Assembly: GCA_902777355.1 (NCBI GenBank)
Contig: CACYTU010000007.1
Location: 1-58,930 of the forward strand
Direction of reading: 5' to 3'
Origin: an uncultured Lachnospiraceae bacterium
GTDB lineage: Bacteria > Bacillota > Clostridia > Lachnospirales > Lachnospiraceae
DNA length: 58,930 nucleotides
Positions within the stretch are counted from its first letter, which is position 1; each line of letters opens with the position of its first letter. Positions 1-58,930 of the stretch are shown here, piece after piece. The notes under the pieces are model-generated. The model saw only the letters and a program-made list of their open reading frames with translations, did no database searches and was not told the DNA's origin. The position numbers and the translations under genes are program-made.

Positions 1-42
1 TTCGTTTTTTGGAAAACATTGGTAAGCACGATTTGTTATCAA

Positions 43-67
43 ACCAGCTTGCAATAGGCAAGTTGGT
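43..67. repeat. Hairpin flanked by direct repeats
   Basis: A 10-bp stem (43-52 with 58-67, one G:T pair) around a 5-nt loop is flanked by the direct repeat GTTATCAAA at 35-43 and 66-74. It may be the 3' end of an upstream transcript or an operator; no T-run follows. Nothing else was recognised in bases 1-215. Confidence 0.35.
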
Positions 68-215
68 TATCAAAAATCATGAACTTCACGGATTCAGGAT
101 CTATTCTATTTTTCTGTTTTGAGCGTTTTTTCACTCTTCCACAGCATGCCGGACCACGGCCATCCCTGAATGGGAGAGAGTCCTGATATTTGAGGTTTAA
201 ATCCGGGAGGAATAT

Positions 216-1112
216 ATGAGCAATTTTGAAAAGAGGTTCGGGAAATATGCCGTCAGCAATCTTTCGCTGAAGCTGGTTGTATTATATATAGTCGGATATG
301 TTCTCTATTTTGTACAGCCTGCGATTTTCTCTCTTCTGACACTGGATGCCTCCGCTATTCTCCACGGCCAGATCTGGCGGCTGGTCTCCTGGCTTCTGGT
401 GCCGCCGGATGCAGGCTCCAATTATTTCTTTGTCGCGATCATGCTGTATTTTTATTACAATATCGGCACGTCGCTCGAGAGAGTCTGGGGAGATTATAAA
501 TATAATGTCTATGTTTTCCTGGGGATAATCCTGACAGTGGCCAGTGCTTTTTTGTGGACCGGTTTTCTCAGGATCTCGGGACTGTCCGGCACGGACCTGG
601 AGTACGTCTGCCGGCTGGGTGCTTCCTATTTCAGCACCTATTACATAAATATGTGCATTTTCCTGGCCTTTGCCCTGACATTTCCCGAGGCGCAGGTATA
701 TTTGTTTTTCATCCTGCCGCTCAAAGTCAAATATCTGGGCTGGATCGATGTGGGCTTCCTTATTCTCAGCATGATTTCCGGGAACAGCGCCGAGCGTTTC
801 GTGATCGCCGCAGCACTGCTGAATGTCGTCCTGCTTTTTATGAGATCCAGAAGCTGGATGAGCTATTCACCCGGGGAGATGATACGGCGCCGTCAATTCC
901 GCAAATCTGTCCAGGAAGGCAGGAAAACCAGTCCTGCGGGCGAACCCGGCGCAATGCACAGATGCGCCATCTGCGGACGCACCGAAAAGGACGGCGATAT
1001 GCTGGAATTCCGCTATTGTACCAAGTGCGAGGGCGGACTCGAGTATTGCCGTGACCATCTGTTTTCACATGTACATGTCAAAAAAGGCGAAAAACCACAT
1101 ATGATACCGTGA
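216..1112 (+). CDS. Rhomboid-fold membrane protein with C-terminal Cys/His cluster
   Basis: The first ~210 residues are a multi-span membrane domain of the rhomboid/Derlin type. The segment WRLVSW near residue 46, followed by a G-x3-LE-x2-WG-x2-KYN motif (residues ~85-100), matches the L1 loop region of rhomboids. A GLSG tetrapeptide occurs near residue 125, but it lies in a loop before the next membrane span, not clearly inside TM4, and no matching late histidine is obvious. Proteolytic activity is therefore doubtful and a pseudoprotease is more likely. The cytosolic tail carries C250, C253, C268, C271, C278, H281, H285 and H287, a pattern that could bind two zinc ions. The start is set by GGGAGG 7 nt upstream. 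The next gene follows after 62 nt and may be co-transcribed. Confidence 0.75.
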   Translation: MSNFEKRFGKYAVSNLSLKLVVLYIVGYVLYFVQPAIFSLLTLDASAILHGQIWRLVSWLLVPPDAGSNYFFVAIMLYFYYNIGTSLERVWGDYKYNVYVFLGIILTVASAFLWTGFLRISGLSGTDLEYVCRLGASYFSTYYINMCIFLAFALTFPEAQVYLFFILPLKVKYLGWIDVGFLILSMISGNSAERFVIAAALLNVVLLFMRSRSWMSYSPGEMIRRRQFRKSVQEGRKTSPAGEPGAMHRCAICGRTEKDGDMLEFRYCTKCEGGLEYCRDHLFSHVHVKKGEKPHMIP

Positions 1113-1174
1113 CCCGGGTCCGGACCGCTGACGAGCGGCGGGCTGTGCGGCCGGAAAATAGAGGATTATTTTAA

Positions 1175-1942
1175 ATGAATGAAAGGGAAGTGGCTAAAGA
1201 GCAGGAGTTTATGAAAACTCTGCAGGAAACCTTGAAACAGGCGCGCAGGAGCGGGGGAGTCATCAGGCGCAGCGAGATCGCGGAGAGATTCGGACCGCTC
1301 GAACTGGAACAGGCGCAGCTGGATCAGGTTGAAGCGTATCTGAAGGCGCATAAGATTACTGTCGGCAGTGACAGCACAGACGGCGCAGATGATGAAGATC
1401 TTCCGGAAGAGGAGAGAGATTTTCTCCAGTCATATAAAGAGATGCTGGAAGAGATACCTGTACTCTCTGATTCTGTACTGGATGCCGTGAAGATTTCAGC
1501 TATGGCGGGCGAAGCTTCCGCCCAGAAAGAACTCACGGAACAGATGCTGGGGAAGGTCGTGGAGATTGCGAGATTGTATGCCGGACAGGGAGTGAGCGCC
1601 GAGGACCTGATTGGGGCCGGAAACGAAGCTCTTGTGACGGGTGTGACACTCCTGGGCCATCTGGAGGGACCTCAGGAGGTAGAGGGCGAACTGGGCAGAC
1701 GCATCATGGACAGTATGGAAGACCTGATCTCGGCGATGCTGGATGAGAAAGCCTTTGACCGGGAACTGGAGGACGAGGTCAACCTGGTTGCAGACAAAGC
1801 CAAAGAACTTGCGGAGATTCTTGGAAGAAAGGTGACGGCCGAAGAACTGGCGCGGGAAGGAGAAGTGACCCTGGAGCAGATCAACAACGCGGTCAGGATG
1901 ACCGGAGGGATGATCGGGGATCTGGAAGAAGCCGGAAAGTAA
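1175..1942 (+). CDS. Sigma-70-like protein lacking regions 2.3-2.4 and 4
   Basis: The 255-residue protein resembles a pared-down sigma factor. Residues ~15-65 look like the region 1.1 fold (xISEIAERF-type helix, Leu-rich helices). An acidic linker follows. Residues 127-152 match sigma regions 2.1/2.2 (IARLYAGQG then DLIGAGNEAL), the part that docks on the RNA polymerase beta-prime clamp. Residues ~208-240 match the start of region 3 (LGRKVTAEELA). The FSTYA..WIR segment that reads and melts the -10 element is replaced by unrelated acidic sequence, and region 4 is absent. It is therefore unlikely to start transcription itself; an RNAP-binding modulator is an inference. GAGG lies upstream of the ATG. 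Confidence 0.7.
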   Translation: MNEREVAKEQEFMKTLQETLKQARRSGGVIRRSEIAERFGPLELEQAQLDQVEAYLKAHKITVGSDSTDGADDEDLPEEERDFLQSYKEMLEEIPVLSDSVLDAVKISAMAGEASAQKELTEQMLGKVVEIARLYAGQGVSAEDLIGAGNEALVTGVTLLGHLEGPQEVEGELGRRIMDSMEDLISAMLDEKAFDRELEDEVNLVADKAKELAEILGRKVTAEELAREGEVTLEQINNAVRMTGGMIGDLEEAGK

Positions 1943-2236
1943 TTCCGGACCCGGCTGCCGGCCCTGGGCGCCGTATGCGCGCCCGCAAGGTTATTTTCTT
2001 CAAATCCGCTGCCGGGCCAGTGCCTGTAAAGGGCAGCGTCTGTGGCATAAACTTTCATTGACCGCACCCTGAGGTGAGGTTATACTGGAAACAGTTTTGA
2101 AGGCAAGTCATCATTGCGAAGAACGAAGAGGAAATACTCCCCGGGGAGCCGGGCTGTCCTGACGCTGTGCCAAAAGCAGGATAGTTCCGGCCGGGAGAGA
2201 TTTCCTTATTTTTTTGTATAAATATCCGGCTTATAT

Positions 2237-2407
2237 ATGATGTCGGGGTCAAAAGGTGGTTAAAGATAATCCGTCTCGTCAATATGCACAAACACCTTGG
2301 ACACGCTTTCGCTCAATCCTCGCTGGCAGCGGTACTAAGGGCGCTAAAAACCAGCGCCCAAGTACCGGCCGCTCGCAATGGTCCTGCGGTTGTATGTGCA
2401 TATTGAC
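2237..2407. repeat. MITE-like dispersed element, copy 1 (right end diverged)
   Basis: The left ~98 bases are nearly identical to the element at 49581, including the terminal ATGATGTCGGGGTCAAAAG. After GGTAC at 2335 the sequence diverges into a hairpin (GGGCGCT/AGCGCCC) and ends with TGTGCATATTGAC, the inverted copy of GTCAATATGCACA near 2278. The standard right terminal repeat is missing, so this copy is truncated or rearranged. Confidence 0.65.
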
Positions 2408-2508
2408 ATAATAAGGGTGTGATTATGTAAATAAGAAGGGCATGATCTATAGGAAAAACAGCTGCCTGAGTTATAAAAAATATCCGACTGAATTTTATGA
2501 AAAATATC

Positions 2509-2537
2509 TTGCGGATGGAGGTGGAGAATGATATACT
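2509..2537 (+). promoter_or_regulatory. recA promoter
   Basis: TTGCGG (2509-2514), a 17-nt spacer and TATACT (2532-2537) form a sigma-A-type promoter. The predicted start site (~2544) falls on the LexA box. The leader to recA would be about 415 nt and includes a dispersed repeat. Confidence 0.65.
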
Positions 2538-2543
2538 GACTTA

Positions 2544-2557
2544 CGAACAGACGTTCA
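2544..2557 (+). promoter_or_regulatory. LexA (SOS) box of recA
   Basis: CGAACAGACGTTCA fits the Gram-positive LexA/DinR operator GAAC-N4-GTTC exactly. It sits 6 nt after the -10 element, where bound LexA would block initiation. SOS control of recA follows from established knowledge of the operator. Confidence 0.8.
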
Positions 2558-2636
2558 CAGAAACGGGTGTTCTGAAAACGAATGTTCTGCTTTTGGCTGA
2601 CGATCCGGCGGGCTGCGCATGGGTGCGCCGGACTTA

Positions 2637-2770
2637 AAAAGATAAGTATGAATAAACAGCGAGCAAGCGGACGCAAAGACGGATATGCTTGCATATCCGG
2701 TCTTGCGGACATTTGCGAGCGCCCACACATGAGTACAGAGCAACGCAAGGCCGCCAAGGCGGCCGAAGCG
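2637..2770 (+). repeat. Dispersed repeat B, copy 1, in recA leader
   Basis: About 134 bases recur in inverted orientation near 47944-48095, with ~17 extra bases in that copy. It holds a palindromic core (CGGATATGC/GCATATCCG) and an apparent short open frame starting MNKQRASGRKDGYA. Both copies can be read as this peptide, but the conservation looks like that of a DNA repeat. It lies between the SOS promoter and recA. Confidence 0.6.
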
Positions 2771-2961
2771 GATTTCCAAACAGGATGTTTGTGCCTGAGG
2801 AACCCTGACATCCCCTGACCGGGGTAAAATATGTTTTTGGCATCAGGAGCCTGTATTGAGGGGCCCGGACGTTCCCTGACAGGAAGGAAGAAATCACCCC
2901 CGCGTGATTCTCCCCGCAGATTTGCGCACAAAGCGCTTTGACATGGAGGTAAAGAGTAAAG

Positions 2962-4020
2962 ATGGCTATTGCGAAAGATGACAGACAGAAGGCGCTGGAC
3001 GCAGCGCTCTCACAGATAGAGAAACAGTTTGGCAAGGGTGCGGTGATGAAACTGGGAGATCCCGCCGCCCAGATGAATGTGGAGACGATTCCCACGGGTT
3101 CCCTGAGTCTGGATATCGCACTCGGACTGGGAGGCATCCCCCGCGGCAGGATTATAGAGATCTACGGACCGGAATCTTCCGGTAAAACCACGGTCACTCT
3201 GCATATGATCGCCGAGGTGCAGAGACGGGGAGGCATTGCCGGTTTTATCGATGCCGAGCACGCGCTGGATCCCGTATACGCCAAGAATATCGGCGTGGAT
3301 ATTGACAACCTCTATATCTCGCAGCCGGACAGCGGCGAACAGGCTCTGGAGATCACAGAGACTATGGTGCGGTCCGGTGCCATAGACATCGTTGTTGTTG
3401 ACTCAGTTGCAGCCCTCGTGCCCAAGGCTGAGATTGACGGTGACATGGGAGACTCCCATGTGGGCCTTCACGCGCGTCTGATGTCACAGGCGCTGCGCAA
3501 ACTCACCGCGGTGATCAGCAAATCCAACTGTTCTGTCGTATTTATCAACCAGCTTCGTGAGAAGGTGGGTATTATGTTCGGAAATCCGGAGGTGACGACC
3601 GGCGGACGTGCGCTTAAGTTCTACTCCTCTGTCAGGATGGACGTGAGAAGGATTGAGACTCTGAAGCAGGCGGGGGAGATAATCGGAAACCGGACCAGGG
3701 TCAAGATCGTGAAGAACAAGATCGCGCCCCCCTTCAAAGAGGCAGAGTTCGATATTATGTTCGGCAAGGGCATTTCCTATGTCGGAGATGTGCTGGATCT
3801 GGCTGCAGCCTGTGACATCGTCAACAAGAGCGGCGCCTGGTATAACTATGAAGGTAACCGCGTGGGACAGGGACGGGAGAACTCCAAGCAGTTTCTGCTG
3901 GATCACCCGGAACTTCTCGCCGAGATTGACCGCAGAGTCCGCGAGCACTATAACCTGGATCCCGACGGGGCAAAGATTCCCGCTCCGGCAGCGGAGGACA
4001 GTGCTGAGGATAAGGAATGA
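2962..4020 (+). CDS. recA: Recombinase RecA
   Basis: RecA forms ATP-dependent filaments on single-stranded DNA, drives strand exchange and stimulates LexA self-cleavage. The 352-residue length is normal. Walker [10 protein letters not shown] is at residues 69-77, the Walker B segment ([10 protein letters not shown]) near 140, and the L2-loop region around [10 protein letters not shown] is intact. The C-terminus is acidic (EDSAEDKE), as in other RecAs. GGAGG lies 12 nt before the ATG, a rather wide spacing. recX follows after 49 nt. The LexA box 400 nt upstream indicates SOS induction. Confidence 0.98.
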
Positions 4021-4069
4021 CAAAGACCCGGAGCGGAAACAGCCGCAGGGACAGGGCAGGAGACGTTAA

Positions 4070-4762
4070 TTGAACAGAATTCTCTCAATTGAAAAACTGG
4101 ACAGATATGGCAGAGTAACAGCTGAGGAACCTGAGAACACAGAGGATGGCGCTGGCTGCAGGCAGGCGGGACCGCGGAGCAGATCCGTGCGTATGAGGGT
4201 GACACCGGCTGAGGGCGAGCCGTTCACGATTTCCGGGAGAATGGTCTGTCATTTCAGATTAGAACAGGGCTGTGAGCTGACCGATGATGTTTATGAGGAA
4301 ATTTTCCGGGCTCTACGGTCCTCGTGCATGCAGCGCTGCGGCATGCTCCTGGGAAAGAGAGATTATACTCAGAGCCGGCTGCGCACGAAGCTGCAGGAAG
4401 CCGGATACCCGTCTTCGGTCATCGGAGAGTGTATCGAAAAGCTGAGAGAGGCGCATTACCTGGATGACCGGCGCTTCGCGCAGAGTTACGTCCGCAGCCA
4501 CCTGCGGGACCGCAGCCGCCTGCGTATCAGCCATGATCTGAAGGAGCGCGGCATTCCCGAAAATCTTATTGAAGAAGCCTTTGCGGCTGCCGCAGAGGAA
4601 ATGGATCCGGAGCAGGCTCAGATGGATCAGATCCGCCGCTGGCTTCATAAGAGAGGGTATGATCCCGGGACGGCGGACTATGCATTGAAACAGAAGACCA
4701 TGATGTCTCTTCACAGGAAGGGCTTTGAAACGGAACTGATCAGGCGTGCCATGGACGAATGA
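4070..4762 (+). CDS. recX: Regulatory protein RecX
   Basis: RecX binds RecA filaments and limits their growth. The 230-residue protein has an N-terminal part rich in charged residues, then the RecX triple-helical repeats: LGKRDYTQSRLRTKL near residue 100, LDDRRFAQSYVRSHL near 140 and the last repeat ending in MSLHRKGFETELI. The start is TTG, preceded by CAGGAGA. Its place directly after recA, before a strong terminator, points to co-transcription with recA. Confidence 0.93.
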   Translation: MNRILSIEKLDRYGRVTAEEPENTEDGAGCRQAGPRSRSVRMRVTPAEGEPFTISGRMVCHFRLEQGCELTDDVYEEIFRALRSSCMQRCGMLLGKRDYTQSRLRTKLQEAGYPSSVIGECIEKLREAHYLDDRRFAQSYVRSHLRDRSRLRISHDLKERGIPENLIEEAFAAAAEEMDPEQAQMDQIRRWLHKRGYDPGTADYALKQKTMMSLHRKGFETELIRRAMDE

Positions 4763-4790
4763 TCCGCAATACAGATTACAGTGACTACAG

Positions 4791-4829
4791 GCCGGTTTGT
4801 TTTCTTTTGAAGAACAAACCGGCTTTTTT
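4791..4829 (+). terminator. recA-recX terminator
   Basis: An 11-bp stem (GCCGGTTTGTT with AACAAACCGGC) around an 11-nt loop is followed by six T residues. Confidence 0.9.
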
Positions 4830-4872
4830 ATGACACGGCCCGCGTAATGTATTTTCCGCCTTGCGGCTGTCT
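4829..4872. repeat. Post-terminator element, copy 1
   Basis: The sequence TGACACGG..CGCGTAATG..TTTTCCGCCTTGCGG directly follows the recX terminator. Close copies follow the lepA terminator (two) and related ones follow the rny and flippase terminators. Function unknown. Confidence 0.55.
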
Positions 4873-5055
4873 CTACCATATTCTATTGCCGCTGCCGTGT
4901 GATTAATTGATCCGGGTGCTCCTTCCCGAGGCGGATACGCCCCGGCAGGGAGCTGAGGATATCAGGGCGTCTCTGCTTTGATGATGCCAGTTTAAAGAAT
5001 TAACAAAATGTAACAAAATATCACCTGCGCTCATTGTTGTACTCTGAACTAATCC

Positions 5056-5090
5056 TTGACATTGACACACAATAAGATTAAACTTTAAAT
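5056..5090 (+). promoter_or_regulatory. rny promoter (two overlapping options)
   Basis: Two overlapping TTGACA boxes (5056-5061 and 5062-5067) each have a -10-like hexamer 17 nt later (TAAACT at 5079, TTAAAT at 5085). Either or both could drive rny, with a leader of about 110-120 nt. Confidence 0.6.
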
Positions 5091-5203
5091 GTTGTGAGTA
5101 TGTTCTTTCAGGATTTACGGACTTTGCTGTTGTCTGGGAAGCGGAGGTGTACATTCTGAATGATGTGTACATACAGATTAATTGAATAAGGAGGTGCTCC
5201 TGT

Positions 5204-6757
5204 ATGCCGATAGCAGGGATCATTATTGCGGTGATTCTGACTTTGGCTGCAGCAGTTCCCGTCACCTGGTACATCACTTCCGATTACCACAGGAAGCAGG
5301 ATGAGATCAAGGTAGACAGCGCAAATGCAAAGGCGAGGTCAATCATTGACGAAGCCCTTCGCGAAGCCGAATCCAAAAAGCGTGAAGCCATGCTGGAGAT
5401 CCGGGAAGAGACATTCAAATCCAAGAATGAACTTGAAAAGGAAATCCAGAACAGACGCAATGAAGTTCAGAAGAATGAGCGGAGAATTCAGCAGAAGGAA
5501 GAGCAGATCGACAACAAGGTTGAGCAGCTCGAGCGCAGGGAACAGAATTTAGCGGCTAAGGAAGAGGAACTGCAGAAGATTCAGAAAGAAGTTTCTCAGC
5601 TTAATGAGCAGCGCGTACAGGAACTAGAGCGAATTTCAGGCCTTACCTCCGAACAGGCAAAAGAACACCTTTTAAAAATTGTTGAAGATGAAGTGAAACT
5701 GGATTCCGCCAGGATGATCAAGGAGATTGAGGCGGAAGCCAAGGAAGAGGCAGATAAGAAGGCGAAGGAGTATGTGGTCAATGCCATTCAGCGCTGTGCG
5801 GCAGATCACTGTTCCGAGGCTACGATTTCTGTTGTACAGCTGCCCGGAGATGAGATGAAGGGCAGGATCATCGGTCGTGAAGGACGCAATATCCGTACTC
5901 TTGAAACGATGACGGGCGTCGATCTGATCATTGATGATACACCGGAGGCAGTCGTTATTTCTGCCTTCGATCCGATCCGGCGTGAAGTCGCGCGTGTGGC
6001 TCTTGAAAAACTGATCGTCGACGGCAGGATCCATCCTGCCAGAATTGAGGAGATGGTCACAAAGGCACAGCGTGAAGTGGAAGCCAGAATCAAAGAGGAG
6101 GGTGAGGCTGCCACTCTCGAAGTCGGAGTTCATGGTATTCATCCGGAACTTGTGCGTCTGCTGGGTAAGATGCGTTTCCGCACCAGCTATGGCCAGAATG
6201 CTCTGAAGCATTCTATTGAAGTTGCACAGCTGTCCGGACTTCTTGCAAGTGAGCTTGGACTGGATGTTCGTCTTGCCAAACGGGCGGGACTGCTCCATGA
6301 TATCGGAAAAGCTGTGGACCATGAGATGGAAGGATCTCATGTACAGCTCGGTGCTGAGCTTTGCAGAAAATACAAGGAATCACAGACGGTCATCAATTCC
6401 GTGGAAGCGCACCACGGTGATGTTGAGGCGGCCAGTCTGATCGCCTGTATCGTACAGGCAGCAGATACGATTTCCGCTGCGCGCCCCGGCGCCAGAAGAG
6501 AGACTCTCGAAGCTTATACGACGAGACTGAAACAATTAGAAGAAATCACCAACAGTTTTAAAGGGGTTAGTAATTCTTATGCCATTCAGGCAGGCAGAGA
6601 AGTTCGCGTAATGGTAGTTCCTGAGCAGATCAGTGATGCTGATATGGTACTTCTGGCAAGAGAGATTTCCAAGAGGATTGAAGCCGATATGGAATATCCC
6701 GGCCAGATTAAGGTTAATTTGATCCGTGAGTCCAGAGTTACGGATTATGCAAAGTGA
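5204..6757 (+). CDS. rny: Ribonuclease Y
   Basis: RNase Y is the membrane-anchored endoribonuclease that starts bulk mRNA decay in many Firmicutes. The 517-residue protein shows the canonical order: a transmembrane helix (residues ~4-24), a long Lys/Glu-rich coiled coil (~30-185), a KH RNA-binding domain with the [10 protein letters not shown] loop (~220) and an HD phosphohydrolase domain with the catalytic H365-D366 in [15 protein letters not shown] lies upstream of the ATG. It follows recX but has its own promoter and terminator. Confidence 0.97.
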
Positions 6758-6777
6758 TTGATATTGGATAATTTCAG

Positions 6778-6803
6778 ATAGCCGGTCCGGATTTTCCGGC
6801 TAT
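6778..6803 (+). terminator. Hairpin after rny
   Basis: An 8-bp stem ATAGCCGG/CCGGCTAT lies 21 nt after the rny stop. There is no T-run, so it may protect the 3' end or act as a weak terminator before the stronger one downstream. Confidence 0.45.
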
Positions 6804-6872
6804 GCGATTGACATAATCTATATGCCGTTTTAATTCGTATGCGGCTGTGATTACACTATGTTGACCACAGAT

Positions 6873-6907
6873 ACTGCGGTTTCCTTTGGGAAACCGCAGT
6901 TTTTTTC
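6873..6907 (+). terminator. rny terminator
   Basis: A 12-bp stem (ACTGCGGTTTCC/GGGAAACCGCAGT) with a short loop is followed by seven T residues. Confidence 0.88.
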
Positions 6908-6910
6908 CTT

Positions 6911-7046
6911 TCTGACACAGCCTTTGCAATGTGGCTTCCCGCTCCTTAGCGGACGTCTGCCTGCAGGGGCAGAGGGAAGCAGAACCGCCTGTGCCCTGTT
7001 CTGACACAGCCTTCGCAATGCGGTTTTCACCTCCTTAGCGGACGTG
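6911..7046. repeat. Post-terminator element, tandem pair
   Basis: Two diverged copies of TGACACAGCCTTYGCAATG with CTCCTTAGCGGACGT (6911-6956 and 7000-7046) follow the rny terminator, separated by 43 bases. They resemble the element after the recX and lepA terminators. Confidence 0.5.
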
Positions 7047-7155
7047 TCCGGCTGGAGGAAGAGAGCAGAGGGGCTGCTTTTGCCTTCTTAAGTATTCTTA
7101 TGGAAAAATCCATCATTTATTATTATTTTTTTGTGCAATTCTCCCATAAATAGGT

Positions 7156-7161
7156 TATAAT
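7156..7161 (+). promoter_or_regulatory. glgA -10 box
   Basis: A perfect TATAAT is preceded by TTGTGC at 7131-7136 with a long 19-nt spacer, so the -35 assignment is weak. The leader to glgA would be about 95 nt. Confidence 0.5.
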
Positions 7162-7261
7162 GAATTGAATCGTTGTTAACTCTATGTGACAAGGCAGGCA
7201 GCAAACCGCAGTCTGCAGTCGTATTAGCGAGATATTATCACAGTATCAGGGGGTTACAAAT

Positions 7262-8710
7262 ATGAAGAAGATACTTTTTGTGGCATCTGAAGGCGTTCCC
7301 TTTATCAAAACCGGCGGTCTTGCGGACGTTGTCGGTTCGCTTCCCAAGGAACTGGACAAAGAATATTATGATGTGAGAGTCATCATGCCCAAGTATTCCT
7401 GCATGAAGCAGGAGATGAAGGATAAGATGGAGTATGTCACTCACTTCTATATGGATTTCCATTGGAAGAGCGAGTATGTCGGCGTTCTCCAGGCCGAAGT
7501 GGAAGGAATCAAATTCTACTTTATCGACAACGAAGGTTTCTTCACAAGTGACAAGCCTTATACAGATGATCCCCTGTTTGAAATCACACGTTTCGCGTTC
7601 TTCTCAAAAGCGGTTCTGTCCGCTCTTCCCGCGATCGATTTCAGACCTGACCTCATCCACTGCCATGACTGGCAGACCGGTCTGGTTCCCGTCTATCTCA
7701 AGGAGAGATTTGCCGGCAGTGAGTTCTTCCAGGGTATCAAGTCTGTCATGACGATCCACAACCTGAAGTTCCAGGGTAAGTGGAATGTCCGCGATGTCGA
7801 GGACGTCACAGGTCTGTCAGGCTACTATTTCACACCTGACAAGCTGGAAGCATACAAAGATGCCAACCTGCTCAAAGGCGGTATCGTTTATGCTGACGCC
7901 ATTACGACAGTTTCCCCGACCTATGCCGAGGAAATCAAGACACAGTTCTATGGTGAGGGTCTCGACGGTCTTCTCAATGCCAGAAGCCATGACCTGCGCG
8001 GTATCATCAACGGTATCGACTATACGGATTTCTCCCCGGATAATGACAAGAAGATCCCTCAGCCTTACACCGTTGAGAACTTCCGCAAGATGAAGGTCAA
8101 AAATAAACTGGCTCTGCAGAAAGAGCTTGGCCTGAAGGTAGATGAGAAGTGCTTCATGATCGGTATTGTCTCCAGACTGACTGACCAGAAGGGCTTCGAC
8201 CTGATCGCTTATGTCCTCGAGGAGATCCTTTCCCTCGACGCGATCCAGATGGTCGTTCTGGGAACCGGCGAAGAGCGCTACGAGAATATGTTCCGCTACT
8301 TCGACTGGAAGTACAACGACAAGATTTCCGCCAACATCTACTATTCGGATGAGCTGTCTCACAAGATCTATGCTTCCTCCGATGCCTTCCTGATGCCTTC
8401 CCTGTTTGAGCCCTGCGGACTTTCCCAGCTCATGTCCCTGCGCTACGGCACGCTTCCCATCGTCCGTGAGACAGGCGGCCTGAAGGATACGGTCGAGCCT
8501 TACAATGAGTACGAGGGCACCGGCACCGGATTTACCTTTGCCAACTACAATGCCCACGAGATGATGCATTCGATACGCTATGCGGAGCAGGTCTATTATG
8601 ACAAGCGCCTTGAGTGGAACAAGATGGTCGAGCGCGCCATGAACGCAGACTTCTCCTGGAAACAGTCCGCTGCCAAGTATCAGGAGATGTATGATTGGCT
8701 GATCGGATGA
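7262..8710 (+). CDS. glgA: Glycogen synthase (ADP-glucose), GT5 family
   Basis: GlgA transfers glucose from ADP-glucose to the growing alpha-1,4-glucan. The 482-residue length is typical. The ADP-glucose-binding KTGGLADV motif is at residues 16-23. The GT-B C-terminal domain carries the E-x7-E segment (LFEPCGLSQ) and the ETGGLKDT loop. GGGGG lies 9 nt before the ATG. No other glycogen genes (glgB, glgC, glgP) are in the window, so it is a single-gene unit between its own promoter and terminator. Codon use is strongly C-ending, as in gpmI, suggesting high expression. Confidence 0.96.
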   Translation: MKKILFVASEGVPFIKTGGLADVVGSLPKELDKEYYDVRVIMPKYSCMKQEMKDKMEYVTHFYMDFHWKSEYVGVLQAEVEGIKFYFIDNEGFFTSDKPYTDDPLFEITRFAFFSKAVLSALPAIDFRPDLIHCHDWQTGLVPVYLKERFAGSEFFQGIKSVMTIHNLKFQGKWNVRDVEDVTGLSGYYFTPDKLEAYKDANLLKGGIVYADAITTVSPTYAEEIKTQFYGEGLDGLLNARSHDLRGIINGIDYTDFSPDNDKKIPQPYTVENFRKMKVKNKLALQKELGLKVDEKCFMIGIVSRLTDQKGFDLIAYVLEEILSLDAIQMVVLGTGEERYENMFRYFDWKYNDKISANIYYSDELSHKIYASSDAFLMPSLFEPCGLSQLMSLRYGTLPIVRETGGLKDTVEPYNEYEGTGTGFTFANYNAHEMMHSIRYAEQVYYDKRLEWNKMVERAMNADFSWKQSAAKYQEMYDWLIG

Positions 8711-8915
8711 TTGGCTGATTGACTGATGTCCGGGTCCTGGACCCTGGATCGTCTCTGATACTGTTTCCGCGATGCCTGGAATTATTATTCTCCATCGCAA
8801 CGCGTGCATGACGCCATGCTTCGCATTTTCGTACGGGTTCCGGTCCGTGTGAGGACCTTGAATGATCCGGTACAGCGGAGACGGATTCGCACATAGCACA
8901 ATTAAATCAAAACCG

Positions 8916-8941
8916 GCGGGGCAGAGATGCCCCGCTTTTTT
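8916..8941 (+). terminator. glgA terminator
   Basis: The stem GCGGGGCA/TGCCCCGC with a GAGA loop is followed by six T residues. The stretch 8711-8915 before it holds only short duplicated fragments of the glgA 3' end. Confidence 0.88.
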
Positions 8942-8984
8942 ATGACACAGGCTGTATCTTTCCTATTGGATTTTTATCCGGTAA

Positions 8985-9013
8985 TTGTTATAGTTGTATT
9001 TATTCTTTACTAT
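8985..9013 (+). promoter_or_regulatory. Promoter of the MurJ/SpoVB-type gene
   Basis: TTGTTA (8985-8990), a 17-nt spacer and TACTAT (9008-9013) fit sigma-A. This places transcription start near 9020 and argues against the earlier in-frame ATGs at 8927 and 8942, the first of which lies inside the glgA terminator stem. Confidence 0.6.
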
Positions 9014-9097
9014 GCAGTCCCCTGTGACTTTGGGAAAAGAGAAAAAGAAACTGATTCAGCCGGCTGTGCCGTTCTGAAAATGACAGAAAAGGAAAAC

Positions 9098-10882
9098 ATG
9101 AGAGACAGGAAAAGAAAGAGCAAGGAAAGAAAAGGCAGACGACAGGACACTTCTGAACTGCGCAGGCAGCAGGAGAGAGCAGGGTCGAATGAGGGACCGG
9201 ACAGACTGCGGGACAGGGAACAGGATTCTATCGAAGAGCAATCTTCACCTGGAGGCGGGATTGCCGTGCAGGCGGGTATGCTGGCTGCAGCGACGATCGT
9301 GGTCCGCATCATCGGCCTTCTCTACAGGGCGCCTCTGACGGCGATCATCGGGGATGAGGGAAACGGCTATTATGGCGCGGCCTATAATATTTATATGATC
9401 ATCCTGATCCTGTCCTCGAATTCTCTTCCGGCGGCGATCTCCAGACAGATGGCAGCCAAAATCGCTGTGAGGGAGTATAAAAACGCGCAGAGAGCTTTTC
9501 ACTGTGCGATTCTTTACTCTCTGATTGTCGGAGCAGCGGGAAGCCTGGTCTTGTATTTTGGGGCAGCTCTTCTCGTACCGTCCAACGCGGTCCCTGTTCT
9601 GCGCGTTTTTGCGCCCACAGTCTTTCTGTTCGGGATTCTCGGGGCGGTGAGAGGTTATTTTCAGGCCAATCAGTCTATGTCCCAGACCTCAGTGTCCCAG
9701 ATTCTTGAGCAGATTGCCAACGCCGCAGTCAGCATCGGAGCCGCAGCGTTTCTGATCCGGACGGCCGGGGCGCACGCCGGAAAGACAGAGCTGGCGGTGC
9801 GCGGGGCAATGGGAAGCGCGCTCGGTACCGGAAGCGGCGTTGCCACCGCACTTGTGTTTATGACCATCGCCTATATGAGGCACAGGGCAGGATATTTCCG
9901 CAGGATCAGAAAAGATGCCGGGACAACGGAGCCTTATATCAAAATAATGAAGGGCACGATCCTGGTGATCACGCCCTTTATCTTGAGCAGCTTTATTCTG
10001 AACCTGACTACAACTCTAGATCAGATCGTCTATCTGAAGATGATGATCAACGGGAGAGGGCTGGCCGAAGCTGCTGTGACCACTGTTTTCGGTTTATTTT
10101 CCAATAAAGCCGTGGTCATCATCAATATTCCCGTTTCCGTGGCGACAGCGGTGTCCGCAGCGATCATTCCCAACATTTCAATGGCACAGGCTTCCGGGGA
10201 TATTGCCGAGACGAGGCGCAGAGCAGTAAATGCCTCCCGCATGGCGCTGATCATCTCAATTCCCTGTGCTGTCGGCCTTACAGTGCTGGCCCGTCCGGTC
10301 ACAATGCTGATGTTCCCCCAGTGGGATACACTGAACATGGCTTCCATGCTGCTGGCCCTGCAGGCAGTGACAGTCATTTTCCTGTCCGTGGGGACGATCA
10401 CTAATGCGGTTCTGCAGGCGATCGGAAAAATGAATATGCCGATCATCAGTGCTGGAGTATCTCTGATCATCCAGACAGCTGCCCTTGCCTTCCTGCTCCG
10501 CTTCACGGACTGGGGCATCTATGCCCTGGTGCTGGTCAGTGTTCTCTACTCTGCGGTCATTTTCGTGCTCAACGAGATTTTCCTGCGTCATTATCTGGAT
10601 CTGGAAATTGATTCAATGCAGATTTACGGGAAGCCTCTCTTGAGCGCTGCAGTGATGGGGGCGGTGACTTTCGGAGTCTACTTCGCGGTTTCCAGACTTG
10701 CCTCTATGTTTGCAGGAGTGTATTTCAGCAACCTGATCGCAGTAATTCCGGCGATTGCCGCAGCTGTTCCCGTGTATTTCTTCCTTCTTATTAAGCTCGG
10801 GGGATTTACCGGGGAAGACATCCTGGGACTTCCCAAGGGTGCGGCCCTGCTTCGTCTTCTGAAGAAGGCCCGGTGGCTGTAA
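9098..10882 (+). CDS. MurJ/SpoVB-family lipid II or polysaccharide flippase
   Basis: This MOP-superfamily membrane protein of about 594 residues has roughly 14 membrane helices. The motif RIIGLLYRAPLTAIIGDEGNGYYG opens the first helix pair and is typical of the SpoVB/YtgP branch of lipid-linked cell-wall precursor exporters. It carries an unusual ~55-residue highly charged N-terminal tail (RKRKSKERKGRR followed by an acidic stretch). The start is uncertain: ATG 9098 has AAGGA closely upstream, ATG 9080 lacks one, and the frame is open further upstream into the promoter and glgA terminator. Which precursor it flips cannot be told from sequence. Confidence 0.85.
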   Translation: MRDRKRKSKERKGRRQDTSELRRQQERAGSNEGPDRLRDREQDSIEEQSSPGGGIAVQAGMLAAATIVVRIIGLLYRAPLTAIIGDEGNGYYGAAYNIYMIILILSSNSLPAAISRQMAAKIAVREYKNAQRAFHCAILYSLIVGAAGSLVLYFGAALLVPSNAVPVLRVFAPTVFLFGILGAVRGYFQANQSMSQTSVSQILEQIANAAVSIGAAAFLIRTAGAHAGKTELAVRGAMGSALGTGSGVATALVFMTIAYMRHRAGYFRRIRKDAGTTEPYIKIMKGTILVITPFILSSFILNLTTTLDQIVYLKMMINGRGLAEAAVTTVFGLFSNKAVVIINIPVSVATAVSAAIIPNISMAQASGDIAETRRRAVNASRMALIISIPCAVGLTVLARPVTMLMFPQWDTLNMASMLLALQAVTVIFLSVGTITNAVLQAIGKMNMPIISAGVSLIIQTAALAFLLRFTDWGIYALVLVSVLYSAVIFVLNEIFLRHYLDLEIDSMQIYGKPLLSAAVMGAVTFGVYFAVSRLASMFAGVYFSNLIAVIPAIAAAVPVYFFLLIKLGGFTGEDILGLPKGAALLRLLKKARWL

Positions 10883-10888
10883 TGGCCG

Positions 10889-11033
10889 TGTAATGATTGC
10901 ATGATAACCGTGTAATGAACGTATGATAACTGCGTAATGATTGTATGATAACCGTGTAATGAACGTATGATAACCGTGTAATGAACGTATGATAACTTCG
11001 TAATGATCGTATGATGACTGTGTAATGAATATG
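10889..11033 (+). repeat. Tandem repeat, ~21 bp x 7
   Basis: Seven imperfect copies of a 21-bp unit built on CGTGTAATGAACGTATGATAA lie just after the flippase stop codon. Units differ mostly at one to four bases. The array lies before the terminator, so it would be transcribed as 3' untranslated sequence. Confidence 0.85.
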
Positions 11034-11056
11034 TTTTTGACGGGGCCATCATAGAT

Positions 11057-11117
11057 AAAAGCACCGGCTGCCTTTACTTGTCTGCGGACAGGGGAGGGGC
11101 AGCAGGTGCTTTTTCTT
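11057..11117 (+). terminator. Terminator after the flippase gene
   Basis: AAAAGCACC with the inner GGCTGCC pairs with GGGGCAGC and GGTGCTTTT, then runs into T residues. The loop is long. Confidence 0.75.
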
Positions 11118-11119
11118 AT

Positions 11120-11165
11120 TATGACTCGGTTCGTTTAATGTGCTTTCCGCCATGTGACGGACACG
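11120..11165. repeat. Post-terminator element, diverged copy
   Basis: ATGACTCGG..CGTTTAATG..TTTCCGCCATG..CGGACACG directly follows the terminator and resembles the copies after recX and lepA. The remaining ~100 bases to the end of rqcH hold nothing recognised. Confidence 0.4.
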
Positions 11166-11262
11166 GGCGGAACGGGGACAGATCAGCAGGGCAGCCCCTG
11201 TCCTGTTTCAGATTTCACGGGCTGGGCAGAGACGATCCGCGTGAATCGAATCTTCACAGGAT

Positions 11263-13065
11263 TTACCCGGTTACCTCGCGAAGGCCGCTGATGTCGGTCC
11301 TGGCCAGGATGGAGTAGTTAGTGTAGTAGACGACAAAACCGGGAGCGGCGCCGGAGGGCTTTTTGACATTTCTGCGCTCCAGGTAATCGATCTCAACCTT
11401 ACCCTGACTGCGGCCGCTGGAGTAATAGGCCGCCAGGGCGGCTGCCTCCTCGAAGGCACGGTCGGGGATCTCATCCATTGTTTTGCCGCCGGTGCGCAAA
11501 AGGACGTGGGAACCGGGCATATCATTGGCATGAAACCAGATATCACGGCCATCCGCGATCCTGAAGGTGATCTCATCGTTCTGAGTGTTGTTCTTTCCTA
11601 CATAGATATCAAAGCCGTCACTGCTGATATAGTGGAGCGGCCTGCTCTGCGGCGCGCGGGCGCGGCCTTTTTTCGGCTCATTTTTCCTGCCGGTGTATTT
11701 GCGGCGCAGATATCCGCTCTCCTCCATCTCCCGCCGGATCTGGGACAGGTCGGCGTCGGTCGTGGAGAACTCGAGGGCGTTTTGTATGCTTCGGAGGTGG
11801 TCTATCTCAGCCTTGACCTGGACTGTCAGGCGGGTCAGCGCCTCGTGGGTGCGCTTCATCCGGGCATAGCGGTCAAAATATTTCTGGGCGTTCTGCTGGG
11901 CAGTGAGATTTGGATCCAGAGGAATCCGGACTTTTTCGCCGGTATAGTAGTTGTCGAGCTCACAGCTTTTGGCACCTGCGGGGACGGAATAACCATAGGC
12001 GTTGAGAAGCTCTCCGTAAATCTTGAATTTATCGCGCTTTTCCGTGTCCCTGATCTGGCGGCACTGCAGGTCATATTTGTGTACGTCCCGTTCCAGAATA
12101 GTCTGGACAATGTGTCGCAGGTCCGCTGACCGCTGCCGGATGCGGGTATAGAGATTCTTCCTGGCGTAAAAATCTTCCAGGAGGACAGACGGTGATTCAT
12201 AGGGGACAGGAACGCAGTCTGCGTAGTGGGTGAGAGGAATGAGGGAAAAATCGACCGGGACCCCGGGCCTTCCGCTTTCGCCGGGCCGGCAGTACATTGT
12301 GGGCAAAAAATCCCCTTCACGGATTCTGGAGATCAGGTTTCCAAAACGCTGCCAGAGGGCTTCTTTTTCGGAATCCGGCAGCAGGGCTGCGGACCGGTCC
12401 TGGGACAGGCCGGCCAGGTGGACAAGTTCCTGGGCAGCGACCGGCGAGAAGCCTGTGTAGGAGCGCACCAGCAGTTTTGCCACTTCCATATGGCCTGCAC
12501 CCAGCACCTGGAAAAATCCTTCCCTGGACTCTGAGAGAGGATCTTTTTTGGACTGCGTATCCGGTATAAAATAAGGTCTTCCCGGCAGGACCTCACGCAC
12601 GGAGCTGACCAGGGAGGATACATGGCGGATACTGTCGACGATCGTCTCATCATCATTGAGGAAGATGATATTGCTGTGCTTGCCCATAATCTCCACAGCG
12701 AGCACATGGGTGCAGAGGTCGCCCATTTCGTTGCGGTGTTCAAAACGGATTTGTATGATCCTCTCCAGTCCGGGCTGTCCGATGGAGATGATGCGGGCGT
12801 TCTGCAGATGCTTTCTGAGAAGCATGCAGAATGCCGGAGCCTGCAGAGGTGCCTGGCGGCTGACTTTGGTCAGGTAGACCAGGGGGAGCGACGGATCGGC
12901 GGACAGATAGAGGCGGACCTGGCCGCCTCCCCGTTCCGCAGCGAGCCGGATCGTGAGGACGAGTTCATTTTTATCGGTCTGTGCTATTTTATAAACACGG
13001 CCGCCGGTCAGAGAATCCTGAAGCTCTCTGCAAAGACCTGCGACGGTGATTCCATCAAATGCCAT
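11263..13065 (-). CDS. rqcH: NFACT family protein, RqcH (Rqc2 homologue)
   Basis: RqcH binds stalled 50S-peptidyl-tRNA complexes and directs C-terminal alanine tailing for degradation. Older names are fibronectin-binding protein A and FbpA. The 600-residue protein has an NFACT-N domain (MAFDGITVAGLCREL start, the VEIMGKHSNIIF motif near residue 130), a coiled-coil middle (~330-440) and a C-terminal NFACT-R domain with DIYVGKNNTQND, DIWFHANDMPGSHVLLR and YYSSGR motifs (~485-560). It stands alone on the minus strand between plus-strand genes. AGGAGAAG lies upstream of the ATG. Confidence 0.95.
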   Translation of the reverse strand: MAFDGITVAGLCRELQDSLTGGRVYKIAQTDKNELVLTIRLAAERGGGQVRLYLSADPSLPLVYLTKVSRQAPLQAPAFCMLLRKHLQNARIISIGQPGLERIIQIRFEHRNEMGDLCTHVLAVEIMGKHSNIIFLNDDETIVDSIRHVSSLVSSVREVLPGRPYFIPDTQSKKDPLSESREGFFQVLGAGHMEVAKLLVRSYTGFSPVAAQELVHLAGLSQDRSAALLPDSEKEALWQRFGNLISRIREGDFLPTMYCRPGESGRPGVPVDFSLIPLTHYADCVPVPYESPSVLLEDFYARKNLYTRIRQRSADLRHIVQTILERDVHKYDLQCRQIRDTEKRDKFKIYGELLNAYGYSVPAGAKSCELDNYYTGEKVRIPLDPNLTAQQNAQKYFDRYARMKRTHEALTRLTVQVKAEIDHLRSIQNALEFSTTDADLSQIRREMEESGYLRRKYTGRKNEPKKGRARAPQSRPLHYISSDGFDIYVGKNNTQNDEITFRIADGRDIWFHANDMPGSHVLLRTGGKTMDEIPDRAFEEAAALAAYYSSGRSQGKVEIDYLERRNVKKPSGAAPGFVVYYTNYSILARTDISGLREVTG

Positions 13066-13149
13066 AATGCTTCTCCTGTTTTCAGAGTTTTTTCTTTAAT
13101 GCAACGAGTCTGAGTATGAGTAACTGTACAGATTCACACGCAACTCCAG

Positions 13150-13372
13150 ATGTTTTTCGCAACAATGCGAAGCTTTTACAACTTTTACAATGCGAAGCTA
13201 TTACAATGCAAAGCTTTTATAATGCAAAGGAGTGTTTTTTTGCAAAAAATCCGGGGTTATACGGCGAGAACACACTCGCAGAGTGTGCTGCGCACAGCAA
13301 AGTGTATTAACAGTGCGAAGCAATGACAGTGCGAAGCAATGACAGTGCGAAGCAATGCTATCGCCGAACGCA
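13150..13372. repeat. Short tandem repeats upstream of rqcH
   Basis: Two clusters are seen. At 13158-13230 are near-repeats of GCGAAGCTTTTACAA and GCAAAGCTTTTATAA. At 13310-13362 are three tandem copies of the 16-bp unit CAGTGCGAAGCAATGA. They lie between rqcH and the divergent yicC promoter and hold no gene. Confidence 0.75.
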
Positions 13373-13380
13373 AGGTTACC

Positions 13381-13404
13381 GTCACACCCTGGTCAGGGTG
13401 TGAC
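13381..13404. repeat. Perfect inverted repeat in rqcH-yicC interval
   Basis: GTCACACCCT and AGGGTGTGAC form a 10-bp stem around GGTC. No T-run follows on either strand, so it could be an operator or an RNA hairpin in the rqcH leader. Confidence 0.55.
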
Positions 13405-13443
13405 GAGTATCGACAGAGCATCTCATAGTATACCACTTCTTCC

Positions 13444-13471
13444 TTGACGGTTGAAAGTATAATGTTATAAT
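13444..13471 (+). promoter_or_regulatory. Promoter of yicC-remA-gmk-rpoZ
   Basis: TTGACG (13444-13449), a 16-nt spacer and TATAAT (13466-13471) give a strong sigma-A promoter. The leader of ~190 nt contains GGCAG..CTGCC followed by seven T residues (13512-13544), a possible attenuator with a weak stem. Confidence 0.72.
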
Positions 13472-13668
13472 GATTACTGGTTTATTCTGCCCTGCGCCTT
13501 CCTTTCAGGGAGGCAGGAGCCGTAATTCCGCTGCCGGTTTTTTTATCTTATCACGCAATACTTGCTGGAAGGTTTTGAATTACCGTCTGCGGTTAACGAA
13601 GCGGAGGTATATCCGGCACCGCCCGGGTCCGAAATTCACATTTCGGATTTCAGCAGGAGGTTTTTTGA

Positions 13669-14547
13669 ATGATTAGAAGCATGACGGGTTACGGCAGGAG
13701 CGAGATGCTCAGCGATGCCTGCCGGATCGCGGTGGAGATCAAGTCAGTCAACAACAGGTATCTGGATATCGGTATTAAGATGCCGCGCCAGCTGAACCAG
13801 CTGGAAGCAAAGATCCGCGGAGAATTGAAGAAACATATGCTTCGCGGAAAAGTAGACGTGTTTATTTCCTATGAGGATCTGACGGAATCCAATATGACGG
13901 TCAAATATAATGACCGGATCGCGAGAGAATACTGGAAATATTTTCAGAAGATGGCAGAGGAATTCGGGATCGACAATGATGTCCGCGTCTCCTCTCTGGC
14001 CAGGTTTCCCGATGTTCTCGTGATGGAGGAAGAGCCGGTTGATCCGGAGGGGATCTGGGAGAATCTGGAAAAGGTCATCCGCGAGGCGGCTCTGATGTTT
14101 GACGAGTCCAGGATCCGCGAAGGAGAGTTCCTCCGAACCAATATGGAAGAGAAACTCGAAGAGATGCTGGGACATGTCAGTTTCATTGAGGAGAGGGCGC
14201 CTGAGCTTGTGGAGGCCTATAGGGCTTCTTTAAGGGAAAAGGTATCAGAGCTCCTGGAAGGAGCTGATGTTGATGAAGCCAGGATCGTGCAGGAAGTGAC
14301 GATCCATGCTGACAAGGTCTGTGTGGATGAAGAACTGGTGCGCCTGCGCAGCCACATCGTGGCGACGCGCGATGAACTGCAAAAAGGAGGCAGCATCGGC
14401 AGAAAACTTGATTTTATTGCTCAGGAAATGAATCGTGAATCCAATACGATTCTTTCCAAGTCGGTTGAAAGAGAAATCTCCGACCACGCGATCGAACTCA
14501 AGACTTCCGTGGAGAAAATACGGGAGCAGGTCCAGAATATAGAATGA
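13669..14547 (+). CDS. yicC: YicC/YloC-family endoribonuclease
   Basis: YicC-family proteins are endoribonucleases; the E. coli member takes part in small-RNA turnover. The 292-residue protein starts with the hallmark MIRSMTGYGR, has a YicC N-terminal domain (to ~155) and a DUF1732 C-terminal domain with EVTIHADK and GGSIGRKLDFIAQEMNRE motifs. AGGAGG lies upstream of the ATG. It heads a Firmicute-typical group with remA, gmk and rpoZ. Confidence 0.95.
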   Translation: MIRSMTGYGRSEMLSDACRIAVEIKSVNNRYLDIGIKMPRQLNQLEAKIRGELKKHMLRGKVDVFISYEDLTESNMTVKYNDRIAREYWKYFQKMAEEFGIDNDVRVSSLARFPDVLVMEEEPVDPEGIWENLEKVIREAALMFDESRIREGEFLRTNMEEKLEEMLGHVSFIEERAPELVEAYRASLREKVSELLEGADVDEARIVQEVTIHADKVCVDEELVRLRSHIVATRDELQKGGSIGRKLDFIAQEMNRESNTILSKSVEREISDHAIELKTSVEKIREQVQNIE

Positions 14548-14598
14548 TTCCTGGGGGCATTCATTCGTTAAACAAAGAGAAAGCAGGTCAGATTACAG

Positions 14599-14871
14599 AT
14601 GTCGGGCAGCAGGCTGATCCATGTCGGTTTCGGAAATATTGTAAACGCGGAGAAGATCATCGCGATCGTGAGCCCTGATTCCGCACCGGTGCGCCGTCTT
14701 GTCTCGCAGGCAAAGAATGACGGCAGGACTATTGACGCGACCCAGGGGCGCAAGACCAAATCGGTGATCGTCATGGAAAATGACCGGATCGTCCTTTCGG
14801 CTTTGCTGCCGGAGACGATACGCGGCCGCGCCGCGGCAAGTGACGATTCGGCGGAAGACGAGGATGAGTGA
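14599..14871 (+). CDS. remA: DUF370 DNA-binding regulator RemA
   Basis: In Bacillus subtilis RemA is a ring-forming DNA-binding activator of matrix and osmoprotection genes. This 90-residue protein keeps the family core (IHVGFGNIV near residue 7, then SPDSAPVRRL and DATQGRKTKSVI) and adds a short acidic tail (DDSAEDEDE). It lies 51 nt after yicC and 31 nt before gmk, an arrangement conserved across Firmicutes. Only a weak AGCAGG-type ribosome site precedes the ATG. Confidence 0.93.
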   Translation: MSGSRLIHVGFGNIVNAEKIIAIVSPDSAPVRRLVSQAKNDGRTIDATQGRKTKSVIVMENDRIVLSALLPETIRGRAAASDDSAEDEDE

Positions 14872-14902
14872 GCCCTGAATAACTGACAGGAGTGAGTGTA
14901 TC

Positions 14903-15592
14903 ATGAGTGGAAAAATGGTTGTGATTTCCGGTTTCAGCGGAGCCGGTAAGGGAACCGTGATTAAAAGACTGAGAGAGAAGTACGAAGGATATGTCCTGTC
15001 TGTATCCATGACCACACGTAAGCCCAGAGACTACGAGACAAACGGTGTGGAATATCATTTTGTTTCCAACGAGGCTTTTGAGGAACTGATCGGTCAGGAC
15101 GGGTTTATGGAACATGCCGGTTATGCGGACCACTATTACGGAACCCCGAAAGCTTTCGTAGTTGAAAACATGAGGGCGGGGCGTGATGTCCTGCTGGAGA
15201 TTGAAGTGCAGGGAGCCATGCAGATCCGTGATAAATACCCCGGTACACCCATGATATTCATCTCTCCTCCGGATGCCGAAGAGCTCGAGAGAAGGCTTAC
15301 AGGAAGGGGATCCGAGGAGGAGGAAACCGCGAACAAACGGCTGCGGCAGGCTGACAGGGAAGTGGAGCTGCTCCCGGATTATGATTATCTTCTGATCAAC
15401 GATGATGTAGATGCCTGTGCGGATTCCCTCAACAGGATCATCCGGATGCCTGAAGAGGCGGTTTCCGACGGCGGATCACAGAAAGCGTCAGAAGGCGGAG
15501 AAATCGTCACGGATGCCGGGAAAAAGAAGGCCTTTGCGGAAGCATTTCGCATGGGGCTTCGCGGTATCTTACAGAGGCGCGGAATCCTTTGA
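14903..15592 (+). CDS. gmk: Guanylate kinase
   Basis: This enzyme phosphorylates GMP to GDP with ATP. The P-loop GFSGAGKGT is at residues 10-18, followed by SVSMTTRKPRDYETNGVEYHFVS, the GMP-binding segment, and EVQGAMQI. At 229 residues it is about 25 longer than usual. The extra length is a Gly/Glu/Ser-rich stretch (~185-212) between the nucleotide core and the C-terminal helix. AGGAG precedes the ATG. Confidence 0.96.
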   Translation: MSGKMVVISGFSGAGKGTVIKRLREKYEGYVLSVSMTTRKPRDYETNGVEYHFVSNEAFEELIGQDGFMEHAGYADHYYGTPKAFVVENMRAGRDVLLEIEVQGAMQIRDKYPGTPMIFISPPDAEELERRLTGRGSEEEETANKRLRQADREVELLPDYDYLLINDDVDACADSLNRIIRMPEEAVSDGGSQKASEGGEIVTDAGKKKAFAEAFRMGLRGILQRRGIL

Positions 15593-15705
15593 GGCGGGAA
15601 ACGCTGTGCTGTGCTGCTTTACAGAGCGAAGATGACATGCCCGGGCAGGCTGCCGCAGTTTCTGTATGAGATGAATGAGACTGCGGACCTGCAGGAGCAG
15701 GCCTT

Positions 15706-15765
15706 AAAGCAATAAATAAGAAAAAGCAATAAACAAGAAAAGCAATAAATAAGAACAGAAGAAAG
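15706..15765 (+). repeat. A-rich tandem repeat, AAAGCAATAAAYAAG unit
   Basis: Three to four copies of a 16-18-bp unit built on AAAGCAATAAATAAGAA lie between gmk and rpoZ. The rest of the 246-bp gap shows no gene. Confidence 0.7.
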
Positions 15766-15838
15766 CAAAGGAAAAGGCAGGTTACGGGACACCGCACAGT
15801 CGGTATCCGGGCAGGCCGGGAAAGGAAAGGTTAGATTT

Positions 15839-16303
15839 ATGATTCATCCGTCCTACGTGGATCTTATGAAAGTTGTCAACAAGGATGTGGAAGAGGGAGA
15901 GACTCCCGTTATCAACAGCAGATATTCGATCGTGATGGCGACCGCGAAACGCGCGCGCCAGATCGTAGACGGCGACGAACCTCTTGTGAAAGTTTCCAGA
16001 GGTGAAAAACCTCTCTCAATCGCGGTTGATGAACTGAATCAGGGAGAGATCAGGATTCTCGCCGAGGATGAGGTAGAAGAAGATTTCATTGTGGATGAAG
16101 CGGCTGAAGAGAATGATGGCGGCTCGATGATCGAGAGCGAGGACGTGGTCACGGAAGAAGAGGCAGGTTCAGCTTCAGAGACCATCGACGGGCAGGACGC
16201 CGGGTCTGCTGAAGAGACAGCTGAAGAATATCCGGAAGAAGAAATGACCGAAGAGGAAGTTGAAGAAGAGTATGGCGATGAGTCCGGTGAGGACGAAGAA
16301 TAA
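15839..16303 (+). CDS. rpoZ: RNA polymerase omega subunit with long acidic tail
   Basis: Omega helps assemble and stabilise RNA polymerase. Residues 1-80 match the family (MIHPSYVDLMK, then NSRYSIVMATAKRARQI, then KPLSIAVDEL). The last ~75 residues are almost only Glu, Asp, Ser, Thr, Ala and Gly. Omega is normally 65-100 residues, so this tail nearly doubles it. The tail may contact basic partners or be a disordered expansion like others in this window. AAAGG lies upstream of the ATG. Confidence 0.93.
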   Translation: MIHPSYVDLMKVVNKDVEEGETPVINSRYSIVMATAKRARQIVDGDEPLVKVSRGEKPLSIAVDELNQGEIRILAEDEVEEDFIVDEAAEENDGGSMIESEDVVTEEEAGSASETIDGQDAGSAEETAEEYPEEEMTEEEVEEEYGDESGEDEE

Positions 16304-16397
16304 GATCCTATCGTGACGCTTTATCGCCGGATGCGCGGCTGGTGTGGCTGCAGCGTCTTGGCCCTGCAAAGCCCTTGTAAGGACAGCATCTTCCGTA

Positions 16398-16577
16398 CTG
16401 CAGGAGCAGTATTACGGTGAGAGCGCTGCTGTACTGCAGGAGCAGTATCCGCGCAGGGCGCTGCTGTACTGTGCCCGCAGTATTACGCTGAGGGCATTGC
16501 TGTACCGCACCCGCAGTATTACGCTGAGAGCGCTGCCCGCTGCTTTGCTGCGGAGCAGTATCCGCGCAGGGCGCTCA
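16398..16577 (+). repeat. Imperfect tandem repeats between rpoZ and rimO
   Basis: About four units of ~40-45 bp, each containing GCAGTATTACGCTGAG or GCAGTATCCGCGCAGGGCGCTG. The array ends 15 nt before the rimO start, so it forms the rimO leader and may shape its translation. Confidence 0.75.
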
Positions 16578-16592
16578 GACATGGTGATGTGA

Positions 16593-17993
16593 ATGAAAAT
16601 CCTGTTTGTCTCCCTCGGCTGTGACAAAAACCTGGTCGATTCCGAGGAGATGCTAGGTGATCTGACCCTTGCGGGATACGAGATCACAGATGATGAGGAA
16701 TTGGCAGAGGCAGCTGTTATCAATACATGCTGCTTTATTAATGATGCAAAAAAAGAGAGTATAGACAGCATTCTGGAGCTGGCGGAGCGCCGGACTTCAG
16801 GACAGCTGAAAGCTCTGATCGTGACCGGATGTCTGGCACAGCGATACAGTGAGGACATCCGCAGAGAGATCCCCGAGGTGGATGCGGTCATCGGCACAAC
16901 AGCTCAGGAATCACTTTTAGAAGCTTTGGATACTGTCCTGAAAAGAGGAGAGTATGAAACCGGGGCTCATGATTCCGCAAAGGAGGAAGGTGCAGATCCC
17001 GGGGAAGAAAAAGAAGCAAGTGCCGCTATTGTACGCCTGGATGATTTGAAAAAGAAACCCCGCACTAATGTAAAGCGGATCCTTACGACTGCGGACGGTT
17101 TTGGATATCTGCGCATTGCGGAGGGGTGCAGTAAACACTGTACCTATTGTGTGATTCCTTCTATACGCGGGCCCTACCGCAGCGTGCCGATGGAGGACGT
17201 TGTCCGGACGGCAGAGGACCTGGCTTCCAGAGGTGTCCGGGAGTTGATCCTGGTCGCCCAGGAGACGACGATTTATGGTCTTGACCTGTATGGAAAGAAG
17301 ATGCTCCCGGAGCTTCTTCGCAGACTTGCCGCGATTGAAGGAATCTGCTGGATCCGTCTGCTGTACTGCTATCCTGAGGAAATCACTCCCGGGCTGGTTG
17401 AGGTGATGAGGGACGAACCAAAGGTTCTCCATTATATAGACATGCCCATACAGCACGCGTCGGACGATATTCTGAAAAGGATGGGACGGCGGACCAACAG
17501 GAAGGAACTGGAGGATATCATCGGTCTGCTCCGCAGGGAAATTCCGGATATCTGCATCCGCACGACTCTGATCACAGGGTTCCCGGGGGAGACCGACAAG
17601 GACCACCGCACCCTTATGTCCTTTGTGCGCAGAATGAAATTTGACCGTCTGGGAGTGTTTGCCTATTCCAGGGAAGAAGGGACTCCTGCAGCCAGGATGC
17701 CAAAGCAGGTTCCCGCCCCCGTGAAGTCAAAGCGCCGCAGGGAACTGATGCTCCTGCAGCAGCAGATCGCCTTTAAAAAAGCCCGCGGAATGAAGGGCAG
17801 AACGGTTGAGGCGATCGTCGAAGGAAGGATTGTGGGCGAGGACGTCTACACCTCACGCACATATATGGATGCTCCCGGTGTGGACGGAACACTGTTTGTG
17901 GAGACCGGAAGGGACCTGATGACCGGCGATTTTATCAAAGTCCGGATCACCGGATCGGACCAGTATGATCTGATCGGAGAAGTGGAAGACTGA
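16593..17993 (+). CDS. rimO: Ribosomal protein S12 methylthiotransferase RimO
   Basis: RimO is a radical SAM enzyme that adds a methylthio group to an Asp of ribosomal protein S12. The N-terminal UPF0004 domain has cluster ligands C10, C46 and C80. The radical-SAM C-x3-C-x2-C is at C179, C183 and C186. A TRAM domain closes the protein (466 residues, slightly long). The extra residues form a charged insertion (~120-150) between the two cluster domains. No strong ribosome site is visible before the ATG. In many Clostridia pgsA follows directly; here yfhO lies between. Confidence 0.96.
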   Translation: MKILFVSLGCDKNLVDSEEMLGDLTLAGYEITDDEELAEAAVINTCCFINDAKKESIDSILELAERRTSGQLKALIVTGCLAQRYSEDIRREIPEVDAVIGTTAQESLLEALDTVLKRGEYETGAHDSAKEEGADPGEEKEASAAIVRLDDLKKKPRTNVKRILTTADGFGYLRIAEGCSKHCTYCVIPSIRGPYRSVPMEDVVRTAEDLASRGVRELILVAQETTIYGLDLYGKKMLPELLRRLAAIEGICWIRLLYCYPEEITPGLVEVMRDEPKVLHYIDMPIQHASDDILKRMGRRTNRKELEDIIGLLRREIPDICIRTTLITGFPGETDKDHRTLMSFVRRMKFDRLGVFAYSREEGTPAARMPKQVPAPVKSKRRRELMLLQQQIAFKKARGMKGRTVEAIVEGRIVGEDVYTSRTYMDAPGVDGTLFVETGRDLMTGDFIKVRITGSDQYDLIGEVED

Positions 17994-18082
17994 CGGGCTG
18001 CCACGCATCGCAACAAGACGCGCCTGCACCGGATGCTTTACGATGTCTGATGCCGGGGCAGTATATTTTTACTGTTATTGAA

Positions 18083-18128
18083 GGGCATTTTCCATTGGCC
18101 GCAGACCTATCCGGGATGGAAAATGCCC
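18083..18128 (+). terminator. Hairpin after rimO
   Basis: A 13-bp perfect stem GGGCATTTTCCAT/ATGGAAAATGCCC with a 20-nt loop, without a T-run. Confidence 0.5.
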
Positions 18129-18130
18129 CA

Positions 18131-18155
18131 TTACCGGTCACGCAGTGACCGGTAA
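18131..18155. repeat. Perfect 11-bp inverted repeat
   Basis: TTACCGGTCAC and GTGACCGGTAA flank GCA, 140 bases upstream of yfhO. It could be an operator for yfhO or part of a compound terminator. Similar ACCGGT fragments also lie upstream of lepA. Confidence 0.5.
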
Positions 18156-18296
18156 ACATGCTTTGGCCGGAGGAAGAGGACAAAAGTTTTCCCTGCCGGA
18201 CATCCGGCAGATGCGGGCTGTGCCTGAACTGCCGCGGGGAGGAACCTGCGGTCTTGTCTGAGTGCGGATCCCGCGGAAAGGCTATTATCGATTTAC

Positions 18297-21215
18297 ATGT
18301 TTCTCTGTAAGTTTTTTGATTCCTTCCCGGAAAACAGCTCCCGGAAAAAGTACTACTTTGTCTACACAGTATCGTTTCTGCTTATATCCTTCTTTGCTTT
18401 TTCCTGGTTCTGGGTCTCGGGGAGATCTTTGATCTGGGAAGTGGATGGATGGCAGCAGCTTCTTCGCGCTCTTGCCTATTACAGAAAATATCTGAGGGGG
18501 ATACTTGGCCGCCTGGTGCGTGATCACAGACTGATCATCCCGGACTGGGATTTTTACATTGGAGAGGGGGCAGATATTCTCGATACTCTCCACTACTATG
18601 CGATTGGAGATCCGCTGAACCTGCTTTCGGTTTTTGTCCCCGGGAACCGGATCCATCTTTTTTATTCTTTTTCCTGTGTGCTGAGGCTGTATCTGTCCGG
18701 TATCGCTTTTTCAGTGATGGCCTTTGGCGTCGGCCAGAAAAACCGCTGCGGGATTCTTGCGGGGGCACTGTCGTATTGTTTCTGCAACTGGGCTCTCATT
18801 GAGGCTGTCACTTATTCGTTTTTTTTAAACCCGCTCATTTATCTTCCCCTGCTGATTCTGGGAATTGAAAAAATCCTCAGGCGGGAACGGCCTTTCCTGT
18901 ATATTTCTGTCCTGGCAGTGGCTGCGGCCAGCAACTTCTACTTTTTTTTCATGATTGCTGTCAGCATCGCGGTCTATTCAATCGTAAGAACCTTTTGCCT
19001 TCATGGAAAAAAAACCGGTGAGGCCATACAGGAGCTGCTGCGTCTTTTCGGGTATTCTGTTTCAGGGATCTGCCTTGCCGGAGTAATACTGGTTCCGGTT
19101 GTTATGGCTATGCTGGGGGATACCCGCATGGGGATCAGGTCAAATTTTCCTCTTGACCTGCTTTATCCCAGGGTTTATTACAGCCAGCTTCCGGCGGCTC
19201 TTTTTTCCGCCCGTTCCCTCTATGAAGTCTATGTGGGGCTCAGCGCTCCCACGCTGCCTGCCTGTATTCTGCTGTTTCGAAAGAAAAAGAGAGATACAGG
19301 TCTGAAGATCCTGCTTGCGGTCTGCTTTCTGATACTGCTGCTGCCTCTCGGGGGCAGGATTATGAACGGAATGTCTTATGCCGCCAACCGCTGGGTCTGG
19401 GCCATGGTCCTTCTGTGCTCTTTTATCCTTACCAGGGAATGGGAAGATCTGTTTAAGCTTTCATGCGGGGAAAAACGGTGTCTTCTGATCGGATGCACAG
19501 TATTGGCTGCCTCCTGTTTTCTTCTGAATTATTCCCGGACACCGGCAGCATTTTCCATGATCATTTTTCTCCTGGCTGCCTGTATTGTGATATTCCGGCA
19601 GGAAGGAAAAGCAAGCACGGTTCAGGGTCAGATCCTGATGTGCCTGCTGATCGCCGCCGGTGCGGTCAATCTGGCTTTCTGGGATTATTCTCCCGAAGGA
19701 GGAGGGATCGCGGAACTGCGGGTGGAAAACAGAAAAATTGAGGAAGAGTTCTTTGACAACGAAACAAAAGCGCTCCTGAAGACGGCAGCAGAAGACTTTG
19801 CGCGTTATACGGGTCGGAATCTCACGGAGAATGCCTCAATTACGACCCGGCTGTCCGGCACTCAGTACTATTGGTCCAACACGAATCCTTATGTGAACCA
19901 ATTCCGCTCCGACCTGGAACTTCTGGAGGGGATGATCCATATCATTTACGGCTATGATGACCGGACTGCTCTGATTACTCTGAGCGGCAGCGGCTATTAC
20001 GTCACGGGCAAGGGAGACGAAGAGGGACTTCCCTATGGCTTTGAGAAGGTAAATGAAGTCAATATTCAGTCGGAAAGAACCCGGAGACGTTTGGAGGAAC
20101 TGAAGGAGGAACTCGGAACAGAGCATCTGACGCAGGAACAGGAAGATAAGATACACAGCGATTCCGATGACATCATCGCTGTTTATAAAAATAAATATGC
20201 GCTCCCTGTCGGATACTGCTATAATAAATATGTTTCCCCGGATCAATGGAATCAGCTCAACGCTGTGGAGAAACAGCAGGTTATTCTCAGGGCTGCCTGT
20301 GTGGAAGAAGCTCCTCCGGGGATGTCCCGATATGATGCGGGCGCGGTGGATTCCTCCAGTACAGAGCTGCCGTTTGAAGTGGAGTGTAAAGGACCTGAGA
20401 TCACTTACCGGGACGGGACTTTTATTACGACCGGAGACAATATGACTGCGGTTCTGACCTTTGAGGGACTTGCGGACTCGGAAACCTACCTGGAGTTCTC
20501 CAATCTGGATTTTAAGGAGACCAGGAAATATGATCTGTATTTCGGAGACGAGTCTGTGGATCCTCTCAACCTCTATACTGAGACCAACTGGAAATACCTG
20601 GACGAAAACAGAAAATCCATAATCCGGAGAAATGCTTTTTTCTGGGATGGAGGCAAAAGGGCAAGCATAGGCATCACCTCTTCTTCCGGCGTTGAAAAAA
20701 CACTGGAGTTACTCACTGAAAAACACAAACTTACGAGTTTCAGACGCGATTATATAGTCAACCTCGGATATCAGAGGAAACCGGATAAGTCAGTCTCGAT
20801 CACTTTTCCGACTCCGGGACGGTATGAGCTGTCTGACCTGAAAATCTACGGGGTGCCTGCCAGGGAATACAGAAGTGCTGTAGCTGAGCGCCAAAAATGC
20901 GTGTTGGAAGATATCACGCCGGGCACGGATTCTCTCCGGGGGAAGATCAGCGTGAAGGAGCCATCACTCCTCTGCCTGGCATTTCCTTATTCCCGGGGAT
21001 GGAAAATCAGGGTGGACGGGGAAGAGCAGAAAGCGTTTCCGGTCAACGGACACTATATAGGGACCTTCCTGACAGAAGGAGAGCATACGGTCGCGATGTC
21101 ATACAGAACTCCCGGCAAATATGCCGGAAGATATCTGACAGCAGGGGGAATAATCCTGCTCCTTCTGCTTATTCTTAAGGAAAATATCCGTCAGCGCCGA
21201 AAGCGTGCGGATTGA
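18297..21215 (+). CDS. YfhO-family membrane protein
   Basis: The 972-residue protein has a hydrophobic N-terminal half (~12 helices to residue ~470) and a large extracytoplasmic C-terminal region, then a final helix (residues ~945-962) and a basic end. This is the YfhO layout; in B. subtilis YfhO takes part in lipoteichoic acid glycosylation as a GT-C-like transferase. The early WQQLLRALAYYRKYLRG and DWDFYIGEGADIL segments fit the family's first loop. The only nearby ribosome site is GGAAAGG 15 nt from the ATG, so the start is moderately sure. The substrate is unknown. Confidence 0.85.
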   Translation: MFLCKFFDSFPENSSRKKYYFVYTVSFLLISFFAFSWFWVSGRSLIWEVDGWQQLLRALAYYRKYLRGILGRLVRDHRLIIPDWDFYIGEGADILDTLHYYAIGDPLNLLSVFVPGNRIHLFYSFSCVLRLYLSGIAFSVMAFGVGQKNRCGILAGALSYCFCNWALIEAVTYSFFLNPLIYLPLLILGIEKILRRERPFLYISVLAVAAASNFYFFFMIAVSIAVYSIVRTFCLHGKKTGEAIQELLRLFGYSVSGICLAGVILVPVVMAMLGDTRMGIRSNFPLDLLYPRVYYSQLPAALFSARSLYEVYVGLSAPTLPACILLFRKKKRDTGLKILLAVCFLILLLPLGGRIMNGMSYAANRWVWAMVLLCSFILTREWEDLFKLSCGEKRCLLIGCTVLAASCFLLNYSRTPAAFSMIIFLLAACIVIFRQEGKASTVQGQILMCLLIAAGAVNLAFWDYSPEGGGIAELRVENRKIEEEFFDNETKALLKTAAEDFARYTGRNLTENASITTRLSGTQYYWSNTNPYVNQFRSDLELLEGMIHIIYGYDDRTALITLSGSGYYVTGKGDEEGLPYGFEKVNEVNIQSERTRRRLEELKEELGTEHLTQEQEDKIHSDSDDIIAVYKNKYALPVGYCYNKYVSPDQWNQLNAVEKQQVILRAACVEEAPPGMSRYDAGAVDSSSTELPFEVECKGPEITYRDGTFITTGDNMTAVLTFEGLADSETYLEFSNLDFKETRKYDLYFGDESVDPLNLYTETNWKYLDENRKSIIRRNAFFWDGGKRASIGITSSSGVEKTLELLTEKHKLTSFRRDYIVNLGYQRKPDKSVSITFPTPGRYELSDLKIYGVPAREYRSAVAERQKCVLEDITPGTDSLRGKISVKEPSLLCLAFPYSRGWKIRVDGEEQKAFPVNGHYIGTFLTEGEHTVAMSYRTPGKYAGRYLTAGGIILLLLLILKENIRQRRKRAD

Positions 21216-21234
21216 CCGCAGGTCTTTTTCCTGC
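21214..21234 (+). terminator. Short hairpin after yfhO
   Basis: CCGCAGG/CCTGCGG with a T-rich loop right after the stop codon, without a trailing T-run. pgsA starts 33 nt later, so read-through is likely. Confidence 0.3.
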
Positions 21235-21266
21235 GGCTGTATCAATTTATGAAAGGGGATATAGTT

Positions 21267-21809
21267 ATGAATCTGCCAAATAAACTGACTGTTCTTCGAG
21301 TTGTTCTTGTTCCGTTTTTTGTCGCGGCTCTGCTGATCTCGAAAACCACCGAGTCGATGAAATGGGCCGCCCTGGTCCTGTTTATCGTCGCCTCCCTCAC
21401 AGACCTTCTGGACGGCAAGATCGCGAGAAAATATAATCTTGTCACTACATTCGGAAAGTTTATGGATCCTCTGGCCGATAAGGTGCTTACGATTTCGGGC
21501 ATGATCTGCCTCATTGAACTGGGCAGGATTCCGTCCTGGATCGTCGTGATCATAGTTGCAAGAGAGTTTATCATCAGCGGCTTCCGCCTCATCGCGACCG
21601 AACACGGAATTGTCATCGCAGCCAACTACTGGGGCAAGTGGAAAACAACTTTCCAGATGATCATGATCATTCTGATGATCATGAATATTCCCAGACTTGG
21701 TCTGGTGACAGATATTGTCATGTGGATCGCACTGCTCCTGACTATCATTTCCCTGGCAACTTATATCATGCAGAACATGGAAGTGGTCAGGACTATGGAA
21801 CTCAAATAA
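21267..21809 (+). CDS. pgsA: CDP-diacylglycerol-glycerol-3-phosphate phosphatidyltransferase
   Basis: PgsA makes phosphatidylglycerol phosphate, the first committed step to phosphatidylglycerol. The CDP-alcohol phosphatidyltransferase motif is complete: D46-x2-D49-G50-x2-A53-R54-x8-G63-x3-D67-x3-D71. About five to six membrane helices; 180 residues. The start at 21267 is chosen over the in-frame ATG at 21249 because AAAGGGG lies 7 nt before it. Confidence 0.95.
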   Translation: MNLPNKLTVLRVVLVPFFVAALLISKTTESMKWAALVLFIVASLTDLLDGKIARKYNLVTTFGKFMDPLADKVLTISGMICLIELGRIPSWIVVIIVAREFIISGFRLIATEHGIVIAANYWGKWKTTFQMIMIILMIMNIPRLGLVTDIVMWIALLLTIISLATYIMQNMEVVRTMELK

Positions 21810-21837
21810 TTCCCGTCAGTCCGTCCTTTTGCGCGGA

Positions 21838-21935
21838 GACGCTGAGCGAAACAAGCGCAGGGAAACGTGTGAAACAAGTGCGGGAAAACGCTCGAAACGC
21901 GAGCAGGAAAACGCTTGAACTAAGCGCAGGACAAG
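21838..21935 (+). repeat. Imperfect tandem repeats before thiN
   Basis: Five or so units of ~17-20 bp based on GAAACAAGCGCAGGGAAAACGC fill much of the 285-bp gap between pgsA and thiN. No gene is seen there. Confidence 0.6.
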
Positions 21936-22094
21936 CGGAAAACGAGCCTGAAGAGGGGGTTCCCGCCCGGCGGGGACTCCCGCGGATTTTCCCGCGGTCT
22001 GTGACTGCACGGGCGGGCGACGGGACAGTTCTTTAAGAAATCCCGGCTGAATACCCTGCTTGAGGGAAAAACTCTTCAGCCGACAGGTGGAATC

Positions 22095-22847
22095 ATGATG
22101 GGAAACAGAGACGGAAAAGGACGCGCTATTCTCATGTGCGCAGGTGAATATGAACCCATGGAGATCCTCCGCGGAGCGGAGGATTTTGTCGTTGCGGTGG
22201 ACGGCGGCCTTGCCAGACTTCTGGAAGCCGGGATCGAGCCGGATCTGGTCCTCGGGGATTTCGACTCCCTTGAGGAAAAATACCTCCCCTGGCTTGACTG
22301 CCTGAAAAATACCCGGCCGGAAAGACTGAGCCAGCTTCCCTGCGAAAAGGATGATACAGATACCCTTCACGCAGTCCGCGTCTGCCTGGAAAGAGGGTAT
22401 AAGAGGATCGATCTCTACGGTGCCCTGGGCGGCAGGCTCGACCACACGATCGCCAATATACAGACTCTGTCCTGGATCCGCAGGCAGGGCGGATGCGGTT
22501 ATCTGCTCGGGAAAAACACTCTGGCGACTGTCCTCTGCGGTGAAATGATCCTGCTGCCGGACACCTTCGAAGGGACTTTTTCCATTTTCGCGCTGGACGG
22601 GAGAGTGACAGGCGTGACTCTTGAGGGCATGAAATATCCGCTCTTTGAGTGGGAACTGACCAATACTTTTCCTCTGGGAGTGAGCAATGAAGTGAGCAAT
22701 AAAGTGAGTAATGAAGTGAGCAATGAGGCCGGGGCTGAAAAGAGAGCTTCCGCATCCGTGCGGGAAGGACTGGCACTGATGATCCTGAACCGGAGAGAAG
22801 GATCGAAAGGAATCGATCCCGGAGAACTGGAGAGAAGGAAATTCTGA
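22095..22847 (+). CDS. thiN: Thiamine pyrophosphokinase
   Basis: The enzyme converts thiamine to thiamine pyrophosphate. Family motifs are DGGLARLLEAGI and PDLVLGDFDS (residues ~36-62), KDDTDTLHA (~88) and GALGGRLDHTIANI (~113). In the C-terminal domain residues ~194-210 are four copies of VSN(E/K), encoded by a 12-bp tandem repeat (GTGAGCAATGAA) and absent from typical homologues. AGGTGG precedes two adjacent ATG codons (22095, 22098). In many Firmicutes this gene sits near rsgA and rpe; neither is here. Confidence 0.93.
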   Translation: MMGNRDGKGRAILMCAGEYEPMEILRGAEDFVVAVDGGLARLLEAGIEPDLVLGDFDSLEEKYLPWLDCLKNTRPERLSQLPCEKDDTDTLHAVRVCLERGYKRIDLYGALGGRLDHTIANIQTLSWIRRQGGCGYLLGKNTLATVLCGEMILLPDTFEGTFSIFALDGRVTGVTLEGMKYPLFEWELTNTFPLGVSNEVSNKVSNEVSNEAGAEKRASASVREGLALMILNRREGSKGIDPGELERRKF

Positions 22848-22857
22848 TAAACGCAAT

Positions 22858-22907
22858 AAAGGGGATGCTTCTGACATTGAATCAATGGCAGGGCATCCCC
22901 TTTCTTA
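22858..22907. terminator. Bidirectional terminator between thiN and glnN
   Basis: An 11-bp stem AAAGGGGATGC/GCATCCCCTTT, A-rich on one side and T-rich on the other, lies between the convergent genes. Confidence 0.75.
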
Positions 22908-22909
22908 TG

Positions 22910-23095
22910 AAAATTATTTCTGAAAATTATTTCTGAAAATTATTTCTCTTTGTTCAGTGCTTTGTTCAGTGTTTTGTTCAGTGCATAGTTCAGTGACATT
23001 TGTGTCTCGCTGAACGGAGTCCTTTATTCCTCACTGAACAGCCAGACATCTGTCGTATGGCTCAACGGTTCAGTGACATTTATGTCTCGCTGAAC
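22910..23095. repeat. Tandem repeats and duplicated glnN 3' end
   Basis: GAAAATTATTTCT is repeated three times (22909-22942), then TTTGTTCAGTG three to four times. CAGTGACATTTGTGTCTCGCTGAAC (22992-23016) duplicates the last bases of glnN (23071-23095) with one difference. GTTCAG and CTGAAC also form a small hairpin. Confidence 0.75.
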
Positions 23096-25173
23096 AGCAG
23101 GTCGGAATAGACAGGTATGGGCCATGCGTCCTTGGATGTGATGGTTTCCAGCTCGTCGGCATAGCTGCGGCACTCGTTCATGTCGGGAATGATGACGTTG
23201 CGGCAGTATTTCATGGCATCTACAGGGTCGGCAGGCACCTGCCGGAGATCTTTTTCAAGCTTCCCGCACGCATCACTCAGGCAGTCTGTGAGCATGGCGT
23301 TGTTCCTTGCGTTGTTTTCCTCATATTTGCAGGGAAGTCCCAGCTCCTTGCGCTTTTTGAGTCCGTCGCAGAGGCGGCTGCCGTAGCGGGAAACAGCGGG
23401 CAGGATCTCTTTGCGCAGCATATCGATCAGAGTCCTTGCCTCGATCTCAATCGTGGCGGAGTAATTCTGCACGTGGATGTTGTAGCGGGCGAATACTTCG
23501 TCGCGGGTATAGATCGAGTGAGAAGTGAACAGCTGGATATTCTTCTCTGAAATATAAGAGGGAAGTGCGTCCACGGTGGAGACGTTGTTGGAGAGACCGC
23601 GGCGCTTTGCTTCTTCGATCCAGGACTCGTCATAGCCGTTTCCGTCAAAAATGATTCTCTTGTGGGCTGTCAGCTCACGTTTTACCAGGGCGTTGAGATC
23701 TTCGTGGAAATGATTGGATTTTTCCAGTTCGTCCGCAAACCTGCCCAGGGTGTCCGCCATCATGGTGTTGAGGACGATGTTGGGCCCGGAAATGGAGAGA
23801 GAGGACCCCACCATACGGAATTCAAATTTGTTGCCCGTGAAAGCCATGGGAGATGTGCGGTTGCGGTCCGTGTTGTCCATGGGAATGGGGGGCATTGTGT
23901 CGACGCCGATGGAGAGGGTCCGCTTGCCGGCATTTGTGTAGTCCTCGTCGTTGACGATGGAATTGACTACGCCGCTGAGTTCTTCTCCCAGGAAGATGGA
24001 GACGACTGCGGGAGGCGCTTCCTGGGCACCCAGACGGTGGTCGTTCCCGGGAGTTGCCACAGTCACGCGGAGCATGTCCTGATATTCGTCGACACCCTTG
24101 ATAAAGGCTGTCAGGAAAAGGAGAAACTGCGCATTTTCACGGGGGGTCGAGCCCGGCTTAAACAGATTTTCACCCCTGTCTGTGCTCAGGGACCAGTTGT
24201 CGTGTTTGCCTGAGCCGTTGACGCCCGCAAAAGGTTTCTCGTGAAGCAGGCAGACCATATCGTGGCGGCCTGCCACTTTTTTCATGATCTCCATGGTGAT
24301 CTGGTTCTGGTCACAGGCCATGTTGGCATCGGTGTAGACCGGAGCCATTTCGTGCTGGGCGGGAGCCACCTCGTTGTGTTTGGTCTTGGAAAGTACGCCC
24401 AGTTTCCAGAGTTCATTGTCCAGATCCTGCATATATGCCTGCACGCGGGGGCGGATGGCGCCGTAGTAGTGGTCGGCCAGTTCCTGACCTCTGGGAGGCT
24501 TGGCCCCGATCAGGGTGCGCCCGGTCATGATCAGATCCTCGCGCTGCTTATAAAGGGATTTATCCACGAGGAAATACTCCTGTTCGGCGCCTACCTGGGC
24601 GATGACCCGGCGGGTTTCGGTGTCGCCGAAAAGGCGGAGGATTCTGACGGCGGCTTTGCTTACAGCCTCCATGGATCGCAGCAGCGGCATTTTTTTATCT
24701 AGAGCATGTCCCGAGTAAGAGCAGAAGATAGTGGGAATGCAGAGGGTCTTTTCCTTAATAAAAGCAAAGGAAGTGGGATCCCAGGCGGTATAGCCGCGCG
24801 CCTCAAAGGTTGCCCGCAGACCTCCGGAGGGGAAGGAGGAGGCGTCCGATTCTCCGCGCACCAGTTCCTTGCCCGAAAATTCCATCACGACCTTGCCGCC
24901 GTCTGTAGGCTGGATGAAGGAGTCGTGTTTTTCGGCCGTGTATCCCGTCATGGGCTGGAACCAGTGTGTGTAATGGGTCGCTCCTTTTTCCACTGCCCAC
25001 TGCTTCATTGCCTCCGCGATTTCATTCGCGGTGGAGATGTCAAGAGGAGTACCGTCGGAGACGGACTTTTTCCACGCTTTATAGCAGGCGGGGGACAGCC
25101 GGTCTTTCATGGTATCTTCGTTGAAAACCTCACTTCCGAACAGTTCCGGAAGACGCTTGTTTGTCTTGCTCAT
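23080..25173 (-). CDS. glnN: Glutamine synthetase type III
   Basis: This large form of glutamine synthetase joins ammonia and glutamate using ATP. The 697-residue length fits GSIII (about 700-730), not GSI (about 450). Family segments are ELFGSEVFNEDTM at the N-terminus, THWFQPMTG and SFPSGGLR, the GAEQEYFLVD metal-binding stretch and AGVNGSGKHDNWSL. GAGGAGG precedes the ATG. It converges on thiN and diverges from gpmI. No regulator or type I enzyme is nearby, and no glutamine riboswitch was recognised upstream. Confidence 0.97.
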   Translation of the reverse strand: MSKTNKRLPELFGSEVFNEDTMKDRLSPACYKAWKKSVSDGTPLDISTANEIAEAMKQWAVEKGATHYTHWFQPMTGYTAEKHDSFIQPTDGGKVVMEFSGKELVRGESDASSFPSGGLRATFEARGYTAWDPTSFAFIKEKTLCIPTIFCSYSGHALDKKMPLLRSMEAVSKAAVRILRLFGDTETRRVIAQVGAEQEYFLVDKSLYKQREDLIMTGRTLIGAKPPRGQELADHYYGAIRPRVQAYMQDLDNELWKLGVLSKTKHNEVAPAQHEMAPVYTDANMACDQNQITMEIMKKVAGRHDMVCLLHEKPFAGVNGSGKHDNWSLSTDRGENLFKPGSTPRENAQFLLFLTAFIKGVDEYQDMLRVTVATPGNDHRLGAQEAPPAVVSIFLGEELSGVVNSIVNDEDYTNAGKRTLSIGVDTMPPIPMDNTDRNRTSPMAFTGNKFEFRMVGSSLSISGPNIVLNTMMADTLGRFADELEKSNHFHEDLNALVKRELTAHKRIIFDGNGYDESWIEEAKRRGLSNNVSTVDALPSYISEKNIQLFTSHSIYTRDEVFARYNIHVQNYSATIEIEARTLIDMLRKEILPAVSRYGSRLCDGLKKRKELGLPCKYEENNARNNAMLTDCLSDACGKLEKDLRQVPADPVDAMKYCRNVIIPDMNECRSYADELETITSKDAWPIPVYSDLLFSET

Positions 25174-25305
25174 TATTGCCTCCTCTTGAAAACCGTATGA
25201 TCAAGCGGCGCGGGAGCGCCTGACGCGCAGATCAGCGCACTGCTTTAATCATATGAGTCTGCTGGCTATGCGCGCAGCCACAAGTACATGGTCATGCATA
25301 ATACA

Positions 25306-25383
25306 ATGATGTCGGGGTCAAAAGGTGTTTGTGCATATTGACGAGACTCAGAGCCTTTTCCTGGCTTTTGACCTTTACATCAT
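25306..25383. mobile_element. MITE-like element, copy 2 (short form)
   Basis: A 78-bp element bounded by imperfect terminal inverted repeats (ATGATGTCGGGGTCAAAAG and CTTTTGACCTTTACATCAT; 16 of 19 match). If the ends are counted from TGATGT, the flanks carry TACAA on both sides, a likely 5-bp target duplication. Inside, GTGTTTGTGCATATTGACGAG is the inverted form of a segment in copy 3. No coding capacity. Confidence 0.75.
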
Positions 25384-25623
25384 ACAATGCAGTCTTTAAC
25401 AGACGTATTATACAGAAAAAGAATTAGGAATAGAAGAGTTATTTTTCAAAAACATACCGGGCTGCTTTTTTCGTTGACATTAAGTTGCTTTTTAAAACAT
25501 ACCGGTGGATTTTTGTGGGAACGCTGTGCAGGCAATGATGGCGGCGTGCAGGGACTGACCGTGTCATCCTGTCAGCAGCCTGTAACTGCGGACTATAACA
25601 TTGCCGCAAGGCGCTGTTTTAAG

Positions 25624-25652
25624 TTGAACTGTGCGGGGATTCGTAGTACAAT
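25624..25652 (+). promoter_or_regulatory. gpmI promoter
   Basis: TTGAAC (25624-25629), 17 nt, TACAAT (25647-25652). Leader about 147 nt. An additional TTGACA lies at 25475 without a good -10. The gap 25174-25623 otherwise holds only the MITE-like copy. Confidence 0.65.
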
Positions 25653-25805
25653 AATCGATTAGAAAAGGGTGTTTTCTGATCTTCAGTATCGCGGAAGATG
25701 CCGGGGGCAGTAGACGACGGCACAGATGTCCTGAACTTAGTATTCGGGATATTGCTTATGCAGATCTGCATGAGTGAAGCGCCACATAGAAAAGGAGAGA
25801 AGTGT

Positions 25806-27350
25806 ATGAGTCACAGACCTGTAGTTTTAATGATCCTGGACGGATACGGCCTGAATGAGAATCCTGAGGCTAATGCTGTTGCTATGGCAAAAACGCCTGT
25901 TATGGACAGGCTGATGTCCGAATATCCTTTTAAAAAGGGATATGCCAGCGGCATGTCGGTAGGACTCCCGGACGGTCAGATGGGCAACTCCGAAGTCGGC
26001 CATATGAATATGGGCGCAGGGCGGATTGTCTATCAGGAACTGACCAGAATTACAAAGGAAATTCAGGACGGCGAATTCTTTGAGAATCCCGAACTGCTGG
26101 CCGCAATCAACAATTGCAAAGTGAGGGGTTCCGACCTTCATTGTTTCGGTCTTCTGTCGGACGGCGGTGTACACAGCCACAATACGCATCTTTATGCTCT
26201 CCTTGAAATGGCCAAGAGAAACGGCCTCGACCGCGTATATGTGGACTGCTTCCTCGACGGGCGCGACACACCCCCCAGAAGCGGCATCGACTTCCTGGCT
26301 CAGCTGGAAGACAAGATGAAAGAGATCGGAGTGGGCAAGATCGCTATGATCAGCGGCCGTTACTACGCCATGGACAGGGACAACAACTATGACCGTGTGC
26401 AGCTGGCTTACGATGCGCTCACAAAGGGCGAGGGTGTCATGGCGGCAAGTTCCGCCGAGGCGATCCAGGCTTCCTATGACAGAGACGAGTCCGATGAATT
26501 CGTGAAGCCCACAGTCATCATGGACGGAGACAAGCCCGTTTCCCTGATCAAGGATAACGATTCCGTGGTCTTCTTCAACTTCCGGCCCGACCGCGCGCGT
26601 GAGATCACCCACTGCTTCTGCGACAACGATTTCACTTTCTTTGACAGAGGCCCCAGGAAGAAAGTTTTCTTCGTCTGCTTTAAGGATTATGATCCCGAGA
26701 TCCCCAATAAGGAAATCGCTTTCAAGAAGGTCGATGTCACCAATACATTCGGTGAGTGGCTTGCCGCTCAGGGCATGAAACAGGCCCGTATCGCCGAGAC
26801 AGAAAAGTACGCCCATGTCACTTTCTTCTTCAACGGCGGCGTTGAGGAGCCCAACGAGGGTGAGGACAGGATCCTGGTCCGTTCCCCCAAGGATGTCCCC
26901 ACTTACGATCTCAAGCCTGAGATGAGTGCCTACGGTGTTCTCGACAAACTTCTCGCAGCCATCGAGTCCGACCAGTACGATGTGATCGTCATCAATTTCG
27001 CCAACCCCGACATGGTCGGCCACACAGGTGTCCTTCCGGCTGCGGTCAAGGCAGTCGAAGTCGTCGACGACTGCGTGGGCAAGGCTGTTGACGCGATCGT
27101 CAAGAAGGACGGCGTCCTCTTTATCTGCGCTGACCACGGCAACTGCGAGCAGATGATCAACTACGAGACCGGCGCTCCTCACACTGCCCATACGACCAAC
27201 CCGGTTCCTTTCATTCTTGTCAACTACGACAAGGATTACACCCTGGCTGAGGGCGGCGTCCTGGCCGATATCGTTCCTACCCTGATCCAGGTCATGGGCA
27301 AAGAGCAGCCCAAGGAGATGACCGGGAAGTCCCTGCTGATCAAGAAATAA
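25806..27350 (+). CDS. gpmI: 2,3-bisphosphoglycerate-independent phosphoglycerate mutase
   Basis: This Mn-dependent enzyme interconverts 3- and 2-phosphoglycerate in glycolysis. The protein is 514 residues from the chosen ATG, which has AAAGGAGAG upstream; the frame is open for 36 more codons without a good site. D12 in LDGYG and the catalytic S62 in MGNSEVGH match the alkaline-phosphatase-fold active site. DCFLDGRDTPP, ADHGNCEQM and HTAHTTNPVP are also intact. Strongly C-ending codons suggest high expression. It is a single-gene unit here, away from gap-pgk-tpi. Confidence 0.97.
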   Translation: MSHRPVVLMILDGYGLNENPEANAVAMAKTPVMDRLMSEYPFKKGYASGMSVGLPDGQMGNSEVGHMNMGAGRIVYQELTRITKEIQDGEFFENPELLAAINNCKVRGSDLHCFGLLSDGGVHSHNTHLYALLEMAKRNGLDRVYVDCFLDGRDTPPRSGIDFLAQLEDKMKEIGVGKIAMISGRYYAMDRDNNYDRVQLAYDALTKGEGVMAASSAEAIQASYDRDESDEFVKPTVIMDGDKPVSLIKDNDSVVFFNFRPDRAREITHCFCDNDFTFFDRGPRKKVFFVCFKDYDPEIPNKEIAFKKVDVTNTFGEWLAAQGMKQARIAETEKYAHVTFFFNGGVEEPNEGEDRILVRSPKDVPTYDLKPEMSAYGVLDKLLAAIESDQYDVIVINFANPDMVGHTGVLPAAVKAVEVVDDCVGKAVDAIVKKDGVLFICADHGNCEQMINYETGAPHTAHTTNPVPFILVNYDKDYTLAEGGVLADIVPTLIQVMGKEQPKEMTGKSLLIKK

Positions 27351-27412
27351 GCAGATGACCGGATAGTTCCTGCTGGTCAAGAAATAAGCAGATGACCGGG
27401 AAGTCCCTGCCT
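27315..27412 (+). repeat. Triplicated gpmI 3' end
   Basis: The last ~40 bases of gpmI (GATGACCGGGAAGTCCCTGC...AAGAAATAAGCA) occur three times in tandem: in the gene, then once with small changes, then partially. Confidence 0.8.
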
Positions 27413-27552
27413 GTAAAGACTTGAGGCTGCAATCTCCGGCGCTGCAAGTACATCTCCTTCGGGATGGCGTGTTCTGTAATGACCCGGACAGCCTCTGTGA
27501 GGATAGACGGCAGGCAGTTAAAAAAAGATCATTTTTTCATCAAGATAATGGA

Positions 27553-27589
27553 AGCCCCGACCGCATTTGATTGCGGACGGGGCTTTTTG
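27553..27589 (+). terminator. gpmI terminator
   Basis: A 13-bp stem AGCCCCGACCGCA/TGCGGACGGGGCT (one mismatch) followed by five T residues. The 300 bases after it are AT-rich with TTAAAAT near 27735 but no convincing -35 box. Confidence 0.9.
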
Positions 27590-27927
27590 CCGCTCTGTCC
27601 CAACCCGTCCGCAGCCTGTGCGCCAAAGCCCCTGAGGGTGGGTGCAGACCGCAAACAGGCGTACATATTGAAAAAAACAGCTCACATTTGCGCATATATT
27701 GTATTTTTTTGAGTAATATTTGATGATTTTTATGTTAAAATGGCAAATCAGGTATATTCAAATCCTGTGAAATGAATTATTATAGGTATGTATGTTTAGA
27801 GTGGCTGATGCCCGGATTTTCTGAAATGAGGAAAGGATATGCTGCCGGATATCCGCGAAACAGTTTTGATCCTGATCCGGGAAGAATATGACTGTGAGCG
27901 GGTCAGAACGGGAATTACCAGTGTGCA

Positions 27928-29025
27928 ATGAACATTTTTAAGAAGAAGGACACCGGGGAAACAACTCCGGAAGGCGTCGGAAAAAAACTGAACAGATTCC
28001 TTCGGAAAAATGCCGCCGGGGAGAAAGACCTGGTGGAGACGATCAGGGATCGAAGAAAAGGCCTGGGAAACGGGAGGATTTTCAGGAGCAATTCTCCGGA
28101 GCCAGGGGACGAAAACCCGTCCGGAGGGAGCGATGGGAAAAGAAGCGGCTCTGCCCGCAGCTCGGTGAAAGAGAGACGGGAGCGCAGGGTGAGCTGGTGC
28201 TTTATGCTTCCGAGCGTCGCGGGAGTGGCCCTGTTTTTCCTGATTCCCTTTTTCGTTGTAATCTATTACTCGATGATAGACAATCCTGTGAGACACCGCT
28301 TTGTCTGGTTTTCAAATTACGTAAAAGTGTTCGGCAACAGCGCGTTCCGGCTGGCGTCATGGAACACTTTGAAGTTTTCTGTAGTGGCAGTGCCGCTTGC
28401 AGTCTCCCTCTCTTTGCTGCTTGCGGTAGTGATGGAACAGAAGCTTCCCTGGAAGAGCCGCTTCAGGTCCTTTTTCCTGAGTCCCATGATGGTTCCGACA
28501 GCCTCCGTCATCATGATCTGGCAGATCCTCTTCCATTATAACGGGCTGGTGAACAGTGCCTTCGGGGGTATCCTGGGAGGGAAGATCGACTGGCTGAAAT
28601 CCGGCTACGCTCAGGTCCCTGTCATTCTGCTGTTTCTGTGGAAGAACCTGGGATATAATATGATTTTGTTTATGTCGGGACTGGCCAATATACCCAGGGA
28701 TCAGATTGAAGTCGCCAAGCTCGAAGGAGCCACGGATTTTCAGATTTTCTGGCTTATTAAAATACGTTATCTGTCATCGACCATCTTATTCGTCACGATC
28801 ATGTCTCTGATCAGCTCATTCAAAGTGTTCAGGGAAGTGTATCTGATGGGCGGTGATTATCCTTATGACGCGCTGTACATGCTGCAGCACTTTATGAATA
28901 ATACTTTTAAATCTCTTGATTATCAGAAACTCAGTGCCGCCGCGGTCATGATGGCGATCTTTATGATTCTGGTGATCGGGGCCCTGTTTCTGGCGGAAAA
29001 CCGGTTCGGGAAAGACCTGGAGTGA
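27928..29025 (+). CDS. ABC sugar-type permease (MalF/UgpA-like)
   Basis: A membrane subunit of a carbohydrate ABC importer. After a charged ~88-residue N-terminal tail come six membrane helices (residues ~92-355). The ATPase-contact EAA loop is present as EVAKLEGATDFQIFWLIKIRY (near 258-278). Typical members are about 290-310 residues, so the cytosolic tail is extra. The ribosome site is weak. Its partner permease starts 93 nt later. No ATP-binding subunit is encoded in the window, so a shared MsmK-type ATPase elsewhere is an inference. Confidence 0.9.
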   Translation: MNIFKKKDTGETTPEGVGKKLNRFLRKNAAGEKDLVETIRDRRKGLGNGRIFRSNSPEPGDENPSGGSDGKRSGSARSSVKERRERRVSWCFMLPSVAGVALFFLIPFFVVIYYSMIDNPVRHRFVWFSNYVKVFGNSAFRLASWNTLKFSVVAVPLAVSLSLLLAVVMEQKLPWKSRFRSFFLSPMMVPTASVIMIWQILFHYNGLVNSAFGGILGGKIDWLKSGYAQVPVILLFLWKNLGYNMILFMSGLANIPRDQIEVAKLEGATDFQIFWLIKIRYLSSTILFVTIMSLISSFKVFREVYLMGGDYPYDALYMLQHFMNNTFKSLDYQKLSAAAVMMAIFMILVIGALFLAENRFGKDLE

Positions 29026-29118
29026 CTCCGGAGACGGTTTATCCTGCAGCCTTTTGTCTGCTTATGCCTGCGGCTGTAAACAGGAGATTAACCACAAGTA
29101 TAAAAATGGAGATCTGTT

Positions 29119-30579
29119 TTGTCATCGAAAAAAAACAGGAGAGCCGGTAACGGCTGGGTCAGAGACCGGAAAAAATTCGGGGCGGGTCCGCCCGTCAAAT
29201 ATCCTTTCTCAGCAGAAAAGAGTCCGCAGGATTCAGAAACCGGAAACGGTATGGAGGCGGGGGAGGTCCTGCAGGAGGAAGAACCCAAAGACATTCCTGA
29301 GGACGGAACCGGAACGGAATCCGGGGACACTGAGCAAGCCGGGACAGGTGAAGAGTCCGGAGACATTCCAGACATTCCTGAAGGAGGATGCGGGACAGAG
29401 CCCGGGAACACTGAGCAAGCCGGGACAGGTGAAGAGGCCGGAGACATTCCAGACATTCCTGAGGACGGAACCGGAACGCAGTCCGGGGGCAGTGAGGAGA
29501 CTGGGAGCCGGGAAGAACCGGATGAGATTCAAATGCCGGATCCTGAAGATGAGGACATCCTGCAAAGCGCCTTTCCGGACCGGCAGGATTTTGAAGAGGA
29601 TCTGATACAGGCTCAGGACAGCGAAAAAGTTCCTGTGGTTACAGAAGAAGCGGCCGGCCAGGCCGATGAGGACAGCCGGCTCAAAAAGTATATGACCCGG
29701 GAGCGGGTGGACAAGATCCATCTGGTGCTCCGGACTGCGATAGCCGGTTTTTTCGCTTTTCTCTTCCTGATGCCCATTGTACTGACAATCACGAACTCTT
29801 TCATGACCAGTTCCGAAATCAACGCCAATTACGGAATGATTTTCGCCAAGAGCAACGGAGTCCGCGTATTTATCAGCAAAACCGTCAATCTGAAATTTAT
29901 TCCGGATATTATTTCCTTCGACCAGTACTTCAAAGCGCTTTTTTTGAGCCCGGAGTATCTGATGAAGTTCTGGAACTCATTTTTCTATGTGGTTCCGATT
30001 GTCATATTTCAGCTGGCTGTCGCTTCCCTTGCCTCTTATGGCTTTGCCAGGTACAGGGGGAGGGTGAGAGAAGTTATTTTCTTTTCCTATATCATCCTGA
30101 TGCTGATGCCTTATCAGGTCACACTGGTACCGAACTATCTGGTGTCGACCTGGCTCAATATCATTGATACCAGGTGGGCGATCCTGCTGCCGGGATTCTT
30201 TTCTCCCTTCGCGGTATATATGCTGACCAAATATATGAGGAGAATTCCTTCTTCTATTTATGAAGCCGCAGAGATTGACGGCGCCGGGGAGTGGCAGATC
30301 TTCACCGGAGTCTGCCTGCCCAATTGCCGGGGCGGACTGGTGTCCATTGCGATCCTGATTTTTATTGATTACTGGAACATGGTCGAGCAGCCGCTGATCC
30401 TCTTGTCGGACGATCAGCTGCACCCTCTTTCTGTGTTTTTGTCCCGCATCAACGCGGAGGAAATCTCACTGGCTTTCGCGGTCGCGGTCATCTATATGGT
30501 TCTTCCGATGATGGTGTTCCTGTATGGAGAAGACTATCTGGTGGAAGGAATCATTTATCAGGGCGGTATTAAAGAGTGA
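29119..30579 (+). CDS. ABC sugar-type permease (MalG/UgpE-like) with repetitive acidic tail
   Basis: The second membrane subunit of the importer. The first ~205 residues are an acidic, disordered extension; residues ~58-145 are made of a 27-residue unit (ending in GDIPDIPE) present nearly three times. The permease domain follows (~206-486) with six helices and an EAA loop (YEAAEIDGAGEWQIF). The start is TTG, with GGAG 9 nt upstream. Typical MalG-like proteins are 270-300 residues, so the tail is unusual; the tail of its partner is basic, so the two may interact (inference). Confidence 0.88.
   Translation: MSSKKNRRAGNGWVRDRKKFGAGPPVKYPFSAEKSPQDSETGNGMEAGEVLQEEEPKDIPEDGTGTESGDTEQAGTGEESGDIPDIPEGGCGTEPGNTEQAGTGEEAGDIPDIPEDGTGTQSGGSEETGSREEPDEIQMPDPEDEDILQSAFPDRQDFEEDLIQAQDSEKVPVVTEEAAGQADEDSRLKKYMTRERVDKIHLVLRTAIAGFFAFLFLMPIVLTITNSFMTSSEINANYGMIFAKSNGVRVFISKTVNLKFIPDIISFDQYFKALFLSPEYLMKFWNSFFYVVPIVIFQLAVASLASYGFARYRGRVREVIFFSYIILMLMPYQVTLVPNYLVSTWLNIIDTRWAILLPGFFSPFAVYMLTKYMRRIPSSIYEAAEIDGAGEWQIFTGVCLPNCRGGLVSIAILIFIDYWNMVEQPLILLSDDQLHPLSVFLSRINAEEISLAFAVAVIYMVLPMMVFLYGEDYLVEGIIYQGGIKE
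29291..29530 (+). repeat. 81-bp tandem repeat in permease gene
   Basis: Units start at 29291, 29372 and 29453 (period 81, in frame), giving about 2.9 copies. Confidence 0.85.
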
Positions 30580-30603
30580 AAAAATGCCCGATAGCATTTT
30601 TTT
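30579..30603 (+). terminator. Terminator after second permease
   Basis: AAAAAATGC/GCATTTTTT with a CCGATA loop overlaps the stop codon and ends in T residues. It may separate the permeases from the downstream genes or only attenuate. Confidence 0.75.
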
Positions 30604-30761
30604 ACTCCGGATGTTTGTGCTGCATGGCGGCTTATTTCACAGAGTGCGGTCCATGAGCACTGCTGCTGCGGCAAGGCTGCCGCGCAGGTTACTGTCACCC
30701 CGGGGGTGTTTACAGTATCAAAGAATCGGACGGAACATATTCCTGGAGGAAAAAAGAGAGT

Positions 30762-32357
30762 ATGAATATCGAAGATAAAGAACTGGAGCAGTTTCGAAAG
30801 AGCCAGAGGCGGAAAGACATTATAAAGAATATCATAATCGTATTTTTGCTGATCCTTTTGGCGCTGACCCTCTTTTCGCGTACGATTATGAATCTGACTC
30901 TGCCGGAAGTGGCGACTCATGTGGTTGCTGAGGGGGAGGTTTCCCCTAAAATCCGCGGTCAGGGAACAGCCGAAGTGGACAATCCTTACTCTGTGACGAT
31001 CGCTCAGTCCAGGACCATTAAGAGCGTTGCTGTCAAGGAGGGGCAGGTAGTCAAACGGGGAGACGTGATCTATCATCTCGAGGACACTGAATCCGAAGAA
31101 CTCAAGACGGCAAAGCAGGAGCTTGAGGACGCTAAAGCCAGTTTCACAAGGCGTATCTTCGACGGAACTCTCAGCGACAGTGATATCACGAGACTTCGTG
31201 CCGGAAACTACCGCTCCGAAGATGAGCTGCAGTCTGCTGTCGGTTCGATCAACAGGCAGTATGAAAGCGCCCTCCGGGAAAAGAATCTGGCCACCGCGGA
31301 ATATGACAGGATCAATGCGGAATACCAGGCGGAAGCCGAGAAAGAATCAAATAGTAATAGTAATGACTATTATATCCCCGAAGAACCCGGAAACGGAGGC
31401 GGAGCTGAAGCCAGCAGCCGGACCGGCTCTGTAGCACAGGCATCTGTGGATAAGGATAAAGACACGGGCATAGCCTCCGCGGATTCGAAAAAAGAAGTTG
31501 ACGAAGAGGACTTGGTATTTGTGGCTTCAAGCGGGTCCACTTCATCGAAAAAGATCAAAAAACTCGCCAAGAAGCTTGAGAAGGCTACTCTCCGCAAGCT
31601 TGAAGCGGACCTGAAATATGAAGAGATTTCCGCGGAGAGGGAAAAAATCCTCAACATTGTGAGCGCGGAACTGGACCTGAAGGGTTTTCAGGAAGCGATC
31701 AATAAGGCTCAGGCCAAAGTAGATAAACTGCAGAAAGAGGAGATCGGAGCATCGATCAAGTCTCCTGTCGACGGCACAGTTACTTCGCTGAATGTCGGCG
31801 CCGGAGAAATCACCTCTGCCGACAGCCCTGTCGCTATCATCAGGATTAATGGCAAGAAGCTCACAGTCAGTTTCTCTGTGACGAAGGAGCAGGCGCAGAA
31901 ACTTAAAGCCGGCGATGAGGCGTCGCCCCAGAATTCCTGGGAATATGATGACAGCTTCAAGGCTGTTCTTCGCCAGATCACTGCCGACAGCAGTGACCCC
32001 CAGAATTCAAGGCTGCTGAAATTTGAGATCGAAAGTGATACTGTCACTGCCGGAGATATAGTAAAGCTGCAGATTGCTGAGACATCCAAGGATTATGAAC
32101 TGGTCGTACCCAACTCGGCGATCCGCAATGACGCAAACGGAAATTTCGTTCTTCTGCTGAGGACAAAACAGAGCCCTCTGGGGAACAGGTATTATGTCTC
32201 AAGGGAGAATGTCAAAGTTCTCGCCAGGGACGATACCAATTCCGCGATCAGCGGGGCCCTGGGAGCTTATGACTATGTGGTCACCACATCAGATAACAGG
32301 ATGCTGACATCGGGAGATCAGGTGCGCCTGAGCAATGAGGTAGACCAGGACGAATGA
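30762..32357 (+). CDS. HlyD/RND-type membrane fusion (adaptor) protein
   Basis: A membrane-anchored adaptor of 531 residues: one N-terminal helix (~23-43), a split lipoyl/barrel-sandwich (~75-112, with VKEGQVVKRGDVIYHLED, and ~325-355, with ASIKSPVDGTVTSLNVGAGE), a long coiled-coil hairpin between them with a disordered Asn/Ser/Gly-rich loop (~188-250), and C-terminal beta-barrel parts. The fold is typical of export systems, but no ATPase or outer-membrane factor is present. GGAGG precedes the ATG. The next gene has an extracytoplasmic MacB-core domain, a usual partner of such adaptors. Confidence 0.85.
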   Translation: MNIEDKELEQFRKSQRRKDIIKNIIIVFLLILLALTLFSRTIMNLTLPEVATHVVAEGEVSPKIRGQGTAEVDNPYSVTIAQSRTIKSVAVKEGQVVKRGDVIYHLEDTESEELKTAKQELEDAKASFTRRIFDGTLSDSDITRLRAGNYRSEDELQSAVGSINRQYESALREKNLATAEYDRINAEYQAEAEKESNSNSNDYYIPEEPGNGGGAEASSRTGSVAQASVDKDKDTGIASADSKKEVDEEDLVFVASSGSTSSKKIKKLAKKLEKATLRKLEADLKYEEISAEREKILNIVSAELDLKGFQEAINKAQAKVDKLQKEEIGASIKSPVDGTVTSLNVGAGEITSADSPVAIIRINGKKLTVSFSVTKEQAQKLKAGDEASPQNSWEYDDSFKAVLRQITADSSDPQNSRLLKFEIESDTVTAGDIVKLQIAETSKDYELVVPNSAIRNDANGNFVLLLRTKQSPLGNRYYVSRENVKVLARDDTNSAISGALGAYDYVVTTSDNRMLTSGDQVRLSNEVDQDE

Positions 32358-32528
32358 TCCCTGCCGGAAAATACTGACTGTAAATCCGGCGGGATGTGAA
32401 CCGCAAAAGCACGGCTGTCAGCCGCAGTAAGTGATCCGGGATAATTCGTTGGCTGCTGTTCACTCCCTCCACAGGGTGTGAACAGTTGCTTTACGTACAG
32501 CCATACACAATAGCGAAGCAAGGATGTA

Positions 32529-34688
32529 ATGAAAAAGACAGACACAAAAGACAGCAAACTGAATATGCGGCTGTATGGGGCTGTCAGGGACGGAGCCCGC
32601 AGGGCTGTATCCGGCGCGGGCAGTTTTATACGCCGGCTGCGCATGTGGCAGAAAATCGGGCTGTTGATCTGCCTGGTCTTCTGGATTACTTCCTTTGTGA
32701 TCAACATCGTGTGCGGAAGGGTCGTGAGGGGAATGGAGGACCAGAACTTTGCGTCCAGGTGGACACAGGAACAGCAATGCTCCCAGGTCAGCGCCTTTTT
32801 TTCCGATGCGGCTTTTGCTTCTGACGAGACTGTAGACGCAATGCGGATGTTTCTTACAAATAAGCTGACATCTGATTCTTATGGACTTTCAGAGCAGGAG
32901 ATCGAGAACGGGGCCAGCATGTTTGACGTTTCCTACTGCGGTCTCGGAATGGCAGATCTTTCCACCCCCGAGGATTCAGTGACAGTGACTGCGGTCGGTG
33001 TCGGCGGAGATTTTTTTAATTTTCACCCGCTGGATCTCATGTCCGGATATTATTTTTCCGAAGATGAGAGTATGCAGGACAGGATCCTCCTGGATGACAG
33101 GACGGCGTGGAGACTTTTCGGCTCTCCCTATGTCGTAGGGCAATCCGTGGATATCGGAGGAACGCCGCATTACATAGCAGGTGTGTTCAGGGCGCCGACA
33201 AAACGCTTTTACAAGCAGTCCGGAATGGGGGACTTTCTTGTCTACATCTCCTATGATTCGCTCTGCAAATATACACAGAGAGGAACTCCGTCAAACGAGG
33301 GAAGCCCTGAGGATATGGATGACACTATGATGGATGCCCTTGCACCCGGCGTGGACAAAACGGCTTCTGGCGGGATGACCGGCGGGGAAATAGAAAAGGG
33401 CTCATCTACGCTTACCGCATTCTCCTTTATTCCCGGGAATGTGGTTCCTTTCAGATCTGCTCAAAAAAGTAAAAAGGCGCAGAATGGCGCCATGAAAATG
33501 CAGGTGCCGCAGGGGCTGCCGGCAAAGACGGACGAGAGAATGACCCTGGTCAGAAACAGAATCCTTCCTGCACTTTGCCCCACTGCATTATGGAAACCAG
33601 AGAATCTGCCGGAATCCGGGGCGGGGGAGCTCCGTCCGGTCTCTGCGGAGGCCCGGGCAGGGGAACCTGCGGATCTGCTGCCCGGGAAGCAGCAGAGGGC
33701 AGGAGAGCTTCTGGCTTTTGAAAGCGTCGATGATCTGACAGGAGATGATTTTGCGGAGGAGACCGGGGATGATTCCGGGGATGATTCCGGGGATGATCCC
33801 GGGGAAGGAGACCCTGCCGGGACGAATACTGACGCCGGGAAACCATCCGGTCAGGATACAGAGCCTGAGGATGATGACAAGATCACAAACGATGACGCGC
33901 CTGTCGGAGAAAATCTGAACGGCGGGGGAATGGGAAATGGAAATAATTATCAGCGCGGAAGCGGTGACGGAGATGCAAAACCCGAAGTCAACCGGTCAAG
34001 GATCAGCTGCTATGAGGCTGCCATCCCCAACCCCATCACGAATTACGCACTCAATACAATGATCTCCTGTCTGACCGAAGCAGGTGTTGACAACAGTCAG
34101 ACTGTGATTGTCGATAATACTTCCAGGTTTGACACCTGGCGGCTTGCCCTGATGATTACGCAGCCTGGACTCAGAAGCATGCAGTCCATATCGATCCGTT
34201 ATCCTTACTGGGAAAATGTGGCCAGGGCCTGGGAAGATATAATGATTCCCTTTGCCTTTCTTGAATTGTTCATGAGATTTTCACCGTTTTTATTCCTCCT
34301 GTTCCTTTTGTTGTGGTATGCTACTCACAGAAGCTGGACAATGGGCGGTTTGATTAAGACTGTTCGTCAGAGAATCTATGACCGCCAGTCGGAGAAGATT
34401 TTCGGCAGTGATACCGATGAGGATGCTTTGCTGACCGGTGAGAAGGACCAGGCAGAGCCGGCTCTTTTGCCCGGAGAGACTCCCTTCAGCGGGGAAGATG
34501 CAGATCTGTTTAAAAAGACAGACGTTCCCGAGGGCGGGGAGTCAGCGCCGGAGTCTCCGGAAACCGAAACCGGGAAGGCCGGTGGCCCCGAGGGCGGGGA
34601 GTCAGTGCCGGAGTCCCCGGAAACCGAAACCGGGAAGGCAGATGCCACTCAGGACGGGAATTCCGCATCGGAGAAATCTTCTTCGTGA
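32529..34688 (+). CDS. MacB-core-like membrane protein without FtsX helices
   Basis: The 719-residue protein has one N-terminal helix (~43-63) and one near residue ~585. Between them, residues ~145-235 match the MacB periplasmic core (VGGDFFNFHPLDLMSGYYF, then ILLDDRTAWRLFGSPYVVGQSVDIGG and YIAGVF). A Pro/Gly/Asp-rich disordered region follows (~345-485). Normal MacB or FtsX permeases have three further helices; here they are missing. The cytosolic C-terminus holds two 20-residue tandem repeats (PEGGES..ETGK). AAGGA precedes the ATG. It could be a sensor or docking partner of the adaptor; function unknown. Confidence 0.7.
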   Translation: MKKTDTKDSKLNMRLYGAVRDGARRAVSGAGSFIRRLRMWQKIGLLICLVFWITSFVINIVCGRVVRGMEDQNFASRWTQEQQCSQVSAFFSDAAFASDETVDAMRMFLTNKLTSDSYGLSEQEIENGASMFDVSYCGLGMADLSTPEDSVTVTAVGVGGDFFNFHPLDLMSGYYFSEDESMQDRILLDDRTAWRLFGSPYVVGQSVDIGGTPHYIAGVFRAPTKRFYKQSGMGDFLVYISYDSLCKYTQRGTPSNEGSPEDMDDTMMDALAPGVDKTASGGMTGGEIEKGSSTLTAFSFIPGNVVPFRSAQKSKKAQNGAMKMQVPQGLPAKTDERMTLVRNRILPALCPTALWKPENLPESGAGELRPVSAEARAGEPADLLPGKQQRAGELLAFESVDDLTGDDFAEETGDDSGDDSGDDPGEGDPAGTNTDAGKPSGQDTEPEDDDKITNDDAPVGENLNGGGMGNGNNYQRGSGDGDAKPEVNRSRISCYEAAIPNPITNYALNTMISCLTEAGVDNSQTVIVDNTSRFDTWRLALMITQPGLRSMQSISIRYPYWENVARAWEDIMIPFAFLELFMRFSPFLFLLFLLLWYATHRSWTMGGLIKTVRQRIYDRQSEKIFGSDTDEDALLTGEKDQAEPALLPGETPFSGEDADLFKKTDVPEGGESAPESPETETGKAGGPEGGESVPESPETETGKADATQDGNSASEKSSS
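34522..34642 (+). repeat. 60-bp tandem repeat at 3' end of MacB-like gene
   Basis: Two near-identical in-frame 60-bp units encode PEGGES(A/V)PESPETETGK. Confidence 0.8.
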
Positions 34689-34761
34689 AAATCTGCCCGC
34701 ATACTTGCAGCCATGGGCGGGCACAGCATGTCGACAATATGGAAAGGAAGAATATAGTAAC

Positions 34762-37392
34762 ATGAAGATGAAAAAATCGTTCAGACGTGCTCTGGCACTT
34801 ATTCTGACAGTCGTCATTGCGTTTTCTCTTGCAGCCTGCGGCGGCAAGGGCGGCAGTGAATCGGACAAGAAGAAGGAAAATTCAGATAAGACTTCGTCCT
34901 CTTCAGGTCCCGCTATGCCTGAAGTGACTTCCAAAGACGGCGTGGTCAAAACTGTAGAGGCAAAAATCGATGATCCTGAATTCGAGGCGGACGGACTCCA
35001 GGTTCTCGCCATGGAAAAGGACAGGATTTATGGCTTCAGTTATGTTTACGAGAGTGAAGGCTCCAACGGAACTCAGCTGGTCAGCTTTAAGCCGGACGGA
35101 AGTGATTTCAAAAAAACTAATTATAAAGTGGATGAAGCGAACGAAGAAGTCAGCGCATCTGCCTTCTACGACGGGAACTTTCTGCTCGTAGTGTCACAGT
35201 TCGCGAATTCCGAAGCCCTGGACTATGTTCTTGAGAACGGCGGAGAAGAAGGGGAAGACGTAGAGGTACCGGACGAGCTCAGCGAGGACGCCACCGCGAC
35301 TTTTGAACTTCGCAGTGTAACGCCGGAAGGCAAGGAGAACTGGGCTGTCAAACTCGAACCTGAAAATAAAGATTACTTCTTTGTGAGCTCGGTCTGTGCC
35401 AATGAAGAAGGCGTGATGGTCGTATCAAATGAGGGTGTCAACCTTTATTCTCTCAAGGACGGATCCATGACCAGGAATATATGCAAGACGGATCCGGACA
35501 CTTTCGAAGGCGTTCTCTATGTCCTTACAGACGGGACTGTGATCATGATTGATGACACGACCATGAACAATAAGGTCAATGTGTACGACGAGAAGACCGG
35601 AGAATTTGTCGAAAAGCAGGTACTCCCCTCGTCTATGCAGAGCGCGATGGTCTTCCCCGGTACAAAATACAGTTTTTATCTGGCAGGAGATGACGGTGTT
35701 TACGGAGTGGATCTGAAGAGCGGAAACATTACTCCTGTTGTCAATTATGTCAATTCCGATCTTGACCTGCAGGGACTTGCCAGGCTGGTCGAACTCGATG
35801 AAGGCCGCCTGCTGATCCAGGCTTACGAGAGCGATAATTCGGTTGGAGTGTTCACACTGGAGCCGGTCGCTCCCGAGGATGTCGAGGAGAAAAAGGAACT
35901 CACACTTGCCGGATACTATATGGACGCAGAAGTCCGTACACAGGTGATTGAGTTCAATAAGACCAACAGCAAGTACAGAATCAAGATCGTGGATTACAGC
36001 CAGTACGACCTGGAGTCGGACTATGATGAGAACAATGTCGACAATGACACGACAGGACTTACCAGACTGAATACAGACATCGGTACCGGCAATGCGCCCG
36101 ATATCATGCTCCTCTCTGCGGGAATGCCCATAAACAGCTTTATTTCCAAGGGCGTGCTCATGGATCTCACAGACAAGTATGAGTCGGACAAGGAAATCGA
36201 CAAATCCGATTTCCTGGAGAATATTGTAGATGCTTTCCGCACGGACGGTAAGATGTTCGTGGTGGTCCCCAGCTTTACGATCGTCGGCGTCTCCGGCAAG
36301 ACAAAATACATCGGAGACGGAAAGGATCTGACGCTTGAGAAAGCCAAGAAGATCGCCGCTTCCAAAGGCATAAATGAAAATGCTCTTTTCGGACTGGCGG
36401 ACAGGGCGGGTGTCTTCAGCTCCGCCATCGAGTTCTCCGGAGACCAGTTCATCGATACCGAAAAGAATACCTGTGACTTTAATAACGAGGAGTTCCGCCA
36501 GCTGCTTGAGTTTGCGAAGAACTGCCCCGAGACGATCAGTGAGGAACAGTATAACGATTATTATACTCAGTATCTTTCCGACAGCGCTCTGCTCGCGGTA
36601 CAGTACATTAACTCAATCTTCGATTATTACTACATGACCAGACAGCTTTTCGGCGAGCTCAATGTGACCGTCACAGGCTTCCCTTCAAAGAATAATAAAG
36701 GACCGATCATCGCGTCCTACAATGAATTCGGAATCAGCAACAGCACATCCGAACCTGAAGGCTGCTGGGAATTTGTCCGCCGCTTCCTTCTTCCTGATTA
36801 TCAGATGAGTATTGAATCGTCTCTTCCCATCAGTGAGAAAGCGATCGATGCGCAGGGACAGAGGATCATCGATCAGAACAAAATGGACGCGGAATCAGAA
36901 GAGGACTCTGATCTGCTGACAGGCGTGGACTATGAGGATGATTCGGAAGGTGAAGTCGGAATCGATGAATCCGCTATAAAAGACGGAACCTGGGAAGAAT
37001 CCGAGGAGCTGACAGGAAAGCTCGTCAGTGAAGAAGCATTTGACGGTACTCACGAAGAATACGAACAGTATCTGGCTGAAGAGGCTGCGAATGCGGAAAC
37101 AGCTTCTACATCTGCACTCGCGGAAGAGGTCGTGATCGGCGAAGACGAGATCATGGATGATTCCTCTGATTTCGGGGAGGGGCCGAACACACTTCCCGAA
37201 TTTGGCCAGAGTGATATAGACGCTGTCAAGAATATTCTGAAAAGCATGAAGTACCAGGTCAATTCCGAGACACAGATTATGAAGATCATCAAGGAAGAGT
37301 CTGCAGCCTACTTTGCCGGTCAGAAGTCGGCAGAGGAAGTTTCTGACATTATCCAGAGCCGTGTACAGGTCTATCTGAAGGAGAACGAGTAA
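34762..37392 (+). CDS. Large ABC solute-binding lipoprotein
   Basis: The protein (876 residues) starts with a lipoprotein signal ending in LAAC (C26), preceded by GGAAAGGAAG. The frame is open further upstream over the previous gene, but without a signal. Residues ~60-385 look like a beta-propeller-type region (repeated strands with DG turns). Residues ~388 to the end fit a family 1 solute-binding protein (ELTLAGYYMDAEVRTQVIEFNKTN; the C-terminal GQKSAEEVSDIIQSRVQVYLKE). An acidic insertion (~705-815) interrupts the C-terminal lobe. Typical binding proteins have 400-450 residues. It probably feeds the two permeases 4-7 kb upstream; the ligand is unknown. Confidence 0.85.
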   Translation: MKMKKSFRRALALILTVVIAFSLAACGGKGGSESDKKKENSDKTSSSSGPAMPEVTSKDGVVKTVEAKIDDPEFEADGLQVLAMEKDRIYGFSYVYESEGSNGTQLVSFKPDGSDFKKTNYKVDEANEEVSASAFYDGNFLLVVSQFANSEALDYVLENGGEEGEDVEVPDELSEDATATFELRSVTPEGKENWAVKLEPENKDYFFVSSVCANEEGVMVVSNEGVNLYSLKDGSMTRNICKTDPDTFEGVLYVLTDGTVIMIDDTTMNNKVNVYDEKTGEFVEKQVLPSSMQSAMVFPGTKYSFYLAGDDGVYGVDLKSGNITPVVNYVNSDLDLQGLARLVELDEGRLLIQAYESDNSVGVFTLEPVAPEDVEEKKELTLAGYYMDAEVRTQVIEFNKTNSKYRIKIVDYSQYDLESDYDENNVDNDTTGLTRLNTDIGTGNAPDIMLLSAGMPINSFISKGVLMDLTDKYESDKEIDKSDFLENIVDAFRTDGKMFVVVPSFTIVGVSGKTKYIGDGKDLTLEKAKKIAASKGINENALFGLADRAGVFSSAIEFSGDQFIDTEKNTCDFNNEEFRQLLEFAKNCPETISEEQYNDYYTQYLSDSALLAVQYINSIFDYYYMTRQLFGELNVTVTGFPSKNNKGPIIASYNEFGISNSTSEPEGCWEFVRRFLLPDYQMSIESSLPISEKAIDAQGQRIIDQNKMDAESEEDSDLLTGVDYEDDSEGEVGIDESAIKDGTWEESEELTGKLVSEEAFDGTHEEYEQYLAEEAANAETASTSALAEEVVIGEDEIMDDSSDFGEGPNTLPEFGQSDIDAVKNILKSMKYQVNSETQIMKIIKEESAAYFAGQKSAEEVSDIIQSRVQVYLKENE

Positions 37393-37438
37393 GGGACCTG
37401 CAGAACGTACAGACAGATTACCGGCCGCAAAGCGGTGT

Positions 37439-37475
37439 GCCTCCGGCAGGCGGATTATTTTCGTCTGCCGGAGGC
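37439..37475 (+). terminator. Hairpin after the solute-binding protein
   Basis: GCCTCCGGCAG(G)CG pairs with CG(T)CTGCCGGAGGC, about 14 bp, without a clear T-run. The rest of the gap to lepA (to 37743) shows short GCCGGCGGG repeats near 37690 and no gene. Confidence 0.6.
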
Positions 37476-37743
37476 GTCATGCTGATTTCAGATAAATGAC
37501 CTGACGGTTCTGACTCAATGACCTTTTGCCACTGATAGTCAGGATCTGTCACGAATTAATCCAAACATCCTGCCTGATTCTTCGATAACCTGGTCAGAAA
37601 GCCTTGTTTTCTTCCCTGTTCTCAAAAAATCATTGTGCGCAGGCTGCATAGTACATTTCGTGACAGTTCCCTACCGGTAACACACTGGCCGGCGGGCAGC
37701 CGGCGGGTGACCGGAAGCCCGCGCATCATATGGATGAGGATTT

Positions 37744-39561
37744 ATGCAAAAAGAAATTACCCAGGACAAAATCAGAAATTTCTGTATTGTTGCACATATA
37801 GATCACGGCAAGTCCACTCTGGCAGACCGCATGATTGAAAAGACAGGACTGCTCACCAGCCGCGAGATGCAGGATCAGATTCTGGACAATATGGAGCTGG
37901 AGCGTGAGAGAGGCATCACGATCAAATCCCAGGCAGTCCGGCTGGTTTATACCGCGCGGGACGGGGAGGAGTATATTTTCAATCTCATTGATACTCCCGG
38001 ACATGTGGACTTCAACTACGAAGTCAGCAGGTCCCTGGCGGCCTGTGACGGAGCCATCCTGGTGGTCGACGCCACGCAGGGAATTCAGGCACAGACCCTG
38101 GCAAATGTCTATCTGGCTCTGGAGCACAATCTCGATGTCTTTCCGGTTATCAACAAGATCGATCTGCCGTCAGCAGAACCTGAAAAAGTCCGGGAGGAGA
38201 TCGAAGACGTCATCGGGCTCGATGCATCGGAAGCACCCCTGATCTCTGCCAAGCAGGGGATCGGCGTGGAGGAAGTACTGGAGGCCGTGATAAAAAATAT
38301 CCCGGCCCCGGATGGAGACTCCGATGCTCCGCTCAAGGCCCTGATCTTCGATTCCCTGTATGATTCCTACAAGGGAGTCATTGTGTTCTGCAGGCTGCGG
38401 GACGGCAGGCTGCGCAGGGGGACAAAGGTGAAAATGATGGCGACCGGCGCTATGGCAGAGGTCGTCGAGGTCGGTTATTTCGGCCCCGGTCAGTTTATTC
38501 CCTGCGAGGAGCTCTCAGCCGGTATGGTCGGCTATTTTACCGCTTCGATCAAAAACATCCGCGATGCCCGCGTCGGTGACACTGTCACGGAGAGCGAGCG
38601 CCCCTGCGATGAGGCGCTGCCGGGTTACAAGAAGGCCCAGCCCATGGTCTACTGCGGACTCTATCCTTCCGAGACTCCCAGATATCCGGATCTGCGCGAT
38701 GCCCTGGAGAAACTGCAGCTCAACGATGCCTCGCTGTTCTTCGAGCCCGAGACGTCTCTGGCCCTGGGCTTCGGCTTCCGCTGCGGATTCCTGGGTCTTC
38801 TCCACATGGAGGTCATTCTGGAGCGGCTTGAGCGCGAATATGACCTGGACCTGATTTCCACAGCCCCCGGAGTTGTCTACAAGGTATTTAAGACCGACGG
38901 GGCCATGATGGAACTGACCAACCCCTCCAATCTTCCGGAACCCACTTCCATCGACCGAATGGAGGAACCGATCGTCAATGCCGAGATCATGGTCACGACC
39001 GAATTTATCGGTCCCATCATGCAGCTCTGCCAGGAACGCCGGGGACGCTATATCAGTACGGATTATATAGAGACGACCAGGGCTGTGCTCAAGTACGAAC
39101 TCCCCTTAAACGAGATCATATATGACTTTTTTGACGCCCTCAAATCAAGGTCCAGGGGCTATGCCTCCTTTGACTATGAACTCAAGGGCTATGAAGAATC
39201 CAGGCTTGTAAAGATGGATATTCTGGTCAACAAGGAACCGGTCGACGCACTTTCATTCATCGTACATGCCGACGGAGCCTATGAGCGCGGCCGCAAGATG
39301 TGCGAGAAGCTCAAGGAGGAAATCCCGCGCCAGCTCTTCGATGTACCGATTCAGGCCGCTGTGGGAGGGCGCGTCATCGCCCGCGAGACAGTGCGCCAGG
39401 TCCGCAAGGACGTTCTGGCCAAGTGCTACGGAGGCGATATTTCCCGGAAGAAGAAGCTTCTTGAAAAACAGAAGGAAGGCAAGAAGAGAATGCAGACTGT
39501 GGGCAATGTAGAGATTCCCAAGGAAGCATTTATGAATGTCCTCAAGCTCGACACACAGTGA
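37744..39561 (+). CDS. lepA: Elongation factor 4 (LepA)
   Basis: LepA is a ribosome-binding GTPase that acts in translation initiation or back-translocation. The 605-residue length is standard. The G1 motif AHIDHGKST is at residues 17-25, G3 DTPGH near 83 and G4 NKID near 137, and the family C-terminal domain ([21 protein letters not shown]) is intact. GAGGA lies close to the ATG. hemW follows, the usual Firmicute neighbour, but hrcA-grpE-dnaK do not. Confidence 0.98.
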
Positions 39562-39635
39562 GGATCTCACGGAAAGATCCGCGAGACCCTCCCGGTTTGT
39601 CAGAAAAATGCTGAAAAAAATGCAGGAAAAATAAG

Positions 39636-39679
39636 AAAAGGATCGGCACATAATAAAGGCGGATCCTTTTCTCTTTTTA
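39636..39679 (+). terminator. lepA terminator
   Basis: AAAAGGATC/GATCCTTTT with a 17-nt loop followed by CTCTTTTTAT. Confidence 0.75.
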
Positions 39680-39819
39680 TGGCACGGGACGCGTAAGGTA
39701 TTTTCCGCCTTGCGGCGGACGCGTCCCGGCCGGGGGGCATAGTGCGGCGGAGCCGCCTCTGCCCTATGATTACACGGGCCGCGTAAGGTATTTTCCGCCT
39801 TGCGGCGGACGCGTCCCGG
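39679..39819. repeat. Post-terminator element, two direct copies
   Basis: Near-identical copies (39679-39732 and 39766-39819) of CGCGTAAGGTATTTTCCGCC-TTGCGGCGGACGCGTCCCGG. The sequence is itself self-complementary in part (GGACGCG/CGCGTCC). It matches the element after recX. Confidence 0.75.
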
Positions 39820-39928
39820 AATATAAAAGAAAGGACTCTTGACCGGCAGATCGGGAGGCTCACAGGTGTAGATCGTGGACCTGCTTCAGAATAATCGAAA
39901 AAACTGCATACCTGACCGGGAGAACAAA

Positions 39929-41194
39929 ATGGCGGCGCCCGGAAGCGCGGCTTTAAGCGCTCTTTCACAGGCCGAAGCCCTGCCGCGGCCCCTTTACTCA
40001 TTGTACCTGCACATTCCCTTCTGTGTGAAAAAATGCCGTTATTGTGACTTCCTCTCGGGACCGCAGGATGAAGAGACCAGGGAACGTTATACCAGGGCTT
40101 TGATCAATGAAATAAAAATGCAGACCATATGTCCTACAGGCTCGCCTGTCGACACTGTCTTTTTCGGAGGAGGGACTCCTTCGGTGCTGAGCGGCAGCCA
40201 GATTGACAGGATCATGGAAGCCCTGCACTCCTTTTTTTCGATACAGGAAGATGCTGAGATCAGTATGGAGACCAATCCCGGGACTGCGGATGATGAAAAG
40301 CTTCGCGTTTTGAAGACAGCCGGTATCAATCGTCTCTCCCTGGGGGTTCAGTCCATGCATGACAGAGAACTTGCCCTTCTGGGGAGAATCCACACGGCCG
40401 GCCAGGCCAGGCAGACCTTTGAAAAGGCCAGGAAAGCAGGATTTGATAACATCAACATCGACCTGATGAGCGCACTTCCGGGACAGAGCTTAGAGAGCTG
40501 GGCAGATACGTTGGAGCAGGCGGCCCGATGGGCTCCGGAACATATTTCCGCATACAGTCTGATCATTGAAGAGGGGACGCCTTTTGCGGCTATGTACGAA
40601 AACGGCTCTCTACCTGCGCTTCCCGACGAGGACACGGACAGGGAAATGTATCATTACACAGGGTCTTTTCTTGCGGAACACGGATATCAGCGCTATGAGA
40701 TCTCAAACTATGCGCTCCCGGGAAGGGAGTGCCGCCACAACAGCGGATACTGGACCGGCCATCCTTACCTTGGTCTGGGAATAGGGGCAGCTTCTTATGT
40801 AAACGGAACCCGCTTCTCCAACTGCACAGATCTGCGGGAATATCTGGAAGTGCTTGGAAGAGAAAAGGACCGGGCAGACGCGACGGAGCAGACGGATAAG
40901 GCGAAGCAGGCGGAAAAGACCGGGATAACCTCATTGATCCGCACAGATCTGCACTCTCTGTCAGCGGAAGAACAGATGGAGGAATTCATGTTTCTGGGCC
41001 TGCGGATGACAAAGGGCGTCCGGAGTGCTGTATTTACGGAAAGATTTGGAAAAAGTATAGAGCAGGTCTACGGGCGGATTCTGGAAAGACATATCTCACA
41101 GGGTGTCCTGGAGAAAACGCCGGGCGGATACAGACTGACCGACAGAGGAGTGGACGTAAGCAATTACGTTCTCGCGGATTATCTGCTGCAGTAA
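39929..41194 (+). CDS. hemW: Radical SAM heme chaperone HemW
   Basis: HemW (formerly annotated as oxygen-independent coproporphyrinogen oxidase-like) binds heme and a 4Fe-4S cluster and delivers heme. The LYLHIPFCVKKCRYCDF segment carries the C-x3-C-x2-C cluster ligands (C32, C36, C39 from this start), followed by FFGGGTPS and ISMETNPGT. The C-terminal HemW domain has EEQMEEFMFLGLR. The ATG has GGGAG 6 nt upstream; a GTG at 39875 would add 18 residues. The N-terminal Cys pattern lacks the fourth Cys typical of HemN, favouring HemW. Confidence 0.93.
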   Translation: MAAPGSAALSALSQAEALPRPLYSLYLHIPFCVKKCRYCDFLSGPQDEETRERYTRALINEIKMQTICPTGSPVDTVFFGGGTPSVLSGSQIDRIMEALHSFFSIQEDAEISMETNPGTADDEKLRVLKTAGINRLSLGVQSMHDRELALLGRIHTAGQARQTFEKARKAGFDNINIDLMSALPGQSLESWADTLEQAARWAPEHISAYSLIIEEGTPFAAMYENGSLPALPDEDTDREMYHYTGSFLAEHGYQRYEISNYALPGRECRHNSGYWTGHPYLGLGIGAASYVNGTRFSNCTDLREYLEVLGREKDRADATEQTDKAKQAEKTGITSLIRTDLHSLSAEEQMEEFMFLGLRMTKGVRSAVFTERFGKSIEQVYGRILERHISQGVLEKTPGGYRLTDRGVDVSNYVLADYLLQ

Positions 41195-41291
41195 AAAGCT
41201 GCCGGAAAGATCGCGGAAAGCCCTGTTCAAGAGCCCTCATGTACAAAAGACAGGCGTTTTGCTATAATTTTCTTTAAGAATGGAGGGTGCT

Positions 41292-42194
41292 ATGAAAACC
41301 AACTGTAATGTCTGTTTTCGCCGGTGCCGGCTGGAGGAAGGGCAGACGGGAGCCTGCGGGGCCAGAAAAAATGTAAACGGGACGGTGACCGCTTCCAATT
41401 ACGGCAGGCTGACAGCTCTGGCGCTGGATCCGATTGAAAAAAAGCCCCTCGCCAGATTCTTCCCCGGCAGCAATATTCTTTCAGTCGGCAGCTATGGCTG
41501 CAGTCTGCGATGCCCTTTCTGCCAGAATTATGAGATCGCCTCAGCCAGGGAGGAAAACAGACATGCCGGGTCTGAAGGCCTGCATCCTGTGACTTTTCGG
41601 GAGGGAAACAGGCAGAGGACTCTGGAGACTGCGGTCTATACCCCGGACCAGCTGTGCGCGCTGGCTCTGGATCTGCAAAGCAGGGGCAATATCGGGATTG
41701 CCTTTACCTATAATGAACCCCTGATCGGCTGGGAGTTTGTGCGTGACACTGCCCGGCTGTTCCGCCTGCACGGTATGCGGACGGTGCTGGTCAGCAATGG
41801 TATGGCATCTAAGGAGATTCTGTGTGAGATCCTGCCCTATATTGATGCCATGAACATCGACCTCAAGGGATTTACGGAAGAGTTTTACCGCGATTTTCTG
41901 GGCGGCGATCTTGCCATGGTAAAAGACTTTATAGCCGGGGCGGCGCAGGGCTGTCACGTGGAACTCACAAAACTGATCATCCCGGATAAAAATGACAGTG
42001 AGGAGGAGATGCGGGAGATGACCGCGTGGATCGCCTCCCTTTGCGGAGGACGCGGCCGGGAGATTCCCCTTCATGTGTCACGCTATTTTCCCAGATACAA
42101 ATGGAAAGTACCCGCGACCAGAGTGGAGACCGTATACCGGCTCGCCGATGTCGCGCGCGAGACACTGAAATATGTATATACAGGCAACTGCTGA
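41292..42194 (+). CDS. amrS: AmmeMemoRadiSam system radical SAM enzyme AmrS
   Basis: A PflA-like radical SAM protein of 301 residues. The cluster motif is C70-x3-C74-x2-C77 (CSLRCPFCQNYEIA). Four more cysteines at the N-terminus (C5, C8, C12, C22) are family-typical and may bind a second metal. GGAGGG precedes the ATG at 41292, preferred over the in-frame ATG at 41280 that overlaps the ribosome site. The Memo-AMMECR1 fusion follows after 30 nt. The three-part AmmeMemoRadiSam system is widespread; its reaction is not established. Confidence 0.9.
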   Translation: MKTNCNVCFRRCRLEEGQTGACGARKNVNGTVTASNYGRLTALALDPIEKKPLARFFPGSNILSVGSYGCSLRCPFCQNYEIASAREENRHAGSEGLHPVTFREGNRQRTLETAVYTPDQLCALALDLQSRGNIGIAFTYNEPLIGWEFVRDTARLFRLHGMRTVLVSNGMASKEILCEILPYIDAMNIDLKGFTEEFYRDFLGGDLAMVKDFIAGAAQGCHVELTKLIIPDKNDSEEEMREMTAWIASLCGGRGREIPLHVSRYFPRYKWKVPATRVETVYRLADVARETLKYVYTGNC

Positions 42195-42224
42195 AGGACA
42201 GAAGGTCCCAGGAGGAGGAAAGAG

Positions 42225-43754
42225 ATGTCTATCTTAGGCGCAGTGATGGTGCCCCATCCGCCGATCATTCTTCCGGAAATCGGCCGCGGTGAGGAAAAAA
42301 AGATTCGTGCGACAACGGACGCGTATCAGAAGGCAATGGCATTTGCTGCCTCCCTGAAACCGGAGACAGTGATCATCACGTCCCCGCACAGTGTGATGTA
42401 CAGCGATTATTTTCATATTTCTCCGGGCCTTGACGCGGAGGGTGATTTCCGCCGCTTCCGGGCGCGGAATGTGCGGATCAGGGCGGAATATGACTATGAA
42501 CTGGTCCACACTCTGTGCGGAATCTGTGACAGGGACGATTTTCCCGCGGGGACCATGGGGGAAAGAGATCCCGGTCTGGATCACGGTACTATGATCCCTC
42601 TTTATTTTCTCAATCAGCATATGGACCCCGATTCCTACCGGGTTGTCCGGATCGGCCTGTCCGGCCTGCCTCTCACGGATCATTACCTGCTTGGGCAGAA
42701 GATCTGCGAGGCTGTGGATAAAACAGACAGGCGTGTTATCCTGATCGCCAGCGGCGACCTGTCCCACAAACTGAAAAAAGACGGCCCCTATGGACTCGAT
42801 GAAAACGGTCCTGTTTATGATGAGAGGATCATGGACGTCATGGGGCGGGCACAGTTTGACGAACTTCTCGATTTTGACGAGACCTTCTGCGAGCGCGCGG
42901 CTGAGTGCGGACATCGCAGCTTTGTCATCATGGCGGGTGCCCTGGACGGGAAAGCTGTCCGCGCCCACAGGCTCTCCCACGAGGGGACCTTCGGTGTCGG
43001 ATACGGTGTCTGCACATATCAGGTGACAGGAGAGGATCAGATGCGTCATTTTCTGGATCTGTGGAAAGAGAAAAAACAAAAAGAACTTCTTCTGAAGAGA
43101 ACTGATGAGGACATTTATGTGCAGCTGGCGCGAATGGGCGTGGAGTATGCTGTGAAAAAACACAGAGTTCTCCCGGATCCTGAGATTTTCGCCCTGCTGG
43201 ATTCGGCGGGAAAGACCGGAGACCCTGCGGCAGGGGCAGCCCGGGCGGACCGGGGACCGGAAAAAGGATCGGCGGATCTGCAGGAGACACAAAGACCTCA
43301 GGAAACTCAGGGATCTCCGGATTCCCGGGAGGAACTGCGCCATCGCCGCGCGGGAGCTTTTGTCTCCATCCACAAGGAAGGAAGACTCCGCGGATGCATC
43401 GGTACGATCGCGCCGACCTGCAGCTGTATCGCCAGGGAAATTGCGCAGAACGCTCTGAGCGCGTCACTGCGGGATCCCCGCTTTTCCCCCATCCGGCCTT
43501 CCGAACTGGATTCTCTTGAGATCACGGTTGACGTTTTGGGAGAGACAGAGAAAATCTCCTCTCCGGATCAGCTGGATGTGAAACGTTACGGCGTGATCGT
43601 CACAAAGGGTCGCAGGAGGGGGCTGCTGCTGCCCAACCTGGACGGTGTCGACACTGTTGAGGAACAGATCTCGATCGCCCTGCAGAAGGCGGGGCTTGAC
43701 ACTGATGAGGAAGACTATGAGCTGGAGCGGTTTGAGGTAGTCCGTCATTACTGA
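42225..43754 (+). CDS. AmmeMemoRadiSam protein B-A fusion (Memo-AMMECR1)
   Basis: A 509-residue fusion. Residues 1-~275 are a Memo/LigB-like domain with candidate metal ligands in VPHPP (H11), SPHSVM, DHGTMIPL and GDLSHK. Residues ~285-509 are an AMMECR1 domain with the invariant RGCIGT (389-394) and a late LLLPNLDGVDT motif. A Pro/Gln/Gly-rich insertion (~330-372) lies within the AMMECR1 N-terminal part. Fusion of protein B with A, beside the radical SAM partner, unites all three components in two genes. AGGAGG precedes the ATG. Confidence 0.92.
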   Translation: MSILGAVMVPHPPIILPEIGRGEEKKIRATTDAYQKAMAFAASLKPETVIITSPHSVMYSDYFHISPGLDAEGDFRRFRARNVRIRAEYDYELVHTLCGICDRDDFPAGTMGERDPGLDHGTMIPLYFLNQHMDPDSYRVVRIGLSGLPLTDHYLLGQKICEAVDKTDRRVILIASGDLSHKLKKDGPYGLDENGPVYDERIMDVMGRAQFDELLDFDETFCERAAECGHRSFVIMAGALDGKAVRAHRLSHEGTFGVGYGVCTYQVTGEDQMRHFLDLWKEKKQKELLLKRTDEDIYVQLARMGVEYAVKKHRVLPDPEIFALLDSAGKTGDPAAGAARADRGPEKGSADLQETQRPQETQGSPDSREELRHRRAGAFVSIHKEGRLRGCIGTIAPTCSCIAREIAQNALSASLRDPRFSPIRPSELDSLEITVDVLGETEKISSPDQLDVKRYGVIVTKGRRRGLLLPNLDGVDTVEEQISIALQKAGLDTDEEDYELERFEVVRHY

Positions 43755-43858
43755 CGGGCTGCTAAGCGAAAAGCGAATGGCAGAGCGCGCTATTTGTCCT
43801 AAATCATTTGAAGCTGAGATCTGTTCAAAACTACATATATACGATATACGAGGTAATT

Positions 43859-45103
43859 ATGAAAAATCTGAACGGGAGATGTGTCTTACTGGGAATCACG
43901 GGCGGCATTGCCGCCTACAAAATGGCTAATGTCGCCAGCGCCCTGCACAAGGCCGGAGCGAAAGTACACGTCATTATGACGGAGAATGCCACAAAATTTA
44001 TCACGCCGCTTACTTTTGAGACTCTGACGGGCAGCAAGTGCATGGTCGACACTTTTGACAGGGATTTTCAGTTTGACGTCAGGCACATTTCTGTCGCCAA
44101 GGAGGCCGATGTGATCCTGGTCGCTCCCGCAACGGCGGATATCATCGCTAAAATGGCTCATGGAATCGCGGACGATATGCTGACTACAGTTGTCCTGGCG
44201 GCGCGATGCCCCAAATATGTCTCGCCTTCCATGAATACCGCCATGCTGGAAAATCCTATAACACAGGACAACATCTCCCTGCTCAGAAAATACGGCTTTA
44301 CCATCATTGATTCCGCAAGCGGTTATCTCGCCTGCGGCGACACGGGAAGCGGCAAACTCCCTGAGCCCGAGGTCCTCTGCCGCTGGATCGAGCATGAGAT
44401 CGCTTATCCGGATAAGCCCCTGAAGGGGAAAAAGGTTGTTGTAACGGCAGGCCCTACTCAGGAGGCTCTGGATCCGGTGCGCTATATCACCAATCACAGC
44501 ACGGGAAAAATGGGATACGCGATCGCCCGCGAAGCCATGCTGCGCGGAGCGGATGTCACCCTGGTCTCGGGCAAAGTGGCCCTGGAACCTGTTCCTTTCG
44601 TCAGGATGCGCGGGATAACCTCTGCCGCGGACATGTTTGATGTAATCCGGGAGGAACTTCCCGACACGGATATCCTCATCAAGTCTGCTGCCGTGGCGGA
44701 TTACCGTCCTGCCGTTGTCGCTGATCACAAGATCAAAAAAGGAATGGCGGATGACTCCAGCCCCATCGTTCAGTCCGGCGACAACAGTATGTCAATTCCC
44801 CTCGTGAGGACGCAGGATATTCTGGGCTGGGTGGCCGAAAACCACCACCCGGGGCTTTTTGTCTGCGGTTTTTCCATGGAGACCGAGAACATGCTTGCCA
44901 ATTCTTCCAAAAAACTCGTGAAGAAAAAACTGGACATGATCGTGGCCAACAGCCTGCGGACTGCCGGGGCGGGTTTCGGCACCGATACCAACGTCGTCAC
45001 CATTATTACAAAAGAGGGAGCTCAGGAACTGCCCATCATGAGTAAGGACGAAGTGGCGGCAAAGATACTGGACAAGATCGAGTCGATGGAAGAGGAGAAG
45101 TGA
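43859..45103 (+). CDS. coaBC: Bifunctional CoaBC (PPC decarboxylase / PPC synthetase)
   Basis: CoaBC performs two steps of coenzyme A synthesis: cysteine addition to 4'-phosphopantothenate and decarboxylation. The N-terminal flavin-binding CoaC domain has GITGGIAAYK and PSMNTAMLENPITQ, with the catalytic Cys in GYLACGDTGSGKLPE (~160). The CoaB domain has TAGPTQEALDPVRYITNHSTGKMG (~200). Length is 414 residues from the ATG with GAGGT upstream; an earlier in-frame TTG at 43808 has no site. coaX follows after 3 nt. In many Firmicutes coaBC follows rpoZ; here it is 27 kb away. Confidence 0.96.
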   Translation: MKNLNGRCVLLGITGGIAAYKMANVASALHKAGAKVHVIMTENATKFITPLTFETLTGSKCMVDTFDRDFQFDVRHISVAKEADVILVAPATADIIAKMAHGIADDMLTTVVLAARCPKYVSPSMNTAMLENPITQDNISLLRKYGFTIIDSASGYLACGDTGSGKLPEPEVLCRWIEHEIAYPDKPLKGKKVVVTAGPTQEALDPVRYITNHSTGKMGYAIAREAMLRGADVTLVSGKVALEPVPFVRMRGITSAADMFDVIREELPDTDILIKSAAVADYRPAVVADHKIKKGMADDSSPIVQSGDNSMSIPLVRTQDILGWVAENHHPGLFVCGFSMETENMLANSSKKLVKKKLDMIVANSLRTAGAGFGTDTNVVTIITKEGAQELPIMSKDEVAAKILDKIESMEEEK

Positions 45104-45106
45104 GGC

Positions 45107-46111
45107 GTGGTCCTGGCAATCGATATTGGAAATACTACAATCGCTTTTACAGGCCTGGAGATGACCGGGCAAAAATCCGTCACCGCTCCCGCGGAGCAGA
45201 ACAATGCGGAGCCGGGATCTCAGGAGAAGGCGGCGGTATCATCTCCCGGCGCAGTGGACTTTGATATTGTTTTTTCCGAGAAGATCCCTACAGAGACTGG
45301 AAAAGATACTTCTGTTTTTTTGAAGGAAGCCGGCCGTGTCCTGGGCAGGTCCGGGATCCAAGTCCCGGATTCAGATCAGACTCCTGACAGCCGGGAAATG
45401 GTGGACTCCCTGCCGGAAGCACTGCAGGGGTGTCAACAGAAATCTTCGCAATTTCACAGCCCGGAGCCCGGGCAACAAAGCCGGCGGGCAGCGGTGATCA
45501 CTGCTGTCGCTATCTCCAGCGTGGTTCCCGCCTGTACACCTGCGGCAAAAATTCTCGCGGGAAAAATTTGCGAAAACATGCCGGTTGTCATCAACTGGAA
45601 ATGCAGTACCGGACTTTCTTTTGAGAAGATCCCTGTTCCGGACCGGGTCGGCGCTGACCGCATAGCGGACGCTGCCTGGGCAGCAGCCCGCTATCCGCTG
45701 CCCGTCATGACTGTGGACATGGGAACTGCGACGACCATCAATATCGTCAGTGCCGACCGGAAGTTTCTGGGCGGCATGATCGGGGCGGGCGTGCGGACCG
45801 CGCTGCATTCCCTGCGCACAGGGACCGCACAGCTTCCGGAGCTTCTGCCGGGTCCTGTACCTCCCGAAAAACTGATCGGAACAGATACCTCCGGCTGTAT
45901 GCTCTCTGCGGCTGTTGTCGGAACCGCAGCCATGATCGACGGGCTGGCTCTTCATGTCGAAGAACAGATCAGAAGTCCTCTGACGCTGATCCTGACAGGA
46001 GGAAACGCCTCTGCCGTATCCGAATGGATCCGCCACAGTTATGTTCTGGAGCCGGGACTTGCAGCGAAGGGATCTGCCCTGATCGCCCTTCGGGAGACAG
46101 GTGTGCATTGA
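45107..46111 (+). CDS. coaX: Type III pantothenate kinase with internal insertion
   Basis: CoaX phosphorylates pantothenate, the first step of CoA synthesis, and needs a monovalent cation. The family motifs are present: LAIDIGNTTI at the N-terminus, RVGADRIADAAWAA (~180), VDMGTATTINIV (~203) and the LTGGNAS loop near the C-terminus. At 334 residues it is ~75 longer than usual. Most of the extra length is low-complexity Pro/Ser/Glu-rich sequence at residues ~22-45 and ~85-130. The start is GTG, 3 nt after coaBC, so translation is probably coupled. Confidence 0.93.
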   Translation: MVLAIDIGNTTIAFTGLEMTGQKSVTAPAEQNNAEPGSQEKAAVSSPGAVDFDIVFSEKIPTETGKDTSVFLKEAGRVLGRSGIQVPDSDQTPDSREMVDSLPEALQGCQQKSSQFHSPEPGQQSRRAAVITAVAISSVVPACTPAAKILAGKICENMPVVINWKCSTGLSFEKIPVPDRVGADRIADAAWAAARYPLPVMTVDMGTATTINIVSADRKFLGGMIGAGVRTALHSLRTGTAQLPELLPGPVPPEKLIGTDTSGCMLSAAVVGTAAMIDGLALHVEEQIRSPLTLILTGGNASAVSEWIRHSYVLEPGLAAKGSALIALRETGVH

Positions 46112-46280
46112 GGGCAGAGGGGAGGTTCTCCACCGGCAGGACCTGCGGAGCAGGAATACCCGGAGCAGATTGAAAGAACTGCCTTGTGCGGCTTCGAAGA
46201 GACTGCAGGGCAAAGAAAGCCCGGCGCTGATTAAAAACGCAGGCATAGTGTACTGACTGAATAATCGGAGCGAAAAAGTA

Positions 46281-47441
46281 ATGCTGAATAATGAAAATAC
46301 AGTCATCGAAAACAGGGAAGGGGAGACAGAAGAGATCATAGAGACCGGTCTGGAAGCTTTTCCGGGAATCCGGATCGGGCAGACAGAGAACGCTCAGGCC
46401 GGAACCGGCATCACAGTCCTTCTCAGCGAGGACCCTCAGGGGATGGCGGCAGGCATTCACATAGGAGGAGGCGGACCCGCCGTCCGTGAGACAGCGATCC
46501 TGGATCCGGTCACGACGGCTCAGCGCATTCACGCGGCTGTCCTGGGAGGAGGAAGTGCCTTCGGCCTTGATGCGGCCGGGGGAGTCATGCGCTATCTGGA
46601 GAAAAAAGGAATCGGAGTCGCTGTCCGCGACATTCGTGTCCCCCTGGTCACACAAGTTGACCTCTTTGATCTTCCTGTAGGAGACCCTCATATCCGCCCG
46701 GACCGGGAAATGGCTTACGCAGCCTGCCGCCTCGCGGAAGAGGGGGAGAGGGGAAACTTCCGCTGCGGAAATTACGGAGCCGGCTGCGGGGCAACAATCG
46801 GCAAATATGCAGGAGGGGAACACGCCATGAAATCAGGGATCGGTTCCTGCCTTCTGCGTCAGGGAGATCTCATGGTCGGCGCCATCATAGCGGTAAATGC
46901 TTTCGGGGATATTTATGACTGGAAGACCGGTAAAAAAATCGCCGGCGCCCGCGCCGACGACGGAAGGCTCTATGATTACCGTGAGATGATCACATATCTT
47001 AGAAAAATGGAAGCGGCCAGAATGCAGGCTGCTGCTTTGAATACGACGATCGGAATTGTCTTTACCAATGCCCGGTTCAGTAAACCGGAACTGTGCAAGA
47101 TCGCCGCCATGGCTCATGACGGCTTTGCCAGGTCCATCGCCCCGGTCCACACATCCGGGGACGGAGACAGCATCATTGCCCTGTCTGTCAACGGCAGATA
47201 CAGGGGGCGGGAAAAAAATGCCAAAGAGAGCGAAAAACGGCTCAAAGAGATGGAAAACCGGGCTAAAGAGACGGCTGGTCAAAATATAAAAAGCCCGGAC
47301 ACAGAAGTCATTGCAGGAATAGACACTGTCGGTTCCCTTGCTGCATGGGCAGTCTCAGAGGCGATTCTGCGGGGCGTGCGCAGCGCGGCGTCTGCCTTTG
47401 GTTATCCTGCGGTATCAGATCTGAACTGCCGCCTGTCATAA
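46281..47441 (+). CDS. P1-family (DmpA/NylC-type) Ntn hydrolase
   Basis: A 386-residue member of the P1 peptidase family: aminopeptidases and amide hydrolases that cut themselves to expose an N-terminal nucleophile. The likely cleavage site is N254-T255 in AALNTTIGIVFTNA. GGGSAFGLDAAGGVMRYL (~90-106) and VGAIIAVNAFGD (~199-210) are typical. A charged insertion (~316-345, rich in Lys and Glu) lies near the C-terminus. The substrate may be a beta- or D-aminopeptide; sequence alone does not tell. It is 169 nt after coaX, with GGAG 10 nt before the ATG. Confidence 0.87.
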   Translation: MLNNENTVIENREGETEEIIETGLEAFPGIRIGQTENAQAGTGITVLLSEDPQGMAAGIHIGGGGPAVRETAILDPVTTAQRIHAAVLGGGSAFGLDAAGGVMRYLEKKGIGVAVRDIRVPLVTQVDLFDLPVGDPHIRPDREMAYAACRLAEEGERGNFRCGNYGAGCGATIGKYAGGEHAMKSGIGSCLLRQGDLMVGAIIAVNAFGDIYDWKTGKKIAGARADDGRLYDYREMITYLRKMEAARMQAAALNTTIGIVFTNARFSKPELCKIAAMAHDGFARSIAPVHTSGDGDSIIALSVNGRYRGREKNAKESEKRLKEMENRAKETAGQNIKSPDTEVIAGIDTVGSLAAWAVSEAILRGVRSAASAFGYPAVSDLNCRLS

Positions 47442-47453
47442 TAAGGAACAGGG

Positions 47454-47813
47454 TCAGACGGTCAGCTTGTCCAGTATTTCTGCCAGTACAGCCCACCCAT
47501 CCGGATCCAGATCTGCCATCATAAGTGCAAACCGCTGCTGAAAGGAAGCTTTTTCATCTGTAAATAGTGCTTTCGTCCATTCAGTTAGCTTCTCTTCATC
47601 CACCTTATGGGGCAGCATTTCGCCGCGGCCCGTACAAAGCCATTCCTTGGAGACTGAATATCTGGAGCAGATGGAATGGATTACAGCATCTGAGGGACGG
47701 GTTCTGCCGCACTCATAATTTGTGTAGGTTTTAGGATTGATTCCGGCACCTGTCGAAAATTCCTCCCGTGTCAGGTGCAGGGCTGTTCTGAGCTGATGCA
47801 GTCTGGTCTGCAT
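47454..47813 (-). CDS. XRE-family regulator, paralogue 1
   Basis: A Cro/CI-type helix-turn-helix protein of 119 residues: HTH at ~5-60 (LTREEFSTGAGINPKTYTNYECGRTRPSDAVI), then KEWLCTGRGEML and a helical tail. It is a clear paralogue of the regulator 760 bases away on the other strand. The start at 47813 is chosen because GGGAG is 8 nt upstream; the frame is open 62 codons further, across dispersed repeat B. Such regulators often come from mobile elements, but no phage gene is adjacent. Confidence 0.82.
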   Translation of the reverse strand: MQTRLHQLRTALHLTREEFSTGAGINPKTYTNYECGRTRPSDAVIHSICSRYSVSKEWLCTGRGEMLPHKVDEEKLTEWTKALFTDEKASFQQRFALMMADLDPDGWAVLAEILDKLTV

Positions 47814-47943
47814 GATCATGTCTCCCTTCTGTTTCGGACATACTTGTGGCCATGGGCGGGTGCCCGCAAACATGTATGAATAAACTACGCATTGCTCCGC
47901 GCTCTGGCGCTCCCGCAATGCTCCACACATTCGTACCCCGCCC

Positions 47944-48095
47944 CGCTTCGGCCGCTTCGGCGGCCTTGCGTTGCTCTGATGTACTGCGCAGCAGTACATT
48001 GCTCATAGGGTGGGCGCTCGCAAATGTCCGCAAGACCGGATATGCGAGCATATCCGTCTTTGCGCCCGCTTGCTCGCTGTTTATTCATACTTTTT
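47944..48095 (-). repeat. Dispersed repeat B, copy 2
   Basis: The inverted counterpart of the repeat in the recA leader, with an extra palindrome (TGTACTGCTGCGCAGTACA). It lies between the two divergent XRE genes, just upstream of paralogue 1. Confidence 0.65.
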
Positions 48096-48292
48096 ATGAT
48101 CCTGCCTGGGGTAATCGATTGCTCCCGGGGTCAATGGATATACTCTTTTTTTCTTTTTGCGGTATTTACGATTATTGCGGCTGAACCGTCTCCCCGCGGA
48201 AGGAGACGTGCCGGGCTGATGTGATACACCTTCGAGAGGATGTGAACAGAAACGTGCGGAATTAACGATATTGTTGACAAACGCACAATTTA

Positions 48293-48322
48293 TTGACAGT
48301 TGCTTTGAGAAAAAGATATAAT
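48293..48322 (+). promoter_or_regulatory. Promoter of XRE paralogue 2
   Basis: TTGACA (48293-48298), 18 nt, TATAAT (48317-48322). A second TTGACA lies at 48274. The leader of ~245 nt has an imperfect hairpin (48366-48396) but no recognised riboswitch. Confidence 0.75.
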
Positions 48323-48570
48323 AATAGTTGAAATAAGACAGCGTTACATGCCTCATTAAGTGAAAACGGATCCTGTATCCGGATTTGCTTACTTGTTTGT
48401 GAACCCGGAGTCATGACCTGATGACGATCAGGGTTTTATGCTGTTCATATGTTCAGGACTGCTGTTCGGGCAGATCTTGACCTACGGATACAATTCTGCG
48501 GAAAAACGGACTGATTATGTACGGGACCTTCCGTGCTGATGAAGGCAGATCACGAACAGGAGATAAAGCT

Positions 48571-48954
48571 ATGAAAGACAGACTTAAACTACTGCGAAAG
48601 TCGCTGAAGCTGACGCAGGAAGAATTTGCTGCCAGAATAGGAATAAAACGTAATTCTTATGCAAACTACGAAATAGGACGGAATAAACCCATTGATGCCG
48701 TTATTTTTTCAATCTGCCGCGAATACCGTGTCTCGGAGACCTGGCTGCGCACCGGAGAGGGGGAAATGTTTATTCCCTATGATGAAGAGACCAGGCTCCT
48801 AAAGTGGGCCCGTGCGGTCTTTACCGATGAGAGCGCAGTGTTTCAGAGACGATTTGCCATGATGATGACCGAACTCACCCCTGAGCAGTGGAAAGTGATG
48901 GAAAAAATGGCAGACAGGCTTGCAGGTAAAGAGAAAAACACAGCCTTCAGATAG
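48571..48954 (+). CDS. XRE-family regulator, paralogue 2
   Basis: A 127-residue Cro/CI-type regulator. HTH residues ~5-60 (LTQEEFAARIGIKRNSYANYEIGRNKPIDAVI) are followed by ETWLRTGEGEMF and a C-terminal helix pair with VFQRRFAMMMTELTPEQW. It aligns along its whole length with paralogue 1. AGGAG precedes the ATG at 48571. The strong promoter and long leader suggest independent expression. The targets may include its own promoter (inference). Confidence 0.85.
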   Translation: MKDRLKLLRKSLKLTQEEFAARIGIKRNSYANYEIGRNKPIDAVIFSICREYRVSETWLRTGEGEMFIPYDEETRLLKWARAVFTDESAVFQRRFAMMMTELTPEQWKVMEKMADRLAGKEKNTAFR

Positions 48955-49076
48955 GCTGGAAGAACAAAAAGAGCAGTTCCGTGACAGAGAGGGAATGCAG
49001 AGGCGGGATAAAGCAGGCTCTTTTTCAACTATCCCCGGCGGGGAAAGCGAAAATCGATTTCAGTGATATAAGGTTT

Positions 49077-49114
49077 AATAAGCCGGGATTACAAGTGCAT
49101 AATCCCGGCTTATT
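49077..49114. terminator. Bidirectional terminator
   Basis: A perfect 15-bp stem (AATAAGCCGGGATTA with TAATCCCGGCTTATT) and 8-nt loop, between the convergent XRE paralogue 2 and the small minus-strand gene. Confidence 0.85.
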
Positions 49115-49274
49115 TCTGCTCTTTTTCCTCACTTTCGGGGAAATAAAAATCTTTCCCGCTGTTTGCACATGCCATTCCCTCACCAAAAGACAGCAGCTTT
49201 TCTTTCTGAACATGTGTCAGGAGAGGGATGATCTTTGCAAGGGAGTCCAACAGTTCCTGATCAGAAGTTGTCAT
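49110..49274 (-). CDS. Small conserved-looking protein (LLSFGEGMA type)
   Basis: A 54-residue acidic protein (MTTSDQELLDSLAKIIPLL, then QKEKLLSFGEGMA). Small proteins with this helix and motif often accompany XRE regulators in Clostridia, and the shape recalls regulator tail segments. The start has GGAGG 5 nt upstream. A consensus promoter lies 90 bases before it, and its stop lies in a bidirectional terminator. These signals make it a real gene despite its size. Function unknown. Confidence 0.65.
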   Translation of the reverse strand: MTTSDQELLDSLAKIIPLLTHVQKEKLLSFGEGMACANSGKDFYFPESEEKEQK

Positions 49275-49363
49275 GCGGTCCTCCACATCCTGAATCTCTT
49301 TAAATCTGTGCATATCAGACAGTCAGATAATGTATATGACTGTACTAAAATGAATACGTTTTG

Positions 49364-49393
49364 ATTATAGTGTCCTTTTGCGACATTTGTCAA
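49364..49393 (-). promoter_or_regulatory. Promoter of the small minus-strand gene
   Basis: Read on the minus strand: TTGACA (49393-49388), 18 nt, TATAAT (49369-49364). Confidence 0.75.
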
Positions 49394-49580
49394 TGCAAAA
49401 AAACACATCGCAGGGGATGATAAAAAGCACATTGCAGGGAATACATCATGAAGAAAAATGAATGTACAGAACTGCCGGAAAAGCGGGCGGGGTGTGAATG
49501 TGCGGGGGCCTATTACAAAACACTTTGTGCTTTGTGAGGACCCGCAGGAGCATAGCAGTGCCTTGTTTATTCATATATGT

Positions 49581-49720
49581 ATGATGTCGGGGTCAAAAGG
49601 TGGTTAAAGATAATCCGTCTCGTCAATATGCACAAACACCTTGGACACGCTCTCGCTCAATCCTCGCTGGCAGCGGTACGAGACTCAGAGCCTTTTCCTG
49701 GCTTTTGACCTTTACATCAT
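49581..49720. mobile_element. MITE-like element, copy 3 (long form)
   Basis: A 140-bp element with the same terminal inverted repeats as copy 2. Counting ends from TGATGT, TATGTA flanks both sides, a likely 6-bp target duplication. The inner segment (GTCAATATGCACAAACACC) is in the opposite orientation to that in copy 2. No coding capacity, so any transposase would act in trans. Confidence 0.75.
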
Positions 49721-49806
49721 ATGTATGTGGTCAGGGGGTCATGACCGCAAAGTATAGAAAATGTTAATGTAAAACCAAAAATAACAACATAATTATCAAA
49801 AAGTTG

Positions 49807-49925
49807 TATAATGCTCTATAGTGTTTATGAAATAAGTAAATCCGGTTATGGGGTACGCGTGCGGGAGAAAACCTGCGTCATCGCACAGAATCTCCGGGGA
49901 CAAGTCCCGGATATCATTTTTTGAG
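49807..49925 (+). ncRNA. Candidate leader RNA upstream of the M48 peptidase gene
   Basis: TATAAT (49807-49812) with a weak -35 starts a ~105-nt stretch that ends in a hairpin (TCCGGG/CCCGGA, 49893-49911) followed by TATCATTTTTTG. The gene start is another 174 nt downstream. This could be an attenuated leader or a small RNA. No known riboswitch class was recognised. The stretch GTAAATCCGGTTAT (49836-49849) recurs with one change in the leader of the gene at 52183. Confidence 0.35.
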
Positions 49926-50098
49926 AATCTGATGCCTCGATTTTGAACTTTCAAATATCAAGTTTGGCCTTTCAAAAAACAGGAGACAGTGAGGCATATA
50001 CTTTACTTATAGACAGTTATCAAGGCTTAAAACAAGTGATAAAAGCTCAGGCAATCAATGCCTGGAGCAAAAGGACGCTCGCAGGAAAGGAGAGTACC

Positions 50099-51673
50099 AT
50101 GTATTGCTATCATTGCGGAAACGAGCTGGCTCCAAATGCCTCGTTCTGTGGAAAGTGCGGGAATCCTGTTCATATGAGTCCGTCATCCGGAGGGCAGAAC
50201 GCATCCTATCCGGGTTCTGAACATCGCAGGCCGATCCTCGGAATCCCTGCTTCGGGTGCAGGCGGCAGCGGAGGGGATCAGACGTCACAGCAGTATTCCG
50301 GGGGAGGCAGCAGCTATTACGGAGATTACCAGCAGCAACAGACTTCATATGCCGATTTCTATAACAGCGCCGGAAATCAGACACCCCGGCAAAACTCCAA
50401 TGGGGGATACTATAACAACGGAGGAGGAAATCAGACACAGCAGAATTCCTATACGGGCACTTATAACTACGGTGGGAACCAGCCGTCCCAGCCCGGCGCA
50501 TACGGAGGCCCTTACAACAGCGGAGGGAACCAGACATCCCAGCCCGGCGCATATGGCGGCCCTTACAACAGCGGTGGGAACCAGTCATCCCAGCCCGGCG
50601 CATATGGCGGCCCTTACAACAGCGGTGGGAATCAGACATCTGTACCCGGCCCGGCCTATAACGCGTTTCAGGCGCCGGCTGCACCTGCTGTCGCGGCGCC
50701 TTCCCTTCCAAAGCATCTGGCCAACGTCGGAACTGCAGACACAGGATCGGGAGGTATCAGGGACATCTATATCGTAGATTTTCTGGTGAGGCTGTTTACG
50801 ATTAAGGAGAATATTCCCCTGTGCATTTATCTGTTGATAAATGTTGTCATAATGGGACTGGTCTGCACCATGTTCACGGAGGGGAACGTTCTTCTTGGAA
50901 TGCTGGCCGGCCTGGTGGTCTACATCATCTCCATCACTGTGACGCTCTCGCCCTTCGGAGAATGGCTCCTCAGAAAACGTACGGGATGCGGCCCGATCAC
51001 GGATCAGAATGTAGCTGCCCGCATGACACCTCTGTTCAACGAGGTCTACGCAAGAGCAAAGAAGGAGTATCCTTCTCTTCCTGACGACATTTCTCTTTTC
51101 ATGAATGAAGATAAATCTCCGAATGCTTTTGCTACCGGAAGACGCACCGTATGCATTACAAGGGGGCTTCTCAATATGTCGGACGACCAGATCAAGGGAA
51201 CGCTCGGACATGAATTCGGACACCTGGCCCACAAAGATACGGATAAAGTTCTCGTGATCAGCATCGGAAATACCTTTATCACTGCTATATGTATCCTGGC
51301 TCAGATCGGAGCGTTTATCATGGAGATCATGATGAACATTTTTGCGATCTTCATGGGCAGAGACGGTATTTTTATCTCTATCATGGCTGCTCTTTCCAGG
51401 ATCCTGACCATAGTTCTGATAGGACTGTTTATGAAAGTCTGGACCGGGCTCGGCGTCCTTCTCGTGAATAAGACCAGCCGGGGCAACGAGTATCAGGCAG
51501 ATGAGTTTTCCTGCAGACTTGGATATGGAGGCGGACTGATCGCGATGCTGCAGGCCCTGGGGGGCTGTCCCAAGCCCAGCGGGCTGTTCGCGGCGCTGGC
51601 TTCCACCCACCCTGACACGCAGGACCGCATTACCAGAATCAGCCACCTGATGACGGTATATCCGAATCATTGA
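50099..51673 (+). CDS. Zinc-ribbon M48-family membrane metallopeptidase
   Basis: A 524-residue protein. Residues 1-24 are a zinc ribbon (YCYHCGNEL..FCGKCGNPV). Residues ~30-200 are a Gly/Gln/Tyr/Asn-rich arm; part of it is a ~19-residue repeat (GGNQTSQPGAYGGPYNS). The catalytic part is HtpX-like: helices around ~242-290, then the zinc site H371-E-F-G-H375 with the third ligand E464 (EYQAD), and helices at ~390-445. HtpX-type proteases act in membrane protein quality control. AAAGGAG sets the start; 52 earlier codons in frame lack a site. It shares the zinc-ribbon-plus-repeat design with the protein encoded at 53924. Confidence 0.85.
   Translation: MYCYHCGNELAPNASFCGKCGNPVHMSPSSGGQNASYPGSEHRRPILGIPASGAGGSGGDQTSQQYSGGGSSYYGDYQQQQTSYADFYNSAGNQTPRQNSNGGYYNNGGGNQTQQNSYTGTYNYGGNQPSQPGAYGGPYNSGGNQTSQPGAYGGPYNSGGNQSSQPGAYGGPYNSGGNQTSVPGPAYNAFQAPAAPAVAAPSLPKHLANVGTADTGSGGIRDIYIVDFLVRLFTIKENIPLCIYLLINVVIMGLVCTMFTEGNVLLGMLAGLVVYIISITVTLSPFGEWLLRKRTGCGPITDQNVAARMTPLFNEVYARAKKEYPSLPDDISLFMNEDKSPNAFATGRRTVCITRGLLNMSDDQIKGTLGHEFGHLAHKDTDKVLVISIGNTFITAICILAQIGAFIMEIMMNIFAIFMGRDGIFISIMAALSRILTIVLIGLFMKVWTGLGVLLVNKTSRGNEYQADEFSCRLGYGGGLIAMLQALGGCPKPSGLFAALASTHPDTQDRITRISHLMTVYPNH
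50488..50640 (+). repeat. 57-bp tandem repeat in M48 gene
   Basis: About three in-frame copies of a 57-bp unit encoding GGNQ(T/S)SQPGAYGGPYNS (units near 50467, 50524 and 50581). Confidence 0.8.
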
Positions 51674-51703
51674 AGAAGAGAGCGGACTGCTTTTCCGGAA
51701 GAT

Positions 51704-51734
51704 TATCTCAGCAGGGTGATCCCCTGCTGAGATA
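51704..51734 (+). terminator. Hairpin after M48 gene
   Basis: A perfect 13-bp stem TATCTCAGCAGGG/CCCTGCTGAGATA, without a T-run. It probably ends or stabilises the M48 transcript. Confidence 0.65.
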
Positions 51735-51763
51735 GCGGAGGCGCGGAGAGCACCTGAGGCGGT

Positions 51764-51792
51764 TTGACAAAGACACTATGAGACAATATAAT
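51764..51792 (+). promoter_or_regulatory. Consensus promoter of the 52-59 kb cluster
   Basis: TTGACA, exactly 17 nt, TATAAT: the ideal sigma-A promoter. It gives a leader of ~385 nt. The leader has GTAAATTCGGTTAT (51863-51876), like the M48 leader, and a long hairpin (CTCAC..CG..GGGG with CCCC..CG..GTGAG, 52079-52121). No gene was accepted in 51674-52182. Confidence 0.88.
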
Positions 51793-52182
51793 ATGTGGGT
51801 CAGACACATAATCTACACAATATTTAAATGATGTATGAGAAAGCAGGAGTTTATTGCTATTTGTAAATTCGGTTATAGATGTACAGCCGAAGACAGCTGA
51901 TCTGGAATATTGGTGTCAAACATTTCGCGGAAGTTCTCCTTATAATCTCGAATGATTTGTATTCTATTCTGTCGGAATTGTTTCGGCCGGTAAGGCACGA
52001 AATATCTGACAGATTTTTTTATACCTTTTCTCTTAACAGACAGGCCTGTTTAAAAAAATTATTATGTGTTCCTGAAGTCTCACACGCGGGGGTGTCTGGT
52101 CAGATTCTCCCCGACGTGAGGAATTCTTTGCGCCGGCTGCAGATGAATGTCTGGACGGCGGTTATAGCTGACAGGAGGGAGT

Positions 52183-53913
52183 ATGGCAGAGCGAATAATT
52201 CAAACAGCGGATTTGTCCGCGATTGAGAACAGACTGGACGCCGCGATGCGGGGAATTGAGGTGATCGCAACCGGCCTTGACGATGTAGATACAAAGGTCA
52301 TCAAGGTCAATGACGAGCTTTCGAGGCTTGCTGCGGACTTCAACGCCTACGTCCGGCGGCAGGAATTTGCAAATAATAAGCTCCAGGCTCAGAGCGTACT
52401 CAATGATGTCCGCGCTGAAATTGAAAGAAAATACGGTCATTATAACAGGGTCAGGAGATCCACGACAGGTATCCTTCAGGCAGATGACCTGGGTATTGTC
52501 AGAAAAGCAGCAGTGACGGACGCTGCCGAGAGTGTCATGATCGAGACACCCGGATACTGGCTGGCTCCATGCCTTGTCGCGCTCGCCGCATGGATCAATG
52601 ATCAGCCGGAGCTTGCCGGAAAAGCTGTCAAAGAAGCTATCAGGCGAAACGACGAAAAGACTTCTCTCTTCTTTGCCCTTGTCTGCAGGCGTGCCGGACG
52701 CGGAGATACCAGCCTGAAATGGGTCCAGAGATATCTCGAGAGTCAGGACGAAGAAAATCTGAACAGAAATACAGTCATCATTCTTGACGCTTATGCCAGC
52801 GGTCTGCTCGGTGCGGATTCAGAGGGCGTTATTTCGACCATTATGACTGGATGGCTGGATAATCTTGTCGAAAAACCCGGTTTTGTGGAGCAGCAGAGAG
52901 ACCAGTGGTCCAAGGCTCTTATCAATAAAAAGAAAAAATACGATTCCGGTTCTTATATTTATCTTCCCAAATACAGCAGCACATGGCCGCTTCTCGTCCA
53001 GGTTATGGAGGGCGCGGAACTCCACGCGATCATCGTTGATTACTTCATGGACATTTTCGAGAAGGAGGCGTCTACCAAGGAACTCAAGGAGCAGCTGGAC
53101 GAGATCCTGGAAAGTCTGGTCACCGATTTCGATGATGAGGAGACTCCCCTTCGCAAACAGGAAAAGCTGAATGAGCTGATCATAGAGTTTGACGGTGATC
53201 TGCAGAGAGCAAGGATGAATATGCAGATGGAGGAAAAGTCCTTTGAAGAGCGCAAGGACTTTACCCAGCTGCTGACAGACTCCGCTATGCGGCCTGAAAT
53301 CAGTCACGCCAATTCCTCCACACAGAAATTTGCCATCGCGCTGACAAAGGACTGGATCAAGGATGCATACAGCGATATCACTGCAAAAAACCGCATGGCT
53401 ATTCCTGTAGATATCCAGCTGAACATAGGAACATTCAGCGCAGTCACCCGGGACGGTACCAACGAGCCCGCCCTTGAACAGGAGATGAGGGCACACTACG
53501 AAGCTGAAAAGAATGCTGAGCTGGCAAAGCATGTTCTGACCGCCGGTGATAAATACAGCCTCTTTGCGGGCTGTGTGATCGGTGCTTTAGGAGTGGGCAT
53601 GCTGCTGGCGGGATCTGGGTTTCTGGGGGTGATCGCGATTGTCGTCGGAATCGGAATGATCATTCGTTATTTCAGCAAAAAGAAAAATGTGGAACAGGCC
53701 AGACAGAGAATTATGGAAAATTATGCCCGCGTAACGGAAGAAAATCTGAAAATCCTACGGGCATTGCTGGCGGAAGTATATGATTTCAGAGATGAGTTCA
53801 GGGATAAAGACGCTGTTTATGATGAAGTGATCGCATTCCTGGATCAGATTTCTCCCGATCAATATGTGAGAAAGCTTTCGGGAACCACCAGGCGTATGGC
53901 CGGACAGGCTTAG
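52183..53913 (+). CDS. Coiled-coil membrane protein of unknown function
   Basis: A 576-residue protein not recognised as a known family. Residues ~10-90 look like a coiled coil (hydrophobic heptads, DVDTKVIKVNDELSRLAADFNAYV). A mostly helical charged domain follows (~100-450). A Gly-rich hydrophobic stretch (~457-500) can form two membrane helices. The C-terminal ~75 residues are helical and charged. AGGAGGG precedes the ATG. It is the first gene after the consensus promoter and is followed after 10 nt by the zinc-ribbon repeat gene, so the two are co-translated neighbours. A membrane scaffold is an inference from shape only. Confidence 0.75.
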   Translation: MAERIIQTADLSAIENRLDAAMRGIEVIATGLDDVDTKVIKVNDELSRLAADFNAYVRRQEFANNKLQAQSVLNDVRAEIERKYGHYNRVRRSTTGILQADDLGIVRKAAVTDAAESVMIETPGYWLAPCLVALAAWINDQPELAGKAVKEAIRRNDEKTSLFFALVCRRAGRGDTSLKWVQRYLESQDEENLNRNTVIILDAYASGLLGADSEGVISTIMTGWLDNLVEKPGFVEQQRDQWSKALINKKKKYDSGSYIYLPKYSSTWPLLVQVMEGAELHAIIVDYFMDIFEKEASTKELKEQLDEILESLVTDFDDEETPLRKQEKLNELIIEFDGDLQRARMNMQMEEKSFEERKDFTQLLTDSAMRPEISHANSSTQKFAIALTKDWIKDAYSDITAKNRMAIPVDIQLNIGTFSAVTRDGTNEPALEQEMRAHYEAEKNAELAKHVLTAGDKYSLFAGCVIGALGVGMLLAGSGFLGVIAIVVGIGMIIRYFSKKKNVEQARQRIMENYARVTEENLKILRALLAEVYDFRDEFRDKDAVYDEVIAFLDQISPDQYVRKLSGTTRRMAGQA

Positions 53914-53923
53914 GAGGGACAGA

Positions 53924-55066
53924 ATGGGAGATTATAATACAATCGGCAGCTTTAGGGAGTGCCCTTTCTGCGGAGCAAGACTTCCTGTGGTAGCACGGTT
54001 CTGTGCTGTCTGCGGAGGTACTCTTCCCGCATTAGACACACAGCAGATGCCGCAGGGATCGCCCGGCCAGGGTGGACCCGGTTTCTACAATCAGCAGTCC
54101 CGCCAGGGCGGATACCCTGTCTTTGACATGCCCGGACAGCCGGGATTCCAGTCATCTCAGCCCCAGGGCGGGCAATATGCACCGCCGGAGCCGGCACAGT
54201 ATGAACCTCAGGCCGGACAGAATTCTCAGCCGGAGCAGGCACAGGACTGGCCTTTCCAGGGCGGGTTTGATTTTTTCAGTCAGCAGTCTGATCAGGGCCA
54301 GGGCGGATACCCTGTCTATGACATGCCTGCGGAATCTGAACACGGGGCAGGGGCGCCGGCTCAGACCGCAGAACAGGTTCAGCCGGAGCAGCCTCAGGCA
54401 GAACAGGGACTTTTCCAGCCTTTTGGAATGCCCGGACAGGCGCCGCAGGATGTACAGCCGGAACAGCCTCAGGCAGAACAGGGACTTTTCCAGCCTTTTG
54501 GAATGCCCGAACAGGCGCCGCAGGATGTACAGCCGGAGCAGCCTCAGGCAGAAGAACAGCCTCTGACTGAGCAGCAAACACAGCCGGAACAGACACAGGA
54601 CTGGCCCTTCCAGGGCGGATTCGGTTATTATAATCAACAGTCCGATCAGGCGCAGGGCGGATTCCCTGCCTTCGATATGACTGATCAGCCTGAGACACCG
54701 GCAGAAGAGCCGGCTCAGGCAGAAGAGCCCGCACAGGTTCAGGCAGAAGAGCCCGCACAGGCAGAAGAGCCGGAAGTACATCCGGAAGAAAAGTCTGGGC
54801 AGAACGCTTTCCCTGTTTTCGGAATGCCAGTGGAATCTGAGCCTCAGGCTGAGGAACCGGTTCAGGCAGAAGTACAGGCGGAGACTGAGCAGGAAACACA
54901 GGCGGAGCAGACACAGGACTGGCCTTTCCAGGGCGGATTCGGTTTTTATAATCAGCAGTCCGATCAGGCGCAGGGCGGATTCCCTGCCTTCGATATGACT
55001 GATCAGCCTGAGACACCGGCAGAAGAGCCGGCTCAGGCAGAAGAGCCCGCACAGCACCGACAGTAG
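53924..55066 (+). CDS. Zinc-ribbon Pro/Gln/Glu-repeat protein, N-terminal part (frameshifted)
   Basis: The protein begins with a zinc ribbon (C13, C16, C27, C30 in ECPFCGARL..FCAVCGG), then enters long Gln/Pro/Glu/Gly-rich repeats (DWPFQGGF, QPFGMPGQAPQDVQPEQPQAEQGLF, PAFDMTDQPETPAEEPAQAEE). It stops at TAG 55064. The same repetitive protein continues in another frame: adding one G after 55054 would give PAQAPTVEPEQAEEP and join it to the downstream part, for ~697 residues in all. AGGAGGG precedes the ATG. No membrane segment; probably an extended tether with a metal-binding head. Confidence 0.75.
   Translation: MGDYNTIGSFRECPFCGARLPVVARFCAVCGGTLPALDTQQMPQGSPGQGGPGFYNQQSRQGGYPVFDMPGQPGFQSSQPQGGQYAPPEPAQYEPQAGQNSQPEQAQDWPFQGGFDFFSQQSDQGQGGYPVYDMPAESEHGAGAPAQTAEQVQPEQPQAEQGLFQPFGMPGQAPQDVQPEQPQAEQGLFQPFGMPEQAPQDVQPEQPQAEEQPLTEQQTQPEQTQDWPFQGGFGYYNQQSDQAQGGFPAFDMTDQPETPAEEPAQAEEPAQVQAEEPAQAEEPEVHPEEKSGQNAFPVFGMPVESEPQAEEPVQAEVQAETEQETQAEQTQDWPFQGGFGFYNQQSDQAQGGFPAFDMTDQPETPAEEPAQAEEPAQHRQ
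54588..55053 (+). repeat. Near-identical 145-bp direct repeat
   Basis: Blocks 54588-54735 and 54907-55053 share almost all bases (from GCAGACACAGGACTGGCC to AGAGCCCGCACAG). The frameshift lies exactly at the right edge of the second block. Confidence 0.8.
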
Positions 55067-55128
55067 AACCCGAACAGGCAGAAGAGCCGGGAAAACAGTC
55101 TGAGCAGAACGCTTTCCCCGTTTTCGGC

Positions 55129-56016
55129 ATGCCAGTGGAAGCCGAGGTTCAGGCAGAAGAGCCGGTTCAGGAAGAAGAGCAGGCTCAGCTTCAGCAGGGA
55201 GCCTTCCAGCCCTTCGGAATGCCCGGTCAGGGACCGCAGGATGTCCAGCCGGACCAGGGCGGCTTCCAGCCATATGATCAGCCGGGCCAGGAACCGCAGC
55301 AGGCCCAGCCCCAGCAGGGAGCCTTCCAGCCCTTCGGAATGCCCGGTCAGGGACCGCAGGATGTCCAGCCGGACCAGGGCGGCTTCCAGCCATATGATCA
55401 GCCCGGTCAGGGACCGCAGCAGGCCCAGCCCCAGCAGGGGGATTTCCAGCCCTTCGGAATGCCGGGCCCGGGACCGCAGGGTGTCCAGCCGGACCAGGGC
55501 GGCTTCCAGCCATATAATCAGCCCGGTCAGGGACCGCAGCAGGCCCAGCCCCAGCATGGAGCCTTCCAGCCCTTCGGAATGCCCGGTCAGGGGCCGCAGG
55601 GTGTCCAGCCGGACCAGGGCGGCTTCCAGCCATATAATCAGCCGGGCCAGGGACCGCAGGATGTCCGTCCGGAACAGGGCGGCTTCCAGCCATATGATCA
55701 GCCGGGCCAGGGACCGCAGCAGGCCCAGCCTCAGCAGGGTGCATTCCCCGCTTATACAGGACCGGGACAGGGACAGAATCAGGGTATGCCTCCGGGAAGA
55801 GGCTATCCCGGACAATTCGGACAGCAGGGCGGAGTGATTCCCGACAGGACAGGAAGACCGAGAATTCCCAAAAGGATTAAACGCGTTTTCAAACCGGCGG
55901 CAACAGATACTCCTGAGGAAATCGTCGCCGAGGAAGACGTCATGTTCGCAAAAGGCTTACCGGAGTGGTCGATTGAGCCGCCGGTCGTTCCTGTCAGAAG
56001 GAGAAGAAATGGTTAA
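55129..56016 (+). CDS. Zinc-ribbon repeat protein, C-terminal part (after frameshift)
   Basis: This frame continues the preceding protein; it is open upstream of this first ATG to the frameshift near 55054, so the ATG is probably not a real start. Residues ~20-235 are a 40-residue unit (AFQPFGMPGQGPQDVQPDQG-GFQPYDQPGQGPQQAQPQQG) repeated about four times, with partial units at the end. The last ~60 residues are not repetitive: basic (PRIPKRIKRVFKP), then acidic, and end in VVPVRRRRNG. That tail may be the functional docking end. The stop overlaps the next start by 8 nt. Confidence 0.65.
   Translation: MPVEAEVQAEEPVQEEEQAQLQQGAFQPFGMPGQGPQDVQPDQGGFQPYDQPGQEPQQAQPQQGAFQPFGMPGQGPQDVQPDQGGFQPYDQPGQGPQQAQPQQGDFQPFGMPGPGPQGVQPDQGGFQPYNQPGQGPQQAQPQHGAFQPFGMPGQGPQGVQPDQGGFQPYNQPGQGPQDVRPEQGGFQPYDQPGQGPQQAQPQQGAFPAYTGPGQGQNQGMPPGRGYPGQFGQQGGVIPDRTGRPRIPKRIKRVFKPAATDTPEEIVAEEDVMFAKGLPEWSIEPPVVPVRRRRNG
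55200..55740 (+). repeat. 120-bp tandem repeat, ~4.5 copies
   Basis: Units begin at 55201, 55321, 55441 and 55561 with an exact period of 120 bases; a partial unit follows. Identity between units is very high, which suggests recent expansion or homogenisation. Confidence 0.92.
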
Positions 56017-56455
56017 TACACCTCGCACATATTCCGAATGGCGGCAGCTGTTCGATATGATCAAAAAACGGACAAATGACGCTGAAGTGCTGCAGGCAAT
56101 GAGGAGCGGGACGATTGAATGGCAGTCCGGGATTGCGGACCGATTTTCACAAAAGCTGGTGGATGCGATCAACTTCCGTATGAATAAGGCAGGTGACAAC
56201 TTCCAGAAGACTATGGCACATTCCGGGGGTGAGGCAGGAGTGATCCGCGCTCTTGAGAGTCTCCGGAAAGAATACTATTTCCTTTGCTGTGCGGTAGATA
56301 TTCCCTGCCTTCCAGAGGATATCCGAAAGAAGTATATCGGTCTTATCATCGATCAGGCCAACAAGACCCAGGAGTCCCTGGAAAATTCTTCCAGACAGGA
56401 CAGGAGCGGACGTCTTCTGTATCTGATCAGGCAGCATCGGGTGAATAATTTCTGA
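56009..56455 (+). CDS. Small helical protein of unknown function
   Basis: A 148-residue, largely helical soluble protein (MVNTPRTYSEWRQLFDMIKK start; IPCLPEDIRKKYIGLIIDQAN in the middle). AGAAGGAG precedes the ATG, which overlaps the end of the repeat protein by 8 nt, so translation is coupled. An earlier in-frame start at 55973 would lie deeper in the repeat gene and has no ribosome site. No family was recognised; co-location suggests a partner of the repeat protein or of the AAA+ ATPase. Confidence 0.72.
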   Translation: MVNTPRTYSEWRQLFDMIKKRTNDAEVLQAMRSGTIEWQSGIADRFSQKLVDAINFRMNKAGDNFQKTMAHSGGEAGVIRALESLRKEYYFLCCAVDIPCLPEDIRKKYIGLIIDQANKTQESLENSSRQDRSGRLLYLIRQHRVNNF

Positions 56456-56502
56456 TCTGTCTGTACTTGTGGGCATAGCTCACAGACTTACTTTTATAAT
56501 TA

Positions 56503-56528
56503 AAGCTGCTTCAGCCATAAGCAGCTTG
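56503..56528 (+). repeat. Hairpin between cluster genes
   Basis: AAGCTGCTT and AAGCAGCTT form a 9-bp stem; no T-run. A TATAAT at 56495 just before it lacks a -35 box. It may adjust expression of the ATPase relative to upstream genes. Confidence 0.5.
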
Positions 56529-56656
56529 AAATTGTATATCATGCCGTCCGGGCGGCGCCGGGAACGGGAAGACGCACCGGTTATTCTTCGTCTGCCGGCG
56601 CCGCGCCGCTTATTGTCTTGTCAAGGAATAATCTCGCAGGAGGCGAAATCTGTTAT

Positions 56657-58246
56657 ATGAGTAATCTGATCGAAAGCACCGACCTTTTAAGAAGGTATAC
56701 CATCGCCCGGATTCCCTTTATTGCCGTTAATACGATTGAAAAAGACAGATGTCTGGAGATACTCAAGAGGATCGCCGCAGACCTGCAGCTCTCGTTTTAT
56801 GTCAGTTCCCTTTCTTCGGGAATTTATGACCTGACGAGCGGTAAACATCTGGATGATGACACGACATTTTACGGAGCGGTCATGTATATGACCGAGCAGA
56901 TGAGGCGCAAACAGTATCTGACCCTGGTTCTCTCCGAGGTGCCCGATCTTTCCACTGACAATGCGGACGCAAAGCAGCTGCTCGCCATGGCCAACCTGGC
57001 CAATCAGAACGGAGGATCGATCATAGTAATCTCGGACAATCCCGTCTGGGATCAGCTTCAGCGTCTTGGAATGACTGTCAAACTGGACCTGCCGGATGAA
57101 GAGGAAATGTACATGATCATCCGGAGTTATATCGATGATTACCGCAATTCCATTCCCATAGAGTGGGACAACAATGATGTGAGGGAAGCGGCTTCCACTC
57201 TTGTGGGTGCCACCAAAATTGAGGCGGAAAACGTCATCGCGGCACTGCTCGCCAACAACTGTATCCGCAAATCGGATATGGATGAAGTCCGGCACGCCAA
57301 GGACAGGCTGTTCTCGGACATTTCCGGCCTGGAGAAGATTACGGTCGACGATAATGTCAAGGATGTCGGAGGCCTCGAGGGCCTGCGGAAATGGCTGGAT
57401 GAGAAACGACTGCTGCTAACTCCCGAGAAGAGGGACGAATTGAGAAGCAAGGGGCTCAGGCCTCCCAGGGGGATTCTTCTGGTAGGCGTTCCCGGCTGCG
57501 GCAAGTCCATGTCCGCCAAATCAATCTCTGCCAACTGGAAGCTGCCGCTCTACAGGCTTGATTTTGCCACTGTGCAGGGCAGTTATGTCGGTCAGTCAGA
57601 ACAGCAGCTAAGGAAAGCGCTCGCTACAGCAGAAGAAGTTGCACCCTGTATACTATGGATCGATGAGATTGAAAAGGGCCTTTCGGGAGCCACTGCCGGT
57701 GCAGGAGACGGGGGCGTCTCGACCAGGATGGTCGGTCAGTTCCTCTTCTGGCTGCAGGAATGCAGGAAAAATGTATTTGTCGTGGCCACAGCGAACGACG
57801 TGAGCATGCTGCCGTCCGAACTCCTCAGAAGGGGGCGTTTTGATGAACTGTTCTTCGTGGATCTTCCCACGGCGGAAGAACGCAGACAGATCCTCTCCCT
57901 CTATATGCGCAAATATCTGTCCGTCAGGTTTGAGGGGGCGGTAGCTGATAAAATCGTTGAAATGACCGACGGATTTACGGGCGCGGACCTGGAATCCACC
58001 GTCAGGGACCTGACCTACAGGCAGATCTGCGGGAACGGTTTTATTCTGAACGAGCAGAATATCATCAACGCTTTTGATAATGTGGTTCCTCTTTCCCAGA
58101 CAAGCCCTGAGAAGATAGAAGCGATCAGGGAGTGGGGCAAGGAAAGGGCAGTGCCTGCCTCGGGTATTCCCATCGGCAGCGACAAATTGAAGGAAAAATC
58201 AAGCGGACCCAGGCTTCGCCGGGTGCTTCTTTCGACCGGAAACTGA
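56657..58246 (+). CDS. Ycf46-like two-domain AAA+ ATPase
   Basis: A 529-residue protein. Residues ~1-215 resemble a degenerate ATPase domain (start [22 protein letters not shown], like the opening of cyanobacterial and plastid Ycf46). The C-terminal domain is a full AAA+ module: Walker A GVPGCGKS (277-284), Walker B ILWIDE (332-337), sensor 1 ATAN (377-380), arginine-finger segment RRGRFDE (391-397) and a helical lid. The wording [12 protein letters not shown] and [13 protein letters not shown] is characteristic of the Ycf46 group. The start at 56657 has GGAGG 14 nt upstream; a TTG at 56618 would add 13 residues. In cyanobacteria Ycf46 affects carbon uptake; in Firmicutes its role is unknown. 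Confidence 0.88.
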
Positions 58247-58337
58247 GTCCCGGTCTTTTTTCCGCATACAGGTGACGGGATATTGGATCCGGAATAATCA
58301 GGTTCACAAAAAACAATCGAATCCGAGGAGGTAGAAT

Positions 58338-58832
58338 ATGCCAAGACCGATGTTCAGATCTCCTGAACAGAAGAACAGTCAGAATCAGCAGACACAGTTT
58401 CTGAATACAAGACAGGTGAGGCAGACAAGGCAGCTGAGCAAAATGGAGATCGACAGGCTGCTTCGGAAACCCCGGTCAAAAAAATACATGGAGGCTATAC
58501 GCAGGCTGGATGCCGGCGGCCATGTCACTAATCAGACCAAAGTAAACGAAATGCTCGCGGCGATCAGGGAGGAATTCCCGGAACTGGAACTGGCGCAGGT
58601 CAGCAATCTGCTGGGGATCGTCTCCAAGTGTTATCTGGGCGCCCCCTATGAAGTCCATTCTCTGGACGTGGCGGGCAGGATCGTTGAGCACTACAAAGCT
58701 TTTTACAAAATGCCCGGTGAGCTGGAAAAGGCCCGCGGCCTTGCCATTCACGGAGGATATGAGTTCATTGAAGTGTATACGGACTGCTGCCGGGCAGTGA
58801 GCTCCAGCGGCCAGGTCTCGGTGATCCAGTAA
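58338..58832 (+). CDS. Small basic N-terminus protein of unknown function
   Basis: A 164-residue protein. The first ~45 residues are basic and Gln/Arg-rich (QTQFLNTRQVRQTRQLSK), probably disordered. The rest (~50-164) looks helical and compact (NEMLAAIREEFPELELAQVSNLLGIVSKCYLG). GAGGAGG precedes the ATG. It is 91 nt after the AAA+ gene and ends before a large hairpin, making it the likely last gene of the cluster. No known domain was recognised. Confidence 0.72.
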   Translation: MPRPMFRSPEQKNSQNQQTQFLNTRQVRQTRQLSKMEIDRLLRKPRSKKYMEAIRRLDAGGHVTNQTKVNEMLAAIREEFPELELAQVSNLLGIVSKCYLGAPYEVHSLDVAGRIVEHYKAFYKMPGELEKARGLAIHGGYEFIEVYTDCCRAVSSSGQVSVIQ

Positions 58833-58833
58833 T

Positions 58834-58930
58834 TCAAGACTCGCTCGCGAGTCTTGCGCGCCGGATGCGGGTTGACATGTCTTGTTTTTCAAAGACATGT
58901 CAACATCTTCCGCATCGCATCCGTGCGCAT
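58834..58930. repeat. Nested inverted repeats at window end
   Basis: First a palindrome CAAGACTCGC-TC-GCGAGTCTTG (58835-58856), then a 14-bp stem GTTGACATGTCTT(T)/(A)AAGACATGTCAAC (58870-58904) with a T-rich loop. GCGCCGGATGCGG before it and CCGCATCGCATCCGTGCGC after it can pair to extend the stem. The first is a probable terminator of the cluster; the second may be a large RNA or DNA hairpin cut by the window edge. Confidence 0.65.

Follow-up and report, generated by a model that had tools for sequence, protein, structure and literature searches.

The question raised by this locus is which of a run of adjacent genes around a two-domain AAA+ ATPase belong together, and what their products do. 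The genes lie in the window, a 58,930-nucleotide stretch from an uncultured Lachnospiraceae bacterium (contig CACYTU010000007.1). All of the open reading frames (ORFs) named in the earlier note were recovered on the plus strand at the same positions. The note had joined six of them, including an M48 peptidase gene, into one system. The unit found here is a plus-strand operon of five genes at 52183-58832, consisting of P2, gene 3, P5, P6 (the AAA+ protein) and P7, without the peptidase. It appears to encode an ATP-driven machine that acts on a membrane-anchored scaffold protein.

Table 1. Positions of the operon and of the features upstream of it in the window.
Feature	Position	Strand	Basis or remark
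M48 metallopeptidase, zinc ribbon and GGNQ repeats, outside the module	50099..51673	+	Pfam PF01435, 87.3 bits
12-bp hairpin downstream of the M48 gene, no T run	51705..51733	+	by eye; absent from the scan's list
Sigma-70-type promoter-like site, TTGACA-17-TATAAT, 12/12	51764..51792	+	sequence scan
P2, 576 aa	52183..53913	+	50/51 testable core loci
Gene 3, first part: zinc ribbon and P/Q/E-rich repeats, in-frame stop at end	53924..55066	+	
Gene 3, second part, other frame: repeats and C-terminus	55067..56016	+	
Gene 3 C-terminal W motif, LPEWSIEPP...RRRR	55957..56013	+	the part of gene 3 that stays constant
P5, 148 aa, small protein, 8-nt overlap with gene 3	56009..56455	+	52/53 testable core loci
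P6, 529 aa, AAA+ ATPase, C-terminal RRVLL tail	56657..58246	+	
P7, 164 aa, predicted four helices and six strands	58338..58832	+	42/48 testable core loci

The peptidase gene is not a member of the module. Its product is an M48 peptidase with an N-terminal zinc ribbon, as had been proposed (cut-offs of 20.3 bits for the peptidase and 25 for the ribbon, which scores 25.1). It belongs to the M48 family itself but scores below the NCBIfam HtpX equivalog cut-off (60.3 bits against 369). The related loci recur without M48, the sole match in 83 of them being weak (L070, E 2e-4), and the promoter-like site lies between the peptidase gene and P2. The promoter scan returned 8 sites where 6.2 were expected, and this is the only perfect one. 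It is possibly the start of the module transcript, although a match to the consensus is not proof. The 8-nt overlap of gene 3 and P5 (56009-56016) was described correctly. The spacing, which had been described as short, varies: 10 nt between P2 and gene 3, 91 nt between the AAA gene and P7, 201 nt between P5 and the AAA gene and 509 nt between M48 and P2.

The joint occurrence of the five genes supports the earlier proposal of an AAA+ gene set that is undescribed, conserved and linked to the membrane. Related loci contain the same combination of P2, gene 3, P5, the AAA gene and P7. Of the 80 best AAA loci, 57 form the core group, which covers seven phyla. Among the core loci where a companion of the AAA gene could be tested, P5 is present in 52 of 53, P2 in 50 of 51 and P7 in 42 of 48, so the two proteins that had been called small and unknown, P5 and P7, are core members. 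Within the same order, orthologues at 70-74% identity are found in three others of 295 genomes. The genes are sometimes found apart from this ATPase, which the earlier note had counted against a single system, and on this point the outcome is mixed. Strong relatives of P2 occur without the AAA gene in 7 of the 295 genomes, and one of the five genomes with a P7 match has P7 next to a different AAA gene. P2, P5 and P7 have no match above any curated cut-off, and no description of the gene set was found among the titles and abstract openings listed from an open-access library. Leaving aside the AAA protein and the zinc ribbon that some gene-3 products carry, the protein families are unnamed, match no library entry at an accepted level and have no relative of solved structure. 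Despite this, the make-up of the set is kept across at least seven phyla, also on plasmids. Boundaries are now available for genes that so far have been annotated merely as hypothetical proteins.

P2 has a hydrophobic region near its C-terminus. The protein consists of a long N-terminal helix, a TPR-like helical part, a hydrophobic hairpin at about 457-499 and a short tail. In line with the membrane anchor suggested earlier, a C-terminal hydrophobic stretch is present in all 52 aligned P2 proteins; 45 have a segment pair or one stretch of at least 34 residues, and the remaining seven have one stretch of 19-28 residues. The 50 listed matches to P2 are mostly TPR proteins and include no dynamin. 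LeoBC is its one PADLOC match (17.3 bits, E 5e-4), and its matches in PHROG are weak.

The constant part of gene 3 is its C-terminal W motif. The earlier note had described a second zinc-ribbon protein with a long repetitive arm. Ribbon and repeats are present, but the gene is not a single ORF: the stop at 55066 breaks the frame within the repeats, and the C-terminal part is in a different frame. Therefore the module may not be fully functional in the window. Long repeats were seen in the window copy only, and the ribbon occurs in 10 of 62 gene-3 ORFs, so that a working role of the zinc-ribbon arm is not supported. The motif, with the consensus [LF]P-x-W-[DSNT]-[LIV]-x-P, is found by pattern in 43 of 51 loci. 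Six of the eight misses are actinobacterial loci with LP-x-W-[DE]-P-L-P-P; the other two are L076, with the motif fused to the C-terminus of P2, and L044, with none. In two lineages the motif is located on the C-terminus of P2 itself, and three of four standalone P2 proteins of one genus have it at their end. As a measure of background, a pattern that requires P-P matched near the C-terminus of 7 of 1671 ORFs of at least 100 aa, all of them gene 3 (three are one gene fetched three times); it undercounts because the P2 tail of L137 is missed. P2 proteins with their own W motif also occur in genomes without an AAA match at E <= 1e-40, and therefore the AAA protein may not read the motif.

P6 has one AAA domain with the residues of an active ATPase. 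The AAA assignment made earlier was confirmed (101.6 bits, cut-off 21.2). The first half reads as a degenerate AAA domain, both by eye and in the earlier reading. The second half matches CDC48/VCP and has the sole Walker A motif (G277-S284), Walker B at D336 and E337 and a pore loop at Y310-G312, all labelled by eye. In 25 aligned AAA rows the Walker-type and putative arginine-finger residues are invariant, and Y310 is nearly so.

The C-terminal tail of P6 occurs together with P7. A short basic-hydrophobic tail is found in 53 of 54 AAA rows with P7 and in none of 11 without it, using a pattern that was widened after a first look (the narrower version matched 42 of 68 P6 rows) and that 3.5% of shuffled proteins also match. 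This count sets aside 21 of 86 P6 rows as Ycf46-type or not testable for P7, 3 of them with the tail. Among the rows with P7 only L052 lacks the tail, and it is uninformative: its own AAA gene is broken, and another AAA gene of the locus was scored. P7 and the tail show only two joint changes across the tree. No fold match was found for P7. PADLOC gave no match to P5 or P7, and no PHROG family names either protein.

Overall we favor, at a probability of about 45%, the view that the operon stands on its own and encodes a remodelling machine, driven by ATP and located at the inner face of the membrane, that acts on the P2 scaffold. P2 would be a membrane-anchored helical scaffold, and gene 3 would in effect be a detached P2 tail that carries the W motif as a docking peptide. 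P6 would form an AAA+ ring in which the first tier is inactive and the second threads its substrate, and it may pull apart or re-assemble P2 complexes, as Vps4 does with ESCRT-III. P5 and P7 would be adaptors, with P7 as the partner of the basic-hydrophobic tail of P6, and the machine would be recruited by short tails. If this mechanism is true, the operon would represent an unrecognised bacterial AAA+ system for handling membrane scaffolds, and the short tails would make its interactions easy to predict and test.

A mobile conflict system directed against phages or plasmids is a possible but unlikely alternative. The same machine would then detect the membrane or an assembly complex of an invader, or take it apart. 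The distribution is consistent with this, since the operon is sparse within the order yet present in seven phyla. AAA matches are found in 18 plasmid records, four of them at 50% or more, and the operon is present on plasmid records of Komagataeibacter (including K. nataicola) and Comamonas. Planococcus halocryophilus has a copy of it too. One of the plasmid records (H1) is a 2.1-Mb Fusobacterium sequence and is perhaps a chromosome. The operon is also annotated within the streptococcal satellite phage Javan368, and in S. oralis it lies next to integrase-like remains, after an rpsD-like gene (labels by eye). However, three 21.6-kb stretches of S. oralis have the operon and little or none of the satellite's other 8.8 kb. 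The boundary of Javan368 may therefore be over-drawn, and satellite-phage cargo is weakened as strong evidence of mobility. Among 50,697 phage records, AAA matches at E <= 1e-40 were obtained in 51; only Javan368 exceeds 60% identity, and it is the only record with P7. A scan of viral contigs gave two AAA proteins, both distant, and E. coli has no DNA match to a Moraxella AAA gene.

The neighborhood of the module does not point to defense. A defense-island signal was rejected, as near and far flanks are alike: 148 near proteins gave 45 PADLOC families and 148 far proteins gave 49 (E <= 1e-10), in a sample that excludes actinobacterial loci, two near copies from S. oralis, ORFs below 100 or above 1000 aa and ORFs at locus ends. 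Of 175 far ORFs 151 were drawn at random, and 148 of 151 were used on either side after removal of three near-duplicates from L065 (near) and of the L052 AAA gene and two L033 genes (far). Among the 25 families listed for each, JetC, JetD, PD-Lambda and pAgo are on the near side, and type I and II restriction-modification, PDC-S01, mad2 and mad3 are on the far side. The searches revealed no component resembling a toxin or a nuclease. A tubulin/vWA/GTPase-like set is next on the window's scaffold, and sets of this look have been proposed as conflict systems (PMC7159879), but an NNN gap separates it from the module.

A housekeeping system for envelope stress or membrane assembly, akin to the SPFH/zinc-ribbon (YdjGHI-type) sets, is more doubtful than a conflict system. 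Variant loci have an extra SPFH/zinc-ribbon protein and two further P2 copies. In four of the seven (L086, L087, L090 and L094), SPFH proteins with zinc ribbons, TM proteins, zinc-finger proteins and three P2 copies surround the AAA gene, and a quartet of SPFH, TM, zinc-finger and P2 proteins without the AAA gene occurs in three genomes (G042, G161 and G246). These loci may resemble the YdjGHI-type set of B. subtilis, and PMC11237479 ties Band-7/zinc-ribbon sets close to PspA to membrane upkeep. However, the SPFH link is limited to the variant and quartet loci. The 57 core loci give one weak SPFH match, on the opposite strand (L076, E 1e-4), and the patchy distribution is atypical of such a set.

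A chaperone that helps a different enzyme to assemble or to take up its metal, a role suggested for other AAA proteins, is improbable. Radical SAM genes accompany the AAA gene in 8 of the 16 more distant loci (Pfam-checked in one, L098), and one distant locus (L105) has DUF2997, but no recurrent enzyme is next to the core, where the commonest Pfam families have two members each among the 148 near flanking proteins. Least probable is the six-gene version of the earlier note, with the M48 peptidase as the enzyme that cuts the proteins delivered by the AAA protein. It has in its favor same-strand adjacency and a zinc-ribbon-plus-repeats design shared with gene 3, and against it the near absence of M48 from related loci, the promoter-like site and hairpin between the genes and the optional nature of the gene-3 ribbon.

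The relatives of P6 are presumably Ycf46-type AAA proteins, which have an inactive first AAA domain and an active CDC48-like second one. The earlier note's use of this name fits the two-domain layout, but P6 does not group with the cyanobacterial member in the tree. Ycf46-type proteins of 16 loci from Clostridia, Paenibacillaceae, Planctomycetes, archaea and one cyanobacterium (L102, Leptolyngbyaceae, aligned to P6 residues 20-501) can be aligned to P6 over most of its length at 33-41% identity. Fifteen of the 16, including L102, are across a 100%-supported branch from the core, in a tree with one cyanobacterial row, no plastid row and the long-branched L099 drawn on the core side. Their neighbors are different; where testable, P5 (0/16), P2 (0/14), P7 (0/11) and the W motif are in none.

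Other systems share single elements with the module. P6 is of the same broad AAA class as the anti-phage system IetAS (PADLOC IetA, E 1.4e-33), but its 91.6 bits fall short of the cut-off of 510. Its PADLOC matches are the IetA, mad8 and TRIP13 models, and beyond general AAA models P5, P6 and P7 match no PADLOC system. P6 matches phrog_8638, a phage AAA family of unknown function, over nearly its full length (E 1e-102). PMC11237479 mentions a two-domain AAA protein with an inactive first copy near PspA, which may or may not belong to the family of P6. The SPFH/zinc-ribbon (YdjGHI-type) sets share SPFH/zinc-ribbon and zinc-finger proteins with the variant and quartet loci, where these occur with P2, but were not seen with the core module. 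The set across the NNN gap looks similar to FtsZl1/vWA/GTPase (PMC2875224) and GAP1-N2 DO-GTPase/tubulin (PMC7159879) sets. It has a DO-GTPase2 score of 17.9 bits against 27 and a 1340-aa protein without a match. Its six proteins, including Tubulin_2, have no relative in the 83 AAA loci, and one genome with the module (G335) has no Tubulin_2 match.

The closest parallel to the proposed mechanism may be Vps4 and ESCRT-III, in which the AAA protein has an MIT domain and the partner is of the Snf7 type. Proteins P0001-P0007 have no Pfam match to MIT or Snf7 at E <= 1, P7 compares with CHMP1B at noise level (E 1.9), and P2 differs in having a hydrophobic hairpin. The likeness proposed here is that an AAA+ protein would be drawn to a membrane-bound helical protein via short tails. 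In a bolder reading, tentative and unlikely as it stands, the operon would encode a widespread AAA+ machine working on a terminal peptide code, with a basic-hydrophobic motif that seems to recur in many loci at the ends of P2, P5 and P6 and the start of P7. P7 would read or sort the tails, and the W motif would couple P2 to the rest. If such a code is true, bacteria would have in this module their own equivalent of ESCRT/Vps4, assembled from unrelated parts.

The genes at 52183-58832 form a conserved, undescribed set in which the motor is of a known kind and the other families are unnamed. All of the ORFs listed in the earlier note are present. Pfam and NCBIfam models identify the upstream M48 peptidase, the zinc ribbons and the AAA domain of P6, the two-domain AAA+ ATPase. 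For P2, a helical protein with a hydrophobic hairpin, and the small proteins P5 and P7, nothing rises above the curated cut-offs, and their profiles give only weak matches to PDB sequences. P2 has a single weak match in PADLOC (LeoBC, E 5e-4) and two weak ones in PHROGs, while P5 and P7 have none in either collection; P6 strongly matches phrog_8638, a phage family of unknown function. The contig, C7, has 72465 bases, of which the window is the first 58930, and belongs to a draft genome that is 84% complete with 5% contamination. NNN stands directly after base 58930, so everything beyond rests on a scaffold join.

The neighborhoods of related ATPase genes define the composition of the set. Four orthologs of the ATPase were used as queries with one genome per species, and the best 80 loci of at least 556 relatives were retained; the neighborhoods of these best 80 fall into three groups. 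The core group has 57 of them, with ATPase identities of 42-80%. P5 is upstream of the ATPase gene in 52 of 53 testable core loci, and P2 likewise in 50 of 51; P7 occurs in 42 of 48 (29 upstream, 13 downstream, 6 not found). The variant group (seven loci, identity 34-39%) has P5 and P2 in all five testable loci and P7 in none of five, with an SPFH/zinc-ribbon protein in four of the seven loci and three P2 copies in five. The other 16 loci have a more distant ATPase (33-41%) that we take to be Ycf46-type, and among testable loci they lack P5 (0/16), P2 (0/14) and P7 (0/11). The Allobaculum copy, with P2, the ATPase and P7 in pieces, is either decaying or from an error-rich assembly.

A quick tree of the ATPases (82 rows, after 8 with broken, truncated or repeated genes were removed) sets 15 of the 16 Ycf46-type rows apart with 100% support; the remaining one, L099, is a long branch drawn on the other side. 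Record titles place the core rows in Bacillota, Mycoplasmatota, Actinomycetota, Bacteroidota, Pseudomonadota, Fusobacteriota and Vulcanimicrobiota. Actinomycetota, Bacteroidota and Pseudomonadota form one clade apiece. S. oralis, Enterococcus and one Fusobacterium vincentii record lie among the Clostridia, which fits some transfer.

The M48 peptidase, which the earlier note had included in its proposed system, falls outside the set. The ORFs of 83 loci (the best 80 plus L024-L026; L026 and L043 are from the same genome) were screened with the peptidase and with all six proteins encoded by the next gene set. The peptidase gave one weak match (L070, E 2e-4) and the six proteins gave none. Between the peptidase gene and P2 there are a 12-bp hairpin, seen by eye, and a promoter-like site matching at 12 of 12 positions, the sole perfect one among 8 sites in the region (6.2 expected).

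The third gene varies except at its end. Outside the window it mostly encodes a short protein. A zinc ribbon occurs in 10 of 62 ORFs of this gene; in the window, as assembled, its frame is broken within repeats. The constant part lies at the C-terminus and has the form [LF]P-x-W-[DSNT]-[LIV]-x-P; in most cases a further P and basic residues come after this motif. The pattern is found in 43 of 51 cases, and six further ones have the variant LP-x-W-[DE]-P-L-P-P; none was seen in L044, nor in any of 14 testable Ycf46-type control loci. In L076 the motif is fused to the C-terminus of P2, and of four standalone P2 proteins in one genus three end with it, while that of the fourth is degenerate and lacks W. 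Because the motif ends P2 itself in these cases, gene 3 is best read, from sequence, as a P2 tail turned separate gene. The motif is absent from the P2 of genome G108. Three standalone P2 genes with the motif adjoin an ABC-type ATPase gene (labeled by eye).

Short basic-hydrophobic tails accompany P7. The last nine residues of P6 were scored in 86 rows, near copies included, of which 21 were set aside. Of the 54 rows that have P7, 53 carry the tail (of the type TRKVLV, RRAVLT or KRSIII), as against 0 of the 11 that lack P7; the one row with P7 but no tail is the broken Allobaculum copy, in which another AAA gene was scored. The pattern was widened after a narrower one that matched 42 of 68 P6 rows, and it occurs in 3.5% of shuffled proteins. 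Such a tail is also found on P5 (25/54 with P7, 0/11 without) and P2 (19/49 and 2/11). By an uncontrolled count, the first residues of P7 fit a loose form of the motif in 51 of 55 cases. P7 and the P6 tail agree in every row of a 62-row tree that leaves out rows whose state is unknown, cut or broken, but the link is weak in independent events because there are only two changes on the tree (two independent pairs, sign test p 0.5).

P2 and P7 also occur apart from the set. Among 295 genomes of the same order, the P2 profile matches 38 at E <= 0.001, and most of these matches are weak and fall on the hydrophobic and coiled regions. The four module genomes and seven others match strongly (E below 1e-30), and the seven have no ATPase match at E <= 1e-40. 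In these seven the matches are standalone P2 genes (G126, G199, G214, G321), the P2 of G108, and SPFH-TM-zinc finger-P2 quartets without the ATPase (G161, G246); G042 also has such a quartet. Five of the 295 have P7. Four of these are the module genomes; the fifth, G330, has a weak relative (E 4.5e-13) in an Hsp70-double AAA-P7-Sel1/TM operon, possibly a parallel system. Since P7 stands beside another AAA protein there, a role with AAA motors fits.

The set is sparse and may be mobile in places. Orthologs of the ATPase occur in three of 295 same-order genomes besides that of the window. Plasmid-collection records with the ATPase and P7 are two from Komagataeibacter and one from Comamonas (operon examined in one of each). 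The operon is also annotated within the satellite phage Javan368. S. oralis stretches without most of this satellite hold the operon in the same place, following an rpsD-like gene, so the satellite boundary may be over-drawn. In three S. oralis strains (L033, L034, L037) the operon adjoins integrase-like remains, and the site is a possible integration hotspot. Defense families are no more frequent in the near flanks than farther away, and among 148 flanking proteins no Pfam family has more than two members. Overall, the set most probably encodes an ATP-driven machine that uses short tails to act on a membrane-anchored scaffold, a mechanism that we infer.

Coordinates of the gene set and of features observed beside it
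Feature	Sequence	Position	Remarks
Clostridiales-1 RNA (RF01699)	window	47879-48085 (-)	71.4 bits; overlaps ORF 47454-47999
M48 peptidase gene	window	50099-51673	
Gene set	window	52183-58832 (+)	
Inverted repeats	window	58850-58930	by eye; directly after P7, to scaffold gap
Allobaculum operon copy	L052	7247-12183	
Standalone P2	L137	6865-8496	
Standalone P2	L140	8134-9744	
Standalone P2	L141	7460-9091	
SPFH/zinc-ribbon, TM, zinc-finger, P2 quartet	L135	5129-9722	no AAA
Same quartet	L136	4685-9275	no AAA
Same quartet	L014	1485-6151	no AAA
Hsp70 operon of G330	L142	2586-9110	double AAA with AAA_lid_6; Sel1-repeat protein with C-terminal hydrophobic part
Tubulin_2 set	L011	3298-16339	C7 59297-72338, past NNN gap

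The scaffold beyond the gap has a different set of genes. It includes a Tubulin_2 protein (E 4.9e-40), a DO-GTPase2 match below the cut-off, a 1340-aa protein and a TM vWA protein, and it resembles the proposed tubulin/DO-GTPase conflict set or the FtsZl1 remodeling set.
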